A stretch of DNA of 64,000 nucleotides, taken from the NCBI RefSeq assembly GCF_015461805.1, contig NZ_JACVZE010000009.1, positions 62,001 to 126,000 of the forward strand, written 5' to 3'. The stretch comes from Pseudomonas pisciculturae. Lineage in GTDB: Bacteria > Pseudomonadota > Gammaproteobacteria > Pseudomonadales > Pseudomonadaceae. The notes under the pieces were generated by a model. The model saw only the letters and a program-made list of their open reading frames with translations. It did not search any database and was not told the origin of the DNA. The position numbers and the translations under genes are program-made. Shown in pieces: positions 1-64,000 of the stretch. How positions within the stretch are numbered: position 1 is the first letter of the stretch; every line of letters begins with the position of its first letter.

Positions 1-818
1 CCACGGGCGTCACCACCGGCATCTCCGCCGCTGACCGCGCGCGTACCGTGCAAGCGGCTACCGCCAAGGACGCCAAGGCCGAAGACATCGTGAGCCCCGG
101 CCACATCTTCCCGCTGATGGCCCAACCGGGCGGCACCCTGGCCCGCGCCGGCCACACCGAAGCCGCCTGCGACCTGGCGCGCATGGCCGGTTTCGAGCCG
201 TGCGGGGTGATCTGCGAGGTGATGAACGACGACGGCACCATGGCCCGTCGCGCCGAACTCGAAGCCTTTGCCGCCGAACACAACATCAAAGTCGGCACCA
301 TTGCCGACCTGATTCACTACCGGATGATCCACGAACGTACCGTTCAGCGGATTGCCGAGCAGCCACTGGACAGCGAACTGGGCCAATTCAATTTGGTGAC
401 CTACCGTGATTCAGTCGAAGGCGACGTGCACATGGCCCTGACCCTGGGCAGCATTTGCGCCGACGAACCGACCTTGGTGCGCGTGCACAATATGGACCCG
501 CTGCGCGACCTGCTGATGGTAAAACAACCGGGCCGTTGGAGCCTGCGAGCCGCCATGGCTGCGGTCTCCGAGGCAGGTAGCGGTGTGGTGCTGTTGCTCG
601 GTCACCCGTTGGATGGCGATGTATTGCTGGCGCATATCCGCGAAACCGCCGACTCGGCGCCGGTGAAAACACCGACCACCTACAGCATCGTCGGTGCCGG
701 TTCGCAGATCCTGCGGGACCTCGGTGTGCGCAAAATGCGCCTGATGAGCGCACCAATGAAATTTAATGCGATATCCGGTTTCGATCTGGAAGTTGTAGAA
801 TACGTGCCCTCCGAATAA
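1..818 (+). CDS. ribBA: 3,4-dihydroxy-2-butanone-4-phosphate synthase with degenerate GTP cyclohydrolase II domain (RibBX type), 5' truncated
   Basis: The reading frame is open from base 3 and the N-terminus lies outside the window. The first visible residues ([13 protein letters not shown], then [17 protein letters not shown] and [12 protein letters not shown]) are typical of RibB, which turns ribulose 5-phosphate into the four-carbon precursor of riboflavin. The C-terminal half resembles GTP cyclohydrolase II in outline ([11 protein letters not shown]), but the zinc-binding GD...S.RCDCGSQL and RQEGRGIGL motifs are missing and the tail ends at VVEYVPSE. This is the layout of the RibBX hybrids described in Proteobacteria, where the second domain is not a working cyclohydrolase. 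The complete RibA at 3775-4392 agrees with that. ribH follows after an 88-base gap. Confidence 0.93.
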
Positions 819-863
819 AGGCCGGCGCTGTTTGCCCCTTGTTCGCGGTTAAATCATCACTAA

Positions 864-884
864 GGGACGCACTTTTCGCGTCCC
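864..884 (+). promoter_or_regulatory. Hairpin in the ribBA-ribH intergenic leader
   Basis: GGGACGC and GCGTCCC form a perfect 7-bp stem around a 7-base loop, 23 bases before the ribH start codon. A pyrimidine stretch (CGCTCTTT) follows, but it is not a clear U-tract, so this may be a weak attenuator or processing site rather than a terminator. The role is inference. Confidence 0.35.
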
Positions 885-906
885 CGCTCTTTAAGAGATT
901 TGTCGA

Positions 907-1383
907 ATGACCCTGAAGACCATCGAAGGTACCTTCATCGCCCCCAAAGGCCGCTACGCCCTGGTAGTTGGCCGCTTCAACAGCTTCGTGGTTGAAAGCC
1001 TGGTAAGCGGTGCCGTGGACGCCCTGGTTCGCCACGGTGTGAGCGAAAGCGACATCACCCTCATCCGTGCCCCTGGCGCCTTCGAAATTCCACTGGTTGC
1101 GCAAAAAGTTGCTCAGCAGGGTGAATACGCGGCAATCATCGCCCTGGGCGCGGTTATTCGTGGCGGTACTCCGCACTTCGAATACGTGGCTGGCGAATGC
1201 ACCAAGGGCCTGGCCCAGGTGTCCATGGAGTTCGGCGTGCCGGTCGCTTTCGGCGTACTGACCGTAGACTCCATCGAGCAAGCCATCGAGCGTTCCGGCA
1301 CCAAGGCCGGTAACAAAGGCGCTGAAGCTGCCTTGTCTGCCCTGGAAATGGTCAGCCTGCTGTCGCAGTTGGAGGCCAAGTGA
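907..1383 (+). CDS. ribH: 6,7-dimethyl-8-ribityllumazine synthase
   Basis: Lumazine synthase condenses 5-amino-6-ribitylamino-uracil with the four-carbon product of RibB, the penultimate step of riboflavin synthesis. The 158-residue length is usual for the family. Recognisable motifs are [17 protein letters not shown] near the N-terminus, the substrate-binding stretch [14 protein letters not shown], and [17 protein letters not shown] with the conserved histidine. The last codon overlaps the start of nusB, so the two are translationally coupled, an arrangement common in gamma-proteobacteria. Confidence 0.97.
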
Positions 1384-1880
1384 TTTCCGACGAGAGCGAC
1401 AACTTCAACCCGCGTGAGCCACGTCCAGCCGATGCTGGCAAGCCATCCAAAAACGAGAAGCGTCGCGCTGCTCGTCAGTTGGCGACCCAGGCGCTGTACC
1501 AGCGTCACCTGGCGGGTACGTCGTTGAACGAAATCGAAGCACAGTTTCGCGTCGACAACGATTTCACATTTGCCGACCTCCCGTACTTCCACGACATCCT
1601 GCACGGCGTGCATGCCAACCTGACCGAGATCGACACGGCCCTGGCACCTTGCCTGGACCTGACCATCGAAGAACTCGACCCGGTTGAACTGTGCGTAATG
1701 CGCCTGTCCACCTGGGAGCTGCTCAAGCGCGTCGACGTGCCTTACCGTGTGGTCATCAACGAAGGTATCGAGCTGGCGAAAGTCTACGGTTCGACCGACG
1801 GCCACAAGTTCGTCAACGGCGTACTCGACAAGCTGGCTCCGCGCCTGCGCGAAGCCGAAGTGAAGGCGTACAAGCGCTAA
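1380..1880 (+). CDS. nusB: Transcription antitermination factor NusB
   Basis: NusB forms a heterodimer with NusE (ribosomal protein S10), binds boxA RNA and promotes antitermination of rRNA operons. The 166-residue protein starts with GTG inside the ribH stop (GTGA overlap). After a hydrophilic tail of about 20 residues comes the all-helical NusB domain: [15 protein letters not shown] near the N-terminus, then [18 protein letters not shown] and [27 protein letters not shown], both strongly conserved. It is followed by thiL after an 18-base gap. Confidence 0.96.
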
Positions 1881-1898
1881 CCGGCGCTTGAGTCCTGA

Positions 1899-2864
1899 AT
1901 GGGCGAGTTTGAGCTGATCCGTAAATACTTCGCCGCCGCGCCTTGTGCGCAGGGCGGCGAAGGCATTGCCCTGGGGATCGGCGACGACTGCGCCCTGCTG
2001 GCGCTCCCCGCTGGGGAGCAACTGGCAATCTCTACCGATACGTTGGTGGCCGGGGTGCATTTTGCCGACCCCTGCGACCCGTTCCTGCTCGGTCAGCGCT
2101 CGTTGGCCGTGGCCGTGAGCGACCTGGCCGCCATGGGCGCCCACCCCCTCGCGTTCACCCTTGCTCTCACCACCCCGACGGTTGATGCCGATTGGTTGCA
2201 ACGCTATGCCCAGGGTTTGAACCTGATGGCGCAAAGCTGCGGCGTCGGCCTGGTGGGCGGCGATACCACGCGGGGGCCGCTGAGCCTGACCATGACCGTG
2301 TTCGGCCGTGTGCCGGCCGGTCAAGCGTTGACCCGTAGCGGTGCGCAGCCGGGTGACCTGCTGTGCGTGGGCGGTGAGTTGGGCAATGCCGCTGGGGCCT
2401 TGCCGTTGGTATTGGGCGAGCGCAGCGCCGACGCCGCCATCGCCGAGCCGTTGTTGGCCCATTACTGGTCGCCACAACCGCAGTTGGCCCTCGGGTTGGC
2501 GTTGCGGGGCAAGGCGACCTCTGCGATGGATATTTCCGACGGGCTTCTGGCCGATTGCGGGCATATCGCCAAGGCTTCGGCTGTCAGCTTGTTGATCGAG
2601 CGTCAGCAGTTGCCATTGTCCAAGGCGTTGCTGGCGTTTGTCGGTGATGAGGCGGCGCGGGTGGCGGCTTTGAGCGGGGGCGATGACTACGTTCTGGCCT
2701 TTACCCTGCCGCCGGCCGAACTGGCGCCGTTGCAGGCCGACGGCTGGCCGGTACACGTGATTGGCCGGGTTGCAGCGGGGCAGGGAGTGACGTTGCTGGA
2801 TGCCAGCGGGCAAGACATCACACCTGCCATCCGTGGCTATCAGCATTTTCGCGAGACGCCGTAA
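1899..2864 (+). CDS. thiL: Thiamine-monophosphate kinase
   Basis: ThiL phosphorylates thiamine monophosphate to the active cofactor thiamine diphosphate using ATP. The 321-residue protein shows the PurM/ThiL-type metal- and substrate-binding motifs: GIGDDCALL near residue 30, STDTLVAGVHF near 50, GDTTRGPLS near 125, MDISDGLLADCG near 210 and SGGDDYVLAF near 260. The start MGEFELIRKYF is the usual one. In most pseudomonads pgpA follows directly. Here the next gene, 55 bases on, is a solute-binding protein instead. Confidence 0.95.
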   Translation: MGEFELIRKYFAAAPCAQGGEGIALGIGDDCALLALPAGEQLAISTDTLVAGVHFADPCDPFLLGQRSLAVAVSDLAAMGAHPLAFTLALTTPTVDADWLQRYAQGLNLMAQSCGVGLVGGDTTRGPLSLTMTVFGRVPAGQALTRSGAQPGDLLCVGGELGNAAGALPLVLGERSADAAIAEPLLAHYWSPQPQLALGLALRGKATSAMDISDGLLADCGHIAKASAVSLLIERQQLPLSKALLAFVGDEAARVAALSGGDDYVLAFTLPPAELAPLQADGWPVHVIGRVAAGQGVTLLDASGQDITPAIRGYQHFRETP

Positions 2865-2919
2865 GCCGGCGACCTGCGCTACCCTCTATACGATCATCGC
2901 GCAGTAGGAGGTTTTCCCC

Positions 2920-3645
2920 ATGGATGTGCGCCGCTGGCTGTTGGTAGTGTTGTGCGCCTTCATATCGTGGGCACAGGCCGATGAAGTGCCGGTGCCTGGC
3001 AAGGTGCTATTGGCCAGTGAAGCCTGGGACGACTACACCAACGCCGACGGCGGCGGCCTCGCTTGGGATGTGCTGCGCAAGGTCTTCGAACCCGCCGGGA
3101 TCACCCTGCAAACCCGTACAGAACCCTACACACGCTCGGTCGGCCTGGCCCAGCGCGGTGAGGTGGATGGCTGGGTCGGCGCCTATCGCGATGAAGCCAA
3201 GGGGGTGTTGTTCCCGCGCTGGAACTACGATTCGGACCACATTTACGCACTCGGGTTGGCCAGCGCGCCAGTGCCCACCAGCGCGACGCTGGGCAATTAC
3301 CGCTTGGCTTGGGTGCGCGGCTACAAGTACGAGGACTACTTGCCCAATGTGCGCCGCTTTAACCAGATTGAGCGTCGTGATGGCATCCCTTCGATGTTGC
3401 AGCACGCTCGGGCCGACTTTTACATCGATGCCTTGACTGAGGTTACCGAAGTCCTCAAGCAAGCGAGTGACCCCTCCCAGTTCCGCTTGACCCACGTCGC
3501 TGAACTGCCGCTGTACGTGGGTTTTGCCGACAATGAACGGGGCAAGGGCTTGATGGCGGTTTTCGATCAGCGCATGGAGGCTTTGGTGAAAAGCGGCGAG
3601 TTGAAGCCGATTTTCGAGCGCTGGAAACAGCCCTATCCGTTCTGA
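2920..3645 (+). CDS. Orphan periplasmic solute-binding protein (family 3, amino-acid type)
   Basis: The 241-residue protein starts with a Sec signal peptide (MDVRRWLLVVLCAFISWAQA, cleavage before DE). The rest looks like the bacterial extracellular solute-binding protein family 3 fold: GGGLAWDVLRKVFEPAGITLQ, then a VDGWVGAYRDEA segment and a C-terminal GELKPIFERW. A good ribosome-binding site (AGGAGG) precedes the ATG. No permease or ATPase gene lies nearby, so it may serve a transporter encoded elsewhere or have a sensory role. Its ligand cannot be predicted from sequence alone. Confidence 0.75.
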   Translation: MDVRRWLLVVLCAFISWAQADEVPVPGKVLLASEAWDDYTNADGGGLAWDVLRKVFEPAGITLQTRTEPYTRSVGLAQRGEVDGWVGAYRDEAKGVLFPRWNYDSDHIYALGLASAPVPTSATLGNYRLAWVRGYKYEDYLPNVRRFNQIERRDGIPSMLQHARADFYIDALTEVTEVLKQASDPSQFRLTHVAELPLYVGFADNERGKGLMAVFDQRMEALVKSGELKPIFERWKQPYPF

Positions 3646-3732
3646 CTTGCATAGAACCAGGATGAAGGCCAATCGAACCTATTGATCTTTATCAGCGATA
3701 ATTCAGCTTAAGCGTCTGTAGGAACGTGCTGT

Positions 3733-3738
3733 TACAAT
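3733..3738 (+). promoter_or_regulatory. Possible -10 element for ribA
   Basis: TACAAT lies 37 bases before the ribA start in an AT-rich gap after the preceding gene. No good -35 hexamer stands at the usual spacing (TTAAGC at 19 bases is the best), so the call is tentative. Confidence 0.3.
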
Positions 3739-3774
3739 GGCCGCCTTTGTAAAAACTGAAATCAGGAGCACACG

Positions 3775-4392
3775 GTGCCCGTCGTTTTCGTCGCCGCTTC
3801 CAAGCTGCCTACCCCTTTTGCCACGTTCACCATGAACGGCTTTCTCGAAGAAGCCACCGGCCGCGAGCACGTTGTGCTCAGCCTGGGCGACATCGCTGAC
3901 GGCGCGCCGGTGCTTGGCCGCGTGCATTCCGAGTGCCTGACCGGTGACGCATTGTTCAGCCAGCGCTGCGACTGCGGCTCGCAACTGGAAGCCGCCATGC
4001 GCGCCATCGCCCGTGAAGGCCGTGGCGTGTTGCTGTACTTGCGCCAGGAAGGCCGGGGCATTGGCCTGATGAACAAGATCCGTGCCTACGAGCTGCAAGA
4101 CGGCGGCGCCGACACGGTTGAGGCCAACGAGCGCCTGGGCTTCGCCGCCGACCAGCGTGACTACGCGATCTGCCTGCCGATGCTCGAACACCTGGGGGTT
4201 AAATCCCTGCGCCTGATGACCAACAACCCGCGCAAGGTCAAAGCGTTGACCGACATGGGCATCACCGTGGCCGAGCGCGTGCCGCTGCACACCGGGCATA
4301 ACCCGCACAACAAACTCTACCTGGCCACCAAGGCCAGCAAGCTCGACCACATGATGGGCAACGAGCACCAGGGCGAGGTCGACCGCGCGTGA
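3775..4392 (+). CDS. ribA: GTP cyclohydrolase II
   Basis: RibA opens GTP in the first committed step of riboflavin synthesis. The 205-residue protein starts with GTG after an AGGAGC ribosome-binding site. It carries the complete zinc site ([18 protein letters not shown], about residues 57-74), the catalytic [13 protein letters not shown] region and [10 protein letters not shown]. These are the motifs missing from the RibB fusion at the left edge, so this is the working cyclohydrolase. The stop overlaps the next start (GTGA), suggesting coupling to the membrane-protein gene downstream. Confidence 0.97.
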
Positions 4393-4808
4393 CCCGTGGC
4401 CAGGTGAAACGGCGACTGTCCTTCAACTGGTGGCAGTACCTGGCCCTGGCGTTGCTCCCCCTGTTTGTACTCAACCTGGTGTTTGGCCAAGCCCAATCCC
4501 TGCTGCCAGTGCTGGCCATGCCGTTCTTTATCGCCGGCGTGGCCTCGATGTTCCTCAGCCTGCGCTACTTCAACGGCTATAAACACGCGTTGATCGCCAC
4601 TTCCAAAGCCCTCGATACCCCCGAAGAACCGGCTGCCTGGATCACCCTGGCGGCCCGTCGACGTACCGCCTTGTTGGTGGCTGCCGCGCCCGCCTGGATC
4701 GGTGCGCTGGCGGTATTCGTCGGCCTCGAAGCGGTGCCGTTGTTTCTGCTGGCGCTGTCGACCCTGGTGCTGTTCTACCTCTACCGCATCCCCCGTCAAC
4801 TGGGATGA
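4389..4808 (+). CDS. Conserved hypothetical inner-membrane protein
   Basis: A 139-residue protein with about four hydrophobic segments: residues ~13-35 ([19 protein letters not shown]), ~36-57, ~92-110 and ~112-133. The N-terminus is basic ([10 protein letters not shown]), in keeping with a cytoplasmic start. It begins with GTG overlapping the ribA stop and ends in ATGA overlapping the BtuF-like gene, so the three form one transcription unit. Its position matches a small conserved membrane protein found between ribA and the BtuF-like gene in P. aeruginosa. I do not recognise a characterised family. Confidence 0.75.
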
Positions 4809-5593
4809 TGCGCCGCTGGCTGGGCGTTCTGCTGCTGGCGTTGAGTGCCCAGGCAATGGCGGCCGAGCGCGTCGTGAGTTTGGCGCCGTCACTGTCTGAA
4901 ATCGTGGTTGAACTGGGCGCTGCCAACCTGCTGGTCGGCGTGCTTGATGGCGGTGAGCGGCCGGTGGAATTGGCTCAAGTGCCGTCAGTCGGGCAGTACG
5001 GCCAGCTGGATATGGAGCGCTTGCTCAGCCTCAACCCCGACTTGATTTTGCTCTGGCCCGGCAGCGTCGGCCCGGCCCAGCGCGAGCAGTTGCAGCGCCT
5101 GAATATTCCCGTCTACGTCGCAGAACCCCATAGCCTTGAGCAACTCACCACCCAGGTACAGGCCATCGCCGAGCAATTGGGCCGTGCTGACGCCGGTCGC
5201 CAATTAGCCGCGCAATTGCGCCAGCGCCTGGCCGAGTTGCGCCAGCGCTATCAACGGGCGCAGCCGCTGCGGGTGTTTTATCAGGTGTGGAACCAGCCGC
5301 TGTACACCGTGGGCGGTGGGCAGATCATCAGCGATGCGTTGAGTGTTTGCGGTGCGCGTAATGTGTTCGATGACCTCAAGTTGCCTGCGCCGCAGGTGAG
5401 TATCGAGTCGGTGTTGCAGCGTGATCCTGAGCTGATACTGGTGGGGGATCAGGCGCAGCTGGAGGCCTGGAAGGTTTGGCCAACGATGGCGCCGCGCGTG
5501 CGCCTGGTGCCGGACAAGGGATTGGAGCGGCCAAGTGGGCAGATGCTGGAGGCGGTGGGGCGGTTGTGTCAGGTGATATCGCCGAAACCTTGA
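4805..5593 (+). CDS. btuF: Cobalamin-type ABC transporter substrate-binding protein (BtuF-like)
   Basis: A 262-residue periplasmic protein with a signal peptide (LLLALSAQAMA, cleavage before AERVVSLAPS). The sequence RVVSLAPSLSEIVVELGAANLLVGV followed by VPSVGQYGQLDMERLLSLNPDLIL is typical of the BtuF/FhuD two-lobed helical-backbone binding proteins. A long helix between the lobes (about residues 140-170) is also seen. A BtuB-like receptor is encoded convergently just downstream, which supports cobalamin or a related corrinoid as ligand. Neither BtuC nor BtuD is in the window. A haem or siderophore ligand cannot be excluded from sequence alone. Confidence 0.75.
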   Translation: MMRRWLGVLLLALSAQAMAAERVVSLAPSLSEIVVELGAANLLVGVLDGGERPVELAQVPSVGQYGQLDMERLLSLNPDLILLWPGSVGPAQREQLQRLNIPVYVAEPHSLEQLTTQVQAIAEQLGRADAGRQLAAQLRQRLAELRQRYQRAQPLRVFYQVWNQPLYTVGGGQIISDALSVCGARNVFDDLKLPAPQVSIESVLQRDPELILVGDQAQLEAWKVWPTMAPRVRLVPDKGLERPSGQMLEAVGRLCQVISPKP

Positions 5594-5595
5594 TA

Positions 5596-5665
5596 CCGCT
5601 ATCGCAGGCAAGCCAGCTCCCACAGGGGAACGCATTCCAAATGTGGGAGCTGGCTTGCCTGCGAT
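5596..5665. repeat. REPIN, CTGGCTTGCC family, tails outward
   Basis: Two inverted REP units: CCGCTATCGCAGGCAAGCC...CCCACA, a 17-base spacer, then TGTGGGAGC...GCCTGCGAT. The AGCGG-like ends point outward, the reverse of most copies in this window. It lies between the convergent ends of the BtuF-like and BtuB-like genes. Confidence 0.85.
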
Positions 5666-5683
5666 GAGGCCGGTACAGCCAAT

Positions 5684-7570
5684 TCAGATCTCAGGCGTCC
5701 ACGTCACCCCAAACATCCAAACCCGCCCCTGCTCCCGATACCGCTGATTCACCTCAAACCCCGGATCTTGATAGCTGTACATCGCCCGCGCATAAGCCTT
5801 GTCCAACAGGTTATCCACCTTCACTGACAGCAGCACTTCCCGGTTCAACGCCCAACTGCTGCGCAATCCCAGCAAGCCATAGCCCGCCAAGCGATGAGCA
5901 TTCGCTTCGTCGTCATAACTCGTGCTGACCGCCTGCCAAGTGGCGCCGAGCCCCAGCTTGTCGAACTGCCGATCCAGGTCCAGGCTCAATGTACGCCGCG
6001 CTCGCCGGGCCAGGGTGTGGCCGCTGTCGCGGTCACGCGGGTCGATGACCGAGAGCCCCAGGTTGCCTTGCCAGCCGAACAGTTCTTGCTTGAGGGCGGC
6101 CTCGAAACCGTTGATACGGGCGGACGCGACGTTGTGCGGGATATAGAAGTCCGCTGGCTGCGCGACGATTGCATCCCTGAGATCGGTACGGTACAGCGAG
6201 GTTTCCAGGCGCGTGGTGTCGGTTAGCTGGCTGCGCCATTGCAGTTCGTAACTTTTTGAATGCTCAGGCTTGAGGTTGGGGTTGCTGCTGTCGGGGTAGT
6301 ACAAATCGTTGAAGCTCGGCGCGCGGAAGCCTTCGCTGTAGGACAGCAGCACGTCGTTGTTCGGGTTGAGCGGTACGGTCAGCGTGCCGCTCCAGGTGTT
6401 TTGCCTGCCGAACTGTTGGTTGGTGTCGTGGCGCAGACCCAGCTCGGTAGAGAACGTGTCGGCTGCAAAGCGATGCTGGATAAACACCGCACGGTTCCAG
6501 CGGCTGTCCTGGTCGAAGTCGGTGCTGGCGTGCACGCGGTCTTCATACCAATCGGCGCCCAGGATCAGGCTGTTGCGCTCATCCAGGGTCAGGTCGTGCT
6601 GCCAGTTCACCGAGTCGCGGTACGTGTTGAAGGCGCTGCTGCTGTCGCTCAGGTCATCGCGTTTTTTGTCACGATTTTCGCTGTGGCCCAGTTCCACGCG
6701 GGTTTGCCAGCGCTCGTTGAGCTTGGCGTCGATATAACCGCTGGCGCTGCTCACGGTGTAGTCGGTGTAGGGCTTTTGGCCGACTGACTCAGTGAAGCTG
6801 ATGAAACGCCCGAATGGGTTGTCATACTCGGACTTGCCCCGGCCATCTAACAGGTTGAAGCCGACTTCGACGTCATCGCTCAACGAGTGACTGAGGTTCA
6901 GACTTAACGACTTGTTGCGATACGAATCGTGGTCGCCATCACTGGAAAACGACTCATGGGTCCAGTTGATGCCCTGGGTTTCATCCAAACTGGCGCCGAG
7001 GTTGAAGCGGGTGCGCTCATCGCCGCCCGACAGGCCCAGGCTGCGCTCCCAGGTGTGGTTGCTGCCGAACCCCAGGTGCAAGCGCGGGTGCACGCCGGTT
7101 TGTGCGTTGCGTCGGGTGAAAATCTGGATAACCCCGCCAATGGCGTCGCTGCCGTAGATCACCGAGCGTGAGCCACGCAGCACTTCCACCCGCTCGATCT
7201 GGTCGACACTCAAAAATTGCAGGCCGCTGTCACCGGAGGTGGCATTGGCAATGCGCTGGCCATCCACCAGCACCAGGCTCTGGGCGGCCTTGGTGCCGCG
7301 AATGAAGATCCCCGGCAAGCTGCCGCGCCCGCCGGTTTGCGCCACTTGCACGCCGGGTACGCGGCTGAGCAGGTCGGTGACGCTGGTGGGTTGCAGGCGG
7401 TCGATGTCGTCGCGGGTGAAGACGCTGTTGGCGGCGCTGCTGTCGTTGCGCGCCTGCACCTGGCGGTTGGCGCTGATGACGACGTCGGGGAGGTTAAGCG
7501 CTTGGTCGCGTGTGTCGGCGAACAGTTCGGGGGCGGGCACAAGCAGCAGGGCGAGGTACAGGCGTTTCAT
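5684..7570 (-). CDS. btuB: TonB-dependent outer-membrane receptor, BtuB-like (vitamin B12)
   Basis: A 628-residue receptor. I chose the ATG at 7570 (MKRLYLALLLVPAPELFA, a signal peptide); the longer frame upstream only reads through a REP element. After the signal come the TonB-box-like NLPDVVISANRQ, the plug domain (DDIDRLQPTSVTDLLSRVPGVQV, then RGSRSVIYGSDAIGGVIQI) and a beta-barrel ending in VWMFGVTWTPEI with the aromatic/hydrophobic end typical of outer-membrane barrels. Length and plug motifs fit BtuB rather than the larger siderophore receptors. It lies downstream of dxs on the same strand, and no cobalamin riboswitch fits in the 140-base gap. Confidence 0.85.
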   Translation of the reverse strand: MKRLYLALLLVPAPELFADTRDQALNLPDVVISANRQVQARNDSSAANSVFTRDDIDRLQPTSVTDLLSRVPGVQVAQTGGRGSLPGIFIRGTKAAQSLVLVDGQRIANATSGDSGLQFLSVDQIERVEVLRGSRSVIYGSDAIGGVIQIFTRRNAQTGVHPRLHLGFGSNHTWERSLGLSGGDERTRFNLGASLDETQGINWTHESFSSDGDHDSYRNKSLSLNLSHSLSDDVEVGFNLLDGRGKSEYDNPFGRFISFTESVGQKPYTDYTVSSASGYIDAKLNERWQTRVELGHSENRDKKRDDLSDSSSAFNTYRDSVNWQHDLTLDERNSLILGADWYEDRVHASTDFDQDSRWNRAVFIQHRFAADTFSTELGLRHDTNQQFGRQNTWSGTLTVPLNPNNDVLLSYSEGFRAPSFNDLYYPDSSNPNLKPEHSKSYELQWRSQLTDTTRLETSLYRTDLRDAIVAQPADFYIPHNVASARINGFEAALKQELFGWQGNLGLSVIDPRDRDSGHTLARRARRTLSLDLDRQFDKLGLGATWQAVSTSYDDEANAHRLAGYGLLGLRSSWALNREVLLSVKVDNLLDKAYARAMYSYQDPGFEVNQRYREQGRVWMFGVTWTPEI

Positions 7571-7604
7571 GGGCTGTCCATAGTATTTGAGGCACACACA
7601 AACC

Positions 7605-7699
7605 AAATGTGGGAGGGGGCTTGCCCCCGATTGCGGTGTGTCAGTCTCAGTATCGTTCACTGAACCACCGCTATCGGGGGCAAGCCCCCTCCCACATTT
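7605..7699. repeat. REPIN, GGGGGCTTGCCCCC family
   Basis: Two inverted units, AAATGTGGGAGGGGGCTTGC and its mirror image ending CCCACATTT, joined by a divergent spacer of about 45 bases. It sits in the only gap between dxs and the BtuB-like gene, so any btuB promoter or leader must overlap it. Confidence 0.9.
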
Positions 7700-7710
7700 T
7701 TGATCCCGGT

Positions 7711-9609
7711 TTACAGGCCCAATAGCGCCATGCGTTCGCGCACCGATGCCTCGATCCCGGCTTCATCCAACCCGCATTCAGCCAGCATCTGCGCCGGCTT
7801 GGCATGTTCGACATACACATCCGGCAGGCCCAAATGCAGCACCGATTTGAGAATGTTCTCCCGCGCCAGGAACTCGCTGACCGCCGCACCGGCACCACCC
7901 ATGATGGCGTTTTCTTCGACCGTCACCAGCAGCTCATGGCTACCGGCGATTTCGCGCACCAGCGCTTCATCCAGCGGTTTGACGAACCGCATGTCGACCA
8001 CGGTGGCGTCGATCTTCTCGGCGACTTTCAAGGCTTCGGCCAATTGCACGCCAAATACCAGGAACGCAGTCTTGCTGCCCTGGCGACGGACGATGCCTTT
8101 GCCGATCTCGATAGGCGCCAAGTCCTTCTCGATCACCGCATTCGGGCCGTTGCCACGCGGGTAGCGCACGGCGGCCGGGCCGTTGTACAGGTGGCCGGTG
8201 CTGAGCATCTTGCGCAGTTCGTTCTCGTCGCTCGGCGTCATCACTAGCATGCCGGGGATGCAACGCAGGTAGGACAAGTCGAAGCTACCGGCGTGGGTCG
8301 GGCCGTCTTCGCCCACCAAACCTGCGCGGTCGATGGCGAACAGCACGTCGAGGTTCTGTACTGCCACGTCGTGAATCAACTGGTCGTAGCCACGCTGCAG
8401 GAATGTCGAGTAGATCGCCACCACCGGCTTGGCGCCCTCACAGGCCATGCCAGCCGCGAAGGTGACTGCATGCTGCTCGGCAATCGCCACGTCGAAGTAG
8501 CGCAGCGGGAAACGCTCGCTGAACGCCACCAGGTCGGAGCCTTCCTTCATCGCAGGCGTAACGCCCACCAGGCGTGGGTCGGCGGCAGCCATGTCGCACA
8601 GCCATTCGCCGAACACACCGGAATACTTCGGCCCGCTGGCCTTTTTCGGCGCAGCGGCGGGGGCGTCTACAGGTTCCAGCTTGGTGATGGCGTGGTAGCC
8701 AATCGGGTCGACTTCCGCCGGGGCGAAGCCTTTGCCCTTCTTGGTGACAATGTGCAGGAACTGCGGGCCCTTGAGGTCACGCATGTTGCGCAGCGTGGCG
8801 ATGAGGGTTGGCAGGTCGTGGCCGTCGATCGGGCCGATGTAATTCCAGCCCAGCTCTTCGAACAGGGTGCCGGGCACCAGCATGCCTTTGGCATATTCTT
8901 CGGTACGCCGGGCAATTTCCCACGCGCCAGGCAGACGCGAGAGCACCTTCTTGCTGCCTTCGCGCATGCTGGCGTAGGTGCGGCTGGAGAGGATTTTTGC
9001 CAGGTAATTGGACAGGCCACCGACGTTGCGCGAGATCGACATGTCGTTGTCGTTAAGGATCACCAACATGTTGGCGTTGACTTCCGGTGCATGGTTCAGC
9101 GCTTCGAAGGCCATGCCGGCGGTCAGCGCGCCATCACCGATCACGGCAATCGCCTTACGGTCGCTGCCTTGCAGGCGGGCGGCAATAGCCATGCCCAGCG
9201 CTGCACTGATGGAGGTGCTGGAGTGGCCGACGCCAAAGGTGTCGTACTCGCTCTCGGCGCGGCGCGGGAAGGCGGCAATGCCGTCCTTCTGGCGCAGGGT
9301 GCCCATTTGCTCACGACGACCCGTAAGGATTTTGTGCGGATACGCCTGATGGCCCACGTCCCACACCAGCCGGTCGTCCGGGGTGTCGAACACGTAATGC
9401 AGGGCGATGGTCAGCTCGATGACGCCAAGGCCAGCGCCGAAATGCCCACCGGTCTGGCCGACCGTGTAGAGCAATTCCAGGCGCAACTCATCGGCCAGGG
9501 TTTCCAGCTCGGCTTCACCCAGACGGCGCAGGCCGGCCGGCATGACAGCACGGTCGAGCAGGGGCGTGGACGGGCGCTTGCGGGGAATCTCTTGAAACGT
9601 CGTGGGCAT
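7711..9609 (-). CDS. dxs: 1-deoxy-D-xylulose-5-phosphate synthase
   Basis: Dxs joins pyruvate and glyceraldehyde 3-phosphate, the first step of the MEP isoprenoid pathway, using thiamine diphosphate. The 632-residue length is normal. Visible features are the N-terminal H...[13 protein letters not shown], the cofactor/metal motif [17 protein letters not shown] with the downstream NDNDMSIS, the central [14 protein letters not shown] containing the catalytic glutamate, and the C-terminal transketolase domain. It lies downstream of ispA in the order xseB-ispA-dxs, which is usual in gamma-proteobacteria. Confidence 0.97.
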
Positions 9610-9719
9610 CAGGCGAATCGTTATAGGTATAGAAGAGGCGGCAGTTTACCTCAAGCATTGCAAACTGCCCACGCAGAGCGCCGAACTTGGCCGATATGCG
9701 GCCGCAATGGCCGCTGTGA

Positions 9720-10607
9720 TCAGTGCCGACGTTCGACGATAAACCGCGCCAGGTCGCGCAACGGCTCGGCGGCCGCGTCGAAAGGTCGCAGGGCGTCGAG
9801 AGCCTGGTCGCGCAGTTCCAGGGCATAGGCCTTGGCCGCGTCGAGCCCGAGCAGGGCTGGGTAGGTCGGCTTGTCCCGTGCGATATCAGCACCTTGGCGT
9901 TTGCCCAGGGTGGCGGTGTCACTTTCGACGTCGAGAATGTCGTCCTGCACCTGGAAGGCCAGGCCGATGGCGCGCGAATAAGTCTTCAGCGCGGCCAAGT
10001 GTTCGGCTCCGGCGCGCCCGCTGGCCAGGGCGCCGAGCTGCACGGCGGCTTCGATCAGCGCACCGGTCTTGTGGCGGTGCATGTATTCCAGGGCCTGTTG
10101 ATCGAGCTTCTGGCCGACCGAACCGAGGTCGATGGCCTGGCCGCCGACCATGCCAGCGGGGCCAGCAGCGACGGCCAGGGTGGTGACCATGCGCAAGCGG
10201 ATCTCGGCATTGACGCTGCTCAGCGTTGGGTCCAGCAGTGCGCTGAACGCCAGGCTTTGCAGACCGTCGCCGGCCAGAATTGCGCAGGCTTCGTCAAAGG
10301 CTTTGTGGGTGGTGGGCTGGCCGCGACGTAGATCGTCATCGTCCATCGCCGGCAGATCGTCATGCACCAGGGAATAGGCGTGGATCAACTCCACCGCACA
10401 CGCCGCGCCATTGGCCTGCTCGGCAGGCGCGCCCAACGCTTCACACGCGGCATACGCCAGCAACGGGCGCACGCGCTTGCCGCCATTCATCACGCTGTAG
10501 CGCATGGCTTCATAGAGGCGGTTCAATTCGGGGCTTGGCGCAACAAACAAGGGTTCCAGCGCCGCATTGACCCGCGCTTGGCTACTGGCCTGATACGCGT
10601 CGATCAT
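9720..10607 (-). CDS. ispA: Farnesyl diphosphate synthase (geranyltranstransferase)
   Basis: IspA makes geranyl and farnesyl diphosphate from isopentenyl and dimethylallyl diphosphate. The 295-residue protein has the two aspartate-rich motifs of short-chain prenyl synthases: [14 protein letters not shown] near residue 85 and [13 protein letters not shown] near residue 220. [18 protein letters not shown] near the N-terminus is the usual diphosphate-binding loop. The start overlaps the xseB stop by four bases, so the two are coupled. Confidence 0.97.
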
Positions 10608-10846
10608 TCGGGTTGTTCCGCATCGAAAGGCTCTTCGGCCAACTCCCCGTCACGTTCCAGCAGCACTTGCACCTTCTGCTCCGCCTGCGCCAAGGCGCTC
10701 TGGCAGTCGCGGGTCAGGCCGATGCCTTGCTCAAACGCTGTCAACGAGTCTTCCAGCGACAACTCGCCGTTCTCCAGACGCTCGACCAGGGTTTGCAGGT
10801 CGGCGAGGGATTGTTCGAAATCGAGTGCAACTTTTTTGCGGGCCAT
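10604..10846 (-). CDS. xseB: Exodeoxyribonuclease VII small subunit
   Basis: XseB is the small subunit of exonuclease VII, which degrades single-stranded DNA together with XseA (encoded elsewhere). The 80-residue protein contains the conserved helical segment [33 protein letters not shown], in which LE.GELSLE is diagnostic. It is the first gene of the xseB-ispA-dxs unit; the stop overlaps ispA by four bases. Confidence 0.96.
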
Positions 10847-10923
10847 GGCGGCTATTCCGGTAGACGGTAAACCGGCGCGACACTAGCAGACATGGGGATT
10901 TGGGGCAAATGAGCGGGGGTGGT

Positions 10924-11088
10924 TCAATCGTCCATGAGATTGATGTGATAGTGCCTGACGGTGCCGAGCATGCCCAGCAGCTTGCCCTGAGCGTGCCCGC
11001 ACTCAAGCAACAAGACCGCCAGGCGGCCTGGTTGCCAGTGAACGTGTGGCCGATCTTCGTATTGCCAGGTCCAGAATGGGTGGTCCAT
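10924..11088 (-). CDS. Possible small protein of unknown function
   Basis: A 54-codon frame from ATG (11088) to TGA, beginning MDHPFWTWQYEDRPHVHW and ending HYHINLMDD. It is rich in histidine and tryptophan, and about three quarters of third positions are G or C, as in neighbouring genes. It lies downstream of the TonB receptor on the same strand. I do not recognise it. It could be a real small protein, the remnant of a longer gene (the frame is closed by a TGA shortly upstream), or chance. No strong ribosome-binding site is visible. Confidence 0.3.
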   Translation of the reverse strand: MDHPFWTWQYEDRPHVHWQPGRLAVLLLECGHAQGKLLGMLGTVRHYHINLMDD

Positions 11089-11129
11089 GGCGCAATACCC
11101 GAAGAAGTGCGCCGATCATGGACGCCATT

Positions 11130-11171
11130 CGGCTCATTTAATGAGCCGACTGTGTGGTCTATTCGGCTCAT
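11130..11171. promoter_or_regulatory. Palindrome plus third half-site (possible operator)
   Basis: CGGCTCATT and AATGAGCCG form a perfect 9-bp inverted repeat around one base (11130-11148). A third copy of CGGCTCAT follows at 11164-11171. It lies just after the stop of the TonB receptor gene. No U-tract follows, so it does not look like a terminator. A protein-binding site is a guess. Confidence 0.3.
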
Positions 11172-11189
11172 GGTCCAGTCTAGCCACCT

Positions 11190-13613
11190 TTAAAAGTCAT
11201 ACTTGAACCCCGTCATCACGTTACGTGGCGCCCCATATACCCCGGCACTGGTGGTGCTGAAATACTCTTTGTCGAATACGTTGTTGAGATTCAGCGACGC
11301 CGAAAGGTTTTGCGTGATCTCGTAACGCGCCATCAGGTTGGCCACGGCGTAGCTGTCCTGGGTGTAGTACTTGAGGTCGAAGCCGGTTTTGCTCTGCCAG
11401 TTGAAGCCGCCGCCGACAGTGAGTTTGTCCAGTGGGCCGGACAGGCGGTAAGTGGTGAACATCTTCACGCTGTGGCGGGGGATTTGCGTGGCAATACGCT
11501 GGTCATCCGCATCGGTGCTGACGCTGTAGGTATAACCGCCGGCGATGTTCCAGCCTCGGGCCAGTTCGCCGTTGAGTTCCAACTCGACGCCTTGGGTCGT
11601 GGTGCCTTGCACAGCAGTGTAGGCCTGGAATTGTGTGGGGGTCAGCTTGTTGCCGTCGGGCTGTGAGAGGTTGTCCTGCTCCAGTTTGAACAGTGCCAGG
11701 CTGGCATTGAGCATGTCGTCATTGAAGCTGCCCTTGACCCCCAGCTCGTAGCCAGTGCCTTCCAGCGGCGGCAAGTAGGAGCCGGTCACGGTCTGGTCGC
11801 TTTGCGGGTTGAAGATCTTGGTGTAGCTGGCGTACACCGACCAGCTATCGCTGAGGTCATAGACGATGCCGCCGTAGGGGATGAATACGCCGTTTTCTTC
11901 ACGATCCAAATGGATGTCGTCGTAACCGGCCGCGGTGTAGGTCACGTCGTCAGTCTGCTTCCAATTGATCAGTCGTCCGCCCAGGATCAGGCTGGTGGCG
12001 TCATTCAGGTGCCAGCGCGAGGTGAGGTAGGCCGAGTACTGGTTTTCCTTGAAGTCCTCTTCACCTTTTTTCTCGAAATTTGGCTTTGGCGCGCTGCCGT
12101 CCCATTCGTAGACGGGCCCGATGCTGCCGTCGTAGCCGCCGCGCATCCAGCCTCCGTAGTCAGGCGCGTTGGTGTTGCGGATCTGCGATAGCTGCACGCC
12201 TGCGATCAACTCATGCTCGCGCCCCAGCAGTTCAAAGGGGCCGGTGACATACACATCAACGGCGTTCTGCTTAGGGTTACCCTTGAATTTGTTGGGCAGT
12301 ACGGCGGCGCCGAGCCCGGTGGCCGGGTCGATGTCGCCGTACAGATAGCTGATCGCCGAGTCGTATTGATTGTCGGTGTGGGTGAAATCGAGCTTGGCGC
12401 TCCAACCGTTGTCGAACTGCTGCTCTAGCGAAGCGAAATAGCTGGTCTGGTCGTGATCGTAAAATGACCAATCGGTAGCGGTATTGAAGGAGCGCTTGAA
12501 GTCTGTGCGCCCGCCGGCGCTATCGAACAGTGGAAAACCGCTGCGAGGTGGCGCGTTGGTGTGCACGGTCTGGTAGCTGAAGCCCAGGGTCAACAGGGTG
12601 GTTTCGCTCAGATCAAACTCGCTGATGCCGTAGACCAGTTGGGTGTCCTGTTTGTAGCGATCGACCCAGGAATGCTGGTTTTTGTAGTCCAGCACCATGC
12701 GGCCTCGGATATTACCGGCGTCGTTGAGCGGGCCGGAGACGTCAACGGATGTGCCATAACGGTCCCAGCTGCCGGCTTCGCCGCTGATGCTGGCTTGGGG
12801 CGTGGCGGTGGGGCGTTTGCGAATCAGGTTGATGGTCGCGGACGGCTGGCCCATGCCGCTGATCAGGCCGGTGGCGCCGCGCACCACTTCGATCCGATCG
12901 TACATGGCGGTGTTCTGGGTGTAGTTGTCCATGCGCGACGAGGTGGGTACGCCGTCGACTTCATAATTGCTGATGGCAAAACCGCGTGAGTAGTAAGCGT
13001 CAGAGTCGGCACCTTGGCCTTCGCGTACAACGGTGATACCGGAGGTGGCTTCCATCGCATCGGTGAGGTTTGACAGCTTTTGGTCGGCGATGCGCTGTTG
13101 GGTGATCACCGTGACGGACTGTGGCGTTTCCTTGAGTGCGATGTTCAGGCGGTTGGAGCTGCTGGACGATTGCGTGGTGTACGAACCGGTGCCCTCAGTG
13201 GTAGAGCCGGGCGCCTTGCCAGAGATGCTCACGGGCGACAACTGCAACGTGTCGCCGACGTTGGCCGGAATATCAATTACAAAGCTGCTGGCGTTCGGTT
13301 GGCTATAACGGGCGCCCGTTCCGCGCGTGAGAATGGTCAGCGCTTGCTGGGGCGTATGTTCGCCGCTCAATTGGGTGGAGCGCAGCCCCGTGGCTTGCGC
13401 GGCGTCGTAGATCACTTGGTAGCCGCTTTGGCGGGCGAATACGTCCAACGCGTCGGTGAGCGATTGTGCGGCGATCGTGAAACTCACGCGCTGGCCGCCT
13501 GCTTCGTTTACCGCAGGCTCAGCGGCCTGGACGAATGAAAGCGGCATGCCGGCGGCCATCAGGGCGACCAGCAAGGGTAAGTGTTTGAAGCCTGCGACCT
13601 GTGAATACTGCAT
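11190..13613 (-). CDS. TonB-dependent siderophore receptor with STN signalling domain
   Basis: An 807-residue outer-membrane receptor. A signal peptide ends near ...FVQAAEP. The STN domain (about residues 40-110: SFTIAAQSLTDALDVFARQSG...) is the periplasmic part that contacts a FecR-type anti-sigma factor. The plug follows (LKETPQSVTVITQQRI, EVVRGATGLISGMGQPSATINLIRK) and then a large barrel ending in GFKYDF, with the terminal phenylalanine needed for barrel assembly. The sequence fits the FhuE/FoxA/FpvA group of hydroxamate and pyoverdine receptors, but the siderophore cannot be told. FecR and ECF sigma genes lie directly upstream, so it is part of a cell-surface signalling triplet. A Fur-box-like site precedes it. 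Confidence 0.93.
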   Translation of the reverse strand: MQYSQVAGFKHLPLLVALMAAGMPLSFVQAAEPAVNEAGGQRVSFTIAAQSLTDALDVFARQSGYQVIYDAAQATGLRSTQLSGEHTPQQALTILTRGTGARYSQPNASSFVIDIPANVGDTLQLSPVSISGKAPGSTTEGTGSYTTQSSSSSNRLNIALKETPQSVTVITQQRIADQKLSNLTDAMEATSGITVVREGQGADSDAYYSRGFAISNYEVDGVPTSSRMDNYTQNTAMYDRIEVVRGATGLISGMGQPSATINLIRKRPTATPQASISGEAGSWDRYGTSVDVSGPLNDAGNIRGRMVLDYKNQHSWVDRYKQDTQLVYGISEFDLSETTLLTLGFSYQTVHTNAPPRSGFPLFDSAGGRTDFKRSFNTATDWSFYDHDQTSYFASLEQQFDNGWSAKLDFTHTDNQYDSAISYLYGDIDPATGLGAAVLPNKFKGNPKQNAVDVYVTGPFELLGREHELIAGVQLSQIRNTNAPDYGGWMRGGYDGSIGPVYEWDGSAPKPNFEKKGEEDFKENQYSAYLTSRWHLNDATSLILGGRLINWKQTDDVTYTAAGYDDIHLDREENGVFIPYGGIVYDLSDSWSVYASYTKIFNPQSDQTVTGSYLPPLEGTGYELGVKGSFNDDMLNASLALFKLEQDNLSQPDGNKLTPTQFQAYTAVQGTTTQGVELELNGELARGWNIAGGYTYSVSTDADDQRIATQIPRHSVKMFTTYRLSGPLDKLTVGGGFNWQSKTGFDLKYYTQDSYAVANLMARYEITQNLSASLNLNNVFDKEYFSTTSAGVYGAPRNVMTGFKYDF

Positions 13614-13630
13614 GCATCCTCCCCCGAGTT

Positions 13631-13649
13631 ATAAATGATAATGCTTCCT
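13631..13649 (-). promoter_or_regulatory. Candidate Fur box upstream of the TonB receptor
   Basis: The core AATGATAAT matches the Fur consensus exactly, with 11 of 19 positions matching overall. It lies 18 bases upstream of the receptor start, as expected for iron repression of this gene. Confidence 0.5.
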
Positions 13650-13714
13650 ATGTGCGGGGTGAGACGCAGCAGAAATCCAAATTACCGTGGGAGAAGAAAA
13701 TAATTTTTGCGGCC

Positions 13715-14647
13715 TTAGCCGCGCACGATCAGCACTCGGCGGGTGAGGGCAGTGGTGCGCAATTTTTGCGCGCTGATCAGGGCATCGAGTGCGCTGTCGA
13801 TTTGCTTGAGATTGAAGCTGGCACTGATGGGGCGTTGGGCGGCTTGGTCATCAAGCCAGACCACATGGCCACCCTGATAGCGCATCAACTCGTCCAGCAC
13901 GTCTCGTAGCGGCGCATTGCGTACCTGCAGCTGGCCATTGCGCCAGGCCAGCAAGCGATCAGCGTCGACCGCGACCGGCGCTTGGATCTGGCCGTTGATG
14001 ACCTTCAGTTGTTCGCCGGGTTGCAACGGCTGATGCTTGCCGCCGGCCATCACCTCGACGCGGCCGCGAAGCAGCGTGACATCATCCTCGTCCGCCCCGT
14101 GGCTGACGGCAAACGCGGTGCCCAGCACCTGTACCCGCGTGTCGCCGGAGCGCACCACAAACGGCCGGCCGTCGTGGACCACCTCCAGGAAAACTCGGCC
14201 GCGCAGCAGGTGAACGCGTCGTTCATCGCGGTTGAGCGTGATATCCACGGCGCTGTCGGTATCCAGGTGCAGCTGCGATCCGTCGGCCAGGGTAATGACC
14301 TGTTGCTGGCCCGCGGCGGTGGCGTAGTCGCTGCCCCACGTGCTCAGCGGAGGGGTCATCAGCATCAGTGTGGCAAAGGCCAGTAACACACAGGCTGCCG
14401 CCGCATAGATCGCCCGACGTGACGCCGGCCGCTGCCGTTCGCTGTGCCGCACGGCGTGGGCGGGTCGTTCGAGCAGTTTCCAGAGCATCTCTACGTTCTG
14501 ATAGGCGTTGGCATTGAGCGGGTCCGCCCGCCACAGCTCGAAAGCAGCACGCTGTTGGGCGGTGATGGTTTCGTTGCGCAGACGGGTCCACCAATCCAGT
14601 GCTTGCTGATCACGTTCGGAAGATGAGGGGCTTGGCTGATTATTCAT
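13715..14647 (-). CDS. FecR-family anti-sigma factor
   Basis: A 310-residue inner-membrane regulator that holds the ECF sigma factor inactive until the receptor reports siderophore binding. I chose the ATG at 14647 because it overlaps the sigma-factor stop (ATGA). The N-terminal cytoplasmic domain (RDQQALDWWTRLRNE...QNVEMLWKLL, residues ~10-70) binds sigma. A transmembrane helix follows (AIYAAAACVLLAFATLMLM, ~80-100), then the periplasmic FecR domain (ITLADGSQLHLDTDSAVDI...GRVFLEVVHDGRPFVV). The C-terminal segment (LRDVLDELMRYQGGHVVWLD) resembles the STN-like DUF4974 domain. Genes before and after complete the triplet. Confidence 0.93.
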   Translation of the reverse strand: MNNQPSPSSSERDQQALDWWTRLRNETITAQQRAAFELWRADPLNANAYQNVEMLWKLLERPAHAVRHSERQRPASRRAIYAAAACVLLAFATLMLMTPPLSTWGSDYATAAGQQQVITLADGSQLHLDTDSAVDITLNRDERRVHLLRGRVFLEVVHDGRPFVVRSGDTRVQVLGTAFAVSHGADEDDVTLLRGRVEVMAGGKHQPLQPGEQLKVINGQIQAPVAVDADRLLAWRNGQLQVRNAPLRDVLDELMRYQGGHVVWLDDQAAQRPISASFNLKQIDSALDALISAQKLRTTALTRRVLIVRG

Positions 14648-15153
14648 CGGGACTCGTTGGCGTGCAGGACCGCGGCGCAATGGGCCATGGCCTTGTTCAA
14701 ATGCCGCTCGACCGCACGGGCATCCAGGCCCAGGCGAATGGCGATCTCCTTGTAGCTCAGCTGTTCAACCCGAGCCAGCAGAAACACTTCACGGGTGGGC
14801 GAGGGTAGCCCATCAATCAAGCGCTGCAAATGCTCCAGGGTGTTTCCGGCAATCGCACTGTTTTGTGGGTCGGCGTTGCCGGGCAAGTCCTGCAACTCCT
14901 GCTCATCGCTGATCCCCCGCACACGGTTGCGCCGCGCATGGTCGATGCTCAGGTTATTAGCGATACGGTACAAAAAGGCGCGCACGTTGCCGATCTTCGC
15001 CACTTCACTGTTCATCAAGCGAATGAACGCGTCCTGCAACAGATCATTGGCGGTTTCGCGGCAATTCACCCGGCGAGTCAGGTAGGCCAGAAGTTCGCTG
15101 CGGTGACGGCGGTAGAGCGGGCCGAGGTTGCGATTGCCGGGGTCTTCAGGCAT
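14644..15153 (-). CDS. ECF sigma factor, FecI family
   Basis: About 169 residues from the chosen ATG at 15153 (MPEDPGNRNLGPLYRRH); a longer frame upstream has no typical content and runs into the Fur-box region. Region 2 is visible as LLAYLTRRVNCRETANDLLQ with DAFIRLMNSE, and region 4 as PSPTREVFLLARVEQLSYKE followed by EIAIRLGLDARAVERHLNKA. It should direct transcription of the TonB receptor gene in response to its siderophore. The stop overlaps fecR by four bases. Confidence 0.93.
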   Translation of the reverse strand: MPEDPGNRNLGPLYRRHRSELLAYLTRRVNCRETANDLLQDAFIRLMNSEVAKIGNVRAFLYRIANNLSIDHARRNRVRGISDEQELQDLPGNADPQNSAIAGNTLEHLQRLIDGLPSPTREVFLLARVEQLSYKEIAIRLGLDARAVERHLNKAMAHCAAVLHANESR

Positions 15154-15198
15154 GGCGAAGGGCGCCGCTCTGGGGAAGTTGGGGAACGCGATGGTAGT

Positions 15199-15217
15199 GC
15201 TAATGAGAAGTTGTCGC
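15199..15217 (-). promoter_or_regulatory. Candidate Fur box upstream of the ECF sigma gene
   Basis: GCTAATGAGAAG resembles one side of a Fur box (about 10 of 19 positions) and lies 46 bases upstream of the sigma-factor start. FecI-type genes are commonly Fur-repressed. Confidence 0.35.
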
Positions 15218-15224
15218 AAGAACG

Positions 15225-15593
15225 TCAGGTGTTCAACGTGCATTGGCCTTGTGCCGTTTTCAACTGAGTTTCAAACGCCTGTAACCCTGAGTGCATGTTC
15301 TGTAAATGCGCAATTTGGGTCGCGAGTTGCTGCTTCTTGTTGGCGATGATGTGTTCAGCCCGATCCCAGGGCAATGCAGCGTCATGACGGTCCTGCAGAA
15401 TCTCCTGCAATTCCTTGAGCTTGAACCCCAACTGCTGCGCGCACTTGATAAACATCAGCCGCTCGACACATTGCTCTGTATATACCCGGTACTGCCCCAG
15501 GCGCTGCGGCACCGGCAGCAGCCCGATCGCCTCATAGTGACGAATCGTCTTGATGGTCGTGCCCGATAATTGCGCGGCTTTGCCGATGTACAT
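15225..15593 (-). CDS. MerR-family transcriptional regulator
   Basis: A 122-residue regulator from the ATG at 15593, preceded by a purine-rich ribosome-binding site (AGGAAAAGGGAG). The N-terminal winged helix-turn-helix reads MYIGKAAQLSGTTIKTIRHY, then EAIGLLPVPQRLGQYRVY. A dimerisation coiled coil follows (residues ~80-115). No metal-binding cysteine pair of the CueR/MerR type is apparent at the C-terminus, so the signal is probably organic or redox. It is the second gene of a unit with the NAD(P)H oxidoreductase upstream, whose 3' end it overlaps by 62 bases, and may regulate that gene. Confidence 0.88.
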   Translation of the reverse strand: MYIGKAAQLSGTTIKTIRHYEAIGLLPVPQRLGQYRVYTEQCVERLMFIKCAQQLGFKLKELQEILQDRHDAALPWDRAEHIIANKKQQLATQIAHLQNMHSGLQAFETQLKTAQGQCTLNT

Positions 15594-16176
15594 GAAAACT
15601 CCCTTTTCCTGCGAGTAGGCCAGCCTGTTGCAGCCACTTGGTCCTTTGCGTCGCAGTAGAGCCCAACACCGGCCCGAACAGCAATGTCTTGGTCGGCCTG
15701 ATGCCACAAAACGCCAAGGTGGTCTTGCGCATCTGATGGATGCCCGGCATGCGGTAGAACCAGCGGTAATACCATGGCGGCGTGTCCAGGGTCACCAACA
15801 AGTGCGCGGTTCTGCCAACAAGCAGCTTGTCGGGGAATGCCTTGCCGGCACGGTATTTAAAGGCAAAGCCGGGTAGGAAGATGCGGTCGAGAAAACCCTT
15901 CATCAAGGCGGGAATACCACCCCACCAAATGGGGAACACGAACGTGAGGTGAGTGGCCCAGAGAATGTCGGATTGGGCGCAGAGCAGGTCCGGTTCCAAG
16001 GGTTGGATTTGGGTGTAGCCATGGTGCAAGACGGGATCGAACGTAAGATCACCCAAGTTCAGGACGCGCACTTCGTGGCCTGCGGATTTTGCATGGCGAG
16101 TGTAGGTGTCGGCCAGGGCGGCGCAGAAGCTGGTTGTTGAGGGGTGGCCAAGGATGATGAGTATGCGGTGGGGCAT
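15532..16176 (-). CDS. NAD(P)H-dependent quinone oxidoreductase (flavodoxin-2 fold)
   Basis: A 214-residue flavoprotein of the MdaB/KefF/NQO type. The N-terminus RILIILGHPSTTSFCAALAD is the phosphate-binding strand and loop of the flavodoxin fold. FVFPIWWGGIPALMKGFLDRIFLPGFAF is the conserved quinone-reductase segment, and LLVTLDTPPWYYRWF follows. It probably reduces quinones or similar electrophiles by two electrons. The last ~20 codons overlap the MerR gene in another frame and do not look like family sequence, so the natural end may have been extended by loss of an earlier stop. Confidence 0.88.
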   Translation of the reverse strand: MPHRILIILGHPSTTSFCAALADTYTRHAKSAGHEVRVLNLGDLTFDPVLHHGYTQIQPLEPDLLCAQSDILWATHLTFVFPIWWGGIPALMKGFLDRIFLPGFAFKYRAGKAFPDKLLVGRTAHLLVTLDTPPWYYRWFYRMPGIHQMRKTTLAFCGIRPTKTLLFGPVLGSTATQRTKWLQQAGLLAGKGSFHVHRQSRAIIGHDHQDDSSL

Positions 16177-16262
16177 GAGGGAGGTCCTGAAATCGGGATC
16201 TCAGGGTAGGGGGTGCTGTATAGGGGAGAGTCAAGCGGGCCAATTGTCTCTCGCACAGTAAG

Positions 16263-16286
16263 AAGCCTGCTTTTTAGGGCAGGCTT
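16263..16286 (-). terminator. Hairpin downstream of the YcaC-like gene
   Basis: AAGCCTGC and GCAGGCTT make a perfect 8-bp stem, 21 bases past the stop of the isochorismatase-like gene. The tail on the minus strand (CTTACT) is only weakly T-rich, so termination may be inefficient. Confidence 0.5.
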
Positions 16287-16306
16287 GGTGTGTGAAACCT
16301 AGTGGA

Positions 16307-16939
16307 TTAGTCCTTGCGAGCCGTCAGCGCCGAGTAACCATTCATCAAGTTGCGATAGTTGGGAATCCGCTGGGACAACAGGTTGCCCAGGCCTTCAATA
16401 TCGTTGCGCCAGTCGCGATGCAGCTCACACGCCACCGAGAACCAGTTCATCATCTGTGCACCGGCCTGGGTCATGCGACTCCACGCGGCCTGCTGCACCG
16501 TAGTGTTGAACGTGCCCGACGCATCAGTCACCACAAACACATCAAACCCTTCCGCCAGCGCCGACAGTGTCGGGAACGCCACGCACACATCCGTCACTAC
16601 ACCGGCAATGATGATCTGCTTGCGGCCGGTGGCCTTGATCGCCTTGACGAAGTCTTCGTTGTCCCACGCGTTGATCTGACCAGGGCGAGCGATGTACGGC
16701 GCGTCCGGGAACATCTCTTTCAGCTCTGGCACCAGCGGGCCATTGGGGCCTTGTTCGAAGCTGGTGGTGAGGATGGTTGGCAGTTCGAAGAACTTGGCCA
16801 GGTCTGCCAGGGCGAGCACATTGTTTTTGAACTCGTTGGGGGAGAAGTCCTGCACCAGCGAGATCAGGCCGGTTTGATGGTCGACCAGCAGAACTACGGC
16901 GTCGTCTTTGTTGAGGCGGTTGTAGGTTGGAGTGCTCAT
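16307..16939 (-). CDS. Isochorismatase-family cysteine hydrolase (YcaC-like)
   Basis: A 210-residue protein of the cysteine hydrolase superfamily. The catalytic aspartate lies in VVLLVDHQTGLISLV near residue 20. The catalytic cysteine lies in IIAGVVTDVCVAFPTLSALAEGF near residue 118, with the usual preceding cis-peptide region. The sequence pattern (TSFEQGPNGPLVPELKEMFP, then ARPGQINAWDN) is that of YcaC, whose natural substrate is not established; it is not a siderophore isochorismatase. It stands alone, with more than 400 bases upstream to the next gene. Confidence 0.85.
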   Translation of the reverse strand: MSTPTYNRLNKDDAVVLLVDHQTGLISLVQDFSPNEFKNNVLALADLAKFFELPTILTTSFEQGPNGPLVPELKEMFPDAPYIARPGQINAWDNEDFVKAIKATGRKQIIIAGVVTDVCVAFPTLSALAEGFDVFVVTDASGTFNTTVQQAAWSRMTQAGAQMMNWFSVACELHRDWRNDIEGLGNLLSQRIPNYRNLMNGYSALTARKD

Positions 16940-17195
16940 GGTTGAATCCTTTTTTGTTTAAGTGGATTAGGGCGTTGCGTTCAACATGGGCATAGATTAA
17001 TGGGCTGTGTGAAAGTGATAAATCGGGTCGCGCGTGTAATACCGTCAACCTGAAAGAGACAGTCGTGGTTTACGGATTTTGAAACCCTTTACATGATGGT
17101 GCTGACGCAGTGGGTCGCTGAATGTGGAGCACAGGGGGGTATGCAGCGAGCAGGCGCAGCGCTGGAATGTAGTCGCGGGTATTGGTTTTTCAGGC
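16940..17195. other. Intergenic region without recognised genes
   Basis: The sequence upstream of the YcaC-like gene. It must contain that gene's promoter on the minus strand, but I see no clear -10/-35 pair and no convincing reading frame. Confidence 0.4.
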
Positions 17196-17222
17196 ATTAA
17201 AAAGCCGGCTTGTGGCCGGCTT
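17196..17222 (-). terminator. Rho-independent terminator
   Basis: AAGCCGGC-CACAA-GCCGGCTT followed by TTTTAATG on the minus strand: an 8-bp GC-rich stem with a U-tract. It ends transcription from the repressor gene at 17402 or from the segment just upstream of it. Confidence 0.8.
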
Positions 17223-17401
17223 CTCGCTGACTGCTTCAGCTTGTTTTTGACAAACCTCAGCAGCCTTCAAATCGCTCAGCCCACATTGCGTCAGGCTGAA
17301 TAGTAGGGGCACCCGCGGGGACTTCTCCGCTTCGCCGAGCAGGGTGGATAGCGCGAAGCAACCCCCTGCCAAATGTGGGCCGCATGATACCCACATTCAT
17401 T
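17223..17401 (-). ncRNA. Possible transcribed structured segment between the repressor gene and its terminator
   Basis: About 180 bases downstream of the LexA/PrtR-like gene and immediately before a strong terminator. On the minus strand it can form several stems, for example GCTTCGC with GCGAAGC around a 17-base loop and CAGCC with GGCTG. Short frames exist in it, but their composition is not convincing and one of them runs through the terminator. It may be the 3' untranslated region of the repressor mRNA or a separate small RNA. No promoter was identified for the latter. Confidence 0.25.
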
Positions 17402-18181
17402 TCAAATGCCCACCTCCGCATCCGTATTAGAGCCTTCCCAGCCCAATAAATGCTCATCCAACGGTACCGGCGGGCGGCGGTTGTTGAGGGTGGACCACCA
17501 GAACACCCAGCCCACGACTTTGAAGTTTTGTTCGAAGCGTTCTTCGTGGTTCAGGTACTCGTCGGGGTGTTCGCTGGCGTTGTGGCTGCGCATGCGTACG
17601 CCGCCGCCGGGGCGGTTGTAGAGGTATTTGATGCGTAGCATGCCGTCGTGTTCGACGGCGTAGATTTCGCCGTCGATGATCTGGGTGCGGCCTCGGTCGA
17701 AGGCGAGGGTGGCGCCTTGTTGGATGATGTCGGTCATGCTGTTGTCGACCATGTAGGCGCCCAGTGCGCGGTCGGGGTTGACGTTTAGGGTTTGGAGACT
17801 GTGCAGGGAAATGCGGATGCGTTCGGCTGAGGTAAAGGTGGGATGGAGGGGGACCTCCACGTCAGGTTTTTCCGGATGGCAGGCGGGGCCTGCGAGGTAT
17901 TGGCCGCTTCCTTCGCGGGTGGTGGGCAGTCCTTGTCGGGTTTCCGGGCCTTCTACCAATAGGAAGTTGGCCGGTGGGTGTTTGAGGCCTTCGCCGGTGC
18001 GAAGCCAGCGGCTGGAGACGCACAACAGTTCTGCGAACTCGTTGAGTCGGCCCATGGGCACGCCGCGTTTGAACCAATTATTCACGTGTTGAGGCGTGAC
18101 GTTGCGGTTCTTGGCGAAGTCGGAGGCGGAAAGATGCACTTCCCGTAATAGCGCTTTTAAGCGATCACCTGATGTATTCAT
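17402..18181 (-). CDS. LexA/PrtR-like repressor (HTH plus S24 peptidase domain)
   Basis: A 259-residue repressor from the ATG at 18181 (MNTSGDRLKALLREVHLSAS). Residues ~1-70 form a Cro/CI-type helix-turn-helix (DFAKNRNVTPQHVNNWFKRG). The C-terminal half is an S24 self-cleavage domain: the serine is in VDNSMTDIIQQGATLAFDRG and the lysine in LRIKYLY. An Ala-Gly pair in QYLAGPAC between the domains could be the cleavage site. This layout is that of CI/PrtR regulators, which respond to RecA after DNA damage. No pyocin, tailocin or phage gene is in the window, so it is an orphan here or acts on distant targets. Confidence 0.88.
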   Translation of the reverse strand: MNTSGDRLKALLREVHLSASDFAKNRNVTPQHVNNWFKRGVPMGRLNEFAELLCVSSRWLRTGEGLKHPPANFLLVEGPETRQGLPTTREGSGQYLAGPACHPEKPDVEVPLHPTFTSAERIRISLHSLQTLNVNPDRALGAYMVDNSMTDIIQQGATLAFDRGRTQIIDGEIYAVEHDGMLRIKYLYNRPGGGVRMRSHNASEHPDEYLNHEERFEQNFKVVGWVFWWSTLNNRRPPVPLDEHLLGWEGSNTDAEVGI

Positions 18182-18299
18182 AAACGCAGAGTTTACTGGC
18201 CGGAAAAACAGATCAAATAAACCATGCGTTGAGTTGCGCATGTAGGGCTTTGCTTAGTTGTAGCTTGATAGTTCGGATTCTAAAGTTTTTTAAACGAAA

Positions 18300-18320
18300 A
18301 TTATAAGTTAATGAACTTAT
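18300..18320 (-). promoter_or_regulatory. Palindromic candidate operator overlapping a -10 element
   Basis: ATAAGTT-AATG-AACTTAT is a 7-bp inverted repeat (18303-18320) in an AT-rich block upstream of the repressor gene. TATAAT on the minus strand (18300-18305) overlaps its edge. A repressor bound here would block RNA polymerase, consistent with autorepression. The -35 is not clear. Confidence 0.4.
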
Positions 18321-18336
18321 CGTTTATTTATTCCCA

Positions 18337-18368
18337 CAAAAAAAGCCCCGAATGATCGGGGCTTTTTC
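18337..18368. terminator. Bidirectional Rho-independent terminator
   Basis: AAAAAGCCCCGA-ATGA-TCGGGGCTTTTT: a GC-rich stem flanked by A and T runs on both sides. It lies 29 bases beyond the ppa stop and terminates ppa transcription. Confidence 0.9.
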
Positions 18369-18396
18369 AATTGCCGGGGGCAATGAGTAGTCGGTA

Positions 18397-18924
18397 TCAG
18401 CCTTTGTAGGCAGCAACCGATTTCATGATCTCGGCGCGGGCGGCTTCTGCATCACCCCAACCGTCGATCTTCACCCATTTGCCTTTTTCGAGGTCTTTGT
18501 AGTTCTCGAAGAAGTGCTTGATCTGTTCCAGCAGCAGTGGCGGCAGATCGGTGTATTCCTTCACGTCCACGTACAGCTGGGACAGCTTGTCGTGAGGTAC
18601 CGCGATAACTTTGGCATCGCCGCCGCCGTCGTCGGTCATGTTCAGGATGCCGACTGGGCGAGCGCGGATAACCGAGCCTGGGGTAACCGGGTAAGGGGTT
18701 ACAACCAGCACGTCGAGGGGGTCGCCGTCGTCAGCCAGGGTGTTGGGGATAAAACCGTAGTTGGCCGGGTAGAACATCGGGGTGGCCATGAAACGGTCAA
18801 CGAACAGGCAGTCGCTGTCTTTGTCGATTTCGTATTTGATCGGCGCGTGGTTGGCCGGAATCTCGATGGCGACGTAGATGTCGTTCGGCAGGTCTTTGCC
18901 AGCCGGAATCTTGCTGTAGCTCAT
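18397..18924 (-). CDS. ppa: Inorganic pyrophosphatase
   Basis: Family I soluble pyrophosphatase, which hydrolyses pyrophosphate and so pulls biosynthetic reactions forward. The 175-residue length matches the E. coli enzyme (about 176). The signature [16 protein letters not shown] carries the metal-binding aspartates, and [17 protein letters not shown] and [10 protein letters not shown]-type segments are also conserved. It has its own terminator (18337-18368) and appears monocistronic. Confidence 0.97.
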
Positions 18925-19033
18925 TGGGCGTTGCCCCCGTTAATTGGCCAAGAAACTTGGCCGGATTGGCCTAAAAGTGGCGGCGATTATAGGCACATTC
19001 TGGCGCCGATGCCATGCGCCAGACGTCGTACGG

Positions 19034-19849
19034 TCATTCGCCTTGCGGCTGATAGCGTGGGTCGCTGGCTTGCAGTTGGAGCAGGCGGGCCAGGGGATCC
19101 TGGCGATAAAAGCGGCTGAGTTGGGCGTACACCTGTGGATAACTATGGACGAGTAAATCCGGGGCGCTGAAGAAATACTCGCTGGTCACGGCAAAGAATT
19201 CCGCCGGATTTTCGGCCGCGTAGGGGTCGATTTCGGTGTCGGCTTCCGGGTGGGCGTCGAGCTGGCGATTGAGGTCGTCGTAGGCGCTTTGCATCACGCT
19301 GGCCCACTCCTGCACGCGCATGTCGTTGTGCAGCGGCGGCAGGCCGTTGGCGTCGCCGTTGAGCATGTCGAGCTTGTGCGCCAGTTCGTGGATGACCAGG
19401 TTGTAGCCTTCCCAGTTGCCGCTGGCCAATACGCCGGGCCAGGCGAGGATCACCGGGCCCTGTTGCCAGGCTTCACCACTGTGCTCGCCGTCCCACTCGT
19501 GTTCGATGCCGCTGCTGTCGCGATGGCGCTGGGGGCTGACGAAGTCGTCGGGGTACAGCACGATTTCATGAAAGCCCTGGTACCAGTCGAGATCACCGAG
19601 GTTCATCAGCGGCAGTTGAGCCTGCGCGGCGAGCAGCAGGCGTTGTTCCTGATGCAGCTCGACGCCCGGCAGGGCGGTCAGATGTTTTTCGGCGAGGAAC
19701 ACCACGCAGGCTTCGCGCAACCATTGGTCTTGCTCGGCGCTGAGGCCGTCGAGGAAGGTCAGGTGGTGGCGCACCCGTTGCCAGGTGTCATCGGCAATCG
19801 GGTGCTTGGCCAGCAGGCGCCGGCGACGCCAGGCGCTCAGGGACCACAT
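19034..19849 (-). CDS. mtfA: MtfA-family zinc-dependent peptidase
   Basis: A 271-residue protein resembling MtfA, which in E. coli binds the glucose regulator Mlc and has aminopeptidase activity. The zinc-binding motif is in NLVIHELAHKLDMLNG (HELAH, near residue 152) with a downstream glutamate in AENPAEFFAVTSEYFF. The N-terminal WSLSAWRRRRLLAKHPI is usual for the family. Whether it touches sugar control in a pseudomonad, which lacks the classical glucose PTS, is unknown. It ends 185 bases from the dedA start and may share a transcript with it. Confidence 0.88.
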   Translation of the reverse strand: MWSLSAWRRRRLLAKHPIADDTWQRVRHHLTFLDGLSAEQDQWLREACVVFLAEKHLTALPGVELHQEQRLLLAAQAQLPLMNLGDLDWYQGFHEIVLYPDDFVSPQRHRDSSGIEHEWDGEHSGEAWQQGPVILAWPGVLASGNWEGYNLVIHELAHKLDMLNGDANGLPPLHNDMRVQEWASVMQSAYDDLNRQLDAHPEADTEIDPYAAENPAEFFAVTSEYFFSAPDLLVHSYPQVYAQLSRFYRQDPLARLLQLQASDPRYQPQGE

Positions 19850-19855
19850 CGCAGG

Positions 19856-20512
19856 TTACTGCGGCTTGGCTTCGGAGGAGGTGCGACCAAAACGGCTGCG
19901 GAACACGCCGATGATCATCGGCACCAGCGACAGCAGAATGATGAACACCACCAGCAGCGACAGGTTTTTCTTGATAAACGGCACGTTGCCGAAGAAGTAG
20001 CCCAAGGTCACCAGGCCACCGACCCATAGGATGGTGCCCAGCACGCTGAAACCGAAGAAGCGCGGGTAAGGCATCCTGGCGATACCGGCGACGAACGGTG
20101 CAAAGGTGCGCAGGATCGGCAGGAAACGCGCCAAGGTTACGGTTTTGCCGCCGTGCTTGTCGTAGAAGTCGTGGGTTTTCTGCAGGTAGTCGCGGCGGAA
20201 GATTTTCGAGTTCGGGTTGTTGAACAAGCGCTCGCCCACCGTTCGCCCGATTACGTAGTTAGTGCTGTCACCGAGAATCGCCGCCAGCATTAGCAGGCCG
20301 CCCAGCAACACCGGGTCCATGCCGCCGCCCGCTGCTACGGCACCTGCGATAAACAGCAATGAATCACCCGGCAGGAACGGCATCACCACCAGGCCGGTTT
20401 CGCAAAAGATAACGAGGAACAGAATGGCGTAGATCCACGGACCGTAATTGGTGACCAGCATGTCGAGGTAGACATCGAGATGCAAAATAAGGTCGAGCGG
20501 GTTGAAATCCAT
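19856..20512 (-). CDS. DedA-family membrane protein
   Basis: About 218 residues from the ATG at 20512, which has AGGTG six bases upstream; a GTG nine bases earlier is an alternative. Several membrane segments (e.g. GPWIYAILFLVIFCETGLVV) and the DedA signature FLPGDSLLFIAGAVAA with ...GRTVGERLFNN and ARFLPILRTFAPFVAGIARM place it in the DedA/SNARE-associated family. Some members flip polyprenyl or phospholipid carriers across the inner membrane. The tail SRFGRTSSEAKPQ is cytoplasmic. A REPIN lies in its upstream region. Confidence 0.9.
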   Translation of the reverse strand: MDFNPLDLILHLDVYLDMLVTNYGPWIYAILFLVIFCETGLVVMPFLPGDSLLFIAGAVAAGGGMDPVLLGGLLMLAAILGDSTNYVIGRTVGERLFNNPNSKIFRRDYLQKTHDFYDKHGGKTVTLARFLPILRTFAPFVAGIARMPYPRFFGFSVLGTILWVGGLVTLGYFFGNVPFIKKNLSLLVVFIILLSLVPMIIGVFRSRFGRTSSEAKPQ

Positions 20513-20701
20513 GGATGGCACCTGTGTGAATGGCCCGGCTCAGCAGGCCAGTGCGGACGCGAGGGTAAGTAAGGCTACAGATGTATGCCGCATTTCTTAC
20601 AGCCCTGAAAGGTCCGCATTATACGGATTGAGAGGTGAAAAGCCTGTTGGTTTTGTAGCGGGGGATGTCGTAGTAATCGGTCCCCTGGGCATCACAGAAC
20701 C

Positions 20702-20795
20702 AAATGTGGGAGCGGGCTTGCCCGCGATGGCGGAGTGACAGTTACAAATTGTCTAACTGATACTCCGCCATCGGGGGCAAGCCCCCTCCCACATT
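20702..20795. repeat. REPIN, hybrid pair
   Basis: The left unit reads TGTGGGAGCGGGCTTGCCCGCGAT and the right unit is the mirror of the GGGGGCTTGCCCCC type. The two arms therefore differ at several stem positions, unlike the other copies. It lies between the GNAT gene and dedA. Confidence 0.85.
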
Positions 20796-20823
20796 GAGGC
20801 AGTGGTGTTCTGGGGGTTGGGTT

Positions 20824-21282
20824 TCAGTCTTCGCTAATCGGCAACGTGTAGTTCTTGAACTCGGTATCCTCACGAAACCCAATCGACTCATACGTCTTCT
20901 GCGCCACCTCATTGTCGCTGCTGGTAGACACCCGCAGCCGAACTGCATGGGTGTCCTTGGCCATCTTCTTCGCCGTGCGCATCAGGTTATCGGCTACCAA
21001 TTGCCGGCGGGCGTCTTCAGCGACGTAGATGTCGTTGAGAATCCACACACGCTTGAGCGACAACGACGAAAAGCTCGGATACAGCTGGCAAAACCCGAGC
21101 AGTTTCTTGTCGTCATCATCGGCCAGGGCCAGGTAGATCACCGACTCTTTACGGCGCAGGCGCTTTTCCAGGAAGGCGCGCGATGAGTCCGGGAAGGGCA
21201 GGGCCCCGTAAAATTCGCGGTACTTGACGAACAACGGGGTCAACAGGTCCAGGTGTTCCAGGGTCGCTTGAGTGATCCGCAT
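20824..21282 (-). CDS. GNAT-family N-acetyltransferase
   Basis: A 152-residue protein from the ATG at 21282 (MRITQATLEHLDLLTPLF). The GNAT core is visible: RVWILNDIYVAEDARRQLVA carries the beta-4 strand and a variant of the acetyl-CoA-binding motif, followed by RLRVSTSSDNEVAQKTYESI with the characteristic SSDN and YESIGF. The substrate is unknown. The position next to eutC is conserved in P. aeruginosa. It starts 92 bases beyond the eutC stop and may be cotranscribed with the ethanolamine genes. Confidence 0.85.
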   Translation of the reverse strand: MRITQATLEHLDLLTPLFVKYREFYGALPFPDSSRAFLEKRLRRKESVIYLALADDDDKKLLGFCQLYPSFSSLSLKRVWILNDIYVAEDARRQLVADNLMRTAKKMAKDTHAVRLRVSTSSDNEVAQKTYESIGFREDTEFKNYTLPISED

Positions 21283-21373
21283 GCCAGGCCTCAACTTCCA
21301 AAGGGGTATGACCACGCGAGCGGCCGTGACTTGATGCTGCCTAAACACTCGAAAAAGCGCAATCGTGCGGGTA

Positions 21374-22207
21374 TCAGTCCCGCGGTGGGCCAAGCAGGAA
21401 GTTACCCTTCATCAGGTCAGGGTCATCCGACTCGATGGTCTGAACCTGCGCCTCATCCTTGAGATTGACTCCCGACAGCTGGCGACGACACGCCTCTCGC
21501 ATCAAGTACAGCAAACGATGGGCCGCCATGCCATAACTCAAACCCTCCAAACGCACATTAGAGATGCAGTTGCGATACGCATCGGTAAGGCCGACCTTGG
21601 GGTTGTAGGTGAAATACAGCCCCAAACTGTCCGGCGAACTGAGCCCTGGCCGTTCGCCGATCAGGATCACAGTCATCTTGGCCCCGAGCAACTGGCCCAC
21701 TTCATCGGCCACTGCCACGCGGCCCTGTTCCACCAGAATCACCGGTGATAACGACCAACCATCTGCGTTGCTCTGCTCTTCCAGGCGGGTCAGAAACGGC
21801 AAGGTGTGTTTATGCACCGCCAGCGCCGACAGACCGTCAGCCACGACGACCGCCAAATCCACACCGCCAGGATTGGCCGCCGCATGATCGCGCAGCAACT
21901 GGGCTGACTCATCGCTCAAGCGCCGGCCCAAGTCCGGGCGTTGCAGGTATAGATGTCGGTCGCCCGCAGCGCTGTGCAGCAACAAGCTGTCACGCCCGCG
22001 TTCGGCCAACTGGCTACTGATACCCGCATGGTCGAACGGCAGGTGCACCGCGTCCCGTGCCTGGGCGTGGGCAAATTGAAAATCCAGCTGTGCGCTGGTG
22101 GGAATGCTGGTGCCGGTGCGGCCCAGGGCGATACGCGCCGGGGTCAGGCGGCGCAGTTCCAGCCACGGGTTGTCGGGTAGGTCGAGTTGCACAGGCGGCT
22201 CCTTCAT
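21374..22207 (-). CDS. eutC: Ethanolamine ammonia-lyase small subunit
   Basis: EutC is the light chain of the adenosylcobalamin-dependent lyase that turns ethanolamine into acetaldehyde and ammonia. The 277-residue protein starts at the ATG overlapping the eutB stop (ATGA). Conserved parts include [23 protein letters not shown] near residue 20, [16 protein letters not shown] in the middle, and [20 protein letters not shown] and [16 protein letters not shown] toward the C-terminus, which contribute to cobalamin binding. Confidence 0.96.
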
Positions 22208-23598
22208 CCCAATTGCGCCAAGGCGTGGCGAAACGCCGGTGGCAGGCTGTTGCCGAAGCGTACCTTGCCGTCGGCTTGCGTGAAGATGCCCATTTTCGCC
22301 AGCCACTGTTCAAACTCCGGCGCAGGCTTCAAGCCCAATGTTTGCCGGGCGTACAGAGCGTCGTGGAACGACGTGGTCTGGTAGTTGAGCATGATGTCGT
22401 CGGAGCCGGGTATGCCCATGATGAAGTTGATCCCGGCCACGCCCAGCAGGGTCAGCAGGGTATCCATGTCGTCCTGGTCGGCTTCGGCGTGGTTGGTGTA
22501 GCAGATATCGCAACCCATCGGCACACCCAGCAGCTTGCCGCAGAAGTGGTCTTCGAGGCCGGCGCGGATGATCTGTTTGCCGTTGTAGAGGTACTCTGGG
22601 CCGATAAATCCTACGACCGTATTCACCAGGAACGGCTTGAAATGTCGGGCCACGGCGTAGGCACGGGTTTCGCAGGTTTGCTGGTCGACGCCAAAGTGCG
22701 CATTGGCCGACAAGGCGCTGCCTTGGCCGGTTTCGAAATACATCAGGTTCTGGCCCAAGGTGCCGCGGTTCAGGCTCAAACCTGCGTCGTAGCCTTCTTG
22801 CAGCACGTTCAGGTTGATGCCGAAACTGGCATTGGCCGCTTCGGTGCCGGCAATCGACTGAAACACCAGGTCCAGCGGCACGCCACGGTTGATGGCCTCG
22901 ATGGAGGTGGTGACGTGGGTCAGCACGCAGGCTTGGGTTGGGATTTCGTAGCGCTGGATGATCGCGTCCAGCATTTCCAGCATTGCGCAGATCGAGGCAA
23001 TGCTGTCGGTGGCCGGGTTGATGCCGATCATGGCGTCGCCGTTGCCATAGAGCAGGCCGTCGAGAATGCTCGCGGCAATGCCGGCGGGCTCGTCCGTAGG
23101 GTGGTTGGGTTGCAGGCGTGTAGATAAGCGCCCGCGCAGGCCCATGGTGCCGCGAAACTGCGTGACCACGCGGATCTTCTGCGCTACCAGTACCAGGTCT
23201 TGCACGCGCATGATTTTGGACACGGCGGCTGCCATCTCCGGTGTAAGACCGGGCGCCAATGCTCGTAGGCTGATTTCATCTGCAGCGTCGCTGAGCAGCC
23301 AGTCGCGCAGGCCGCCGACGGTCAGGTGGCTGACCACTGCAAACGCCTGTTTATCGTGGGTGTCGATGATCAGCCGGGTGACTTCGTCGCTTTCATAGGG
23401 GATGAGCACTTCCTCAAGAAAGTGCTTGAGCGGGATGTTGGCCAGCGCCATCTGCGCCGCCACCCGCTCGCCATCGTTCTGCGCCGCTACACCGGCGAGA
23501 AAATCCCCGGAGCGTGCGGGACTGGCCTTGGCCATCACGTCCTTGAGGCTGTCGAAGCGGTAGGTTTGTGTACCCACCGCGTGGGAAAAGCTTGCCAT
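22204..23598 (-). CDS. eutB: Ethanolamine ammonia-lyase large subunit
   Basis: EutB is the catalytic TIM-barrel subunit of ethanolamine ammonia-lyase. I chose the ATG at 23598 ([15 protein letters not shown]), which has a good AGGAGA site; the 464-residue length fits the family. Typical segments are the early [58 protein letters not shown] and [16 protein letters not shown]. There is no eutA reactivase gene and no microcompartment shell gene nearby, which is normal for pseudomonads. The gene lies 53 bases after the eat permease. Confidence 0.97.
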
Positions 23599-23650
23599 AC
23601 AGTGTCTCCTTGACGACGGGAGCAACGGCCCCCGTCGAGGTTTACGGCAG

Positions 23651-25084
23651 TTAGTGCAAGGCGGCCTCTGCGGCCTGGATCGCCGCGAATTCCTCTTCGG
23701 GCGTGCCTGCTACCAAGTGATGCCGGCTGTAGAAAGCAAAGTAAGCAATTAATACTCCATAGATGATCGCCGCGCCAATCACCACGCGTGGATCGACCAG
23801 GAAGCCCGCAACCACGGCCACGCAAGCAAGTACCAAGGCGACGCCCGAGGTGAAAATGCCACCCGGTGTGCGGTATGGACGGTCCATTTTGGGGCGACGG
23901 ATGCGCAACGTAATGTGCGCCGCCATCATCAGCACGTAGGAAATGGTCGCGCCAAACACCGCTACCAGAATCAGCAGGTCACCCTGGCCGGTCAGTGACA
24001 GGCCAAAACCGATGATGCCGGGGATCACCAAGGCCAGAACCGGCGCCTTGCTCTTGTTGGTCTGGGACAATTTGCGCGGCAGGTAACCAGCGCGGGACAG
24101 TGCAAAGATCTGCCGCGAATAGGCATAGATGATCGAGAAAAAGCTCGCGATCAAGCCAGCCAGGCCTACCAGGTTGACGAACCCGCCCATCCACGTTGAG
24201 CCGCCGTAGGACAACGCCAGCGCTTCCACCAGCGGGTTGCCAGACTTGATCAGCGCGTAGGTGCCCGCGCCGCCCGGTGCAATCACCAGGATCAACAGAG
24301 CAAAACTGGTCAGCACCACAATGGCGCCGATCAAGCCGCGCGGCAGGTCGCGTTTCGGGTTCTTGGTTTCTTCAGCCGCCAGGGGCACGCCTTCGACGGC
24401 GAGAAAAAACCAGATCGCATAAGGAATCGCTGCCCACACGCCGACGTAGCCAAACGGCAGGAAGGTGCTGGCGCCCTTGGCTTCGGTCACCGGAATGTCC
24501 AGCAAATTGGCGACATTAAAGTGCGGCACCATCGCCACCAGGAACACGCCCAGTGCGATTGCAGCGACGGCGGTGATCACAAACATCAGCTTCAACGCCT
24601 CACCGACACCAAAAATATGGATGCCGATAAAGATGATGTAGAACGCCAGGTAGATCATCCAGCCGCCAATACCAAACAGCGACTCGCAGTAGGCACCGAT
24701 AAATACCGCAATGGCGGCGGGGGCGATGGCGTATTCGATCAGGATGGCGGTGCCCGTCAGGAACCCGCCCCACGGCCCAAACGCACTGCGGGCAAAGCCG
24801 TAGCCGCCGCCGGCGGTGGGGATCATCGAAGACAACTCGGCCAGCGAGAAGCACATGCACAGGTACATCGTGGCCATCAGCAAGGTGGCGAGGAACATAC
24901 CGCCCCATCCACCCTGGGCCAGGCCGAAGTTCCAACCGGCGTAGTCGCCGGAAATAACGTAGGCAACACCAAGGCCCACTAATAGCACCCAGCCGGCGGC
25001 GCCTTTTTTAAGTTCGCGTTGTTGAAAGTATTGGGAGTCGACTTTTTCGAAATCGACGGAAGAGCCAGTCGGTTCGCTAGGCAT
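23651..25084 (-). CDS. eat: Ethanolamine permease
   Basis: A 477-residue transporter of the amino acid-polyamine-organocation superfamily with about 12 membrane segments. The N-terminal QRELKKGAAGWVLLVGLGVA followed by VISGDYAGWNFGLAQGGWGG is typical of the ethanolamine permease subfamily. SMIPTAGGGYGFARSAFGPW is the conserved APC substrate-site stretch. It imports ethanolamine for EutBC, encoded directly downstream on the same strand. The start has AAAGG ahead of it. A REPIN occupies most of the gap between it and exaC. Confidence 0.94.
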   Translation of the reverse strand: MPSEPTGSSVDFEKVDSQYFQQRELKKGAAGWVLLVGLGVAYVISGDYAGWNFGLAQGGWGGMFLATLLMATMYLCMCFSLAELSSMIPTAGGGYGFARSAFGPWGGFLTGTAILIEYAIAPAAIAVFIGAYCESLFGIGGWMIYLAFYIIFIGIHIFGVGEALKLMFVITAVAAIALGVFLVAMVPHFNVANLLDIPVTEAKGASTFLPFGYVGVWAAIPYAIWFFLAVEGVPLAAEETKNPKRDLPRGLIGAIVVLTSFALLILVIAPGGAGTYALIKSGNPLVEALALSYGGSTWMGGFVNLVGLAGLIASFFSIIYAYSRQIFALSRAGYLPRKLSQTNKSKAPVLALVIPGIIGFGLSLTGQGDLLILVAVFGATISYVLMMAAHITLRIRRPKMDRPYRTPGGIFTSGVALVLACVAVVAGFLVDPRVVIGAAIIYGVLIAYFAFYSRHHLVAGTPEEEFAAIQAAEAALH

Positions 25085-25181
25085 GGGGAAGTACCTTTCG
25101 TTGTTATTGTTTTTTAACTCGGCCTCTTTGTGCCGAATGCAATTGCCAAGTACTTATGAAGATCTAAATATGTGAATGCTC

Positions 25182-25304
25182 AAATGTGGGAGGGGGCTTG
25201 CCCCCGATGGCAGTGTGTCAGGCAAATTTATTTCACTGAAACATAGCTATCGGGGGCAAGCCCCCTCCCACATTTTTAATTGCATTTCATATGTGGGAGG
25301 GGGG
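25182..25304. repeat. REPIN plus partial third REP unit
   Basis: A complete inverted pair (25182-25275) of the GGGGGCTTGCCCCC family, followed at 25290-25304 by a fragment, ATGTGGGAGGGGGGT, that stops after the first half of a unit. It lies between exaC and eat. Confidence 0.88.
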
Positions 25305-25310
25305 TGTTGG

Positions 25311-26831
25311 TTAGAAGAACCCCAACGGATTAATGTCGTAACTCACCAGCAAGTTTTTAGTCTGCTGATAATGATCCAACATCATCTTGTGCGTCTCACG
25401 CCCCACACCCGACTTCTTGTACCCACCAAACGCAGCATGCGCCGGGTACAGGTGGTAGCAGTTGGTCCATACGCGGCCCGCCTTGATCGCCCGGCCCATG
25501 CGGTAGGCGCGGTTGATGTCACGGGTCCACACGCCGGCGCCCAGGCCGAATTCGGTGTCGTTGGCGATCGCCAGGGCTTCGGCTTCGTCCTTGAAGGTGG
25601 TGATGCTCACCACCGGGCCGAAGATTTCTTCCTGGAATACGCGCATTTCATTGGTGCCTTTGAGCAGGGTCGGCTGGATGTAATAGCCGCCCTCCATGTC
25701 GCCACTGAGCTTCTCGACCTTGCCGCCGGTGAGCAATTGCGCGCCTTCGCCCTTGGCGATTTCCAGGTAGGACAGGATTTTGTCGAACTGCTGCTCCGAC
25801 GCTTGGGCGCCGACCATGGTGTCGGTGTCCAACGGGTCGCCGCGTTTGATCGACTCGATTTTCTTCATCACGACCTTCATGAAGTCGTCGTAGATCGACT
25901 CTTCTACCAACGCGCGGGAAGGGCAGGTGCACACTTCGCCCTGGTTGAAGAACGCCAGCACCAAACCTTCGGCTGCTTTCTCAATAAAGGTCGGCTCGGC
26001 CTTCATGATGTCGGCAAAGAAGATGTTCGGCGACTTGCCGCCCAGTTCAACGGTGGACGGAATAATGTTCTCGGCCGCCGCATGCATGATGTGCGAGCCC
26101 ACTGGCGTCGAGCCGGTGAAGGCGATCTTGGCGATGCGCTTGCTGGTGGCCAGGGCCTCACCGGCTTCTTTGCCGAAGCCGTGCACCACGTTCAGCACGC
26201 CGGGTGGCAGCAGGTCGCCGATGACTTCCATCAACACGCTGATGCCCAGCGGGGTTTGTTCGGCGGGCTTGAGCACCACGCAGTTACCGGCGGCCAGGGC
26301 CGGGGCGAGTTTCCAGGCAGCCATCAGGATCGGGAAGTTCCACGGGATGATCTGGCCGACAACGCCCAGGGGCTCGTGGAAGTGATAGGACGCGGTGTGC
26401 TCGTTGATCTCGGCGCTGGTGCCTTCCTGGGCGCGGATGCAGCCCGCGAAGTAACGGAAGTGGTCAGCGGCCAGTGGGATGTCGGCGTTGAGGGTTTCAC
26501 GCACGGCCTTGCCGTTGTCCCAGGTTTCGGTAATGGCCAGCAGTTCTAGGTTCTGTTCGATGCGGTCAGCGATTTTCAGCAGGGCCAGTGAGCGGTCCTG
26601 GGCCGAGGTCTTGCCCCAGGCGTCGGCGGCGGCATGGGCAGCGTCCAGCGCTTTGTCGATGTCTTTGGCGGTGGAACGCGGGAATTCAGCAATCGGCTTG
26701 CCGTTGACCGGCGAGGTGTTGGTGAAATAGTTGCCATCGACCGGCGCAACGAATTCGCCACCGATGTAGTTGCCGTATTTGGCCTTGAACGAAACGATGG
26801 CGCCTTCAGTACCGGGGTGTGCGTAACGCAT
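25311..26831 (-). CDS. exaC: NAD-dependent acetaldehyde dehydrogenase (ExaC type)
   Basis: A 506-residue aldehyde dehydrogenase, the exact length of P. aeruginosa ExaC, which serves ethanol and ethanolamine breakdown. The ATG at 26831 ([20 protein letters not shown]) has GGAGA upstream. The catalytic glutamate is in [17 protein letters not shown], and the catalytic cysteine in [20 protein letters not shown]. The NAD site shows as [12 protein letters not shown]. It should oxidise the acetaldehyde from EutBC to acetate. A -24/-12 promoter stands about 67 bases ahead of the start. Confidence 0.95.
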
Positions 26832-26897
26832 GATGGGTATCTCCTGGCTCTTATGTTTATTGGGAGTGCAGCGCAGCAAGCGCATACAAAGCGTAGA

Positions 26898-26912
26898 GCA
26901 AAGGTTGGGCCA
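26898..26912 (-). promoter_or_regulatory. Sigma-54 (-24/-12) promoter of exaC
   Basis: TGGCCCAACCTTTGC on the minus strand has the invariant GG and GC dinucleotides at exactly the required spacing of ten bases, and matches TGGCAC-N5-TTGC in nine of ten fixed positions. The predicted start site near 26886 gives a leader of about 55 bases before exaC. The divergent neighbour encodes a sigma-54-dependent activator, which strengthens the call. Confidence 0.75.
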
Positions 26913-27103
26913 GTGCGTTGAGGGCCAGGTAAATCAAGGGGTTGGGCTTTGTTGCAAGGCGTTGCTGTGGCAGGGGCGATACAGCAGGTGTGACAGTTTG
27001 TGCCATAAACGGGACAGGCTGTGACCGGTGGGTCTGGCCGGGATTGCATTGGTCGAGTGCCTGGGGGATGCTGGGCATTCTCACGCAGGGAGAATAATAA
27101 GAA

Positions 27104-29011
27104 ATGCACAACGATCATTTCACGCGCCATGCCCAGCAAGTCCTCACCGTGGCCCATGGCCGCGACCCATCGAGCGACCCGTCCATCGCCCGCTCGTGGC
27201 TGCGCTGCCTGGAGGACTACCACCTCGACCCTGCGCAAACGCTTGCTCCCACGGTGCTTGAGCACGGCCGCGTGCTGGAAAGCCGCGAGCGTTTGCAGCA
27301 AGTGCTGCACATCGCCGGCAGCGAGATGAACAGCCTGCACCAGCAGCTTTCCGGTGCCGGTCATGCAGTGCTGCTCACCGATGCCCGTGGCGTGATCCTC
27401 AACTGTGTGACCGCGCCTTCCGAGCGCAAGATCTTTGAGCGTGCCGGGCTCTGGCTCGGCGCCGACTGGAGCGAGGCCTGCGAAGGCACCAACGGCATTG
27501 GCACCTGCCTGGTAGAACGCCAGTCGCTGACGATTCATCGTGATGAGCATTTTCGCGGGCGCCACACCGGGCTGACGTGTTCGGCGAGCCCGGTGTTCGA
27601 CCCCCATGGCGACTTGCTGGCGGTGCTGGATGTGTCGTCGGCGCGCGAAGCCGTGTCGCGCCAGAGCCAGTTCCACACCATGGCGCTGGTGAACTTATCG
27701 GCGAAGATGATCGAGAGCTGTTATTTCCTGCGTCACTATGAAAACCACTGGTTACTGCGCTTCCACCTGCAAGCCGAGTCTGTGGGCCTGTTCAGTGAAG
27801 GTCTGGTGGCGTTCGATGGCGAAGGGCGCATTTGCGCCGTGAACCAGAGTGCGCTGAGCCTGCTGGGGCAACAGCGCGGCGGCCTGCTTGGGCAACCGGT
27901 GGAAGCGCTATTCGAATGCTCCCTGGACCAATTGCTCGGCCGCGCCAGCGTCAATGCCACCGCCAGTTGGCCGCTGCGTACCCGTGATGGTCGTCAGCTG
28001 TTTGCCGCCTTGCGCGGCCAGGCGCGTAGTGCGCCGGCACCCATGATCAAGCCCGTTGTATCTGCCCGGCCGCAACTGCCTGGCATCTGCCTGGGCGACC
28101 CGGCGCTACAGCAGGATTTCAGCAAGGCACTGCGCGTATTCGAGCGAGACGTGCCCTTGCTGATCAATGGCGAAACCGGCTCCGGCAAAGAAGCCTTCGC
28201 CAAGGCCGTACACCAGGCGAGCCAGCGTGCCGACAAGGCATTCGTGGCCCTTAATTGCGCCGCCATCCCCGAAAGCCTGATCGAAAGCGAGCTGTTTGGT
28301 TATCGCGGCGGCAGTTTTACCGGCGCGCGTAAAGAGGGCATGCAGGGCAAGTTGCAACAAGCCGACGGCGGCACGTTGTTCCTGGATGAAATCGGCGACA
28401 TGCCGCTGGCGCTGCAAACCCGTCTATTAAGGGTGCTGGAGGACCGCTTGGTGGTGCCCCTCGGCGGCGAGCCTCAGGCCGTCAACGTCAGGATTATCAG
28501 CGCGACTCACCGCAATTTGCTGGAGCGTGTGCAGGACGGCAGCTTTCGCGAGGATTTGTACTACCGCCTCAATGGTCTGGAAGTTGGCTTGCCGCCCTTG
28601 CGCGAGCGCAGTGACAAGTCCCAACTGCTGGACTTCTTGTTGGCGCAGGAGGCTAGCGGCGAGACGGTGTTGCTCGACCCGGCGGCGCGCGGGGCGCTGT
28701 TGGCTTTTGCCTGGCCGGGCAACGTGCGTCAACTGCGCACGGTGCTGCGAACGCTGGTGGCGTTGTGTGATGAGGGGCGTGTGGCCCTTGGCGATTTACC
28801 CGCGCTGATTCGCCAGGCTCGCCCGGCAATGGGCGGTGACGCCAAACCGCTGGAGTCGCCACTGGACGATGCCGAGCGTCTGGCGCTGCTGGCGGTATTG
28901 GCACAGCAGCGCTGGCACATGAGCCATACGGCCGAGCAGTTGGGCGTCAGCCGTAACACCCTGTACCGCAAGCTGCGCAGGCATGGCATCGCACGTCACG
29001 CCCTCAGCTAA
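27104..29011 (+). CDS. eatR: Sigma-54-dependent activator of ethanolamine genes (EatR/AcoR family)
   Basis: A 635-residue enhancer-binding protein. The N-terminal GAF-type sensor spans about residues 60-200 (SEACEGTNGIGTCLVERQSL, typical of AcoR relatives) and a PAS-like region follows near 240. The AAA+ domain (~330-560) has Walker A GETGSGKE, Walker B GGTLFLDEIGDMP and the sigma-contact loop GSFTGA, a variant of GAFTGA. The C-terminal Fis-type helix-turn-helix is TAEQLGVSRNTLYRKLRRHG. It is divergent from exaC. In P. aeruginosa the protein at this position, EatR, is reported to activate ethanolamine catabolism with RpoN. No phosphoacceptor receiver domain is present, so it probably senses a small molecule. 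Confidence 0.92.
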   Translation: MHNDHFTRHAQQVLTVAHGRDPSSDPSIARSWLRCLEDYHLDPAQTLAPTVLEHGRVLESRERLQQVLHIAGSEMNSLHQQLSGAGHAVLLTDARGVILNCVTAPSERKIFERAGLWLGADWSEACEGTNGIGTCLVERQSLTIHRDEHFRGRHTGLTCSASPVFDPHGDLLAVLDVSSAREAVSRQSQFHTMALVNLSAKMIESCYFLRHYENHWLLRFHLQAESVGLFSEGLVAFDGEGRICAVNQSALSLLGQQRGGLLGQPVEALFECSLDQLLGRASVNATASWPLRTRDGRQLFAALRGQARSAPAPMIKPVVSARPQLPGICLGDPALQQDFSKALRVFERDVPLLINGETGSGKEAFAKAVHQASQRADKAFVALNCAAIPESLIESELFGYRGGSFTGARKEGMQGKLQQADGGTLFLDEIGDMPLALQTRLLRVLEDRLVVPLGGEPQAVNVRIISATHRNLLERVQDGSFREDLYYRLNGLEVGLPPLRERSDKSQLLDFLLAQEASGETVLLDPAARGALLAFAWPGNVRQLRTVLRTLVALCDEGRVALGDLPALIRQARPAMGGDAKPLESPLDDAERLALLAVLAQQRWHMSHTAEQLGVSRNTLYRKLRRHGIARHALS

Positions 29012-29067
29012 AGGGTGCGATTTTCGCCCCCCTGCGCTAACCTGCCTCGATGTTTACGAGGTCGACT

Positions 29068-30417
29068 ATGCACATTCATATTCTCGGTATTTGCGGTACG
29101 TTCATGGGCTCGATGGCGGTGCTGGCCAAGGAGCTTGGCCACCATGTCACAGGCTCAGACGCCAACGTTTACCCGCCCATGAGCACGCAACTCGAAGCCC
29201 AAGGCATTGAGTTGACCCAGGGCTACGACCCGTCGCAGTTCGACCCGGTGCCAGATCTGGTGGTGATCGGCAATGCCATGTCCCGTGGCAACCCTGCGGT
29301 CGAATACGTGCTCAATAAAGGTTTGCCTTATGTGTCTGGCCCGCAATGGCTGGCGGACCACGTGCTGCAAGGCCGCTGGGTGCTGGCGGTGGCCGGTACG
29401 CACGGCAAGACCACCACCAGCAGCATGCTGGCCTGGGTGCTTGAACATGCCGGCATGAGCCCGGGGTTCCTGATTGGTGGCGTGCCGCAGAATTTCTCCG
29501 TGTCAGCCCGCTTGGGTGACACCCCGTTTTTCGTGATTGAGGCGGATGAATACGACAGCGCCTTCTTCGACAAGCGCTCCAAGTTCGTCCACTACCGCCC
29601 GCGCACGGCGATCCTGAATAACCTTGAGTTCGATCACGCCGACATCTTCCCGGATCTGCCGGCCATCGAGCGCCAGTTCCACCATTTGGTGCGCACTATC
29701 CCGAGCGAAGGCCTGGTCATTCACCCGACCACCGAGCCGGCCTTGCAGCGTGTGATCGACATGGGCTGCTGGACCCCGGTGCAAACCACCGGCGCTGGCG
29801 GGCAGTGGCAGGTCAAGTTGCTCAGTGAAGACGGCTCCCGATTTGAAGTGTTGTTCGAAGGTGAGGCCCAAGGCATCGTTGATTGGGACATGACCGGCCA
29901 GCACAACGTCGCCAACGCCTTGGTCACCCTGGCAGCCGCACGGCATGTGGGCGTGGTGCCGTCCATGGGCGTCGCAGCATTGAGCGCATTCAAAAGCGTG
30001 AAGCGGCGCATGGAAAAAGTCGCCGATGTGAACGGTATTACCATCTACGACGACTTTGCCCACCACCCGACTGCCATTGCCACTACCTTGGATGGCCTGC
30101 GCAAACGCGTGGGCGATGCGCCGATCATTGCCATTGTCGAGCCGCGTTCCAACTCCATGAAGCTGGGCGCGCACCGTGATGGCCTGCCAGAAAGCGTCAA
30201 CGACGCCGATCAGGCGGTTTGGTATGCGCCCGCTAACCTGGGCTGGGACCTGCCAGCGATTGCGGCGCTGTGCACCGTGCCGTCCAAGGTCTGCGACTCT
30301 ATCGACGGCATCATCGAACACGTCAAGCAACTCGCCACGCCCGGCACCCACGTGGTGGTGATGAGCAACGGTGGTTTTGGCGGCCTGCACGGCAAATTGG
30401 CCGAGGCGCTCAAATGA
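29068..30417 (+). CDS. mpl: UDP-N-acetylmuramate:L-Ala-gamma-D-Glu-meso-DAP ligase
   Basis: Mpl recycles peptidoglycan by joining the released tripeptide to UDP-MurNAc. The 449-residue protein starts at the ATG at 29068 ([17 protein letters not shown]), after GAGG; an upstream ATG is less likely. ATP binding shows as [17 protein letters not shown], and [16 protein letters not shown] and [19 protein letters not shown] are typical of the Mur ligase family. The stop overlaps the ubiX start by four bases. Confidence 0.96.
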
Positions 30418-31043
30418 GCGGCCCGGAACGCGTCACCCTGGCGATGACCGGCGCATCGGGTGCGCCTTATGGCTTGCGCCTGCTGGACTGCCTGGTGCGC
30501 GAAGACCGCGAGGTGCACTTCCTGATCTCCAAGGCTGCGCAATTGGTGATGGCCACCGAGACCGATGTGGCGCTGCCGCCCAAGGTGCAGATGATGCAAG
30601 CCTTCCTCACCGAATACACCGGTGCGGCGGCGGGGCAGATCAAGGTCTACGGCAAAGAAGACTGGATGTCGCCCGTGGCCTCGGGCTCCGGGGCGCCTGC
30701 GGCAATGGTGGTGGTGCCGTGTTCCACCGGCACCTTGTCGGCGATTGCCACCGGTGCCTGCAACAACTTGATCGAGCGCGCAGCGGACGTGACCTTGAAG
30801 GAGCGTCGCCAGTTGATCCTGGTGCCGCGTGAGGCGCCCTATTCGAGTATTCACCTGGAGCACATGCTCAAGTTGTCGAACATGGGCGTGACGATTTTGC
30901 CGGCATCACCGGGCTTTTATCACCAGCCGCAAACCATCGATGACTTGGTGGACTTTGTGGTGGCGCGCATTCTAAACCTGCTCAATATCCCCCAAGACAT
31001 GCTGCCACGTTGGGGCGAACACCATTTGAGCAGCGATGAATAA
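30414..31043 (+). CDS. ubiX: Flavin prenyltransferase
   Basis: UbiX attaches a dimethylallyl group to FMN to make the prenylated cofactor of the decarboxylase UbiD in ubiquinone synthesis. The 209-residue protein (ATG overlapping the mpl stop) begins [20 protein letters not shown], the FMN-binding loop. Further conserved parts are [20 protein letters not shown] and [20 protein letters not shown], and [20 protein letters not shown] near the C-terminus. Prenyl phosphate is supplied by the isoprenoid pathway. Confidence 0.96.
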
Positions 31044-31320
31044 GGCGCTGATGATTCTGCTGGCGCTGCACCTGGCAGGCTGCGCCACCGCGCGCACGCT
31101 GGACGCGGCGCAACCCGGTGCGCCGGTGGTGTATGCCGGCACGCGGCTGGATCTGTATGCGATCAATGGCGGGTGTTGTGCCAAGGACCGGTTTGGTGCC
31201 GAGGCGCCGAGTTATCCCCATGTGGATCTACCGGCCAGTGCGTTGCTCGACACGCTGCTGTTGCCGCTGTCGGTGTTAACGGTGCTTGGGGTTGGCTTCA
31301 ACGCGACAGGCGGGTTGTAA
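31036..31320 (+). CDS. Small lipoprotein, YceK/YidQ family
   Basis: A 94-residue protein beginning [20 protein letters not shown]; the lipobox LAGC gives a lipid-modified cysteine at residue 15. The rest ([17 protein letters not shown]..., [21 protein letters not shown]) fits the DUF1375 family of E. coli YceK and YidQ. The function is unknown. The start overlaps the ubiX end by eight bases. Confidence 0.82.
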
Positions 31321-31346
31321 CCCCTATCTTTTGATAGACATAAATC

Positions 31347-31442
31347 AAATGTGGGAGGGGGCTTGCCCCCGATAGCGGTGGGTCAGTCAACAAATCTGTT
31401 AACTGACACTCTGCCATCGGGGGCAAGCCCCCTCCCACATTT
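31347..31442. repeat. REPIN, GGGGGCTTGCCCCC family
   Basis: Inverted pair between the convergent ends of the YceK-like gene and the NAD(P)-binding gene. The left unit continues as GATAGCGGTGGGTCAG and the right arm ends CTCCCACATTT. Confidence 0.9.
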
Positions 31443-31469
31443 GGATCTATGCCTGGTCTTTAGACCGGG

Positions 31470-32111
31470 TTACTTGCCGAGCTTGCGCAACTCATCCGAC
31501 TCCACCACCCGCACCCCATCTTGCTCTTCCAGTGCCAGGCGCCACATGGCCCGGGCCAGTTCGCAGACTTCAATGCCGTGGTACTTGCCCGGAATCAGCC
31601 GCGACAACGGCCCGGCCAGTTGCTCGGCCAGGCGAGGCTCCAGTCGCTCGCCCAGCAGCAGTGACGGCCTGACGATGGTCAGTTGCGGCCAGCCTTGAGC
31701 CTTGAGCGCCTGCTCCATCTCCCCTTTGACGCGGTTGTAGAAAATCGAGGATTTCGGGTCGGCGCCAATCGCGCTGATGACCACCAGGTGCCGTGCGCCC
31801 ATCTCCCGTGCGCGCTGGGCGAAGGCCACGACCATGTCCAGGTCCACGGCGCGAAACGCCGCTTCCGAGCCGGCTTGTTTAATGGTGGTGCCCAGGCAGC
31901 AGAAGGCCAGGTCGACCTGGCCGCTCAGTTGCGGCAGGAACACCGCCGGGTCGCCCACCGGGTTTTCCAGGCGCGAGTGTTCGGCCAGAGGCTTGCGGCT
32001 GGGCGCCAGCACGCGGGTGACCGTGGGTTCGTTGAGCAAGCGGTCGAGCAGGTGTTCGCCGGTGAGGCCAGAGGCGCCGGCAAGCAGGATATGCTGAGGT
32101 GTCAGGTACAT
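31470..32111 (-). CDS. NAD(P)-binding Rossmann-fold oxidoreductase (atypical SDR/epimerase-like)
   Basis: A 213-residue protein with the dinucleotide-binding motif [20 protein letters not shown] at its start. [20 protein letters not shown] and [20 protein letters not shown] follow the pattern of the HTATIP2/YwnB-like atypical short-chain dehydrogenases, in which Y..VK is the catalytic pair (here YNRVKGEME). The substrate is not known. It stands 29 bases after the stop of the MORN-C13 gene on the same strand. Confidence 0.78.
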
Positions 32112-32140
32112 AGTGTTTCCCCCTTGTTACACGTTACAGC

Positions 32141-33859
32141 TTAGTTGCCTTTGGCTTCCTTGCTATTCATTGAGACGCTTTCGAGCGCCTTTCGTGCCTG
32201 CTGCTTGCGTAAAAGTTGCCAGTGGGCGATGACGCCCTTGGGGGCCCAGATCTGCGGCTCGGAAGCTTCGAAGTTGTCTGCCTGCTCGCGTTCGCTCACA
32301 TGCAGTTGCGCCAGTTTGAAGGCTTGTTGCAGGTCATCGGTCTGGTTGAAGGCTTGGGCGAAGAGGGCGTCGCCAAAGTAGGTAAAGTCGGCTTCCTCGG
32401 AACAACCGAAGGACACTCTGTCGGCACGGGAGGCCGTCATGATCAAGGTGCGTTCGTCTTTGAGCGCCGGGATAAAACCGCCGGAGTAACAGGCGGAAAT
32501 CACGATGACCTTGTCGCGGTTTTTCAGCGGCGCGAGCACGGCGGCCAGCTCATCGGCGGGCAAGTCGGCCAGCTCCATGCGCGGCTGGTCGAGCACCAGT
32601 TCGTGCTCATGGGTACCGTGGCTGGTCATGTAGATGAACACCAGGTCTTCGGGCCCGGTGCGTTCGGCCAGGGTCTGCACGGCGCGGCGCAGGCTTTCGC
32701 GGGTGGCCAGCGGGCGGTCGGCGATGTGGTCGCGGTGGTTGACCAGGCGGATCTGCCCGCGCGCGCCGAAGCGGGTGGCGAGCATGTTGCTGACGTAATC
32801 GGCTTCGCGCAGGAACACGCTTTGTTTACCATCGCCAGCCAGCACCAGCGTGTACAGCTCGACGGCGGAGGTGGAGGCGGGCACCGCGGCGAGTGCCGCA
32901 TCCAGCAGGTGGCCCTGGGCGAGTACGCCGATTTCCAGCGGGTCGGGCAGCAACTTGCCGTCGGCATCACGCACGCGCATGCCGTTGACCCAGGTGCCGG
33001 CCTGTACGGTGCCGTCGGTCAGCACCAGAGTGCCTCGGCCCTGATAGCTGTCGCTGTCGAAGCCGCCAATATAGAAGCTGCCATCGGTGAGGTTCAGGCG
33101 ACCTTCGCCGGTGAAGCGCCAGTCGCTGAACTGGCCGACATAGTGGCTGCCGTCCACGCCGATCAACTCGCCTTTACCGCTGAGGGCGCCTTCCTTGAAT
33201 TGGCCGATCCACACGTCGCCGTCGGCGTTTTCGTAGCGGCCCTTGCCGTTGAGCTGGTTCTGTTTGAACTGGCCGACATAGATATCGCCATCGGCGCTGT
33301 TGAAGTTGCCATTGCCCTCCAGTTGCCCGTCCACAAAGTGACCGCTGAACTGGTTGCCACTGTCGTCGTTGCGCTGGCCTTCGCCATTGGGTTTGCCGTG
33401 GGCGAACTGGCCCTGGTATTGACTGCCGTCGGCCAGTTCCAGGCGGCCGAGGCCGGAATACTGGTCGTTCTTGAACTCGCCGCGATAGGTCATTTGCCCC
33501 TCTTTGAGGGTGCCTTCGCCGTTGCGTCGACCGTTCTTGAAGCCGCCCACATAGTGGCTGCCCGCCGTGGTCAGGCTGCCCTGGCCGTCGAACAGGCCTT
33601 GCTGGAACCGGCCCTTATAGACTTCGCCATTGCTGCCATGCCATTCGCCCTGGCCGTGCCACTGGCCGTTGTCGAACTGGCCGGCGTACCAACTGCCGTT
33701 GGGGTAGTCCACACGGCCTTCGCCTTGTAGCAAGCCATTGACCACATCGCCCCGGTAGCGGCCGCCATCGGGCAGGCGCGCATCGGGCGGCAACAGCGAT
33801 TCGCCATCTCCGCAAGCGGTGAGCAACAGGGCAAGGGCAAGGGGGGCGAGTGGGCGCAT
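32141..33859 (-). CDS. Lipoprotein with about 11 MORN repeats and a C-terminal C13 (caspase-like) peptidase domain
   Basis: A 572-residue protein from the ATG at 33859. The signal MRPLAPLALALLLTAC gives a lipidated Cys16. Residues ~32-290 hold eleven MORN-type repeats of about 23 residues with the pattern G..Y.G.F..G...G.G, plus a degenerate twelfth. Residues ~330-545 resemble peptidase family C13: the histidine is in FIYMTSHGTHEHE (His414) and the cysteine in VIVISACYSGGFIP (Cys457), both after hydrophobic strands as in legumain and caspases. MORN repeats in other proteins bind membranes or lipids. The lipobox predicts a membrane-anchored periplasmic protease or transamidase-like enzyme. The substrate is unknown. 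Relatives occur at this locus in other pseudomonads. Confidence 0.85.
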   Translation of the reverse strand: MRPLAPLALALLLTACGDGESLLPPDARLPDGGRYRGDVVNGLLQGEGRVDYPNGSWYAGQFDNGQWHGQGEWHGSNGEVYKGRFQQGLFDGQGSLTTAGSHYVGGFKNGRRNGEGTLKEGQMTYRGEFKNDQYSGLGRLELADGSQYQGQFAHGKPNGEGQRNDDSGNQFSGHFVDGQLEGNGNFNSADGDIYVGQFKQNQLNGKGRYENADGDVWIGQFKEGALSGKGELIGVDGSHYVGQFSDWRFTGEGRLNLTDGSFYIGGFDSDSYQGRGTLVLTDGTVQAGTWVNGMRVRDADGKLLPDPLEIGVLAQGHLLDAALAAVPASTSAVELYTLVLAGDGKQSVFLREADYVSNMLATRFGARGQIRLVNHRDHIADRPLATRESLRRAVQTLAERTGPEDLVFIYMTSHGTHEHELVLDQPRMELADLPADELAAVLAPLKNRDKVIVISACYSGGFIPALKDERTLIMTASRADRVSFGCSEEADFTYFGDALFAQAFNQTDDLQQAFKLAQLHVSEREQADNFEASEPQIWAPKGVIAHWQLLRKQQARKALESVSMNSKEAKGN

Positions 33860-33964
33860 AGCGGGATCCGGGTAATTGAGCGCCGAGTATGCCGCAGCCG
33901 TGAGGTACATACATAAATTTACACAGCCTGTGGCGAGTTTTGATGCATCGCCACAGGGGCGGGC

Positions 33965-34420
33965 CTACACGAAGCAGAGTGACAGCGACTCGGCAATGTA
34001 GGCAGGTTTCTCCTGGCCTTCGATTTCCAGGGTGCATACGGCTTTGAGCAGCCATTGCCCAGGTTTTTTCTCGGTGGCGTCGGTGAGGCTGACGTGCAGG
34101 CGTACCTTGGAGTCGACTTTCACCGGTTGGATAAACCGTACGCTGTCCAGGCCGTAGTTGACCGCCATCTTCAAGCCTTCGGGCATGATCAGGATGTCTT
34201 CAATCAGCTTGGGGATCAGCGATAGCGACAGGAACCCATGGGCGATGGTGCCGCCAAACGGGGTTTGCGCGGCCTTGACCGGGTCGACGTGGATGAACTG
34301 ATAATCGCCAGTGGCTTCTGCGAACAGGTTGATGCGGTCCTGGTCGATGGTGAGCCATTCGGAACGTCCCAGTTCCTTGCCGACATAATCGTTGAGCTGC
34401 GCTACAGGTACATAGGGCAT
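33965..34420 (-). CDS. MaoC-family dehydratase/hydratase
   Basis: A 151-residue hot-dog-fold protein, from the ATG at 34420 (MPYVPVAQLNDYVGKELGRS) with AGGAGA upstream. The MaoC-like hydratase motif is FAEATGDYQFIHVDPVKAAQ, which carries the catalytic aspartate and histidine, followed by FGGTIAHGFLSLSLIPKL. It is probably an enoyl-CoA hydratase of (R)-specific type, though the substrate is unknown. It stands as a single gene, divergent from the lrgA-like gene. Confidence 0.88.
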   Translation of the reverse strand: MPYVPVAQLNDYVGKELGRSEWLTIDQDRINLFAEATGDYQFIHVDPVKAAQTPFGGTIAHGFLSLSLIPKLIEDILIMPEGLKMAVNYGLDSVRFIQPVKVDSKVRLHVSLTDATEKKPGQWLLKAVCTLEIEGQEKPAYIAESLSLCFV

Positions 34421-34544
34421 TGCGTCTCTCCTGGGTTCATCGGTTTTTATAAGTGTGCGAGATCCAATGTAGATCATCATGAGCAATGAGGCCGGTCAAG
34501 CCACCATGCTTTTGGCGAATGCCGGTGCATAGGGCGGGCATGCT

Positions 34545-34550
34545 TATAAT
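34545..34550 (+). promoter_or_regulatory. Possible -10 element for the lrgAB-like operon
   Basis: TATAAT lies 35 bases before the start of the lrgA-like gene. No good -35 is present at 17 bases, so the call is weak. Confidence 0.3.
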
Positions 34551-34579
34551 GCGGGCACGTTGAGAGGGGGAGAGGACGG

Positions 34580-34933
34580 ATGCTGTTACGTGGGCTGACA
34601 TGGCTGGTGCTGTTCCAATTGATCGGCACGGCGCTCAATCATTTGCTGTTGCCGATCTTGCCAGGGCCGATTATCGGGTTGCTGCTGATGCTCGGCTTTT
34701 TGATCTGGAACGGTGAAGTCGGCGAGCCCTTGAGCCTGGCAGCCAGCAGCCTGTTGCGATACTTACCGTTGCTGCTGGTGCCACCTGCCGTTGGGGTAAT
34801 GGTGTATGCCAAAGACATCTTGGCGGATTTCTGGGCCATCGTCGGCGCCTTGGTGTTGTCGCTGGTGATCGCCATGGGCTTTGTCGGCGTGCTGATGCAG
34901 CAGATGGTCAAGCGCAAGGAGAAGGATCAATGA
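34580..34933 (+). CDS. CidA/LrgA-family holin-like membrane protein
   Basis: A 117-residue protein with four predicted membrane segments, starting MLLRGLTWLVLFQLIGTALN. The family motif LLPILPGPIIGLLLMLGFLI is present at residues ~25-45, and SLLRYLPLLLVPPAVGVMVY follows. CidA/LrgA proteins are holin-like and work with LrgB/CidB, encoded by the next gene with a four-base overlap. They have been linked to murein hydrolase control and, more recently, to pyruvate or overflow metabolite transport. Confidence 0.9.
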   Translation: MLLRGLTWLVLFQLIGTALNHLLLPILPGPIIGLLLMLGFLIWNGEVGEPLSLAASSLLRYLPLLLVPPAVGVMVYAKDILADFWAIVGALVLSLVIAMGFVGVLMQQMVKRKEKDQ

Positions 34934-35646
34934 TCGTCGACTGGCACGGTGCGTGGACGGCGGTGATTCATCACCCCTTGTTCGGTATCGGCATCACCCT
35001 TGGCGCTTACCAGTTGGTACTCGCGGCGTTCGAGAAAACCCGCTGGATTTTCCTGCAGCCGGTGCTGGTTTCCATGTTGCTGGTGATCGGCATCTTGCTC
35101 ACCTGTGGCCTGAGTTACGCCGAATACCGCAAGAGCACCGAGATCATGGGCATCCTGCTGGGCCCGGCGACGGTCGCCCTGGCGGTGCCGCTTTATTTGA
35201 ACCTGCGGCGCATTCGCCAATTGTTCTGGCCGATTTTTACTACGCTGGTGGTAGGTGGCGTGTTGGCCACCGGCCTGTGTGTGCTGCTGGGCTGGTGGTT
35301 TGGTGCCGAGCACATGATGCTGATGACCATGGCGCCCAAGTCGGTGACGTCACCGATTGCCATGCTGGTGGCCGAGCAGATCGGCGGCGTGGCGGCATTG
35401 GCGGCGGTGTTTGTGCTGATTACCGGGGTCGTGGGGGCGATGCTCGGCCCGGCGATTTTATCCCGCTTGGGTGTGCACAGCCCCGAAGCACGGGGCATGG
35501 CGCTGGGCATGACGGCTCACGCCGTCGGCACCTCGGTGGCGTTGCAAGAGAGCGAAGAGTGCGGCGCCTTTGCGGCGCTGGCCATGAGTCTGATGGGCGT
35601 GGCCACGGCGGTGTTCCTGCCGTTGGCCGTGTCGGTGATCGTTTAA
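34930..35646 (+). CDS. CidB/LrgB-family membrane protein
   Basis: A 238-residue protein with multiple membrane helices that starts inside the stop of its partner (ATGA). LLGPATVALAVPLYLNLRRI and APKSVTSPIAMLVAEQIGGV are the family signatures, and LGMTAHAVGTSVALQESEEC lies near the C-terminus. It probably forms a complex with the LrgA-like protein. No lytR-type regulator lies nearby. Confidence 0.92.
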   Translation: MIVDWHGAWTAVIHHPLFGIGITLGAYQLVLAAFEKTRWIFLQPVLVSMLLVIGILLTCGLSYAEYRKSTEIMGILLGPATVALAVPLYLNLRRIRQLFWPIFTTLVVGGVLATGLCVLLGWWFGAEHMMLMTMAPKSVTSPIAMLVAEQIGGVAALAAVFVLITGVVGAMLGPAILSRLGVHSPEARGMALGMTAHAVGTSVALQESEECGAFAALAMSLMGVATAVFLPLAVSVIV

Positions 35647-35667
35647 ATCGGGTTTAAGGAAACCTTT

Positions 35668-36258
35668 ATGAGTCTGGCGCTGTTCCCGCTCAATACCGTG
35701 CTGTTCCCTGGCTGCACCCTCGATTTACAGCTGTTTGAGGCGCGCTACCTGGACATGATCAGCCGCTGCATGAAAAAGGGCGAAAGCTTCGGTGTGGTGT
35801 GCATCCTCGACGGCAGTGAAGTGGGCGCGGCCCCGGACGGCTACGCGTTGATTGGTTGTGAAGCGCTGATCCGTGACTTCAAGCAGCAGGACAACGGCCT
35901 TTTGGGCATTCGTGTCGAGGGTGGTCGGCGGTTCCGCGTGCGCGATGCCGGTGTGCAGAAGGACCAACTCCTCGTGGCCGAGGTGCAATGGCTGGAAGAG
36001 TTGCCCGATCAAGCGTTGGAAGAAGAAGACGCCGACCTGCTGGCCCTGCTCCAGGCGTTGGCCGAACACCCCATGGTCGCCTCGCTGGACATGGGCAGCC
36101 ACGCCGATGGTCAACAGGCCCTGGGCAATCAACTGGCCTATCTGCTGCCGTTTACCGAGGCCGACAAGGTCGACCTGCTGCAACTCGACGACCCGCAGCA
36201 ACGCCTGGATGCGATCCAGATGTTGCTCGACGAGTTGCAGGGTGAGTTGTTCACTTAA
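35668..36258 (+). CDS. Lon N-terminal (substrate-binding) domain protein
   Basis: A 196-residue protein consisting of a single Lon substrate-binding domain without ATPase or protease parts. The start MSLALFPLNTVLFPGCTLDL and FEARYLDMISRCMKKGESFG are the typical opening. The motifs LIGCEALIRDF and ALGNQLAYLLPFTEADKVDL follow. Stand-alone Lon N-domain proteins are common in bacteria; their role, possibly as adaptors, is not settled. It converges on the DedA-PAP2 gene and overlaps its end by four bases. Confidence 0.87.
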   Translation: MSLALFPLNTVLFPGCTLDLQLFEARYLDMISRCMKKGESFGVVCILDGSEVGAAPDGYALIGCEALIRDFKQQDNGLLGIRVEGGRRFRVRDAGVQKDQLLVAEVQWLEELPDQALEEEDADLLALLQALAEHPMVASLDMGSHADGQQALGNQLAYLLPFTEADKVDLLQLDDPQQRLDAIQMLLDELQGELFT

Positions 36259-37571
36259 TAGGCATATCGCAGCAAGGCGTGGGGCGTGCCAGTAAAGGCG
36301 ATGAAGCCCAACACCGCGACAACGGCGGGTAATACCAGCCACCAGGCTTTTTGCGACATCGGTGGTAACGGGCTACGGTGTTGGATAACGGTCAGGCTGA
36401 ACGCACACACCGCCATTGCCAATAAGGTACCGGCCAAAATGTCCGTCGGCCAATGGGCGCCCAGGTAGACCCGCGACAGCGCAATGAACGCCGCAGGGAT
36501 ACAGCCCAGCAGCAGCCAAGTCATGCGCAGTCGCGTCGGTTGACCGCAACCGGCGAGTACCGCCAGCGCCAGAAAAAACGCGAATGCCCCCGACGCATGC
36601 CCACTGGGCATGCTGAAACTGGTCAGTGGGTCTGTAAGAATTTCCGGGCGACCACGTGCGAAAAACAGCTTCGTGCCGGTGTTGATCACCGCTGCGCCCG
36701 CCAGTGTGGCGCCCACGAACAGTGCATGCCGCCATTGGCGTGCCAGCAACAAAAGTGCAGTAAATATGGCGCTGGCGACGAACATTTTCTTGAACTCACC
36801 CAGCTGCGTCACCATCACCATGGTGCGATCCAGCCAGGCACTGCGGTGTTCCTGCACCAAGGCGCTCAGGCCCTGGTCGAAATCGTTGAGGTGCGGGTAG
36901 CCGATAAACAGTGCGATCAACAACGTCAGGCTGGCGCAGCCGATCCACAAGGTGGCGCGACGATGGCCGCGCAGGCCGCTGTTCAAGCTCAGGCCCAGCA
37001 AGACCGCGATGCACGCGGCGACAATCCCCGCTTCCGGCCAGAAACCTTCCGGCAACGGCAGGCGGAACGCAGCCCCGGTGGCCCAGCCCGGCAGCAAGTA
37101 GGCCACCGTCCAGCCGGCGGCGGCCAGAATGCTTACGGCGGCGAAGCGTGGGAAGGGCATGTCGCACATGCCGGCTACCATCGGCAGCATGGGGCGCAGC
37201 GGGCCGATGAAGCGTCCTACCAAGAGGCTGGCAATGCCGTACTTGTGGAAGTAGGTTTCGGCGCCGTTCATCCACTCCGGATGGTGGCGCAAGCCGGGCA
37301 GGCGGCGAATGTTTTGGTGGAAATGTCGGCCAAGAAAGTAGGAAACCCCGTCGCCCAGCAAGCCGCCGAGAAAGCCCAGCAACAGGGTCTCGCTCAACGA
37401 CAACGCGCCGCTGCCAGCCAGGGCTGCTATCGCAAATAACAACACCGTGCCCGGCACGATCAGTCCGGCGATGGCCAGGCATTCCACGCAGGCGACGATA
37501 AACACCGCCACCGCGAGCCATTGTGGGTTCAGGGTCAGCCAGCCGGTAATGCTATCGAGCCATGGGCCCAT
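36255..37571 (-). CDS. DedA/PAP2 phosphatase fusion membrane protein
   Basis: A 438-residue protein made of two membrane domains. Residues ~1-200 are DedA-like (GVSYFLGRHFHQNIRRLPGL and LVGRFIGPLRPMLPMVAGMC). Residues ~230-410 are a PAP2-type lipid phosphatase with all three motifs: KLFFARGRPE, SFSMPSGHASGAFAF and ALSRVYLGAHWPTDILAG. A flippase-like DedA part joined to a phosphatase would suit dephosphorylation and recycling of undecaprenyl pyrophosphate or a phospholipid. That coupling is inference. A second, unfused DedA is encoded at 19856-20512. Confidence 0.92.
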   Translation of the reverse strand: MGPWLDSITGWLTLNPQWLAVAVFIVACVECLAIAGLIVPGTVLLFAIAALAGSGALSLSETLLLGFLGGLLGDGVSYFLGRHFHQNIRRLPGLRHHPEWMNGAETYFHKYGIASLLVGRFIGPLRPMLPMVAGMCDMPFPRFAAVSILAAAGWTVAYLLPGWATGAAFRLPLPEGFWPEAGIVAACIAVLLGLSLNSGLRGHRRATLWIGCASLTLLIALFIGYPHLNDFDQGLSALVQEHRSAWLDRTMVMVTQLGEFKKMFVASAIFTALLLLARQWRHALFVGATLAGAAVINTGTKLFFARGRPEILTDPLTSFSMPSGHASGAFAFFLALAVLAGCGQPTRLRMTWLLLGCIPAAFIALSRVYLGAHWPTDILAGTLLAMAVCAFSLTVIQHRSPLPPMSQKAWWLVLPAVVAVLGFIAFTGTPHALLRYAY

Positions 37572-37590
37572 ACACTCAACTCCATCTTAA

Positions 37591-37682
37591 AATGTGGGAG
37601 GGGGCTTGCCCCCGATAGCGGTGGGTCAGCCAAACATCCCTTCACTGGTACACCGCCATCGGGGGCAAGCCCCCTCCCACAT
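37591..37682. repeat. REPIN, GGGGGCTTGCCCCC family
   Basis: Inverted pair upstream of the DedA-PAP2 gene and downstream of mpg, both on the minus strand. The loop carries TCAGCCAAACATCCCTTCAC between the units. Confidence 0.9.
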
Positions 37683-37710
37683 GGGGTTCGCTGTGTTGCG
37701 GCGAGCGGGT

Positions 37711-38394
37711 TCACAACAAAAAATAATCCCGGCCTTCGACCTGGCCCCGGCGCAGCGGGTTCCGTGTGCAATAAGGCGCATATCCCGCATCCACAAAGCG
37801 GTACATCAAGTGCTCATCGCGCCCGCTGGGAATGCCCAGGCGGGTGGTTTGGATGATCTGAACCGGTGTCTGGCCCACATCTTCAACGTACAGCGACTCC
37901 TGATCGAAGCGCTTGGCATCCCACACCGGCACTTTCAACCCCAAGGCCTTGCACAGCAATGTCTGGCCAGCACACAGCTTTTGCGACGGGCGCGGGCTCC
38001 CATTGGTCGCCGGGTTGTTCAACAGCATCTGCGCCAGGCTCGCCGGGCCGGACAATTCATCGACCCACGGATAAGCCGATTTGATCAACACGGCATTGCC
38101 TGGCCCCTGCGCGCTGAAGTTCAGCGAATCACCGCCACGGGCGTAATACATGTAGATGTGACCACCATCCAGAAACAAAGCCTTACGCTTTTCTGTGTAG
38201 CCGAGTGAGGCATGACTGCCTTTTTCGGCCACGTAATAGGCTTCGGTTTCAATAATTCGCGCCGAAAGCCAGATTTCGCCGACGCGATGGCGTATGACTT
38301 TTCCGAGCAAATCGCGCGCAAGTATTTGCGCGTCACGGTCGAAGAAGCTGTCGGGCAAGGCGCTGGCGGGGCTTTGGGGGGCAGGAGTGGGCAT
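37711..38394 (-). CDS. mpg: DNA-3-methyladenine glycosylase (AAG/MPG type)
   Basis: A 227-residue base-excision repair glycosylase of the AAG/MPG family. Family-typical segments are LARDLLGKVIRHRVGEIWLS near residue 30, the catalytic region ARIIETEAYYVAEKGSHASL with the catalytic glutamate, IYMYYARGGDSLNFSA and, near the end, RYGAPK-like pairing segments (KRFDQESLYVEDVGQTPVQI). It removes alkylated purines such as 3-methyladenine. It appears to be monocistronic. Confidence 0.94.
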   Translation of the reverse strand: MPTPAPQSPASALPDSFFDRDAQILARDLLGKVIRHRVGEIWLSARIIETEAYYVAEKGSHASLGYTEKRKALFLDGGHIYMYYARGGDSLNFSAQGPGNAVLIKSAYPWVDELSGPASLAQMLLNNPATNGSPRPSQKLCAGQTLLCKALGLKVPVWDAKRFDQESLYVEDVGQTPVQIIQTTRLGIPSGRDEHLMYRFVDAGYAPYCTRNPLRRGQVEGRDYFLL

Positions 38395-38569
38395 GGCGGT
38401 CAGGGGTTAATACGGCTAAATGTGACGGAATAATAACAACTCCCCGCTTAATTACGGCTGAACGCCATGTTTTTACAGTTCATTTCGACCATCCGCCCCT
38501 CACCGCTGTCAGTCGAGCGGCGTCACAGCTATAATCTGCCGCTTTCCTCCCTGCCAAGACTCCCTGACC

Positions 38570-39835
38570 ATGACTGAGTCCGTTCTTGACTACATGACCC
38601 GCCTGGGTCGCGCTGCCCGTCAGGCCTCGCGGTTGATCGCCCGTGCGAGCACTGCGCAGAAGAACCGTGCCCTGCTGGCGGCCGCCGATGCTCTGGATGC
38701 CTCGCGCTCCGAGCTCACCGCCGCCAACGAGCAAGACCTCGCCAACGGCCGCGCCAATGGCCTGGAACCGGCCCTGTTGGACCGCCTGGCGCTGACCCCG
38801 GCACGTATCGACGACATGATCGAAGGCCTGCGTCAGGTGGCCAAGCTGCCTGACCCCATCGGTGAAATCCGCGATATGCGCTACCTGCCGTCCGGCATCC
38901 AGGTGGGCAAGATGCGCGTGCCATTGGGCGTGATCGGCATCATTTATGAGTCGCGCCCGAACGTGACCATCGACGCCGCGAGCCTGTGCCTCAAGTCTGG
39001 CAATGCCACCATCCTGCGTGGCGGTTCCGAGGCGATTAATTCCAACCGTGCCATTGCCGCCTGCATCCAGCAGGGCCTGGCGGTGGCCGAGTTGCCTGCC
39101 GAAGTGGTGCAAGTGGTCGAAACCACCGACCGCGCCGCCGTTGGCGCGCTGATCACCATGCCCGAATTCGTCGACGTGATCGTGCCGCGCGGTGGCAAGA
39201 GCCTGATCGAGCGCGTCAGCCGCGATGCCAAGGTGCCGGTGATCAAACACCTGGACGGCGTGTGCCACGTGTACATCGACATCGCCGCCGACATCGACAA
39301 GGCGATTCGCATCGCCGACAACGCCAAGACCCACCGCTACGCGCCGTGCAACACCATGGAAACCCTGTTGGTGCACGCCGGCATCGCCGAGCGCGTGCTG
39401 CCGCCGCTGGCTGCCATCTATCGCGACAAAGGTGTGGAATTGCGCGGCTGCGTGCGTACCCGTGCGCTGCTGGGCGCAGACGTGATCGAAGCCACCGAGC
39501 TGGACTGGTACACCGAGTACACGGCACCGATCCTGTCGATCAAGCTCGTTGATGACCTGGACGAGGCCATCGAGCACATCAATACCTACGGTTCCAAGCA
39601 CACCGACGCCATTGTTTCCGAGCATTTCAGCGATGCACGGCGCTTCCTCAACGAAGTGGATTCCGCTTCGGTGATGATCAACGCCTCGACGCGCTTTGCC
39701 GACGGTTTCGAGTACGGCCTGGGCGCAGAGATCGGTATTTCCACCGACAAGCTCCACGCCCGCGGCCCGGTAGGCCTTGAAGGCCTGACCAGCGAGAAGT
39801 ACGTGGTGTTTGGCGACGGTCACGTGCGCACTTGA
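38570..39835 (+). CDS. proA: Gamma-glutamyl phosphate reductase
   Basis: ProA reduces glutamyl 5-phosphate to the semialdehyde, the second step of proline synthesis. The 421-residue length is normal. Recognisable parts are [20 protein letters not shown], the conserved [39 protein letters not shown], and the catalytic cysteine in [20 protein letters not shown]. The stop overlaps the nadD start by one base (TGATG), and the pair is conserved in many pseudomonads. Confidence 0.97.
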
Positions 39836-40479
39836 TGGCTAAACGCATCGGGCTGCTCGGCGGTACCTTCGACCCAGTGCACATCGGCCATTTGCGCAGT
39901 GCCCTGGAAGTTGCGGATGCCCTCGCGCTGGATGAGTTGCGCCTGACCCCCAATTTTCGGCCGCCGCACCGCGATACACCGCAGGTGTCGCCGCAACAAC
40001 GCCTGCAAATGGTGCGCCTTGCCGTTGAAGGCATACCGCCGTTGGTGGTGGACGACCGTGAGCTCAAGCGCGATAAACCGTCCTACACTGTTGACACCCT
40101 GGAGCTGATGCGCGCCGAGTTGGCCGCTGATGACCAGTTGTTTTTGCTTTTGGGCTGGGACGCATTTTGCGGCCTGCCCTCTTGGCATCGCTGGGAGGAA
40201 CTCCTCCAGCATTGCCACATCCTGGTTTTGCAACGCCCGGATGCCGACAGCGAACCGCCGGATGCCTTGCGCAACCTGCTGGCCGCGCGGTCGGTAAGTG
40301 ACCCCTTGGCCCTGACCGGGCCGAACGGGAATATTGCATTCGTCTGGCAGACCCCGCTTGCGGTGTCTGCCACCCAGATCCGTCAACTGCTGGCCAGCGG
40401 TAAGTCGGTACGTTTCCTGGTGCCTGACGCGGTCCTGGCCTACATCGATGCGCACGGGCTTTACCGTGCGTCGAACTGA
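39835..40479 (+). CDS. nadD: Nicotinate-nucleotide adenylyltransferase
   Basis: NadD adenylates nicotinate mononucleotide in NAD synthesis. The 214-residue protein begins [20 protein letters not shown], with the nucleotidyltransferase [10 protein letters not shown] motif. The C-terminal [20 protein letters not shown] with ISATxIR-type signature (here VSATQIR) is the second ATP-binding motif. The start is the ATG overlapping the proA stop. Confidence 0.97.
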
Positions 40480-40548
40480 AAAGGCGCGCTTGAACGCACG
40501 AACAATCGTGCAGCGAGCGCCCGAACATACGAGCAAAACGAGTTTTAT

Positions 40549-41043
40549 ATGACGAACAAAGACGTAAGCAAAGTTAAGCGCAAAGGCACCTTCAAAAGCG
40601 CCCCGCTGCCAGTAGAAGCCCACGTTGGTCCTGAGCTGGCTGGCGAAGCGCTGGTAAAAGTCGCCGTGGCTGCCCTGGAAGACGTAAAAGCCCAGGACAT
40701 CCAGGTGCTGGACGTGCGCGACAAGCAAAGCATCACCGATTTCATGATCATCGCCACCGGTACTTCGAACCGTCAGATCGGCGCGATGCTCGACAAGGTC
40801 CGTGAAGCCGTTAAAGCCCAAGGCGTGAAGCCACTGGGTGAAGAAGGCAAAGGCGACAGCGACTGGGTGCTGCTGGACATGGACGACGTGATCGTTCACA
40901 TGATGACCTCCAACGCCCGTCAGTTCTACGACCTGGAACGTCTGTGGAAAGGCGCCGAGCAGAGCCGTGCCGCCGACGGCAAGCACCACAGCCCGGAAGT
41001 GGGCCATGCGCACTTCGACAAGCTGAACAAAGACCAGGAATAA
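40549..41043 (+). CDS. rsfS: Ribosomal silencing factor
   Basis: RsfS binds ribosomal protein uL14 and prevents subunit joining during starvation. The RsfS/Iojap domain covers about residues 40-145 (ALVKVAVAALEDVKAQDIQV, then DKQSITDFMIIATGTSNRQI and WVLLDMDDVIVHMMTSNARQ). The protein has 164 residues, longer than usual because of a basic N-terminal extension (VSKVKRKGTFKSAPL) and a C-terminal tail. The start could lie further in, since no strong ribosome-binding site is visible. It is followed by rlmH after nine bases. Confidence 0.94.
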   Translation: MTNKDVSKVKRKGTFKSAPLPVEAHVGPELAGEALVKVAVAALEDVKAQDIQVLDVRDKQSITDFMIIATGTSNRQIGAMLDKVREAVKAQGVKPLGEEGKGDSDWVLLDMDDVIVHMMTSNARQFYDLERLWKGAEQSRAADGKHHSPEVGHAHFDKLNKDQE

Positions 41044-41052
41044 GGAACGGCT

Positions 41053-41520
41053 GTGCGCCTGCGTCTGATTGCTGTCGGTTCACGCATGCCCAAGTGGGTG
41101 GAAGAAGGTTGGCACGAGTATGCCAAGCGTCTGCCCGCTGAGCTGTCGCTGGAACTGGTAGAGATACCGCTCAATACCCGGGGCAAGAATGCCGATGTGG
41201 CGCGCTTTATCCGTCAGGAAGGCGAAGCCATGTTGGCCAAGGTCGGCCCCAACGAGCGCATCGTTACCCTTGAAGTGCACGGCAAACCCTGGAGCACCGA
41301 GCAATTGGCGGTGGAGCTGGATCGCTGGCGCCTTGATTCGCGCACCGTCAACTTCATGGTGGGCGGCCCCGAGGGGCTGGCGCCGGAAGTCTGTGCGCGG
41401 GCCGATCAGCGCTGGTCGCTGTCGGCGCTGACATTGCCGCACCCGTTGGTAAGGATTCTGATCGGTGAACAGCTGTATCGCGCCTGGACAGTCCTGTCCG
41501 GGCACCCTTACCACAAATAG
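41053..41520 (+). CDS. rlmH: 23S rRNA pseudouridine-1915 N3-methyltransferase
   Basis: RlmH methylates pseudouridine 1915 in helix 69 of 23S rRNA using S-adenosylmethionine. The 155-residue SPOUT-class protein starts with GTG. The knot-forming motifs are [20 protein letters not shown] and [20 protein letters not shown]. The rsfS-rlmH pair is a conserved ribosome-related unit. mrdA begins 15 bases after the stop. Confidence 0.97.
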
Positions 41521-41535
41521 TCTGCGCCCCTTTCG

Positions 41536-43434
41536 ATGACCCAGCCGATCCGCATCAAGGACCACGAGAAAGACGCACGTCTGGTACGCGCTCGCGTGGT
41601 ATTTGGTGCGTTTTTGGTGGTGGGCCTGATCGGGGTGTTGATTGCGCGCCTGTATTTCCTGCAGGTGATCCAGTACGAGTATCACTCCACGTTGTCGGAA
41701 AACAACCGGGTGCATGTGCAGCCGATTCCGCCGACCCGGGGGCTGATCTTCGACCGCAATGGCGTGGTAGTGGCAGACAACCGGCCAAGCTTCAGCCTGA
41801 GCATGACCCGCGAACGGTCTGGCGACTGGCAGCAGATCCTCGATGTGATCGTGGAGGTGCTGCAACTGACACCGGAAGATCGGGTGATCTTCGAAAAGCG
41901 CATGAAGCAGGGGCGCCGGCCTTTTGAGCCGGTGCCGATCCTGTTTGAGCTGACTGAAGAGCAGATCGCACGGATCGCGGTGAACCAGTTCCGTTTGCCG
42001 GGTGTGGAAGTGGTGGCGCAGTTGGTGCGGCATTACCCGCAAGGGCCGCACTTTGCCCACTCCGTCGGCTACATGGGGCGCATCAACGAGAAAGAGCTTA
42101 AAAGCCTCGATCCGGTGAATTACAGCGGCACCCACCATATCGGCAAGACCGGCATCGAGCGTTTCTACGAGCCCGAGCTGCACGGCCAGGTGGGTTACGA
42201 AGAGGTCGAGACCAACGCCCGTGGCCGCGTGCTGCGGGTGCTCAAACGCACCGACCCGGTGCCGGGCAAAGACATCGTGCTGAGCCTGGACATCAAGCTG
42301 CAGGAGGCCGCCGAGATGGCCCTCGGTGGTCGACGTGGCGCCGTCGTTGCGTTGGACCCGAAAACTGGCGAAGTACTGGCGATGGTCAGCCAGCCAAGCT
42401 TCGACCCCAACCTGTTCGTCACCGGCATCAGCTTCAAGGCCTACGCCGAGTTGCGCGATTCCATCGACCGGCCGTTGTTCAACCGGGTGTTGCGCGGGTT
42501 GTACCCGCCGGGTTCGACGATCAAACCGGCGGTGGCGATTGCCGGCCTCGACGCAGGCGTCGTGACCGCATCGAGCCGGGTGTTCGACCCGGGCTACTAC
42601 ATGCTGCCCAACTACGATCACAAATACCGTAACTGGAACCGCACCGGTGACGGCTATGTCGACTTGGACACCGCGATCATGCGCTCCAACGACACCTATT
42701 TTTATGACCTGGCCCACAAGCTGGGCATCGACCGCCTGTCTGCCTATATGGGCAAGTTCGGGCTTGGTCAGAAAGTCTCTTTGGATATGTTCGAAGAATC
42801 CCCTGGCCTGATGCCATCTCGGGAGTGGAAACGCGCAACCCGTCGTCAGGCGTGGTTCCCGGGCGAAACCCTGATCCTTGGGATTGGCCAGGGCTACATG
42901 CAGGCCACTCCATTGCAGTTGGCCCAGGCCACGGCACTGGTGGCCAATAAAGGCATCTGGAACCGCCCGCACTTGGCCAAGACCATCGAAGGCGAAAAGC
43001 CGGTGGATGACAACCCGATCCCGGACATCGTGCTGCGTGACCCGTCCGACTGGACCAAGGTCAACCATGGTATGCAGCAGGTGATGCACGGTGCCCGTGG
43101 CACCGCGCGCAAGGCCGCGATCGGTGCTCAATACCGCATTGCCGGCAAGAGCGGTACCGCCCAGGTCGTCGCGATCAAGCAGGGCGAGAAATATGACCGC
43201 ACCAAGGTTCAAGAGCGTCACCGTGACCACGCCTTGTTTGTCGGCTTTGCCCCGGCGGATGACCCGAAAATCGTCGTGGCGGTGATGGTCGAGAACGGTG
43301 AGTCCGGCTCCGGCGTTGCCGCGCCTGTGGTGCGTCAGATCCTCGACGCCTGGCTGTTGGCCGACGACGGCCGGCTCAAGCCCGAATATGGCGGCCCCCC
43401 TTCAAGCACCGAGGTTACGGCCAGTGAAGAGTAA
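41536..43434 (+). CDS. mrdA: Penicillin-binding protein 2
   Basis: PBP2 is the transpeptidase of the rod (elongasome) complex. A single membrane anchor lies at about residues 18-45 (VVFGAFLVVGLIGVLIARLY). Then come the pedestal domain (from RGLIFDRNGVVVADN) and the transpeptidase domain with SxxK in YPPGSTIKPAVAIAGLD, SxN in IMRSNDTYFYDL and KSGT in AGKSGTAQVVAIK. The 632-residue length is usual. The rodA start lies inside its last codons. Confidence 0.97.
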   Translation: MTQPIRIKDHEKDARLVRARVVFGAFLVVGLIGVLIARLYFLQVIQYEYHSTLSENNRVHVQPIPPTRGLIFDRNGVVVADNRPSFSLSMTRERSGDWQQILDVIVEVLQLTPEDRVIFEKRMKQGRRPFEPVPILFELTEEQIARIAVNQFRLPGVEVVAQLVRHYPQGPHFAHSVGYMGRINEKELKSLDPVNYSGTHHIGKTGIERFYEPELHGQVGYEEVETNARGRVLRVLKRTDPVPGKDIVLSLDIKLQEAAEMALGGRRGAVVALDPKTGEVLAMVSQPSFDPNLFVTGISFKAYAELRDSIDRPLFNRVLRGLYPPGSTIKPAVAIAGLDAGVVTASSRVFDPGYYMLPNYDHKYRNWNRTGDGYVDLDTAIMRSNDTYFYDLAHKLGIDRLSAYMGKFGLGQKVSLDMFEESPGLMPSREWKRATRRQAWFPGETLILGIGQGYMQATPLQLAQATALVANKGIWNRPHLAKTIEGEKPVDDNPIPDIVLRDPSDWTKVNHGMQQVMHGARGTARKAAIGAQYRIAGKSGTAQVVAIKQGEKYDRTKVQERHRDHALFVGFAPADDPKIVVAVMVENGESGSGVAAPVVRQILDAWLLADDGRLKPEYGGPPSSTEVTASEE

Positions 43435-44569
43435 TTTTGACCGCATCCTCTCAAGCGAAGATGTGATGCGTCGCCGTGCGACGTTGTTGCAGCGTATGCA
43501 CATTGATGGCCCGTTGCTGATCCTGCTGCTGACCCTGGCGGCCGGCAGCCTGTTCGTGCTGTATTCCGCCAGTGGCAAGAACTGGGACCTGCTGATCAAG
43601 CAAGCCTCGTCGTTCGGCCTGGGCCTGCTGTCGATGGTGGTGATTGCCCAATTGGAACCGCGCTTTATGGCGCGCTGGGTGCCGCTGGGTTACGTTGCTG
43701 GTGTGTTGCTGCTGGTGGTGGTGGACGTCATGGGCCACAACGCCATGGGCGCGACCCGCTGGATCAACATTCCGGGGGTAATCCGCTTCCAGCCGTCGGA
43801 ATTCATGAAGATCTTGATGCCGGCGACCATCGCCTGGTACCTGTCCAAGCGCACCTTGCCGCCGCAGCTCAAGCACGTGGGCATCAGCCTGATGCTGATC
43901 GGCGTGCCGTTCATTCTGATCGTGCGCCAGCCCGACTTGGGTACATCGCTGCTGATTCTGGCTGGTGGTGCATTCGTGCTGTTTATGGGGGGCTTGCGCT
44001 GGCGCTGGATCCTCAGCGTGCTGGCAGCCGCCGTGCCCGTGGCCATCGCCATGTGGTTCTTCTTTATGCACGACTACCAGAAGCAGCGAATCCTGACGTT
44101 CCTCGACCCTGAGAGCGACCCGCTAGGCACCGGCTGGAACATCATCCAGTCGAAGGCGGCCATCGGTTCGGGCGGCGTGTTCGGCAAGGGCTGGCTGCTG
44201 GGTACCCAATCGCACTTGGACTTCCTGCCAGAAAGCCATACCGACTTCATCATTGCGGTGTTGGGCGAAGAGTTCGGCCTGGTGGGCATTTGCGCACTGC
44301 TGCTGATCTACCTGCTGTTGATTGGTCGTGGCCTGGTGATTACCGCCCAGGCGCAGACGCTGTTCGGCAAACTGCTGGCCGGTGCCTTGACCATGACGTT
44401 TTTTGTTTATGTTTTCGTCAACATCGGTATGGTCAGTGGCCTGCTGCCGGTGGTTGGGGTGCCGTTGCCATTCATTAGCTACGGCGGAACTTCGCTGGTG
44501 ACATTGCTGTCAGCGTTTGGGGTTTTGATGTCGATTCATACGCATCGCAAATGGATCGCACAGGTTTGA
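43424..44569 (+). CDS. rodA: Rod-shape-determining peptidoglycan glycosyltransferase
   Basis: RodA is a SEDS-family polymerase that works with PBP2 in cell elongation. The chosen GTG (43424) overlaps the mrdA end by 11 bases and gives 381 residues. An ATG at 43466 would give 367 residues, the length known for P. aeruginosa RodA, and remains possible. About ten membrane segments are present. SEDS features include GATRWINIPGVIRFQPSEFM, RQPDLGTSLLILAGG and the C-terminal GVPLPFISYGGTSLVTLLSA. Confidence 0.95.
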   Translation: MKSNFDRILSSEDVMRRRATLLQRMHIDGPLLILLLTLAAGSLFVLYSASGKNWDLLIKQASSFGLGLLSMVVIAQLEPRFMARWVPLGYVAGVLLLVVVDVMGHNAMGATRWINIPGVIRFQPSEFMKILMPATIAWYLSKRTLPPQLKHVGISLMLIGVPFILIVRQPDLGTSLLILAGGAFVLFMGGLRWRWILSVLAAAVPVAIAMWFFFMHDYQKQRILTFLDPESDPLGTGWNIIQSKAAIGSGGVFGKGWLLGTQSHLDFLPESHTDFIIAVLGEEFGLVGICALLLIYLLLIGRGLVITAQAQTLFGKLLAGALTMTFFVYVFVNIGMVSGLLPVVGVPLPFISYGGTSLVTLLSAFGVLMSIHTHRKWIAQV

Positions 44570-44580
44570 ATAAGGTGAAG

Positions 44581-45597
44581 ATGTCAATGCAAGTAATGCG
44601 CGGCTGGGCGACTCGGCATGCGTCCTGGATGGGCCTGATTGGCCTGCTGGGTGCAACGCAAGAGGCGCAGGCCGGTGACTACGATGGTTCACCCCAGGTC
44701 GCCGAGTTTGTCGGCGAGATGACCCGCGACTACGGTTTCGCCGGTGAACAACTGATGGGCGTGTTCCGCGAGGCGCAGAAAAAACAGGCGATCCTCGACG
44801 CCATCTCCCGGCCGGCCGAGCGCGTCAAACAGTGGAAGGAATATCGCCCGATGTTCCTCACCGACGCCCGCGTGGCCCGTGGCGTGGATTTCTGGCGCCA
44901 GCACGAAGCCGTGCTGGCCCGCGCCGAGCAGGAATACGGCGTACCGGCCCAGGTGATCGTCGCAATCATTGGCATCGAAACCTTCTACGGCCGCAATACC
45001 GGCAGTTATCGAGTGATCGACGCGTTGTCGACGCTGGGCTTCGATTACCCGCCACGCGCCGACTTCTTCCGTAAAGAGCTGCGCGAATTCCTGCTGCTGG
45101 CCCGTGAAGAGCAAGTCGACCCGCTGACGCTTAAAGGCTCCTACGCTGGTGCCATGGGCTTGCCGCAGTTCATGCCGAGCAGCTTCCGCGCCTATGCGGT
45201 GGATTTCGACGGCGACGGCCATATCAATATCTGGAGCAACCCCGACGACGCCATCGGCAGCGTGGCCAGCTACTTCAAGCGCCATGGCTGGGTAGCGGGC
45301 GAACCGGTGGTGATCCGCGCCGATGTCACCGGTGATCGCGCCGATGAAGGCTTGACCCAGGGCATCGAGCCGGCCAAAACGGTCGGGGAGTTGCGGGCGC
45401 TGGGCTGGTCGAGTCAGAATGCGCTGCCTGACGATATGCCGGTCACGGCGTTTCGCCTCGAAGGCGAAAACGGCCCTGAATACTGGATGGGCCTGAAGAA
45501 TTTCTACGCAATCACGCGTTATAACCGCAGTGTGATGTACGCCATGGCCGTGCATCAGCTGTCAGACATGCTGGTCCAAGCACGGGGCAACAAGTAA
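44581..45597 (+). CDS. sltB1: Lytic murein transglycosylase B (GH103)
   Basis: A 338-residue periplasmic transglycosylase that cleaves peptidoglycan with formation of 1,6-anhydroMurNAc. The ATG at 44581 follows AAGGTGAAG; a signal sequence ends around residues 30-35 (ATQEAQA). The catalytic glutamate is in IVAIIGIETFYGRNTGSYRV. GAMGLPQFMPSSFRAYAVDF with DFDGDGHINIWSNPDDAIGS is the GH103 signature. It lies in the mrdA-rodA-sltB1-rlpA-dacC cluster, and its last bases overlap the rlpA start. Confidence 0.94.
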   Translation: MSMQVMRGWATRHASWMGLIGLLGATQEAQAGDYDGSPQVAEFVGEMTRDYGFAGEQLMGVFREAQKKQAILDAISRPAERVKQWKEYRPMFLTDARVARGVDFWRQHEAVLARAEQEYGVPAQVIVAIIGIETFYGRNTGSYRVIDALSTLGFDYPPRADFFRKELREFLLLAREEQVDPLTLKGSYAGAMGLPQFMPSSFRAYAVDFDGDGHINIWSNPDDAIGSVASYFKRHGWVAGEPVVIRADVTGDRADEGLTQGIEPAKTVGELRALGWSSQNALPDDMPVTAFRLEGENGPEYWMGLKNFYAITRYNRSVMYAMAVHQLSDMLVQARGNK

Positions 45598-46592
45598 TGC
45601 GGGTATCGCCGATCAAACAACCGCTCAAGCTGGTGGCGTTCGCCGCGTTGTCCCTGCTGATCGTCAGTTGCTCCACCAGCCGTGCTCCGGCCCAGAAGGG
45701 CGGCACCGCCGTACGTTCCCAGCCGGGCCTGGACATCAACCGCGCTCACAAAGACGGCGCGCCGTGGTGGGATGTGGACGTCTCGAAGATCCCGGATGCC
45801 ACGCCGACCCTGCACACCGGGCCGTACAAGGCCAACCCGTATACCGTGCTGGGCAAGAATTACTTCCCGCTGCAAGAATCCAAGACCTACGTGCAATCGG
45901 GTACGGCGTCCTGGTATGGCACCAAGTTTCATGGCCAAAACACCGCCAATGGCGAAGTGTATGACTTGTATGGCATGAGCGCGGCCCACAAGACCTTGCC
46001 GCTGCCCAGCTATGTACGGGTGACCAACCTGGACAACAACCGCACCGTGATCCTGCGGGTCAACGACCGTGGGCCGTTCTATTCGGACCGCATCATCGAC
46101 TTGTCCTACGCCGCTGCGAAGAAACTCGGCTACGCCGAAACGGGCACAGCGCGGGTCAAGGTCGAAGGCATCGACCCGGCGCAGTACTGGGCCCAGCGTG
46201 GCAAGCCGGCGCCGTTGATGCTTAACGAGCCGCAGACCCAGCAGCCACAAGTGACCGCTTCCACCGGCAAGATCGAACAGTGGACGCCGCCACCGGCACA
46301 GCACGCGCCGGATACGGTGGCCGTGCCCCGTGCAGCGCCTGGCGCTTCGATGGCTGGTGGCCAATACCTGCAGGTCGGCGCATTCGCCAACCCGGATGCG
46401 GCAGAACTGTTAAGGTCCAAGCTCAGCGGCATGGTCAGCGCGCCGGTTTTCATCAGCTCCATCGTGCGTAACCAGCAGACCCTGCACCGCGTACGCATGG
46501 GCCCGATCGGTTCGCCAAGTGAAGTCGCCCAAGTGCAGAACAGCGTGCGCATGGCCAACCTGGGGCAACCCAGCGTGGTCACCGCCGAATAA
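45597..46592 (+). CDS. rlpA: Septal-ring lytic transglycosylase RlpA
   Basis: A 331-residue outer-membrane lipoprotein; the lipobox is in LLIVSCSTSR. The double-psi beta-barrel domain (about residues 95-190) shows VQSGTASWYGTKFHGQNTAN, the histidine in MSAAHKTLPLPSYVRV and the aspartate in VNDRGPFYSDRIIDLSYAAA, which correspond to the catalytic pair of P. aeruginosa RlpA. A proline-rich linker leads to a C-terminal SPOR domain (~255-331, YLQVGAFANPDAAELLRSKL) that binds denuded septal glycans. Confidence 0.96.
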   Translation: MRVSPIKQPLKLVAFAALSLLIVSCSTSRAPAQKGGTAVRSQPGLDINRAHKDGAPWWDVDVSKIPDATPTLHTGPYKANPYTVLGKNYFPLQESKTYVQSGTASWYGTKFHGQNTANGEVYDLYGMSAAHKTLPLPSYVRVTNLDNNRTVILRVNDRGPFYSDRIIDLSYAAAKKLGYAETGTARVKVEGIDPAQYWAQRGKPAPLMLNEPQTQQPQVTASTGKIEQWTPPPAQHAPDTVAVPRAAPGASMAGGQYLQVGAFANPDAAELLRSKLSGMVSAPVFISSIVRNQQTLHRVRMGPIGSPSEVAQVQNSVRMANLGQPSVVTAE

Positions 46593-46770
46593 AAAAGATT
46601 GATGGTTCTGGCTCGTGCGCGGGCTTGAACTGTGGTTGTTGGCTCGTTGAACAATAAAAACCCAGGGGCAAGGGGTGAGCGGGCAACCGAACACGTGACA
46701 GTCTGCTAGCGGGCTGTCTGAATAGTTTTGCCCGCGAGGGCAAGTTTCCATAAGCAATTTCGAGAGACGG

Positions 46771-47928
46771 ATGAACATCACCACCTTAGCCAAACGCACG
46801 TGCCTGCTTCTTTCGCTGATCATCACCCCGGCCGCCTGGGCGGTTGAAATGGTGCCAGCCTCCCCGCAACTGGCTGCCAAGGCCTGGGTCCTCATGGATG
46901 CCGCCAGCGGCAACGTGTTGGTCGAGAGCAACGGTGACCAGCGTCTGCCCCCAGCCAGCCTGACCAAGCTGATGACTGCCTACATCGCGACCCTGGAAAT
47001 CCGTCGCGGCCAGATCGGCGAAAACGACCCGGTTACCGTCAGCGAAAACGCCTGGCGCACCGGCGGTTCGCGGATGTTCATCAAGGTGGGCTCGCAGGTA
47101 ACTGTGAGCGACCTGCTGCACGGCATCATCATCCAGTCCGGTAACGACGCCAGCGTGGCCCTGTCCGAGCACATCGCCGGCAGCGAAGACGCGTTTGCCG
47201 ACATGATGAACAAGACGGTCGCCGACCTGGGCATGACCAACAGCCACTTCATGAACCCGACCGGCCTGCCAAACCCTGAGCACTATTCGTCGGCTCACGA
47301 CATGGCGATCCTGGCCCGCGCGATCATCCGCGTTGACCCGGTGCACTACGCGATCTACTCCCAGAAGGAATTCTTCTGGAACAACATCAAGCAGCCTAAC
47401 CGTAACCTGTTGCTGTGGCGCGACAAGACCGTCGATGGTCTGAAAACCGGCCACACCGACGAGGCCGGCTATTGCATGGTGTCATCCGCGGTACGTGACG
47501 GCCAACGCCTGATTGCCGTGGTATTTGGCACCAACAGCGAGCAGGCCCGTGCGGCCGAGACGCAAAAACTGCTGACTTACGGCTTCCGTTTCTTCGAAAC
47601 CCAGACCTTCTACCAGAAGGGTGCAGAGCTTGCGACCGCGCCGGTTTGGAAGGGTGCTACCTCCCAAGTCAAGGCCGGCCTGGCTGAAGACCTGACCCTG
47701 ACCATGCCTAAAGGCCAGCTGAAAAAGCTCGCTGCCAGCATGACCATGAACCCACAATTGGTTGCCCCGATTGCCAAGGGTGACGTGATCGGTAAAGTCG
47801 AAGTGAAGCTGGACGACAAGGTGGTGCACAGCGCCGACCTGATCGCTCTGGACGCCGTCGACGAAGGTGGTATCTTCCGCCGCGTGTGGGATAGCATCCG
47901 TCTATTCTTCTACGGCTTGTTCAACTGA
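46771..47928 (+). CDS. dacC: D-alanyl-D-alanine carboxypeptidase (PBP5/6 type)
   Basis: A 385-residue low-molecular-weight penicillin-binding protein that trims the terminal D-Ala of stem peptides. The signal peptide ends at TPAAWA. SxxK is in PPASLTKLMTAYIATL, SxN in IIQSGNDASVALSEHI and KTG in VDGLKTGHTDEAGYC. The C-terminal DUF domain (from about residue 285) is followed by an amphipathic membrane-binding helix (RVWDSIRLFFYGLFN). A terminator follows the gene. Confidence 0.95.
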   Translation: MNITTLAKRTCLLLSLIITPAAWAVEMVPASPQLAAKAWVLMDAASGNVLVESNGDQRLPPASLTKLMTAYIATLEIRRGQIGENDPVTVSENAWRTGGSRMFIKVGSQVTVSDLLHGIIIQSGNDASVALSEHIAGSEDAFADMMNKTVADLGMTNSHFMNPTGLPNPEHYSSAHDMAILARAIIRVDPVHYAIYSQKEFFWNNIKQPNRNLLLWRDKTVDGLKTGHTDEAGYCMVSSAVRDGQRLIAVVFGTNSEQARAAETQKLLTYGFRFFETQTFYQKGAELATAPVWKGATSQVKAGLAEDLTLTMPKGQLKKLAASMTMNPQLVAPIAKGDVIGKVEVKLDDKVVHSADLIALDAVDEGGIFRRVWDSIRLFFYGLFN

Positions 47929-47944
47929 TACAGTGCATCTGCAA

Positions 47945-47974
47945 GGCCCCGCGTTGAACAGGCGCGGGGTTTTG
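47945..47974 (+). terminator. Rho-independent terminator after dacC
   Basis: CCCCGCG-TTGAACAGG-CGCGGGG followed by TTTTG, 19 bases past the dacC stop. It closes the elongation cluster before ybeD-lipB-lipA. Confidence 0.85.
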
Positions 47975-48011
47975 TCGTCGCCAAGGCATACGCTTACGAG
48001 GCCGTTACGCC

Positions 48012-48287
48012 ATGACCGATACCGAAGTAAAGGCGCCTAAAATCGAATTTCCGGTGGTGGACTATCCCATCAAGGTGATCAGCGATACTGGCGTAGGTCG
48101 CAAAGACCTGATCCTTGCGATCGTGCGTAAACACGCCACGATCAACGACAACCGTGTGGATGAGCGTTCCAGCTCGACCGGCAAATACACCACGATCCAG
48201 TTGCACATCGTTGCGATTGATCAAGACCAGCTCTACAACATCAACAGCGAACTGCGGGCCACCGGCTTCGTGCACATGGTGTTGTGA
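48012..48287 (+). CDS. ybeD: YbeD family protein (DUF493)
   Basis: A 91-residue protein of the DUF493/YbeD family with an ACT-like fold, normally found between dacA/dacC and lipB, as here. The motif [20 protein letters not shown] with the end [17 protein letters not shown] is typical. Its function is not established. A link to lipoate synthesis is suggested by the neighbourhood. The stop overlaps lipB. Confidence 0.93.
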
Positions 48288-48934
48288 TGCCTCAGGTACT
48301 GGGCTTTCGCGAGCTCGGCCAGATGGCCTACGAGCCCGTCTGGCACGCCATGCAGCGCTTTACCAACGAGCGCGGCAGTTCGGCCCCCGATGAAATCTGG
48401 CTGGTGGAACACCCGCCGGTGTTCACCCAGGGTCAGGCCGGCAAGGCCGAGCACCTGTTGGTTCCGGGGGATATTCCGGTGGTGCAGGTCGACCGAGGTG
48501 GCCAAGTGACTTACCATGGCCCCGGACAACTTGTCGCATACCTGTTGCTGGATGTGCGCAAGCTGGGTTTCGGCGTGCGCGACTTGGTGAGTCGCATGGA
48601 GGCTTGCCTGATCGAGCTGTTGGCCAGTTACGGCGTCAGCGCCGCGGCCAAGCCTGATGCACCCGGTGTCTATGTGGATGGCGCGAAAATCGCCTCCCTG
48701 GGCTTAAGGATTCGCCACGGTTGTTCCTTTCATGGCCTGGCCCTGAACGTGGACATGGACCTGGCGCCCTTCCGGCGCATCAACCCGTGCGGGTACGCCG
48801 GTTTGGCAATGACCCAACTGAGCGAACACGCCACACCGATTAAATTTGCCGAGGTTAGTGCCCGGCTGCGTGCGCAGCTCGTCAAACACCTCGACTATGC
48901 TGAGCAGACGACCCTTACGGGCGGAATCGACTGA
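48287..48934 (+). CDS. lipB: Octanoyl-(acyl-carrier-protein) protein octanoyltransferase
   Basis: LipB moves octanoate from acyl carrier protein to lipoyl domains. The 215-residue protein starts at the ATG in the TGATG overlap with ybeD. Signature parts are [20 protein letters not shown], the catalytic lysine in [20 protein letters not shown], and the catalytic cysteine in [14 protein letters not shown]. lipA follows after two bases. Confidence 0.97.
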
Positions 48935-48936
48935 TT

Positions 48937-49962
48937 ATGACTACTGATGCAGTGCAAACCATGATCCCGACGGTGGACGTTACTGACCGTCCGGCCCCGG
49001 CCCCGCGTGCCAAGGTCGAAGCCGGCGTCAAGCTGCGCGGCGCCGAGAAGGTTGCACGCATCCCGGTGAAGATCATTCCGACTACCGAACTGCCGAAGAA
49101 ACCAGACTGGATTCGCGTACGCATCCCGGTTTCGCCGGAAGTCGACCGTATCAAGGCCCTGCTGCGCAAACACAAGCTGCACAGCGTGTGCGAAGAAGCC
49201 TCCTGCCCGAACCTGGGGGAGTGCTTCTCCGGCGGCACCGCCACCTTCATGATCATGGGTGACATCTGCACCCGTCGTTGCCCGTTCTGCGACGTTGGCC
49301 ACGGCCGACCGAAGCCACTGGACGTCAACGAGCCAGAAAGCCTGGCCATCGCCATCGCCGACCTGAAACTCAAATACGTAGTGATCACCTCGGTAGACCG
49401 TGACGACCTGCGTGACGGCGGTGCCCAGCATTTTGCCGACTGCATCCGCGAAATCCGCAAGCTGTCGCCGAACGTGATGCTCGAAACCCTGGTGCCGGAC
49501 TACCGCGGCCGCATGGACGTCGCGCTGGAAATCACCGCCGCCGAGCCGCCGGATGTGTTCAACCACAACCTTGAAACCGTGCCGCGCCTGTACAAGGCCG
49601 CGCGCCCGGGTTCGGACTACCAGTGGTCGCTGACCCTGCTGCAAAAATTCAAACAGATGATGCCGCACATCCCGACCAAATCCGGCCTGATGCTGGGCTT
49701 GGGCGAGACCGACGAAGAAGTCATCGAAGTCATGAAGCGCATGCGCGAACACGACATCGACATGCTGACCCTGGGCCAATACCTGCAACCGTCCCGCAGC
49801 CACTTGCCGGTGCAACGTTTTGTGCACCCGGACACCTTCGCCTGGTTCGCCGAGGAAGGTTACAAAATGGGCTTCAAGAACGTGGCGTCGGGCCCGCTGG
49901 TACGCTCGTCGTACCACGCTGACGAGCAGGCCAAGCTGGTCAAGGCGAGTTTGGTTTCTTAA
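48937..49962 (+). CDS. lipA: Lipoyl synthase
   Basis: LipA inserts two sulfur atoms into octanoyl groups using two iron-sulfur clusters and S-adenosylmethionine. The auxiliary-cluster cysteines are in [13 protein letters not shown] and the radical-SAM motif is CTRRCPFC in [16 protein letters not shown]. The C-terminal RSSYHAD carries the conserved RSSYH segment. The protein is 341 residues with an unusually hydrophilic N-terminal tail of about 45 residues. Confidence 0.98.
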
Positions 49963-49989
49963 CACCGATTTGCGTAACACCGCAGGTCC

Positions 49990-50083
49990 AATGTGGGAGG
50001 GGGCTTGCCCCCGATAGCGGTGTGTCAGTCAGCAGATTTGGTGCTGATACACCGACATCGGGGGCAAGCCCCCTCCCACATTT
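49990..50083. repeat. REPIN, GGGGGCTTGCCCCC family
   Basis: Inverted pair 28 bases after lipA and 29 bases before ldcA, both on the plus strand, so it occupies nearly the whole gap. Confidence 0.9.
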
Positions 50084-50111
50084 GGTTTAGTGCTGATCAG
50101 GAGATTCGTGT

Positions 50112-51029
50112 ATGTCCGCTGCCGTACCCGCACTGCGTGCCGAGGGCACCATCGCCCTGATCGCCCCCGCCGGCCCTGCCGCGTTGGACGTCGAAAAAGC
50201 CGGCCAATGGATGCGCGCCCGTGGCTACGACCTGCGCATCTTTACCGGCGTCTACGAACGCGACGGCTACCTCGCCGGCAGCGATGAAGTACGCCTGCGC
50301 GACCTGCATGCCGCCTTCGCCAACCCTGAAATCGACGCGATCTTCTGCCTGCGCGGCGGTTACGGTACGCCACGCCTGCTCGACCGTCTGGACTTCGACC
50401 TGCTGCGGGCCAACCCAAAGCCGTTCGTGGGTTACAGCGACATCACCGCTCTGCACCTGGCCATCAGCCGGTACGCCGGTTTTGTGACCTTCCACGGCCC
50501 CATGCTCAATGCCGACCTGCTGGGCGATAAACAGCAACCTACCGAGTACTCGCTGCTCAGCATGCTGCGTGGTGATCTGCGTGCTGGCAGCGTGCTTGCG
50601 CACCCGGTGGCCTACCCGTTGACCACCCTTGCGCCAGGCATCGCCTGTGGGCGTTTGCTGGGGGGCAACCTGTCGATGATTGCGGCGGTGATGGGCACGC
50701 GTTTTGAGATCGACGCAGAAGGCATCATCTTGCTGATCGAAGACGTCAACGAGCCGATCTATCGGATAGACCGTCTACTGACGCACCTGCACTTGGCGGG
50801 CAAGCTGGTTCAGATTGCCGGCGTGTTGGTGGGGGATGTGGCGGGTGTGGATAAAGCGGCGTTGGAGCACTTGCTCAAGCAAACCTTTGAGCCGTTGTGC
50901 ATTCCGGTGTTGGCGGGGTGGCGCAGTGGGCATTGTGACCCGAACCTGACACTGCCGATGGGGGCGTTGGTGAGGTTGGATGCGGGGGAGCAGCAGTTGG
51001 TGCTGGAGCAGGATGTGGTCTTTAAATAG
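50112..51029 (+). CDS. ldcA: LD-carboxypeptidase (LdcA/MccF family)
   Basis: A 305-residue serine peptidase of family S66 that removes the terminal D-Ala from recycled tetrapeptides in the cytosol; no signal peptide is present. The start MSAAVPALRAEGTIALIAPA is typical. The nucleophilic serine is in PKPFVGYSDITALHLAIS, the glutamate in the region LLIEDVNEPIYRIDRLL and the histidine in LAGWRSGHCDPNLTLPMGAL. It links with mpl in peptidoglycan recycling. Confidence 0.94.
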   Translation: MSAAVPALRAEGTIALIAPAGPAALDVEKAGQWMRARGYDLRIFTGVYERDGYLAGSDEVRLRDLHAAFANPEIDAIFCLRGGYGTPRLLDRLDFDLLRANPKPFVGYSDITALHLAISRYAGFVTFHGPMLNADLLGDKQQPTEYSLLSMLRGDLRAGSVLAHPVAYPLTTLAPGIACGRLLGGNLSMIAAVMGTRFEIDAEGIILLIEDVNEPIYRIDRLLTHLHLAGKLVQIAGVLVGDVAGVDKAALEHLLKQTFEPLCIPVLAGWRSGHCDPNLTLPMGALVRLDAGEQQLVLEQDVVFK

Positions 51030-51045
51030 TTGTTGCCCGTTAGAT

Positions 51046-51136
51046 CGCTATCGCAGGCAAGCCAGCTCCCACATTTGACTGCATTCCAAACTTGGAACTC
51101 GATCAAATGTGGGAGCTGGCTTGCCTGCGATAGCGG
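51046..51136. repeat. REPIN, CTGGCTTGCC family, tails outward
   Basis: Starts CGCTATCGCAGGCAAGCC and ends TTGCCTGCGATAGCG, with a 35-base spacer between the inner CCCACA and TGTGGG. Same outward orientation as the copy at 5596. It lies between convergent ldcA and the transglycosylase gene. Confidence 0.85.
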
Positions 51137-51154
51137 TAGTCGCCTTACAGCGGA

Positions 51155-52480
51155 CTAACGGTTCTGCAACGACTCCAACAGCTTCACCGTCGGATACCCA
51201 TCCGCCGGCCAACCCAGCGCCTGCTGCGCCGCCCGAATCGCCTTGCGCGTATTGGCACCGATAATCCCATCCGGGTTGCCCGCGTCATAACCATTGGCGC
51301 TCAGTGCCGTCTGCAAATCAATGCGCTGGGAACGACTCAGCGGCAGCTCATCCTTTGGCCAATCGCCACGAATCACACCGCCGCCGCCGAAGCGTTCCGA
51401 CAGCAGCCCAACCGCCAACGCGTAGGACGACGAGTTGTTGTACTTGAGGATCGCGCGGAAGTTATCCAGCACCAGAAACGCAGGGCCACGGTAACCCGCT
51501 GGCAGCAGCAGAGCCGCTGACAATTGGTCGACGTTTGGCGGCATGCTGGCGCCAAATGGCAGCTGGATACCCAGCTTCATCCACTCGGCCACGGTCTTGC
51601 GCACGCCGCCATCAGCCAGGGCGTAATCGAAATTCGACGGCAGTTGCTTCACCTCAAAACCCCACGGCTGGCCTTTCTGCCAGCCGGAGCTTTGCAGGTA
51701 GTGTGCGGTGGAGGCGAGGGCGTCGGACGGGCTGTTCCAGATATCGCGGCGACCGTCGCCATCGAAGTCCACGGCGTGGGTGTTATAGGTGGTCGGGATG
51801 AACTGGGTCTGGCCCATGGCGCCGGCCCAGGAGCCTTTCATCTGGTCGGCCTGGATATCGCCGTGCTGGATGATCTGCAACGCCGCCAGCAGTTGCGCTT
51901 GGGCAAACGCTGGGCGACGACCTTCATAGGCCAGAGTCGCCAGGGAGCGAATCACCGAGTTATTACCCTGGAACTGCCCAAAGTTACTTTCCATGCCCCA
52001 CACCGAGACCAGCGCCTGGCGATCAACGCCATACCGTTGCTCGATGCTTTGCAGGATATCGGCGTATTTCACCAGCAGCGCTTGGCCGTTGCGTACCCGC
52101 ACCGGGGAGAGCGCGCCGTTGAGGTATTCCCACACCGGTCGGGAAAATTCCGGTTGGCTGCGGTCGGCTCGAATCACGGCCATGTCGGGCGTGACGTTGG
52201 CGAAGGCGTTGTCAAAGACCGCGGGGGTGATCCCGGCTTTCAAGGCTTGTTCGCGAAAGCCCGCCTGCCATTCGGCGAAGGTCTGGGTCGGCTGGATATC
52301 AAGATTGTCCACAGCCAGTGGGGCCACGACAGCGGGCGCTACCACGGGGGCGGTTTGGAGCTTGGGTAGGGGTTGAGCGTCGGCAGCGGTAGGTTTTTCC
52401 GCGCAGGCGACGAGCAGAATGAGGCTGGAGGCAGCGATCAATTGGCGAAGGTGCCAACGACGGGAAAGACAAGAGGGCAT
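51155..52480 (-). CDS. Membrane-anchored lytic murein transglycosylase with peptidoglycan-binding domain
   Basis: A 441-residue GH103 enzyme with a lipobox in SSLILLVACAEKP near residue 26, so probably a lipoprotein. The catalytic glutamate is in VSVWGMESNFGQFQGNNSVI. GAMGQTQFIPTTYNTHAVDF with DGDGRRDIWNSPSDALASTA is the family signature. A C-terminal peptidoglycan-binding domain of type 1 (about residues 380-440, LQTALSANGYDAGNPDGIIG) completes it. By gene order it corresponds to SltB3 of P. aeruginosa, and it is the second GH103 enzyme in this window. Confidence 0.92.
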   Translation of the reverse strand: MPSCLSRRWHLRQLIAASSLILLVACAEKPTAADAQPLPKLQTAPVVAPAVVAPLAVDNLDIQPTQTFAEWQAGFREQALKAGITPAVFDNAFANVTPDMAVIRADRSQPEFSRPVWEYLNGALSPVRVRNGQALLVKYADILQSIEQRYGVDRQALVSVWGMESNFGQFQGNNSVIRSLATLAYEGRRPAFAQAQLLAALQIIQHGDIQADQMKGSWAGAMGQTQFIPTTYNTHAVDFDGDGRRDIWNSPSDALASTAHYLQSSGWQKGQPWGFEVKQLPSNFDYALADGGVRKTVAEWMKLGIQLPFGASMPPNVDQLSAALLLPAGYRGPAFLVLDNFRAILKYNNSSSYALAVGLLSERFGGGGVIRGDWPKDELPLSRSQRIDLQTALSANGYDAGNPDGIIGANTRKAIRAAQQALGWPADGYPTVKLLESLQNR

Positions 52481-52541
52481 GCACAGGTCCAGGGATTACA
52501 AATCAGGTGCAGACCTTATCATGCCAGAGGGGCGCTTGCCT

Positions 52542-52706
52542 TCAGGCAGCCAGAAAGTAAGAAGCCTCCCAGCTATTAGACTGGAAGGCTTCGCGGCGGT
52601 AGCTGCCTTTGCCCTTGCCGGCGCGTTCTTGGCGGCTGCGGAACAGTGGCTGGGCGATGATGGATTTGGCCTTGTTGGGGCCATGCTTGGATGGCTTTTT
52701 GCTCAT
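52542..52706 (-). CDS. arfA: Alternative ribosome-rescue factor ArfA
   Basis: ArfA frees ribosomes stalled on non-stop mRNA by recruiting RF2 when tmRNA is absent. The 54-residue product MSKKPSKHGPNKAKSIIAQP then LFRSRQERAGKGKGSYRREA matches the family core (A..PLFR.R......GKGSY.R). The final part (EAFQSNSWEASYFLAA) is encoded over a hairpin at 52561-52592. In E. coli and Haemophilus arfA that hairpin truncates the mRNA before the stop, so the full-length protein is tagged by tmRNA and destroyed. An in-frame stretch upstream is not typical of the family. The gene is easily missed by annotation because it is short. Confidence 0.88.
   Translation of the reverse strand: MSKKPSKHGPNKAKSIIAQPLFRSRQERAGKGKGSYRREAFQSNSWEASYFLAA
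52561..52592 (-). promoter_or_regulatory. Hairpin inside the arfA reading frame
   Basis: On the minus strand GAAGCCTTCCAG-TCTAATAG-CTGGGAGGCTTC folds into a 12-bp stem with one G.U pair. It ends 16 bases before the arfA stop triplet and is followed by TTACTTTC. It fits a terminator or RNase III site that yields non-stop arfA mRNA. Confidence 0.75.
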
Positions 52707-52818
52707 GGTTTGTACTCGCTTGGGTGGGGGTAGCGGCGCAAATGATCTGCCGAAGTTTGGCGGCTGTAAAGCCCGGCGATATGTAGGCGTTTTCACAATA
52801 TGAAGTGGGCACAGTTAA

Positions 52819-52907
52819 TGTGGGAGCTGGCTTGCCTGCGATTGAGGTGTGTCAGTGCAATAGATGCAAGCTGGCCCACCGCTATCGCAGGCAAGCCAGC
52901 TCCCACA
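52819..52907. repeat. REPIN, CTGGCTTGCC family, heads outward
   Basis: TGTGGGAGCTGG... at the left and ...CCAGCTCCCACA at the right, spacer about 40 bases. It lies between arfA and holA on the minus strand. Confidence 0.85.
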
Positions 52908-52931
52908 GGGAAATGCATTGTCTGGACGATT

Positions 52932-53969
52932 TTATTCGGCAGGCAGAGTCAGCCGCTGCCCGGCCATCAATAACGACAAACGGCTCAAGCTCATCCACGG
53001 CGAGCCCGCCGCCTGACCCTTGATCTGCGCATCAATGCGCTGCGCTTCCAGCAACAGTTGCGCCCAGCGTTGCGCCGAGTGTCGTTGCAGGGCTTTGCTC
53101 ATCAAGGGTTTGCGCTTGTCCCAGACCGGTGGTCGGGCCTGGCTGAAGCATTTATCCAGCGGCGTGCCCTGGCTGTATTGCAACGCAATATTGGCCAGTA
53201 CCCGCAGCTCACGGGCCAGGGCCCATAGGATCACCGGCGGCTCCACGCCTTCGCCGCGCAGGCCTACAAGCATGCGCAGGGCGTGGGCGGGCTCGCCGTT
53301 GAGGATCGCATCCACCAGCCCGAACACATCAAAACGTGCACTGTCAGCCACTGCGCCTTGGACGGTTTCGACGGTGATCTGCCCGTCTTCGGCCATCAGC
53401 TTGAGTTTTTCGATTTCCTGGGCGGCGGCAAGCAAGTTGCCCTCGACCCGGGCAGCGATCAACTCTACCGCGTCCTGGGTGGCCGACAACCCCGATTGGG
53501 ACAGGCGCTGACGAATCCATTGCGGCAACTGGTTGCTGTCCACCGGCCAGATCTGGATGAACTGGGTTTGCCCGCCTTCCACCAGGGCTTTGCCCCACTT
53601 GGTTTTCTGCGCACTGCCGTCGAGCTTGGGTAGGCTGATCAACAGCACCGTGTCTTCGGCGGGGCGCGAGCAGTATTCCATCAAGGCGGCCGCGCCCTTG
53701 TCGCCTGGCTTGCCCGAAGGCAGGCGCAGTTCCAGCAGGCGTTTTTCGGCAAACAGCGACATGCTCGCACCGGCTTGCAGCAGCGTCCCCCAGTCGAAAC
53801 TGGCGTCGGCAGCGAACACCTGGCGCTCATCGAAACCTTGCTGGCGTGCGGCGATGCGAATAGCGTCGGCGGCTTCCTGGCACAGCAGCGGGTCATCCCC
53901 ACTGACGATATAGACAGGCGCAAGGGCGCCTTGCAGGTGTTTGGCGAGTTGGGCGGGGGCGAGTTTCAT
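52932..53969 (-). CDS. holA: DNA polymerase III delta subunit
   Basis: HolA is the wrench of the clamp-loader complex that opens the beta sliding clamp. The 345-residue protein starts MKLAPAQLAKHLQGALAPVY and shows the usual VSGDDPLLCQEAADAIRIAA stretch. The middle and C-terminal domains include VFGLVDAILNGEPAHALRML, typical of HolA. It lies just downstream of lptE and leuS on the same strand, an order also found in E. coli. Confidence 0.96.
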   Translation of the reverse strand: MKLAPAQLAKHLQGALAPVYIVSGDDPLLCQEAADAIRIAARQQGFDERQVFAADASFDWGTLLQAGASMSLFAEKRLLELRLPSGKPGDKGAAALMEYCSRPAEDTVLLISLPKLDGSAQKTKWGKALVEGGQTQFIQIWPVDSNQLPQWIRQRLSQSGLSATQDAVELIAARVEGNLLAAAQEIEKLKLMAEDGQITVETVQGAVADSARFDVFGLVDAILNGEPAHALRMLVGLRGEGVEPPVILWALARELRVLANIALQYSQGTPLDKCFSQARPPVWDKRKPLMSKALQRHSAQRWAQLLLEAQRIDAQIKGQAAGSPWMSLSRLSLLMAGQRLTLPAE

Positions 53970-54008
53970 AGGCGGGGTAAACGGGGCGCTTGGGGCGCCC
54001 CGTCTGGC

Positions 54009-54614
54009 TTACTCGACAGGGACTTCAACAGGCGATTGTTTCGGCGTGTTGTCTTCGTACTCTTTAGCCGCTTTCGCCGCATCGGCGTCAGCCTTGGCCT
54101 TGTCGTCAGCACGCTGCTGCAAGGTTGCCAGTTGCTCAGGCGTCAGCATCGACAGGCGCAGGACCATGCGTTGCACCAGTTCACGACGCATTTCTTTGCG
54201 CACTTGCAGTATTTCGGTGTCCGAGCCCACCAGGTTGTTGCCGTCATGGCTGACGACTTTCTGCACCTGGATATTGTCACTCATCAGCGGCAGGTGGTCG
54301 CGGCCCTGGATTTCGAAGCTCAGCACGGTGCTCAGTTCGATATCAGACGCACGGCCGGCACTGGCGTAGCTCAGGTTGCGCTGGCTTAGTTTCTCGTTTG
54401 CCAGGAACAGCTTGTAGCTCGCGCCGGTGTAAACGTGAACACCGCTGTTCTCAAGTACCTGGCGCAGCTGGGTCACGGTTTCGCTGTAGGCGTCGCGGGC
54501 GCTGACGTCCAGTTCCTTGATCGCCAGTTCGTTGGTGCCGGTGCCGCGCAGCTGGAAGCCGCAAGCGCTCAGCATGACGGCCAGACCCATAACCAACAGG
54601 TTGCGTTTGATCAT
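54009..54614 (-). CDS. lptE: LPS-assembly lipoprotein LptE
   Basis: LptE plugs the LptD barrel that inserts lipopolysaccharide into the outer membrane. The 201-residue protein has the lipobox LMLSAC-type sequence (AVMLSACGFQLRGTG, lipid at Cys18) and the usual start MIKRNLLVMGLA. Its C-terminus is rich in acidic residues and lysine. The gene lies between leuS and holA, an order typical of gamma-proteobacteria. Confidence 0.93.
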   Translation of the reverse strand: MIKRNLLVMGLAVMLSACGFQLRGTGTNELAIKELDVSARDAYSETVTQLRQVLENSGVHVYTGASYKLFLANEKLSQRNLSYASAGRASDIELSTVLSFEIQGRDHLPLMSDNIQVQKVVSHDGNNLVGSDTEILQVRKEMRRELVQRMVLRLSMLTPEQLATLQQRADDKAKADADAAKAAKEYEDNTPKQSPVEVPVE

Positions 54615-54670
54615 TTTGTTGCTCCCCTTGAAACCATGTGGGCCTTATCGAGGCCCTGAAGGCTTTGTTC

Positions 54671-54694
54671 GGCGCGGGGCTTGAGCCCCACGCC
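54671..54694 (-). promoter_or_regulatory. Hairpin between leuS and lptE
   Basis: On the minus strand GGCGTGGGGC-TCAA-GCCCCGCGCC makes a 10-bp stem with one U.G pair, nine bases after the leuS stop. No clear U-tract follows. It may attenuate or process the transcript between leuS and lptE; the role is unproven. Confidence 0.35.
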
Positions 54695-54702
54695 CGATCC
54701 GA

Positions 54703-57471
<2,769 letters not shown>

Positions 57472-57570
57472 TTACACGGCATGGGCCGTCTGTCGCGGCA
57501 TCAGGCGCGCGCAGCCATGGGGACTACGCTGTTTATTGGGGAGCAAGTCTTTCTTCAATGAGGTGAGGGG

Positions 57571-57888
57571 ATGGTTGAATCGCAGCGAATGGCAACGAAA
57601 CCGCAAATCTACGAAGGACTGATCGACCGATTGGGTCGTGCATTGGATGCAGCCAGAACGGCAGGCCGATTGCGTGATGAGCGGCCTGTGGAGTTGGAAC
57701 TGCGTGGCTTGAGTCGCGCAGAGCTGGAACTGATCAAGGCTTATCTGGAACGCAATGGGCGCGGTGCGTCTCCCTGGGTGGCAACCCCGCCAATCCAGGA
57801 GCCTACGCACTCAGCCAAGGTGGTGTGGCTCAAGGATTTGTCGGCCGGTCGTGGCCCGGAAAAGCTCCGGTCCGCCCGCTACAAGTAA
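57571..57888 (+). CDS. Conserved hypothetical protein
   Basis: A 105-residue soluble protein beginning MVESQRMATKPQIYEGLIDR after a strong GAGGTGAGGGG site. It is helical (RLGRALDAARTAGRLRDERP, then LRGLSRAELELIKAYLERNG) and ends in a basic tail (VWLKDLSAGRGPEKLRSARY). A homologue stands at the same place, next to leuS, in P. aeruginosa. I do not recognise a function. Confidence 0.7.
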   Translation: MVESQRMATKPQIYEGLIDRLGRALDAARTAGRLRDERPVELELRGLSRAELELIKAYLERNGRGASPWVATPPIQEPTHSAKVVWLKDLSAGRGPEKLRSARYK

Positions 57889-57979
57889 TTCACTCCCCCC
57901 TGAACAGCACCATGTCACTGTAAAGATTGTCGCTAAACCCCGTTACACCTTAGGCTTCGGGCATCAATGGAGATGCCCG

Positions 57980-58741
57980 ATGCCTATTCGTTATTTCATC
58001 AAACAATTGCTCTTGCCGCCCGGCATCCTCTTGCTGATGCTGGCGCTTGCCTGGTGGTTTCGCCGCAGTCGGCCGCGCTTGGCAGCATTGTGCTTTGCCC
58101 TTGGCTTTGGCGGCATGGGGTTGATGAGCCTGCCGGTCATGGTGGAGTGGGGCGCGCGTGCCCTGGAGACAGAGCCTGCGTTGGCCCGAGAAGACTGGGC
58201 AACGCTCGCCCAGCGCGCCGACGCCATTGTTGTATTGGGCTCGGGCCGTGAGCGCGGCGACCCGGCGTGGGGTACTGACCAGCCCACCGGCGTAGGCCTT
58301 GAACGTGAGCGTTATGCTGCGCGATTGGCCAAGGCGTCTGGCCTGCCGGTGCTGACCACCGGGGGTTTGCATTACGGTACGCCACCCAGCGAGGCAGAGT
58401 TGATGGCGGTATCGATGCAGGACGACTTCGGCGTGACCGTGCGCTGGAAAGAGGAGCGCAGCCGCACCACCTGGGAAAACGCGCAGATGAGTGCTGAGAT
58501 TCTATTGCCCCAGGGCATCAAGCGCGTAGTGGTGGTGACGCAGGCTTGGCATATGCCGCGTTCGGTGTGGAGTTTTGAACAGGCTGGCTTCACCGTTGTA
58601 CCGGCGCCAGTGGGTTTCCTAGGCGTGGACAACGCACGGCCGCTGGGCGGTTGGATGCCGGAGTTCGTATCGGTTTGGCGCAGCGGGCAGTTGATCAATG
58701 AAGCGGTGGGGCAGGTGGGTTACCGACTCTTTTATAAGTAA
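57980..58741 (+). CDS. YdcF/ElyC-family protein (DUF218)
   Basis: A 253-residue protein from the ATG at 57980. Two membrane helices (about residues 11-28 and 35-55) are followed by a DUF218 domain: DAIVVLGSGRERGD, then VLTTGGLHYGTPPSEAELMA, ERSRTTWENAQMSAEILLPQ and VVVVTQAWHMPRSVWSFEQA. This pattern matches YdcF and ElyC/SanA, the last of which affect envelope integrity. The orientation puts the domain in the cytoplasm or periplasm depending on the helices, which cannot be told here. A REPIN follows. Confidence 0.87.
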   Translation: MPIRYFIKQLLLPPGILLLMLALAWWFRRSRPRLAALCFALGFGGMGLMSLPVMVEWGARALETEPALAREDWATLAQRADAIVVLGSGRERGDPAWGTDQPTGVGLERERYAARLAKASGLPVLTTGGLHYGTPPSEAELMAVSMQDDFGVTVRWKEERSRTTWENAQMSAEILLPQGIKRVVVVTQAWHMPRSVWSFEQAGFTVVPAPVGFLGVDNARPLGGWMPEFVSVWRSGQLINEAVGQVGYRLFYK

Positions 58742-58752
58742 CGCCGCAGGGC

Positions 58753-58844
58753 AAATGTGGGAGGGGGCTTGCTCCCGATGGCGGGGTGTCAGTCAAAGAT
58801 GTATCACTGACACGCCCTCATCGGGAGCAAGCCCCCTCCCACAT
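58753..58844. repeat. REPIN, GGGGGCTTGC variant with CTCCCGAT
   Basis: Left unit TGTGGGAGGGGGCTTGCTCC and right unit its mirror GGGAGCAAGCCCCCTCCCAC. Both arms share the same change (GCTCCCGAT instead of GCCCCCGAT), keeping the pair complementary. It lies between the convergent ends of the YdcF-like gene and lnt. Confidence 0.88.
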
Positions 58845-58863
58845 GTGGTTTTGTGTTGGTCTG

Positions 58864-60387
58864 TTAGACAGTTTTGGACATGCGCGATGCGAGCAGCGCC
58901 CAGCCAAACAATGCCAAACACACAATAATCAACGGCCACGACCGCCATTGCAGGTACGGCGTGAGGTTGTGCATCGGCACCACTTCACCATAAAGAATCC
59001 CGCGTTCGAACTGCGGAATCTGCGCAGTGATCTGCCCAAACGGGTTGATCAACCCGGTCACGCCATTGTTGGTGGCGCGAATCATCCAGCGGCCGGCTTC
59101 CAGTGCACGCATCTGCGCCATTTGCAGGTGCTGCAGCGGGCCGATGGAGCGGCCGAACCAGGTGTCGTTGCTGATGGTCAGCAGCAGGTCACTCTGGGCC
59201 GACAGGCCGGCGGCGAATTCCGGGTACACCACCTCGTAGCAAATGAATGGCGCAATTTGATAGCCCTTGGCTTGCAGCATCGGCTGGTCCGCAGGGCCGC
59301 GGGCGAAGTCGGACATGGGCAGGTCGAAGAAGGCGATCAAGCCGCGCAGCATGTCTTGCAACGGTACGTACTCGCCGAACGGCACCAGTTTTTGCTTGAG
59401 GTAAGTGCCATCGCCTTCACCCAATACGGTGATGCCATTGAAGTAGCGCTTCTGGTGATGCACTTCCTGGCGGATCGGCACGCCAGTGATCAGCGCGGTA
59501 TGCCGGTCGGCGGCGAATTTGCCCATCATGCCCAGGTAGCCTTCCACCGATTCCTTGAGCACAGGCACTGCCGTTTCTGGCCATACCAGCAGGTCAACCG
59601 GTTTGGAACTGAAGCTCATGTCGCGGTACAGCGCGAGTTGCGCATTGAGCTGTTCCGGGTCCCACTTCATGCTTTGCTCGATGTTGCCCTGGATCGCGGC
59701 CACGGTCAGTGGGGCGCCGGAAGGGGCGGTCCAGGCGTGGTGCTTGAGTGCCAGGCCAATGACCCATGGCGCAACCAGCAGCACCAGGGCCGCACCGATG
59801 AATGCGTTGCGCTTGCCCGCCAACAGACGCGGCAGGTTGCACAGCAAGGCCGCCGTCAGCGCCAGGGCAAAGGAGATCAGCCACATCCCGCCCAGTGGCG
59901 CGAGGCCAGTCAGTGGGCCATCAAGTTGGCTGTAGCCGGAGTACAACCAAGGGAAGCCGGTCAGGAACCAGCCACGAAACGCTTCCTGGCCCACCCACAG
60001 GGCAGCGAAGGTCAGCGCATCCGCCAACGGTGCCTCATTGCGACGCAGCCAGCGCGCCCACAACCAGGCGGGCAGGGCGAAGAACCAGGCGATGGCGGCG
60101 GTGAACAACAGCATCAGGAACCCCGCCAGCAGCACCGAAGCGCCGCCGAAGTGGTGGATGCTGTAGTAGATCCAACTGGTACCGGCACCAAACAGGCCGA
60201 AACCAAAACACCAGCCACGGCCCAAGGCCTGGCGTGGGCTCAGTTCCCGCAGCCCGATATAGAACAATCCGACGGCCACCAGTGCAAACGGCCACAAGTC
60301 GAACGGCGCTAGCGCCAGGGTGGTGATAGCACCGGCCACCACGGCCAGCAGATTACCGGGCCAGCCGGGAGCGGTGAGACGGCGCAT
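58864..60387 (-). CDS. lnt: Apolipoprotein N-acyltransferase
   Basis: Lnt adds the third acyl chain to lipoproteins in the inner membrane, which here has several lipoprotein clients (RlpA, LptE, the MORN-C13 protein). The 507-residue enzyme has about eight membrane segments in the first 200 residues and a nitrilase-type domain. The triad is visible: Glu in LVWPETAVPVLKESVEG, Lys in YLKQKLVPFGEYVPLQD and Cys in FICYEVVYPEFAAGLS. It lies just downstream of corC. Confidence 0.96.
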   Translation of the reverse strand: MRRLTAPGWPGNLLAVVAGAITTLALAPFDLWPFALVAVGLFYIGLRELSPRQALGRGWCFGFGLFGAGTSWIYYSIHHFGGASVLLAGFLMLLFTAAIAWFFALPAWLWARWLRRNEAPLADALTFAALWVGQEAFRGWFLTGFPWLYSGYSQLDGPLTGLAPLGGMWLISFALALTAALLCNLPRLLAGKRNAFIGAALVLLVAPWVIGLALKHHAWTAPSGAPLTVAAIQGNIEQSMKWDPEQLNAQLALYRDMSFSSKPVDLLVWPETAVPVLKESVEGYLGMMGKFAADRHTALITGVPIRQEVHHQKRYFNGITVLGEGDGTYLKQKLVPFGEYVPLQDMLRGLIAFFDLPMSDFARGPADQPMLQAKGYQIAPFICYEVVYPEFAAGLSAQSDLLLTISNDTWFGRSIGPLQHLQMAQMRALEAGRWMIRATNNGVTGLINPFGQITAQIPQFERGILYGEVVPMHNLTPYLQWRSWPLIIVCLALFGWALLASRMSKTV

Positions 60388-60395
60388 TTCAGTCC

Positions 60396-61235
60396 TTAAC
60401 GGGCGATTGGGGTCAGGCGGATCAAGTGGATACGACGGCTGTCCGCATTGAGAATGCGGAAGCGATAAGCACCAATCTCGGTGGTTTCGTTACGTTTTGG
60501 CAGATGCCCGAACGCACTCATCACCAGGCCACCGACCGTGTCGAACTCATCGTCGGAGAATTCGCTGTCGAAGAACTCGTTGAAGTTCTCGATCGGCGTG
60601 AGGGCCTTGACCAGGAAGTCACCGCTGGGCAGTGGCTTGATGTAGCTGTCTTCTTCGACGTCGTGTTCGTCTTCGATGTCGCCGACGATCTGTTCCAGCA
60701 CGTCTTCAATCGTGACCAGGCCGGCCACGCCGCCGTATTCGTCGATCACAATGGCCATGTGATTGTGGTTGGCGCGAAATTCACGCAGCAACACATTCAG
60801 GCGCTTGGATTCGGGCACGAAAGTGGCAGGACGCAGCAGGTCCTTGATGTTGAAGCTGTCGCCATTCTCTTTGAGGATCAGCGGCAGCAGGTCCTTGGCC
60901 AGCAGGACGCCCATGACGTCGTCATGGCTTTCACCGATCACCGGGTAGCGCGAGTGCGCCGAGTCGATCACGGCCGGGAGGAATTCCCGTGGAGTCTGGG
61001 TCGCCTTGATGCTGATCATCTGCGAGCGCGGGACCATGATGTCCCGTACTTGCAGGTCAGCCACCTGGATGGCGCCCTCGACGATGGCCAGCGCTTCGCT
61101 GTCCAGCAACTTGTTCTGATGGGCCTCGCGCAAGAGCTCAAGCAGCTCCTGGCGGTTTTTCGGCTCGTGGGCAAAAGCCTGGGTCAGTTTACCCAGCCAT
61201 GACTTCTGCCCGTTGCTCGATCGGTCTTCGCTCAT
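60396..61235 (-). CDS. corC: CorC/HlyC-family protein with CBS domains
   Basis: A 279-residue soluble protein of the CorC group, with two CBS domains at about residues 65-190 (RDIMVPRSQMISIKATQTPR opens the first) and a C-terminal CorC_HlyC domain (DEFDTVGGLVMSAFGHLPKR). Proteins of this group were linked to magnesium and cobalt efflux, and also to ribosome and outer-membrane phenotypes. The position between ybeY and lnt is the same as E. coli ybeX. The CBS domains probably bind adenosine nucleotides. Confidence 0.94.
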   Translation of the reverse strand: MSEDRSSNGQKSWLGKLTQAFAHEPKNRQELLELLREAHQNKLLDSEALAIVEGAIQVADLQVRDIMVPRSQMISIKATQTPREFLPAVIDSAHSRYPVIGESHDDVMGVLLAKDLLPLILKENGDSFNIKDLLRPATFVPESKRLNVLLREFRANHNHMAIVIDEYGGVAGLVTIEDVLEQIVGDIEDEHDVEEDSYIKPLPSGDFLVKALTPIENFNEFFDSEFSDDEFDTVGGLVMSAFGHLPKRNETTEIGAYRFRILNADSRRIHLIRLTPIAR

Positions 61236-61275
61236 AGCGATTACTCTAAATCCTTTGTTGTTTCAGTTGAGTGTC

Positions 61276-61734
61276 TTAGTTTTCGTCATCTGCGTAAGGG
61301 TCTGGATGACCCAATTCTGCAAGCAACGTTTGTTCCAGTGTTTCCATCTCTTCGGCTTCGTCATCGTCTATATGGTCGTAACCCAAGAGATGCAAGCAGC
61401 CGTGGATGACTAGATGGGCCCAATGGGCCTCAAGTTCCTTGCCTTGTTCCCTCGCCTCGCGCTCGACCACCTCGACACAGATGACCAGATCACCCAGCAA
61501 GGGAATATCCAGTAACTCATCGGGTACGTCAGCGGGGAAGGACAGCACGTTGGTCGCGTAGTCTTTCTGGCGCCAGGTGTGGTTCAGTTCGCGGCCTTCG
61601 GGCTCGTCCACCAGGCGAATGGTCAGTTCCGAGTCCGCGGTGCGCTGGCGCAGTGCCAGGGCGCACCATTGGCGGAACTGCTCTTCACTGGGGGCGGGCG
61701 CTTCGGTGGCCATCTGCAGGTCGAGCTCAAGCAT
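61276..61734 (-). CDS. ybeY: Endoribonuclease YbeY (rRNA maturation factor)
   Basis: YbeY is a metalloprotein needed for 16S rRNA maturation and ribosome quality control. I chose the ATG at 61734 ([20 protein letters not shown]), giving 152 residues. The zinc motif [20 protein letters not shown] (HxxxHxxxxxH) is complete, and the usual [17 protein letters not shown] stretch precedes it. The start overlaps phoH by eight bases. corC follows 40 bases later. Confidence 0.96.
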
Positions 61735-62731
61735 CGCGGCGAGCGTCCTTGGACAAACCATCGTCACGGTGTTCGAAGCGCTCATAGGCCTCGACAATAC
61801 GCTGCACCAGCGGGTGGCGGACCACATCCTTGGGCGAGAAGTGCGTGAAGCTGATGCCCGGCACGTCCTTAAGCACTTCAATCACATGGCTCAAACCCGA
61901 TTTCGTGCCCTTGGGCAGGTCAACCTGGGTAATGTCACCGGTGATAATGGCCGTGGAGCCGAACCCGATGCGGGTCAGGAACATCTTCATCTGCTCGACC
62001 GTGGTGTTCTGGCTTTCGTCGAGGATGATGAAACTGTTGCTCAAGGTGCGACCGCGCATGTAGGCCAACGGGGCGATCTCGATCACCTGACGCTCGATCA
62101 GCTTGGCCACGTATTCAAAGCCAAGCATCTCGTAAAGCGCGTCGTAGAGCGGGCGCAGGTACGGGTCGATCTTTTGTGCGAGGTCGCCGGGCAGGAAACC
62201 GAGCTTTTCGCCCGCTTCGACTGCCGGGCGCACCAGCAGGATGCGGCGCACTTGCTCGCGCTCAAGGGCATCCACTGCACAGGCAACGGCCAGGTAGGTC
62301 TTGCCGGTACCGGCGGGGCCGATGCCGAAGTTGATATCGTTACCGAGGATTGCCTTGACGTACTTCTGCTGATTCAAGCCCTTTGGGCGAATCATGCCTT
62401 TTTTGGTACGCAGGGCCACGCTGGCTTCGGCCACTGGGTTGTTGGCCAAGTCTTCCACCGCCGATTCCTGCAAATACAGGTGCACGGTTTCTGGCGACAG
62501 TTCGCTACCCTTGGTTTCGCGGTAGAGGCGGCGCAGCAGGTTTTCTGCGGATTGAGTGGATTGGGTCTCACCAATAAGCTCGAACTGATTGCCGCGATTG
62601 CGGATCTCGATGCCCAGGCGTTGTTCGATCAGGCGCAGGTGCTCGTCGAACTGTCCGCACAGGTTGGCGAAACGGCGAGCCTCAAACGGCTCGAGGAGAA
62701 AACGATGGGGTTCTACTGTGGGTGCGTTCAA
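61727..62731 (-). CDS. ybeZ: PhoH-like ATPase (YbeZ)
   Basis: A 334-residue PhoH-family ATPase that partners YbeY in RNA metabolism. Walker A is in [20 protein letters not shown] and the Walker-B/signature part is [20 protein letters not shown], followed by [20 protein letters not shown]. The first hundred residues carry a KH-like region ([20 protein letters not shown]). It is the second gene of miaB-ybeZ-ybeY-corC-lnt on the minus strand, separated from miaB by a REPIN. Confidence 0.95.
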
Positions 62732-62846
62732 GGTCGCTTTTAGCCGCCCTTTGGCTGTTTAAGTGAAATAGAGAATAACGCCAGCCGCCGGTGTGCGAAA
62801 GCACTTAAATGGGCTGGCCTTGTTCTCAATAACAATGAAGAACTCC

Positions 62847-62936
62847 TGTGGGAGCTGGCTTGCCTGCGATGAGGCCGGCACATCCAAAATAGATGCTGGC
62901 TGTTACACCGCTATCGCAGGCAAGCCAGCTCCCACA
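62847..62936. repeat. REPIN, CTGGCTTGCC family, heads outward
   Basis: TGTGGGAGCTGGCTTGCCTG at the left and CAGGCAAGCCAGCTCCCACA at the right, joined by a spacer of about 43 bases including GAGGCCGGCACATCC. It lies between miaB and ybeZ. Confidence 0.87.
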
Positions 62937-62968
62937 TTTGATCTTCATTTGTCTGCCGGGTTGTGAGA

Positions 62969-64000
62969 TCAGATGATCAACGACCCGCGCAACGAGTGCG
63001 GTTGGGCCGCATCGATGTGCACATCGGCAAACTGGCCGATCAGAGTCGGGTTGTCGCAACGGAAGTTGACGATCCGGTTGTTCTCGGTACGGCCCTGCAA
63101 CTCGCCCGGGTCTTTCTTCGAGTAGTCGGTGACCAGGATGCGCTGCACCGAACCGACCATTTGTCGGCTGATCTCGAAACCCTGTTGGTTCAACCGGTGT
63201 TGCAGCGCGTTGAGGCGCTCTTTTTTCAGCGCTTCCGGGGTTTCGTCCAGCAGGTCGGCGGCCGGGGTGCCGGGGCGCTGGCTGTAGACGAACGAGTAGG
63301 AGAAGTCGAAACCGACGTCTTCAATCAGCTTCATGGTCTGCTCGAAGTCTTTCTCGGTTTCGCCAGGGAAACCCACGATAAAGTCCGAACTGATGCAGAT
63401 ACCCGGCACCGCCGCACGCAATTTGCGCAGTTTGGATTTGTACTCCAGGGCCGTGTGGTTGCGCTTCATTGCCGCCAGGATGCGGTCCGAGCCCGACTGC
63501 ACCGGCAAGTGCAGGTGTTTGACCAGCTCCGGCACTTCGGCGTGGGCCTGGATCAGGCTGTCGGAAAACTCCAGCGGGTGGGACGTGGTGTAGCGAATGC
63601 GCTCGATACCGTCCACCGCAGCCACCACGCGAATCAGCTCCGCCAGGTCAGCGAGACGCCCGTCATGGGTCTGGCCGCGATAGCCGTTGACGTTCTGGCC
63701 CAGCAGGGTCACTTCGCGTACGCCGTTTTCGGCCAGGTGGATGATTTCTGACAGCACGTCGTCAAATGGCCGACTGACCTCTTCACCACGTGTGTAGGGC
63801 ACCACGCAGAAGGTGCAGTACTTGCTGCAACCTTCCATCACAGACACATAGGCGCTCGGCCCGTCGATGCGGGGCTCGGGCAAATGGTCGAATTTTTCGA
63901 TTTCAGGAAATGACACGTCGACTTGCGGCAGCTTGGTGGCGCGGGCGGCGTCGATCATTTCCGGCAAGCGGTGCAGGGTCTGCGGGCCGAAGACCACGTC
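62969..64000 (-). CDS. miaB: tRNA-2-methylthio-N6-dimethylallyladenosine synthase, 5' truncated
   Basis: MiaB adds the methylthio group to i6A37 of certain tRNAs. The frame is open to the right edge, and about 100 N-terminal residues (the first half of the methylthiotransferase domain) are missing. The visible part begins [20 protein letters not shown]. The radical-SAM cluster is [20 protein letters not shown]. Further conserved parts are [60 protein letters not shown] and [20 protein letters not shown]. The C-terminal TRAM domain (about 80 residues) ends LRGSLII. Confidence 0.96.

Follow-up and report, generated by a model that had tools for sequence, protein, structure and literature searches.

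The closest described systems to the protein studied here are legumain (family C13, PF01650), the metacaspases and paracaspases (C14), the protozoan MORN1 proteins and the bacterial MORN-metacaspase fusions. The P1 pocket of legumain is built from Arg44 and His45 of helix alpha-1 together with Ser216 and Asp231; in TbMCA2 and MALT1, the residues of this pocket include acids of helix alpha-1, MALT1 binding arginine (PMC4357240). Glu190 of legumain was described as an activity brake (PMC9604545). TbMORN1 did not bind liposomes, bound PI(4,5)P2 in other assays and was co-purified with PE; MORN1 dimerises through its C-terminal repeats, and eukaryotic MORN repeats were proposed as protein-protein interaction modules (PMC7725318). 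Bacterial fusions in which MORN repeats precede a caspase-fold domain have been tabulated; these table entries carry a C14 domain, one to four MORN repeats and no membrane helix (PMC4933709).

Architecture, predicted membrane anchor and predicted fold of the MORN-C13 protein

The window, i.e. the whole stretch of 64,000 nucleotides from Pseudomonas pisciculturae that was analysed, encodes a MORN-C13 protein of 572 amino acids. Pfam analysis of this protein revealed a Peptidase_C13 domain (PF01650, E 2.2e-41, 142.6 bits with a cut-off of 22.8) and MORN repeats (PF02493, E 6.1e-31, 104.8 bits with a cut-off of 22.5). Genome-wide, C13 matches at E 0.001 occurred in this frame only, in two pieces, and both MORN matches at the same threshold were located inside it. 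A longer open reading frame would start at 33910; alignments of the homologues begin at the MRPLAP start instead. An origin by chance or artefact was rejected in view of the C13 E value and the conservation of the gene and of the gene order. The gene, its architecture and its His/Cys dyad are real and conserved. The coordinates of all features are collected in Table 1.

Table 1. Features of the MORN-C13 gene and its surroundings, in positions of the window.
Feature	Position	Strand	Basis
MORN-C13 lipoprotein gene, 572 aa	32141..33859	-	ORF; Pfam MORN and Peptidase_C13; start shared with homologues
Predicted signal peptide and lipobox LTA-C, residues 1-16, Cys16 predicted to be lipidated	33812..33859	-	Sequence; lipobox pattern in 28/42 rows
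MORN array, residues 34-297	32969..33760	-	Secondary structure of the model; Z about 20 to MORN1 structures (VIA-align)
Linker helix, residues 307-324	32888..32941	-	Model; alignment
C13 caspase-fold domain, residues 331-541	32237..32869	-	Pfam, model, fold matches, legumain alignment
Glu352 of helix alpha-1, candidate P1-pocket acid	32804..32806	-	Invariant in 42/42 and 39/39 rows; HMMER register, not confirmed by hhalign
Predicted catalytic His414	32618..32620	-	Aligned with legumain His148; 110/110 rows
Predicted catalytic Cys457	32489..32491	-	Aligned with legumain Cys189; 110/110 rows
SFGC motif, residues 483-486, Ser483 equivalent to legumain Ser216	32402..32413	-	110/110 rows; legumain alignment
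Epimerase-like gene (NAD(P)-binding) downstream, beginning 29 bp beyond the MORN-C13 stop	31470..32111	-	Adjoins in 80/80 Pseudomonas loci; named by reading the sequence
Upstream MaoC-like dehydratase gene	33965..34486	-	Adjoins in 79/80 Pseudomonas loci; named by reading the sequence
LrgA/LrgB-like pair	34580-35646	divergent from the MaoC, MORN-C13 and epimerase genes	79/80 Pseudomonas loci; named by reading the sequence

The N-terminus carries a lipobox (L13-T14-A15-C16), by which the protein is a predicted lipoprotein. Among 42 homologous rows, 28 had a lipobox, 12 an N-terminal hydrophobic stretch and two neither (L029 and L032, perhaps owing to uncertain starts). An AlphaFold2 model built from the 42 aligned homologues (mean pLDDT 91.9, pTM 0.55) placed an N-terminal helix, the MORN hairpins, a linker helix and the C13 domain in this order; at this pTM, the model does not define how arm and head are placed relative to each other. 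The MORN part consisted of eleven complete hairpins (residues 34-279) and a partial one (residues 285-297), and a MORN HMM made from the repeats of the protein itself gave eleven matches, the MORN-bearing relatives having four to eleven. Thus, the predicted lipid-anchored array of eleven MORN repeats fused to a C13 caspase-fold domain was borne out by Pfam, the model and the fold matches, with a partial twelfth repeat added. The architecture is less unusual than originally claimed, since MORN-metacaspase fusions have been tabulated (PMC4933709) and the gene is found in 12 of the 13 listed genomes of the family.

Comparison of the model with solved structures by VIA-align showed that the modelled MORN half has the fold of protozoan MORN1 (6t4r, 6t4d, 6t69), the Plasmodium protein giving Z 20.3, rmsd 1.9 and 200 aligned residues (6t4d; E 1.2e-21 by sequence). 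However, MORN1 has no enzyme domain, and its C-terminal repeats, which form the dimer (PMC7725318), correspond to repeats that lead into the C13 domain here. The suggestion that the array presents a lipid surface is doubtful; it is weakened by the liposome result with TbMORN1, despite the findings on PI(4,5)P2 and PE (PMC7725318).

The C13 half matched metacaspase-4 (6w8r, Z 21.5, rmsd 2.5, 208 aligned residues) and legumain (7fqi, Z 21.2, rmsd 2.8, 206 aligned residues); as judged from the model, the two are equally close in fold (Z about 21, rmsd 2.5-2.9, about 205 residues). MORN1 and legumain structures were also among the Foldseek matches. By sequence, legumain was the best relative of the C13 profile among solved structures (E 3.7e-10). 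The MORN-C13 protein differs from the C14 enzymes in having no Pfam C14 match at E 0.001, where only C13 and MORN were found, and the domain alone matched only C13 at E 0.01. Nine of 39 related C13 domains matched C14 (best E 4.1e-9), and all 39 matched C13 at E 0.01. The catalytic chain of GPI transamidase also matched the model (8imx_K, Z 19.8). A sortase-like or GPI-transamidase-like transpeptidase, which would join another group to envelope proteins and not act as a protease, would fit this match as well as the membrane anchoring, and legumain itself is able to ligate (PMC9604545). Against it stand the marginal sequence match to GPI transamidase (E 0.039 with the C13 profile) and the absence of a recurrent partner gene beside the homologues outside Pseudomonas (see below), and we regard this alternative as very unlikely.

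Predicted catalytic residues and P1 pocket

The alignment with legumain, numbered by counting along the chain, paired His148 with His414, Cys189 with Cys457, Ser216 with Ser483, Cys219 with Cys486 and Asp231 with Asp497. His414, Cys457, Ser459-Gly460 and Ser483-Phe484-Gly485-Cys486 were identical in all 110 homologous rows (109 different sequences, mostly close relatives). The His-Gly/Ala-Cys dyad in a caspase fold that defines C13 members is present: its His and Cys occur in every row, and the structural match to legumain (Z about 21) agrees with it. The original prediction named His414 and Cys457 as the dyad and proposed its placement and the conservation of the cysteine as checks; the dyad aligns with that of legumain by sequence, and both residues held throughout.

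This conservation extends to more divergent relatives. In 42 rows thinned to less than 93% mutual identity (43 aligned rows minus L099), His414 and Cys457 were invariant, and all 24 invariant columns were located within the C13 domain, including V348, F349, E352, D405, H414, C457, S483 and C486. A broader set of 39 C13 domains, drawn from the order and from beyond it with other classes added, comprised 24 of the 41 relatives from the 42-row set and 14 of 17 phylum-level loci. F349, E352, D405, H414, G415, C457, G460, S483, G485, C486, T493, E525, S533 and P535 were invariant in all 39, one domain (L125) having SACYAG instead of SACYSG. Three loci are not in this set, namely L133, L141, which is partial, and L127, whose gene is that of L021; all three possess SHG, SACYSG and SFGC. 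In 24 family rows, 85 of 211 columns were invariant in the C13 half (mean entropy 0.53) and 84 of 264 in the MORN half (mean entropy 0.87). The MORN-C13 protein is probably an active enzyme.

The pocket residues of legumain are mostly not conserved. The position equivalent to Asp231 (497) is Asp in 87 of 110 rows, the window protein included, Arg in nine, Lys in five and another residue in nine, and the position of Glu190 is occupied by Tyr in 108 rows, as in the window protein, and by Phe in two. By helix register, we take Arg44 and His45 to fall on Phe349 and Leu350. Only Ser216 (Ser483) is thus conserved in the family, the window protein itself having two of the four pocket residues (Ser483 and Asp497). 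Because this pocket is mostly not conserved, the expectation that C13 enzymes cut after Asn or Asp does not carry over to this protein. A legumain-type asparaginyl/aspartyl endopeptidase of the envelope could still be argued from the rank of legumain as best sequence relative among solved structures, from Ser483 in 110/110 rows and from Asp497 in the window protein. It is unlikely given the reversed charge at position 497 in 14 of 110 rows, the Tyr or Phe at the Glu190 position in all 110 and the presumed Phe349 and Leu350 in place of Arg44 and His45.

A different candidate for the recognition of P1 is Glu352 in helix alpha-1. When a profile of the first 86 residues of the C13 domain was compared with the PDB by HMMER, the top two matches were chains of metacaspase-4 (E 0.002), with profile position 25 on metacaspase-4 residue 27. 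If this register is continued up the helix by two residues, Glu352 falls on the metacaspase alpha-1 Asp. That Asp was kept in all 18 bacterial C14 domains compared and aligns with an Asp of MALT1. On the other hand, in both extended hhalign alignments the C14 Asp fell on Tyr355, which is three residues away from Glu352, with confidence 0 at this point, and this counts against Glu352 as a pocket acid; the local hhalign alignment to C14 begins after helix alpha-1. The second pocket acid of TbMCA2, Asp211, which lies two positions before the Cys, presumably falls on Ser455, a further point against a basic P1. Glu352 may sit where metacaspases and MALT1 have their pocket acid. On the basis of the HMMER register and of the alpha-1 acids in the pockets of TbMCA2 and MALT1, P1 is predicted to be probably basic, or at least not Asn. 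The invariant Glu352 thus offers a prediction of specificity that hangs on one residue.

Gene neighbourhood and distribution

The gene order around the MORN-C13 gene was fixed across 80 named Pseudomonas loci. The short distance of 29 bp between its stop and the epimerase-like gene suggests cotranscription. A promoter scan gave no match. One terminator-like site (31353-31370) was found inside a repeat element. Such elements recur in the window: the near-palindrome GGGGGCTTGCCCCC (up to two mismatches) forms seven pairs in opposite orientation, 60-62 bp apart and resembling REP doublets, at 7615-7689, 20712-20786, 25192-25265, 31357-31432, 37600-37674, 49999-50073 and 58763-58836, with 25 matches on the two strands where 1.75 would be expected. 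Also near the epimerase-like gene, and convergent with it, lies a small lipoprotein-like ORF (31036-31320) that resembles YceK on reading and overlaps the end of a ubiX-like gene.

PA4016 of P. aeruginosa is presumed to be the orthologue of the MORN-C13 gene, and PA4015 and PA4017 are taken to be the MaoC and epimerase genes. Its flanks match the order found here, the orthology being inferred from gene order and not from a sequence comparison. PA4016 lies between PA4015 and PA4017 and was called most likely a single-gene transcription unit; a transposon insertion in an exoU-deleted strain attenuated the killing of worms, a second allele, in the wild type, did not, and the gene was dropped (PMC3406104). 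In an envelope proteome, PA4016 was detected at 0.19 and <0.05 of the control upon overproduction of two MFS pumps (PMC7835679). The insertions without a repeatable phenotype in this one assay (PMC3406104), together with the interaction role proposed for eukaryotic MORN repeats (PMC7725318), would be consistent with a MORN scaffold in which the C13 domain mainly serves binding or sensing and catalysis is rare or lost. However, His and Cys are kept in 110/110 rows, conservation in the 24 family rows is higher over the C13 half than over the MORN half, and MORN-free C13 domains keep the same invariants, which makes such a scaffold an unlikely explanation.

The search for co-occurring genes that had been proposed yielded no partner: none recurred in 20 loci of other families outside Pseudomonas, where more distant relatives could be missed. 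All ORFs of at least 90 aa in these loci (13.5-16 kb) and in the window were compared with one another at E 1e-12. Of the 14 largest clusters, the two largest consisted of the MORN-C13 gene and of frames that overlie it. A short frame, which is antisense within the homologue gene in L146, recurred in 4 of 21 loci, and the others of these 14 clusters came from three loci of one family (L142, L143 and L145). Moreover, comparison of the 13 neighbouring genes of the window with the 20 loci at E 1e-4 gave a single match, a regulator in L155.

The neighbouring LrgA/LrgB-like genes, alongside in 79/80 Pseudomonas loci, and the caspase fold could point to an envelope caspase of stress or cell death linked to this pair. 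This is highly improbable: the pair is divergent, neither gene was found in the 20 other-family loci at E 1e-4, and the PADLOC caspase entry matched the protein weakly (E 3.3e-6). A reading of the gene as part of a defence system was dropped on account of the same weak match. The EACC1-associated caspase model (NF047832, NCBIfam) gave 37.3 bits, below its cut-off of 140.

In a sample of 293 genomes of the order, 94 matched one half of the protein or both halves at E 1e-10. In the family of the window, G020 was the one listed genome without a match, the other 12 having the full-length protein, and the closest homologue records were from named Pseudomonas species (a P. viridiflava isolate, P. 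marginalis, P. grimontii and others). Of 349 genomes of Pseudomonadota, 53 had a PF01650 match at E 0.001, which in 50 of them lay above the cut-off. Among 17 C13 loci from outside the family, a simple pattern found MORN-like repeats in three and none in 14. The 39-domain tree set contains 24 domains on MORN-repeat proteins and 15 on others; on this tree the MORN label requires three changes, of which the well-supported branches force at least two. A single gain of MORN repeats with later losses is possible on this sequence tree.

Among the relatives in other Pseudomonadota, L129, L130, L132 and L134-L140 are MORN-free C13 proteins with a VF..E, SHG (or THG/GHG), SACYSG and SFGC-like pattern, and several C13 proteins without MORN repeats have an N-terminus that reads as signal-like. 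The genomes of another family (f28; L142, L143, L145, L153, L154) gave four to seven query matches each, several to MORN-only stretches elsewhere.

Proposed function and significance

Among the readings considered, the likeliest makes the MORN-C13 protein a cysteine peptidase of clan CD that is anchored in the envelope, docks through its MORN arm and has a P1 pocket that is not of the legumain type. The protein would be exported and lipidated at Cys16, probably at the outer membrane and facing the periplasm. The MORN arm may keep the caspase-fold head off the membrane and provide a surface for protein docking or dimerisation. By means of His414 and Cys457, the head would cleave a single protein substrate or a few, exported or of the envelope, after a P1 residue that is probably basic, read by Glu352, rather than Asn or Asp. 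Such an enzyme would serve housekeeping processing and not defence or virulence.

This full account, as a core Pseudomonas envelope peptidase with a basic P1, is tentative, and we rate its chance of being correct as somewhat short of even. The presence of the presumed orthologue PA4016 in the envelope proteome speaks for it (PMC7835679). We counted against it the pTM of 0.55, the retention of Ser483 and Asp497, the hhalign register, Ser455 at the place of Asp211, the lack of a clear anchor in L029 and L032, the discordant PA4016 alleles and the description of PA4016 as a single-gene unit, and the literature search found no bacterial member with shown activity. No study of a MORN-C13 protein appeared, by title, among the literature matches listed. 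The C13 family is known, and its anchored MORN form is conserved and apparently unstudied, as far as the literature search shows.

A wider proposal, which we consider speculative and improbable, is that exported caspase-fold enzymes are widespread and unrecognised in proteobacteria, marked by VF..E, SHG, SACYSG and SFGC, and act on envelope proteins by acyl transfer or by site-specific processing, the Pseudomonas copy standing on an outer-membrane MORN arm that sets its distance or its partners. PorU is a sortase of clan CD. If the proposal were true, this set would correspond, in the Gram-negative envelope, to GPI transamidase or to the PorU-type sortases.

If the MORN-C13 protein is active, nearly every genome of the Pseudomonas family sampled would encode an envelope protease for which no assigned substrate was found, and a caspase-fold enzyme would operate outside the cytoplasm of Gram-negative bacteria. 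Since related MORN-free domains occur in other Pseudomonadota, the identification of one substrate would help to annotate a large family.
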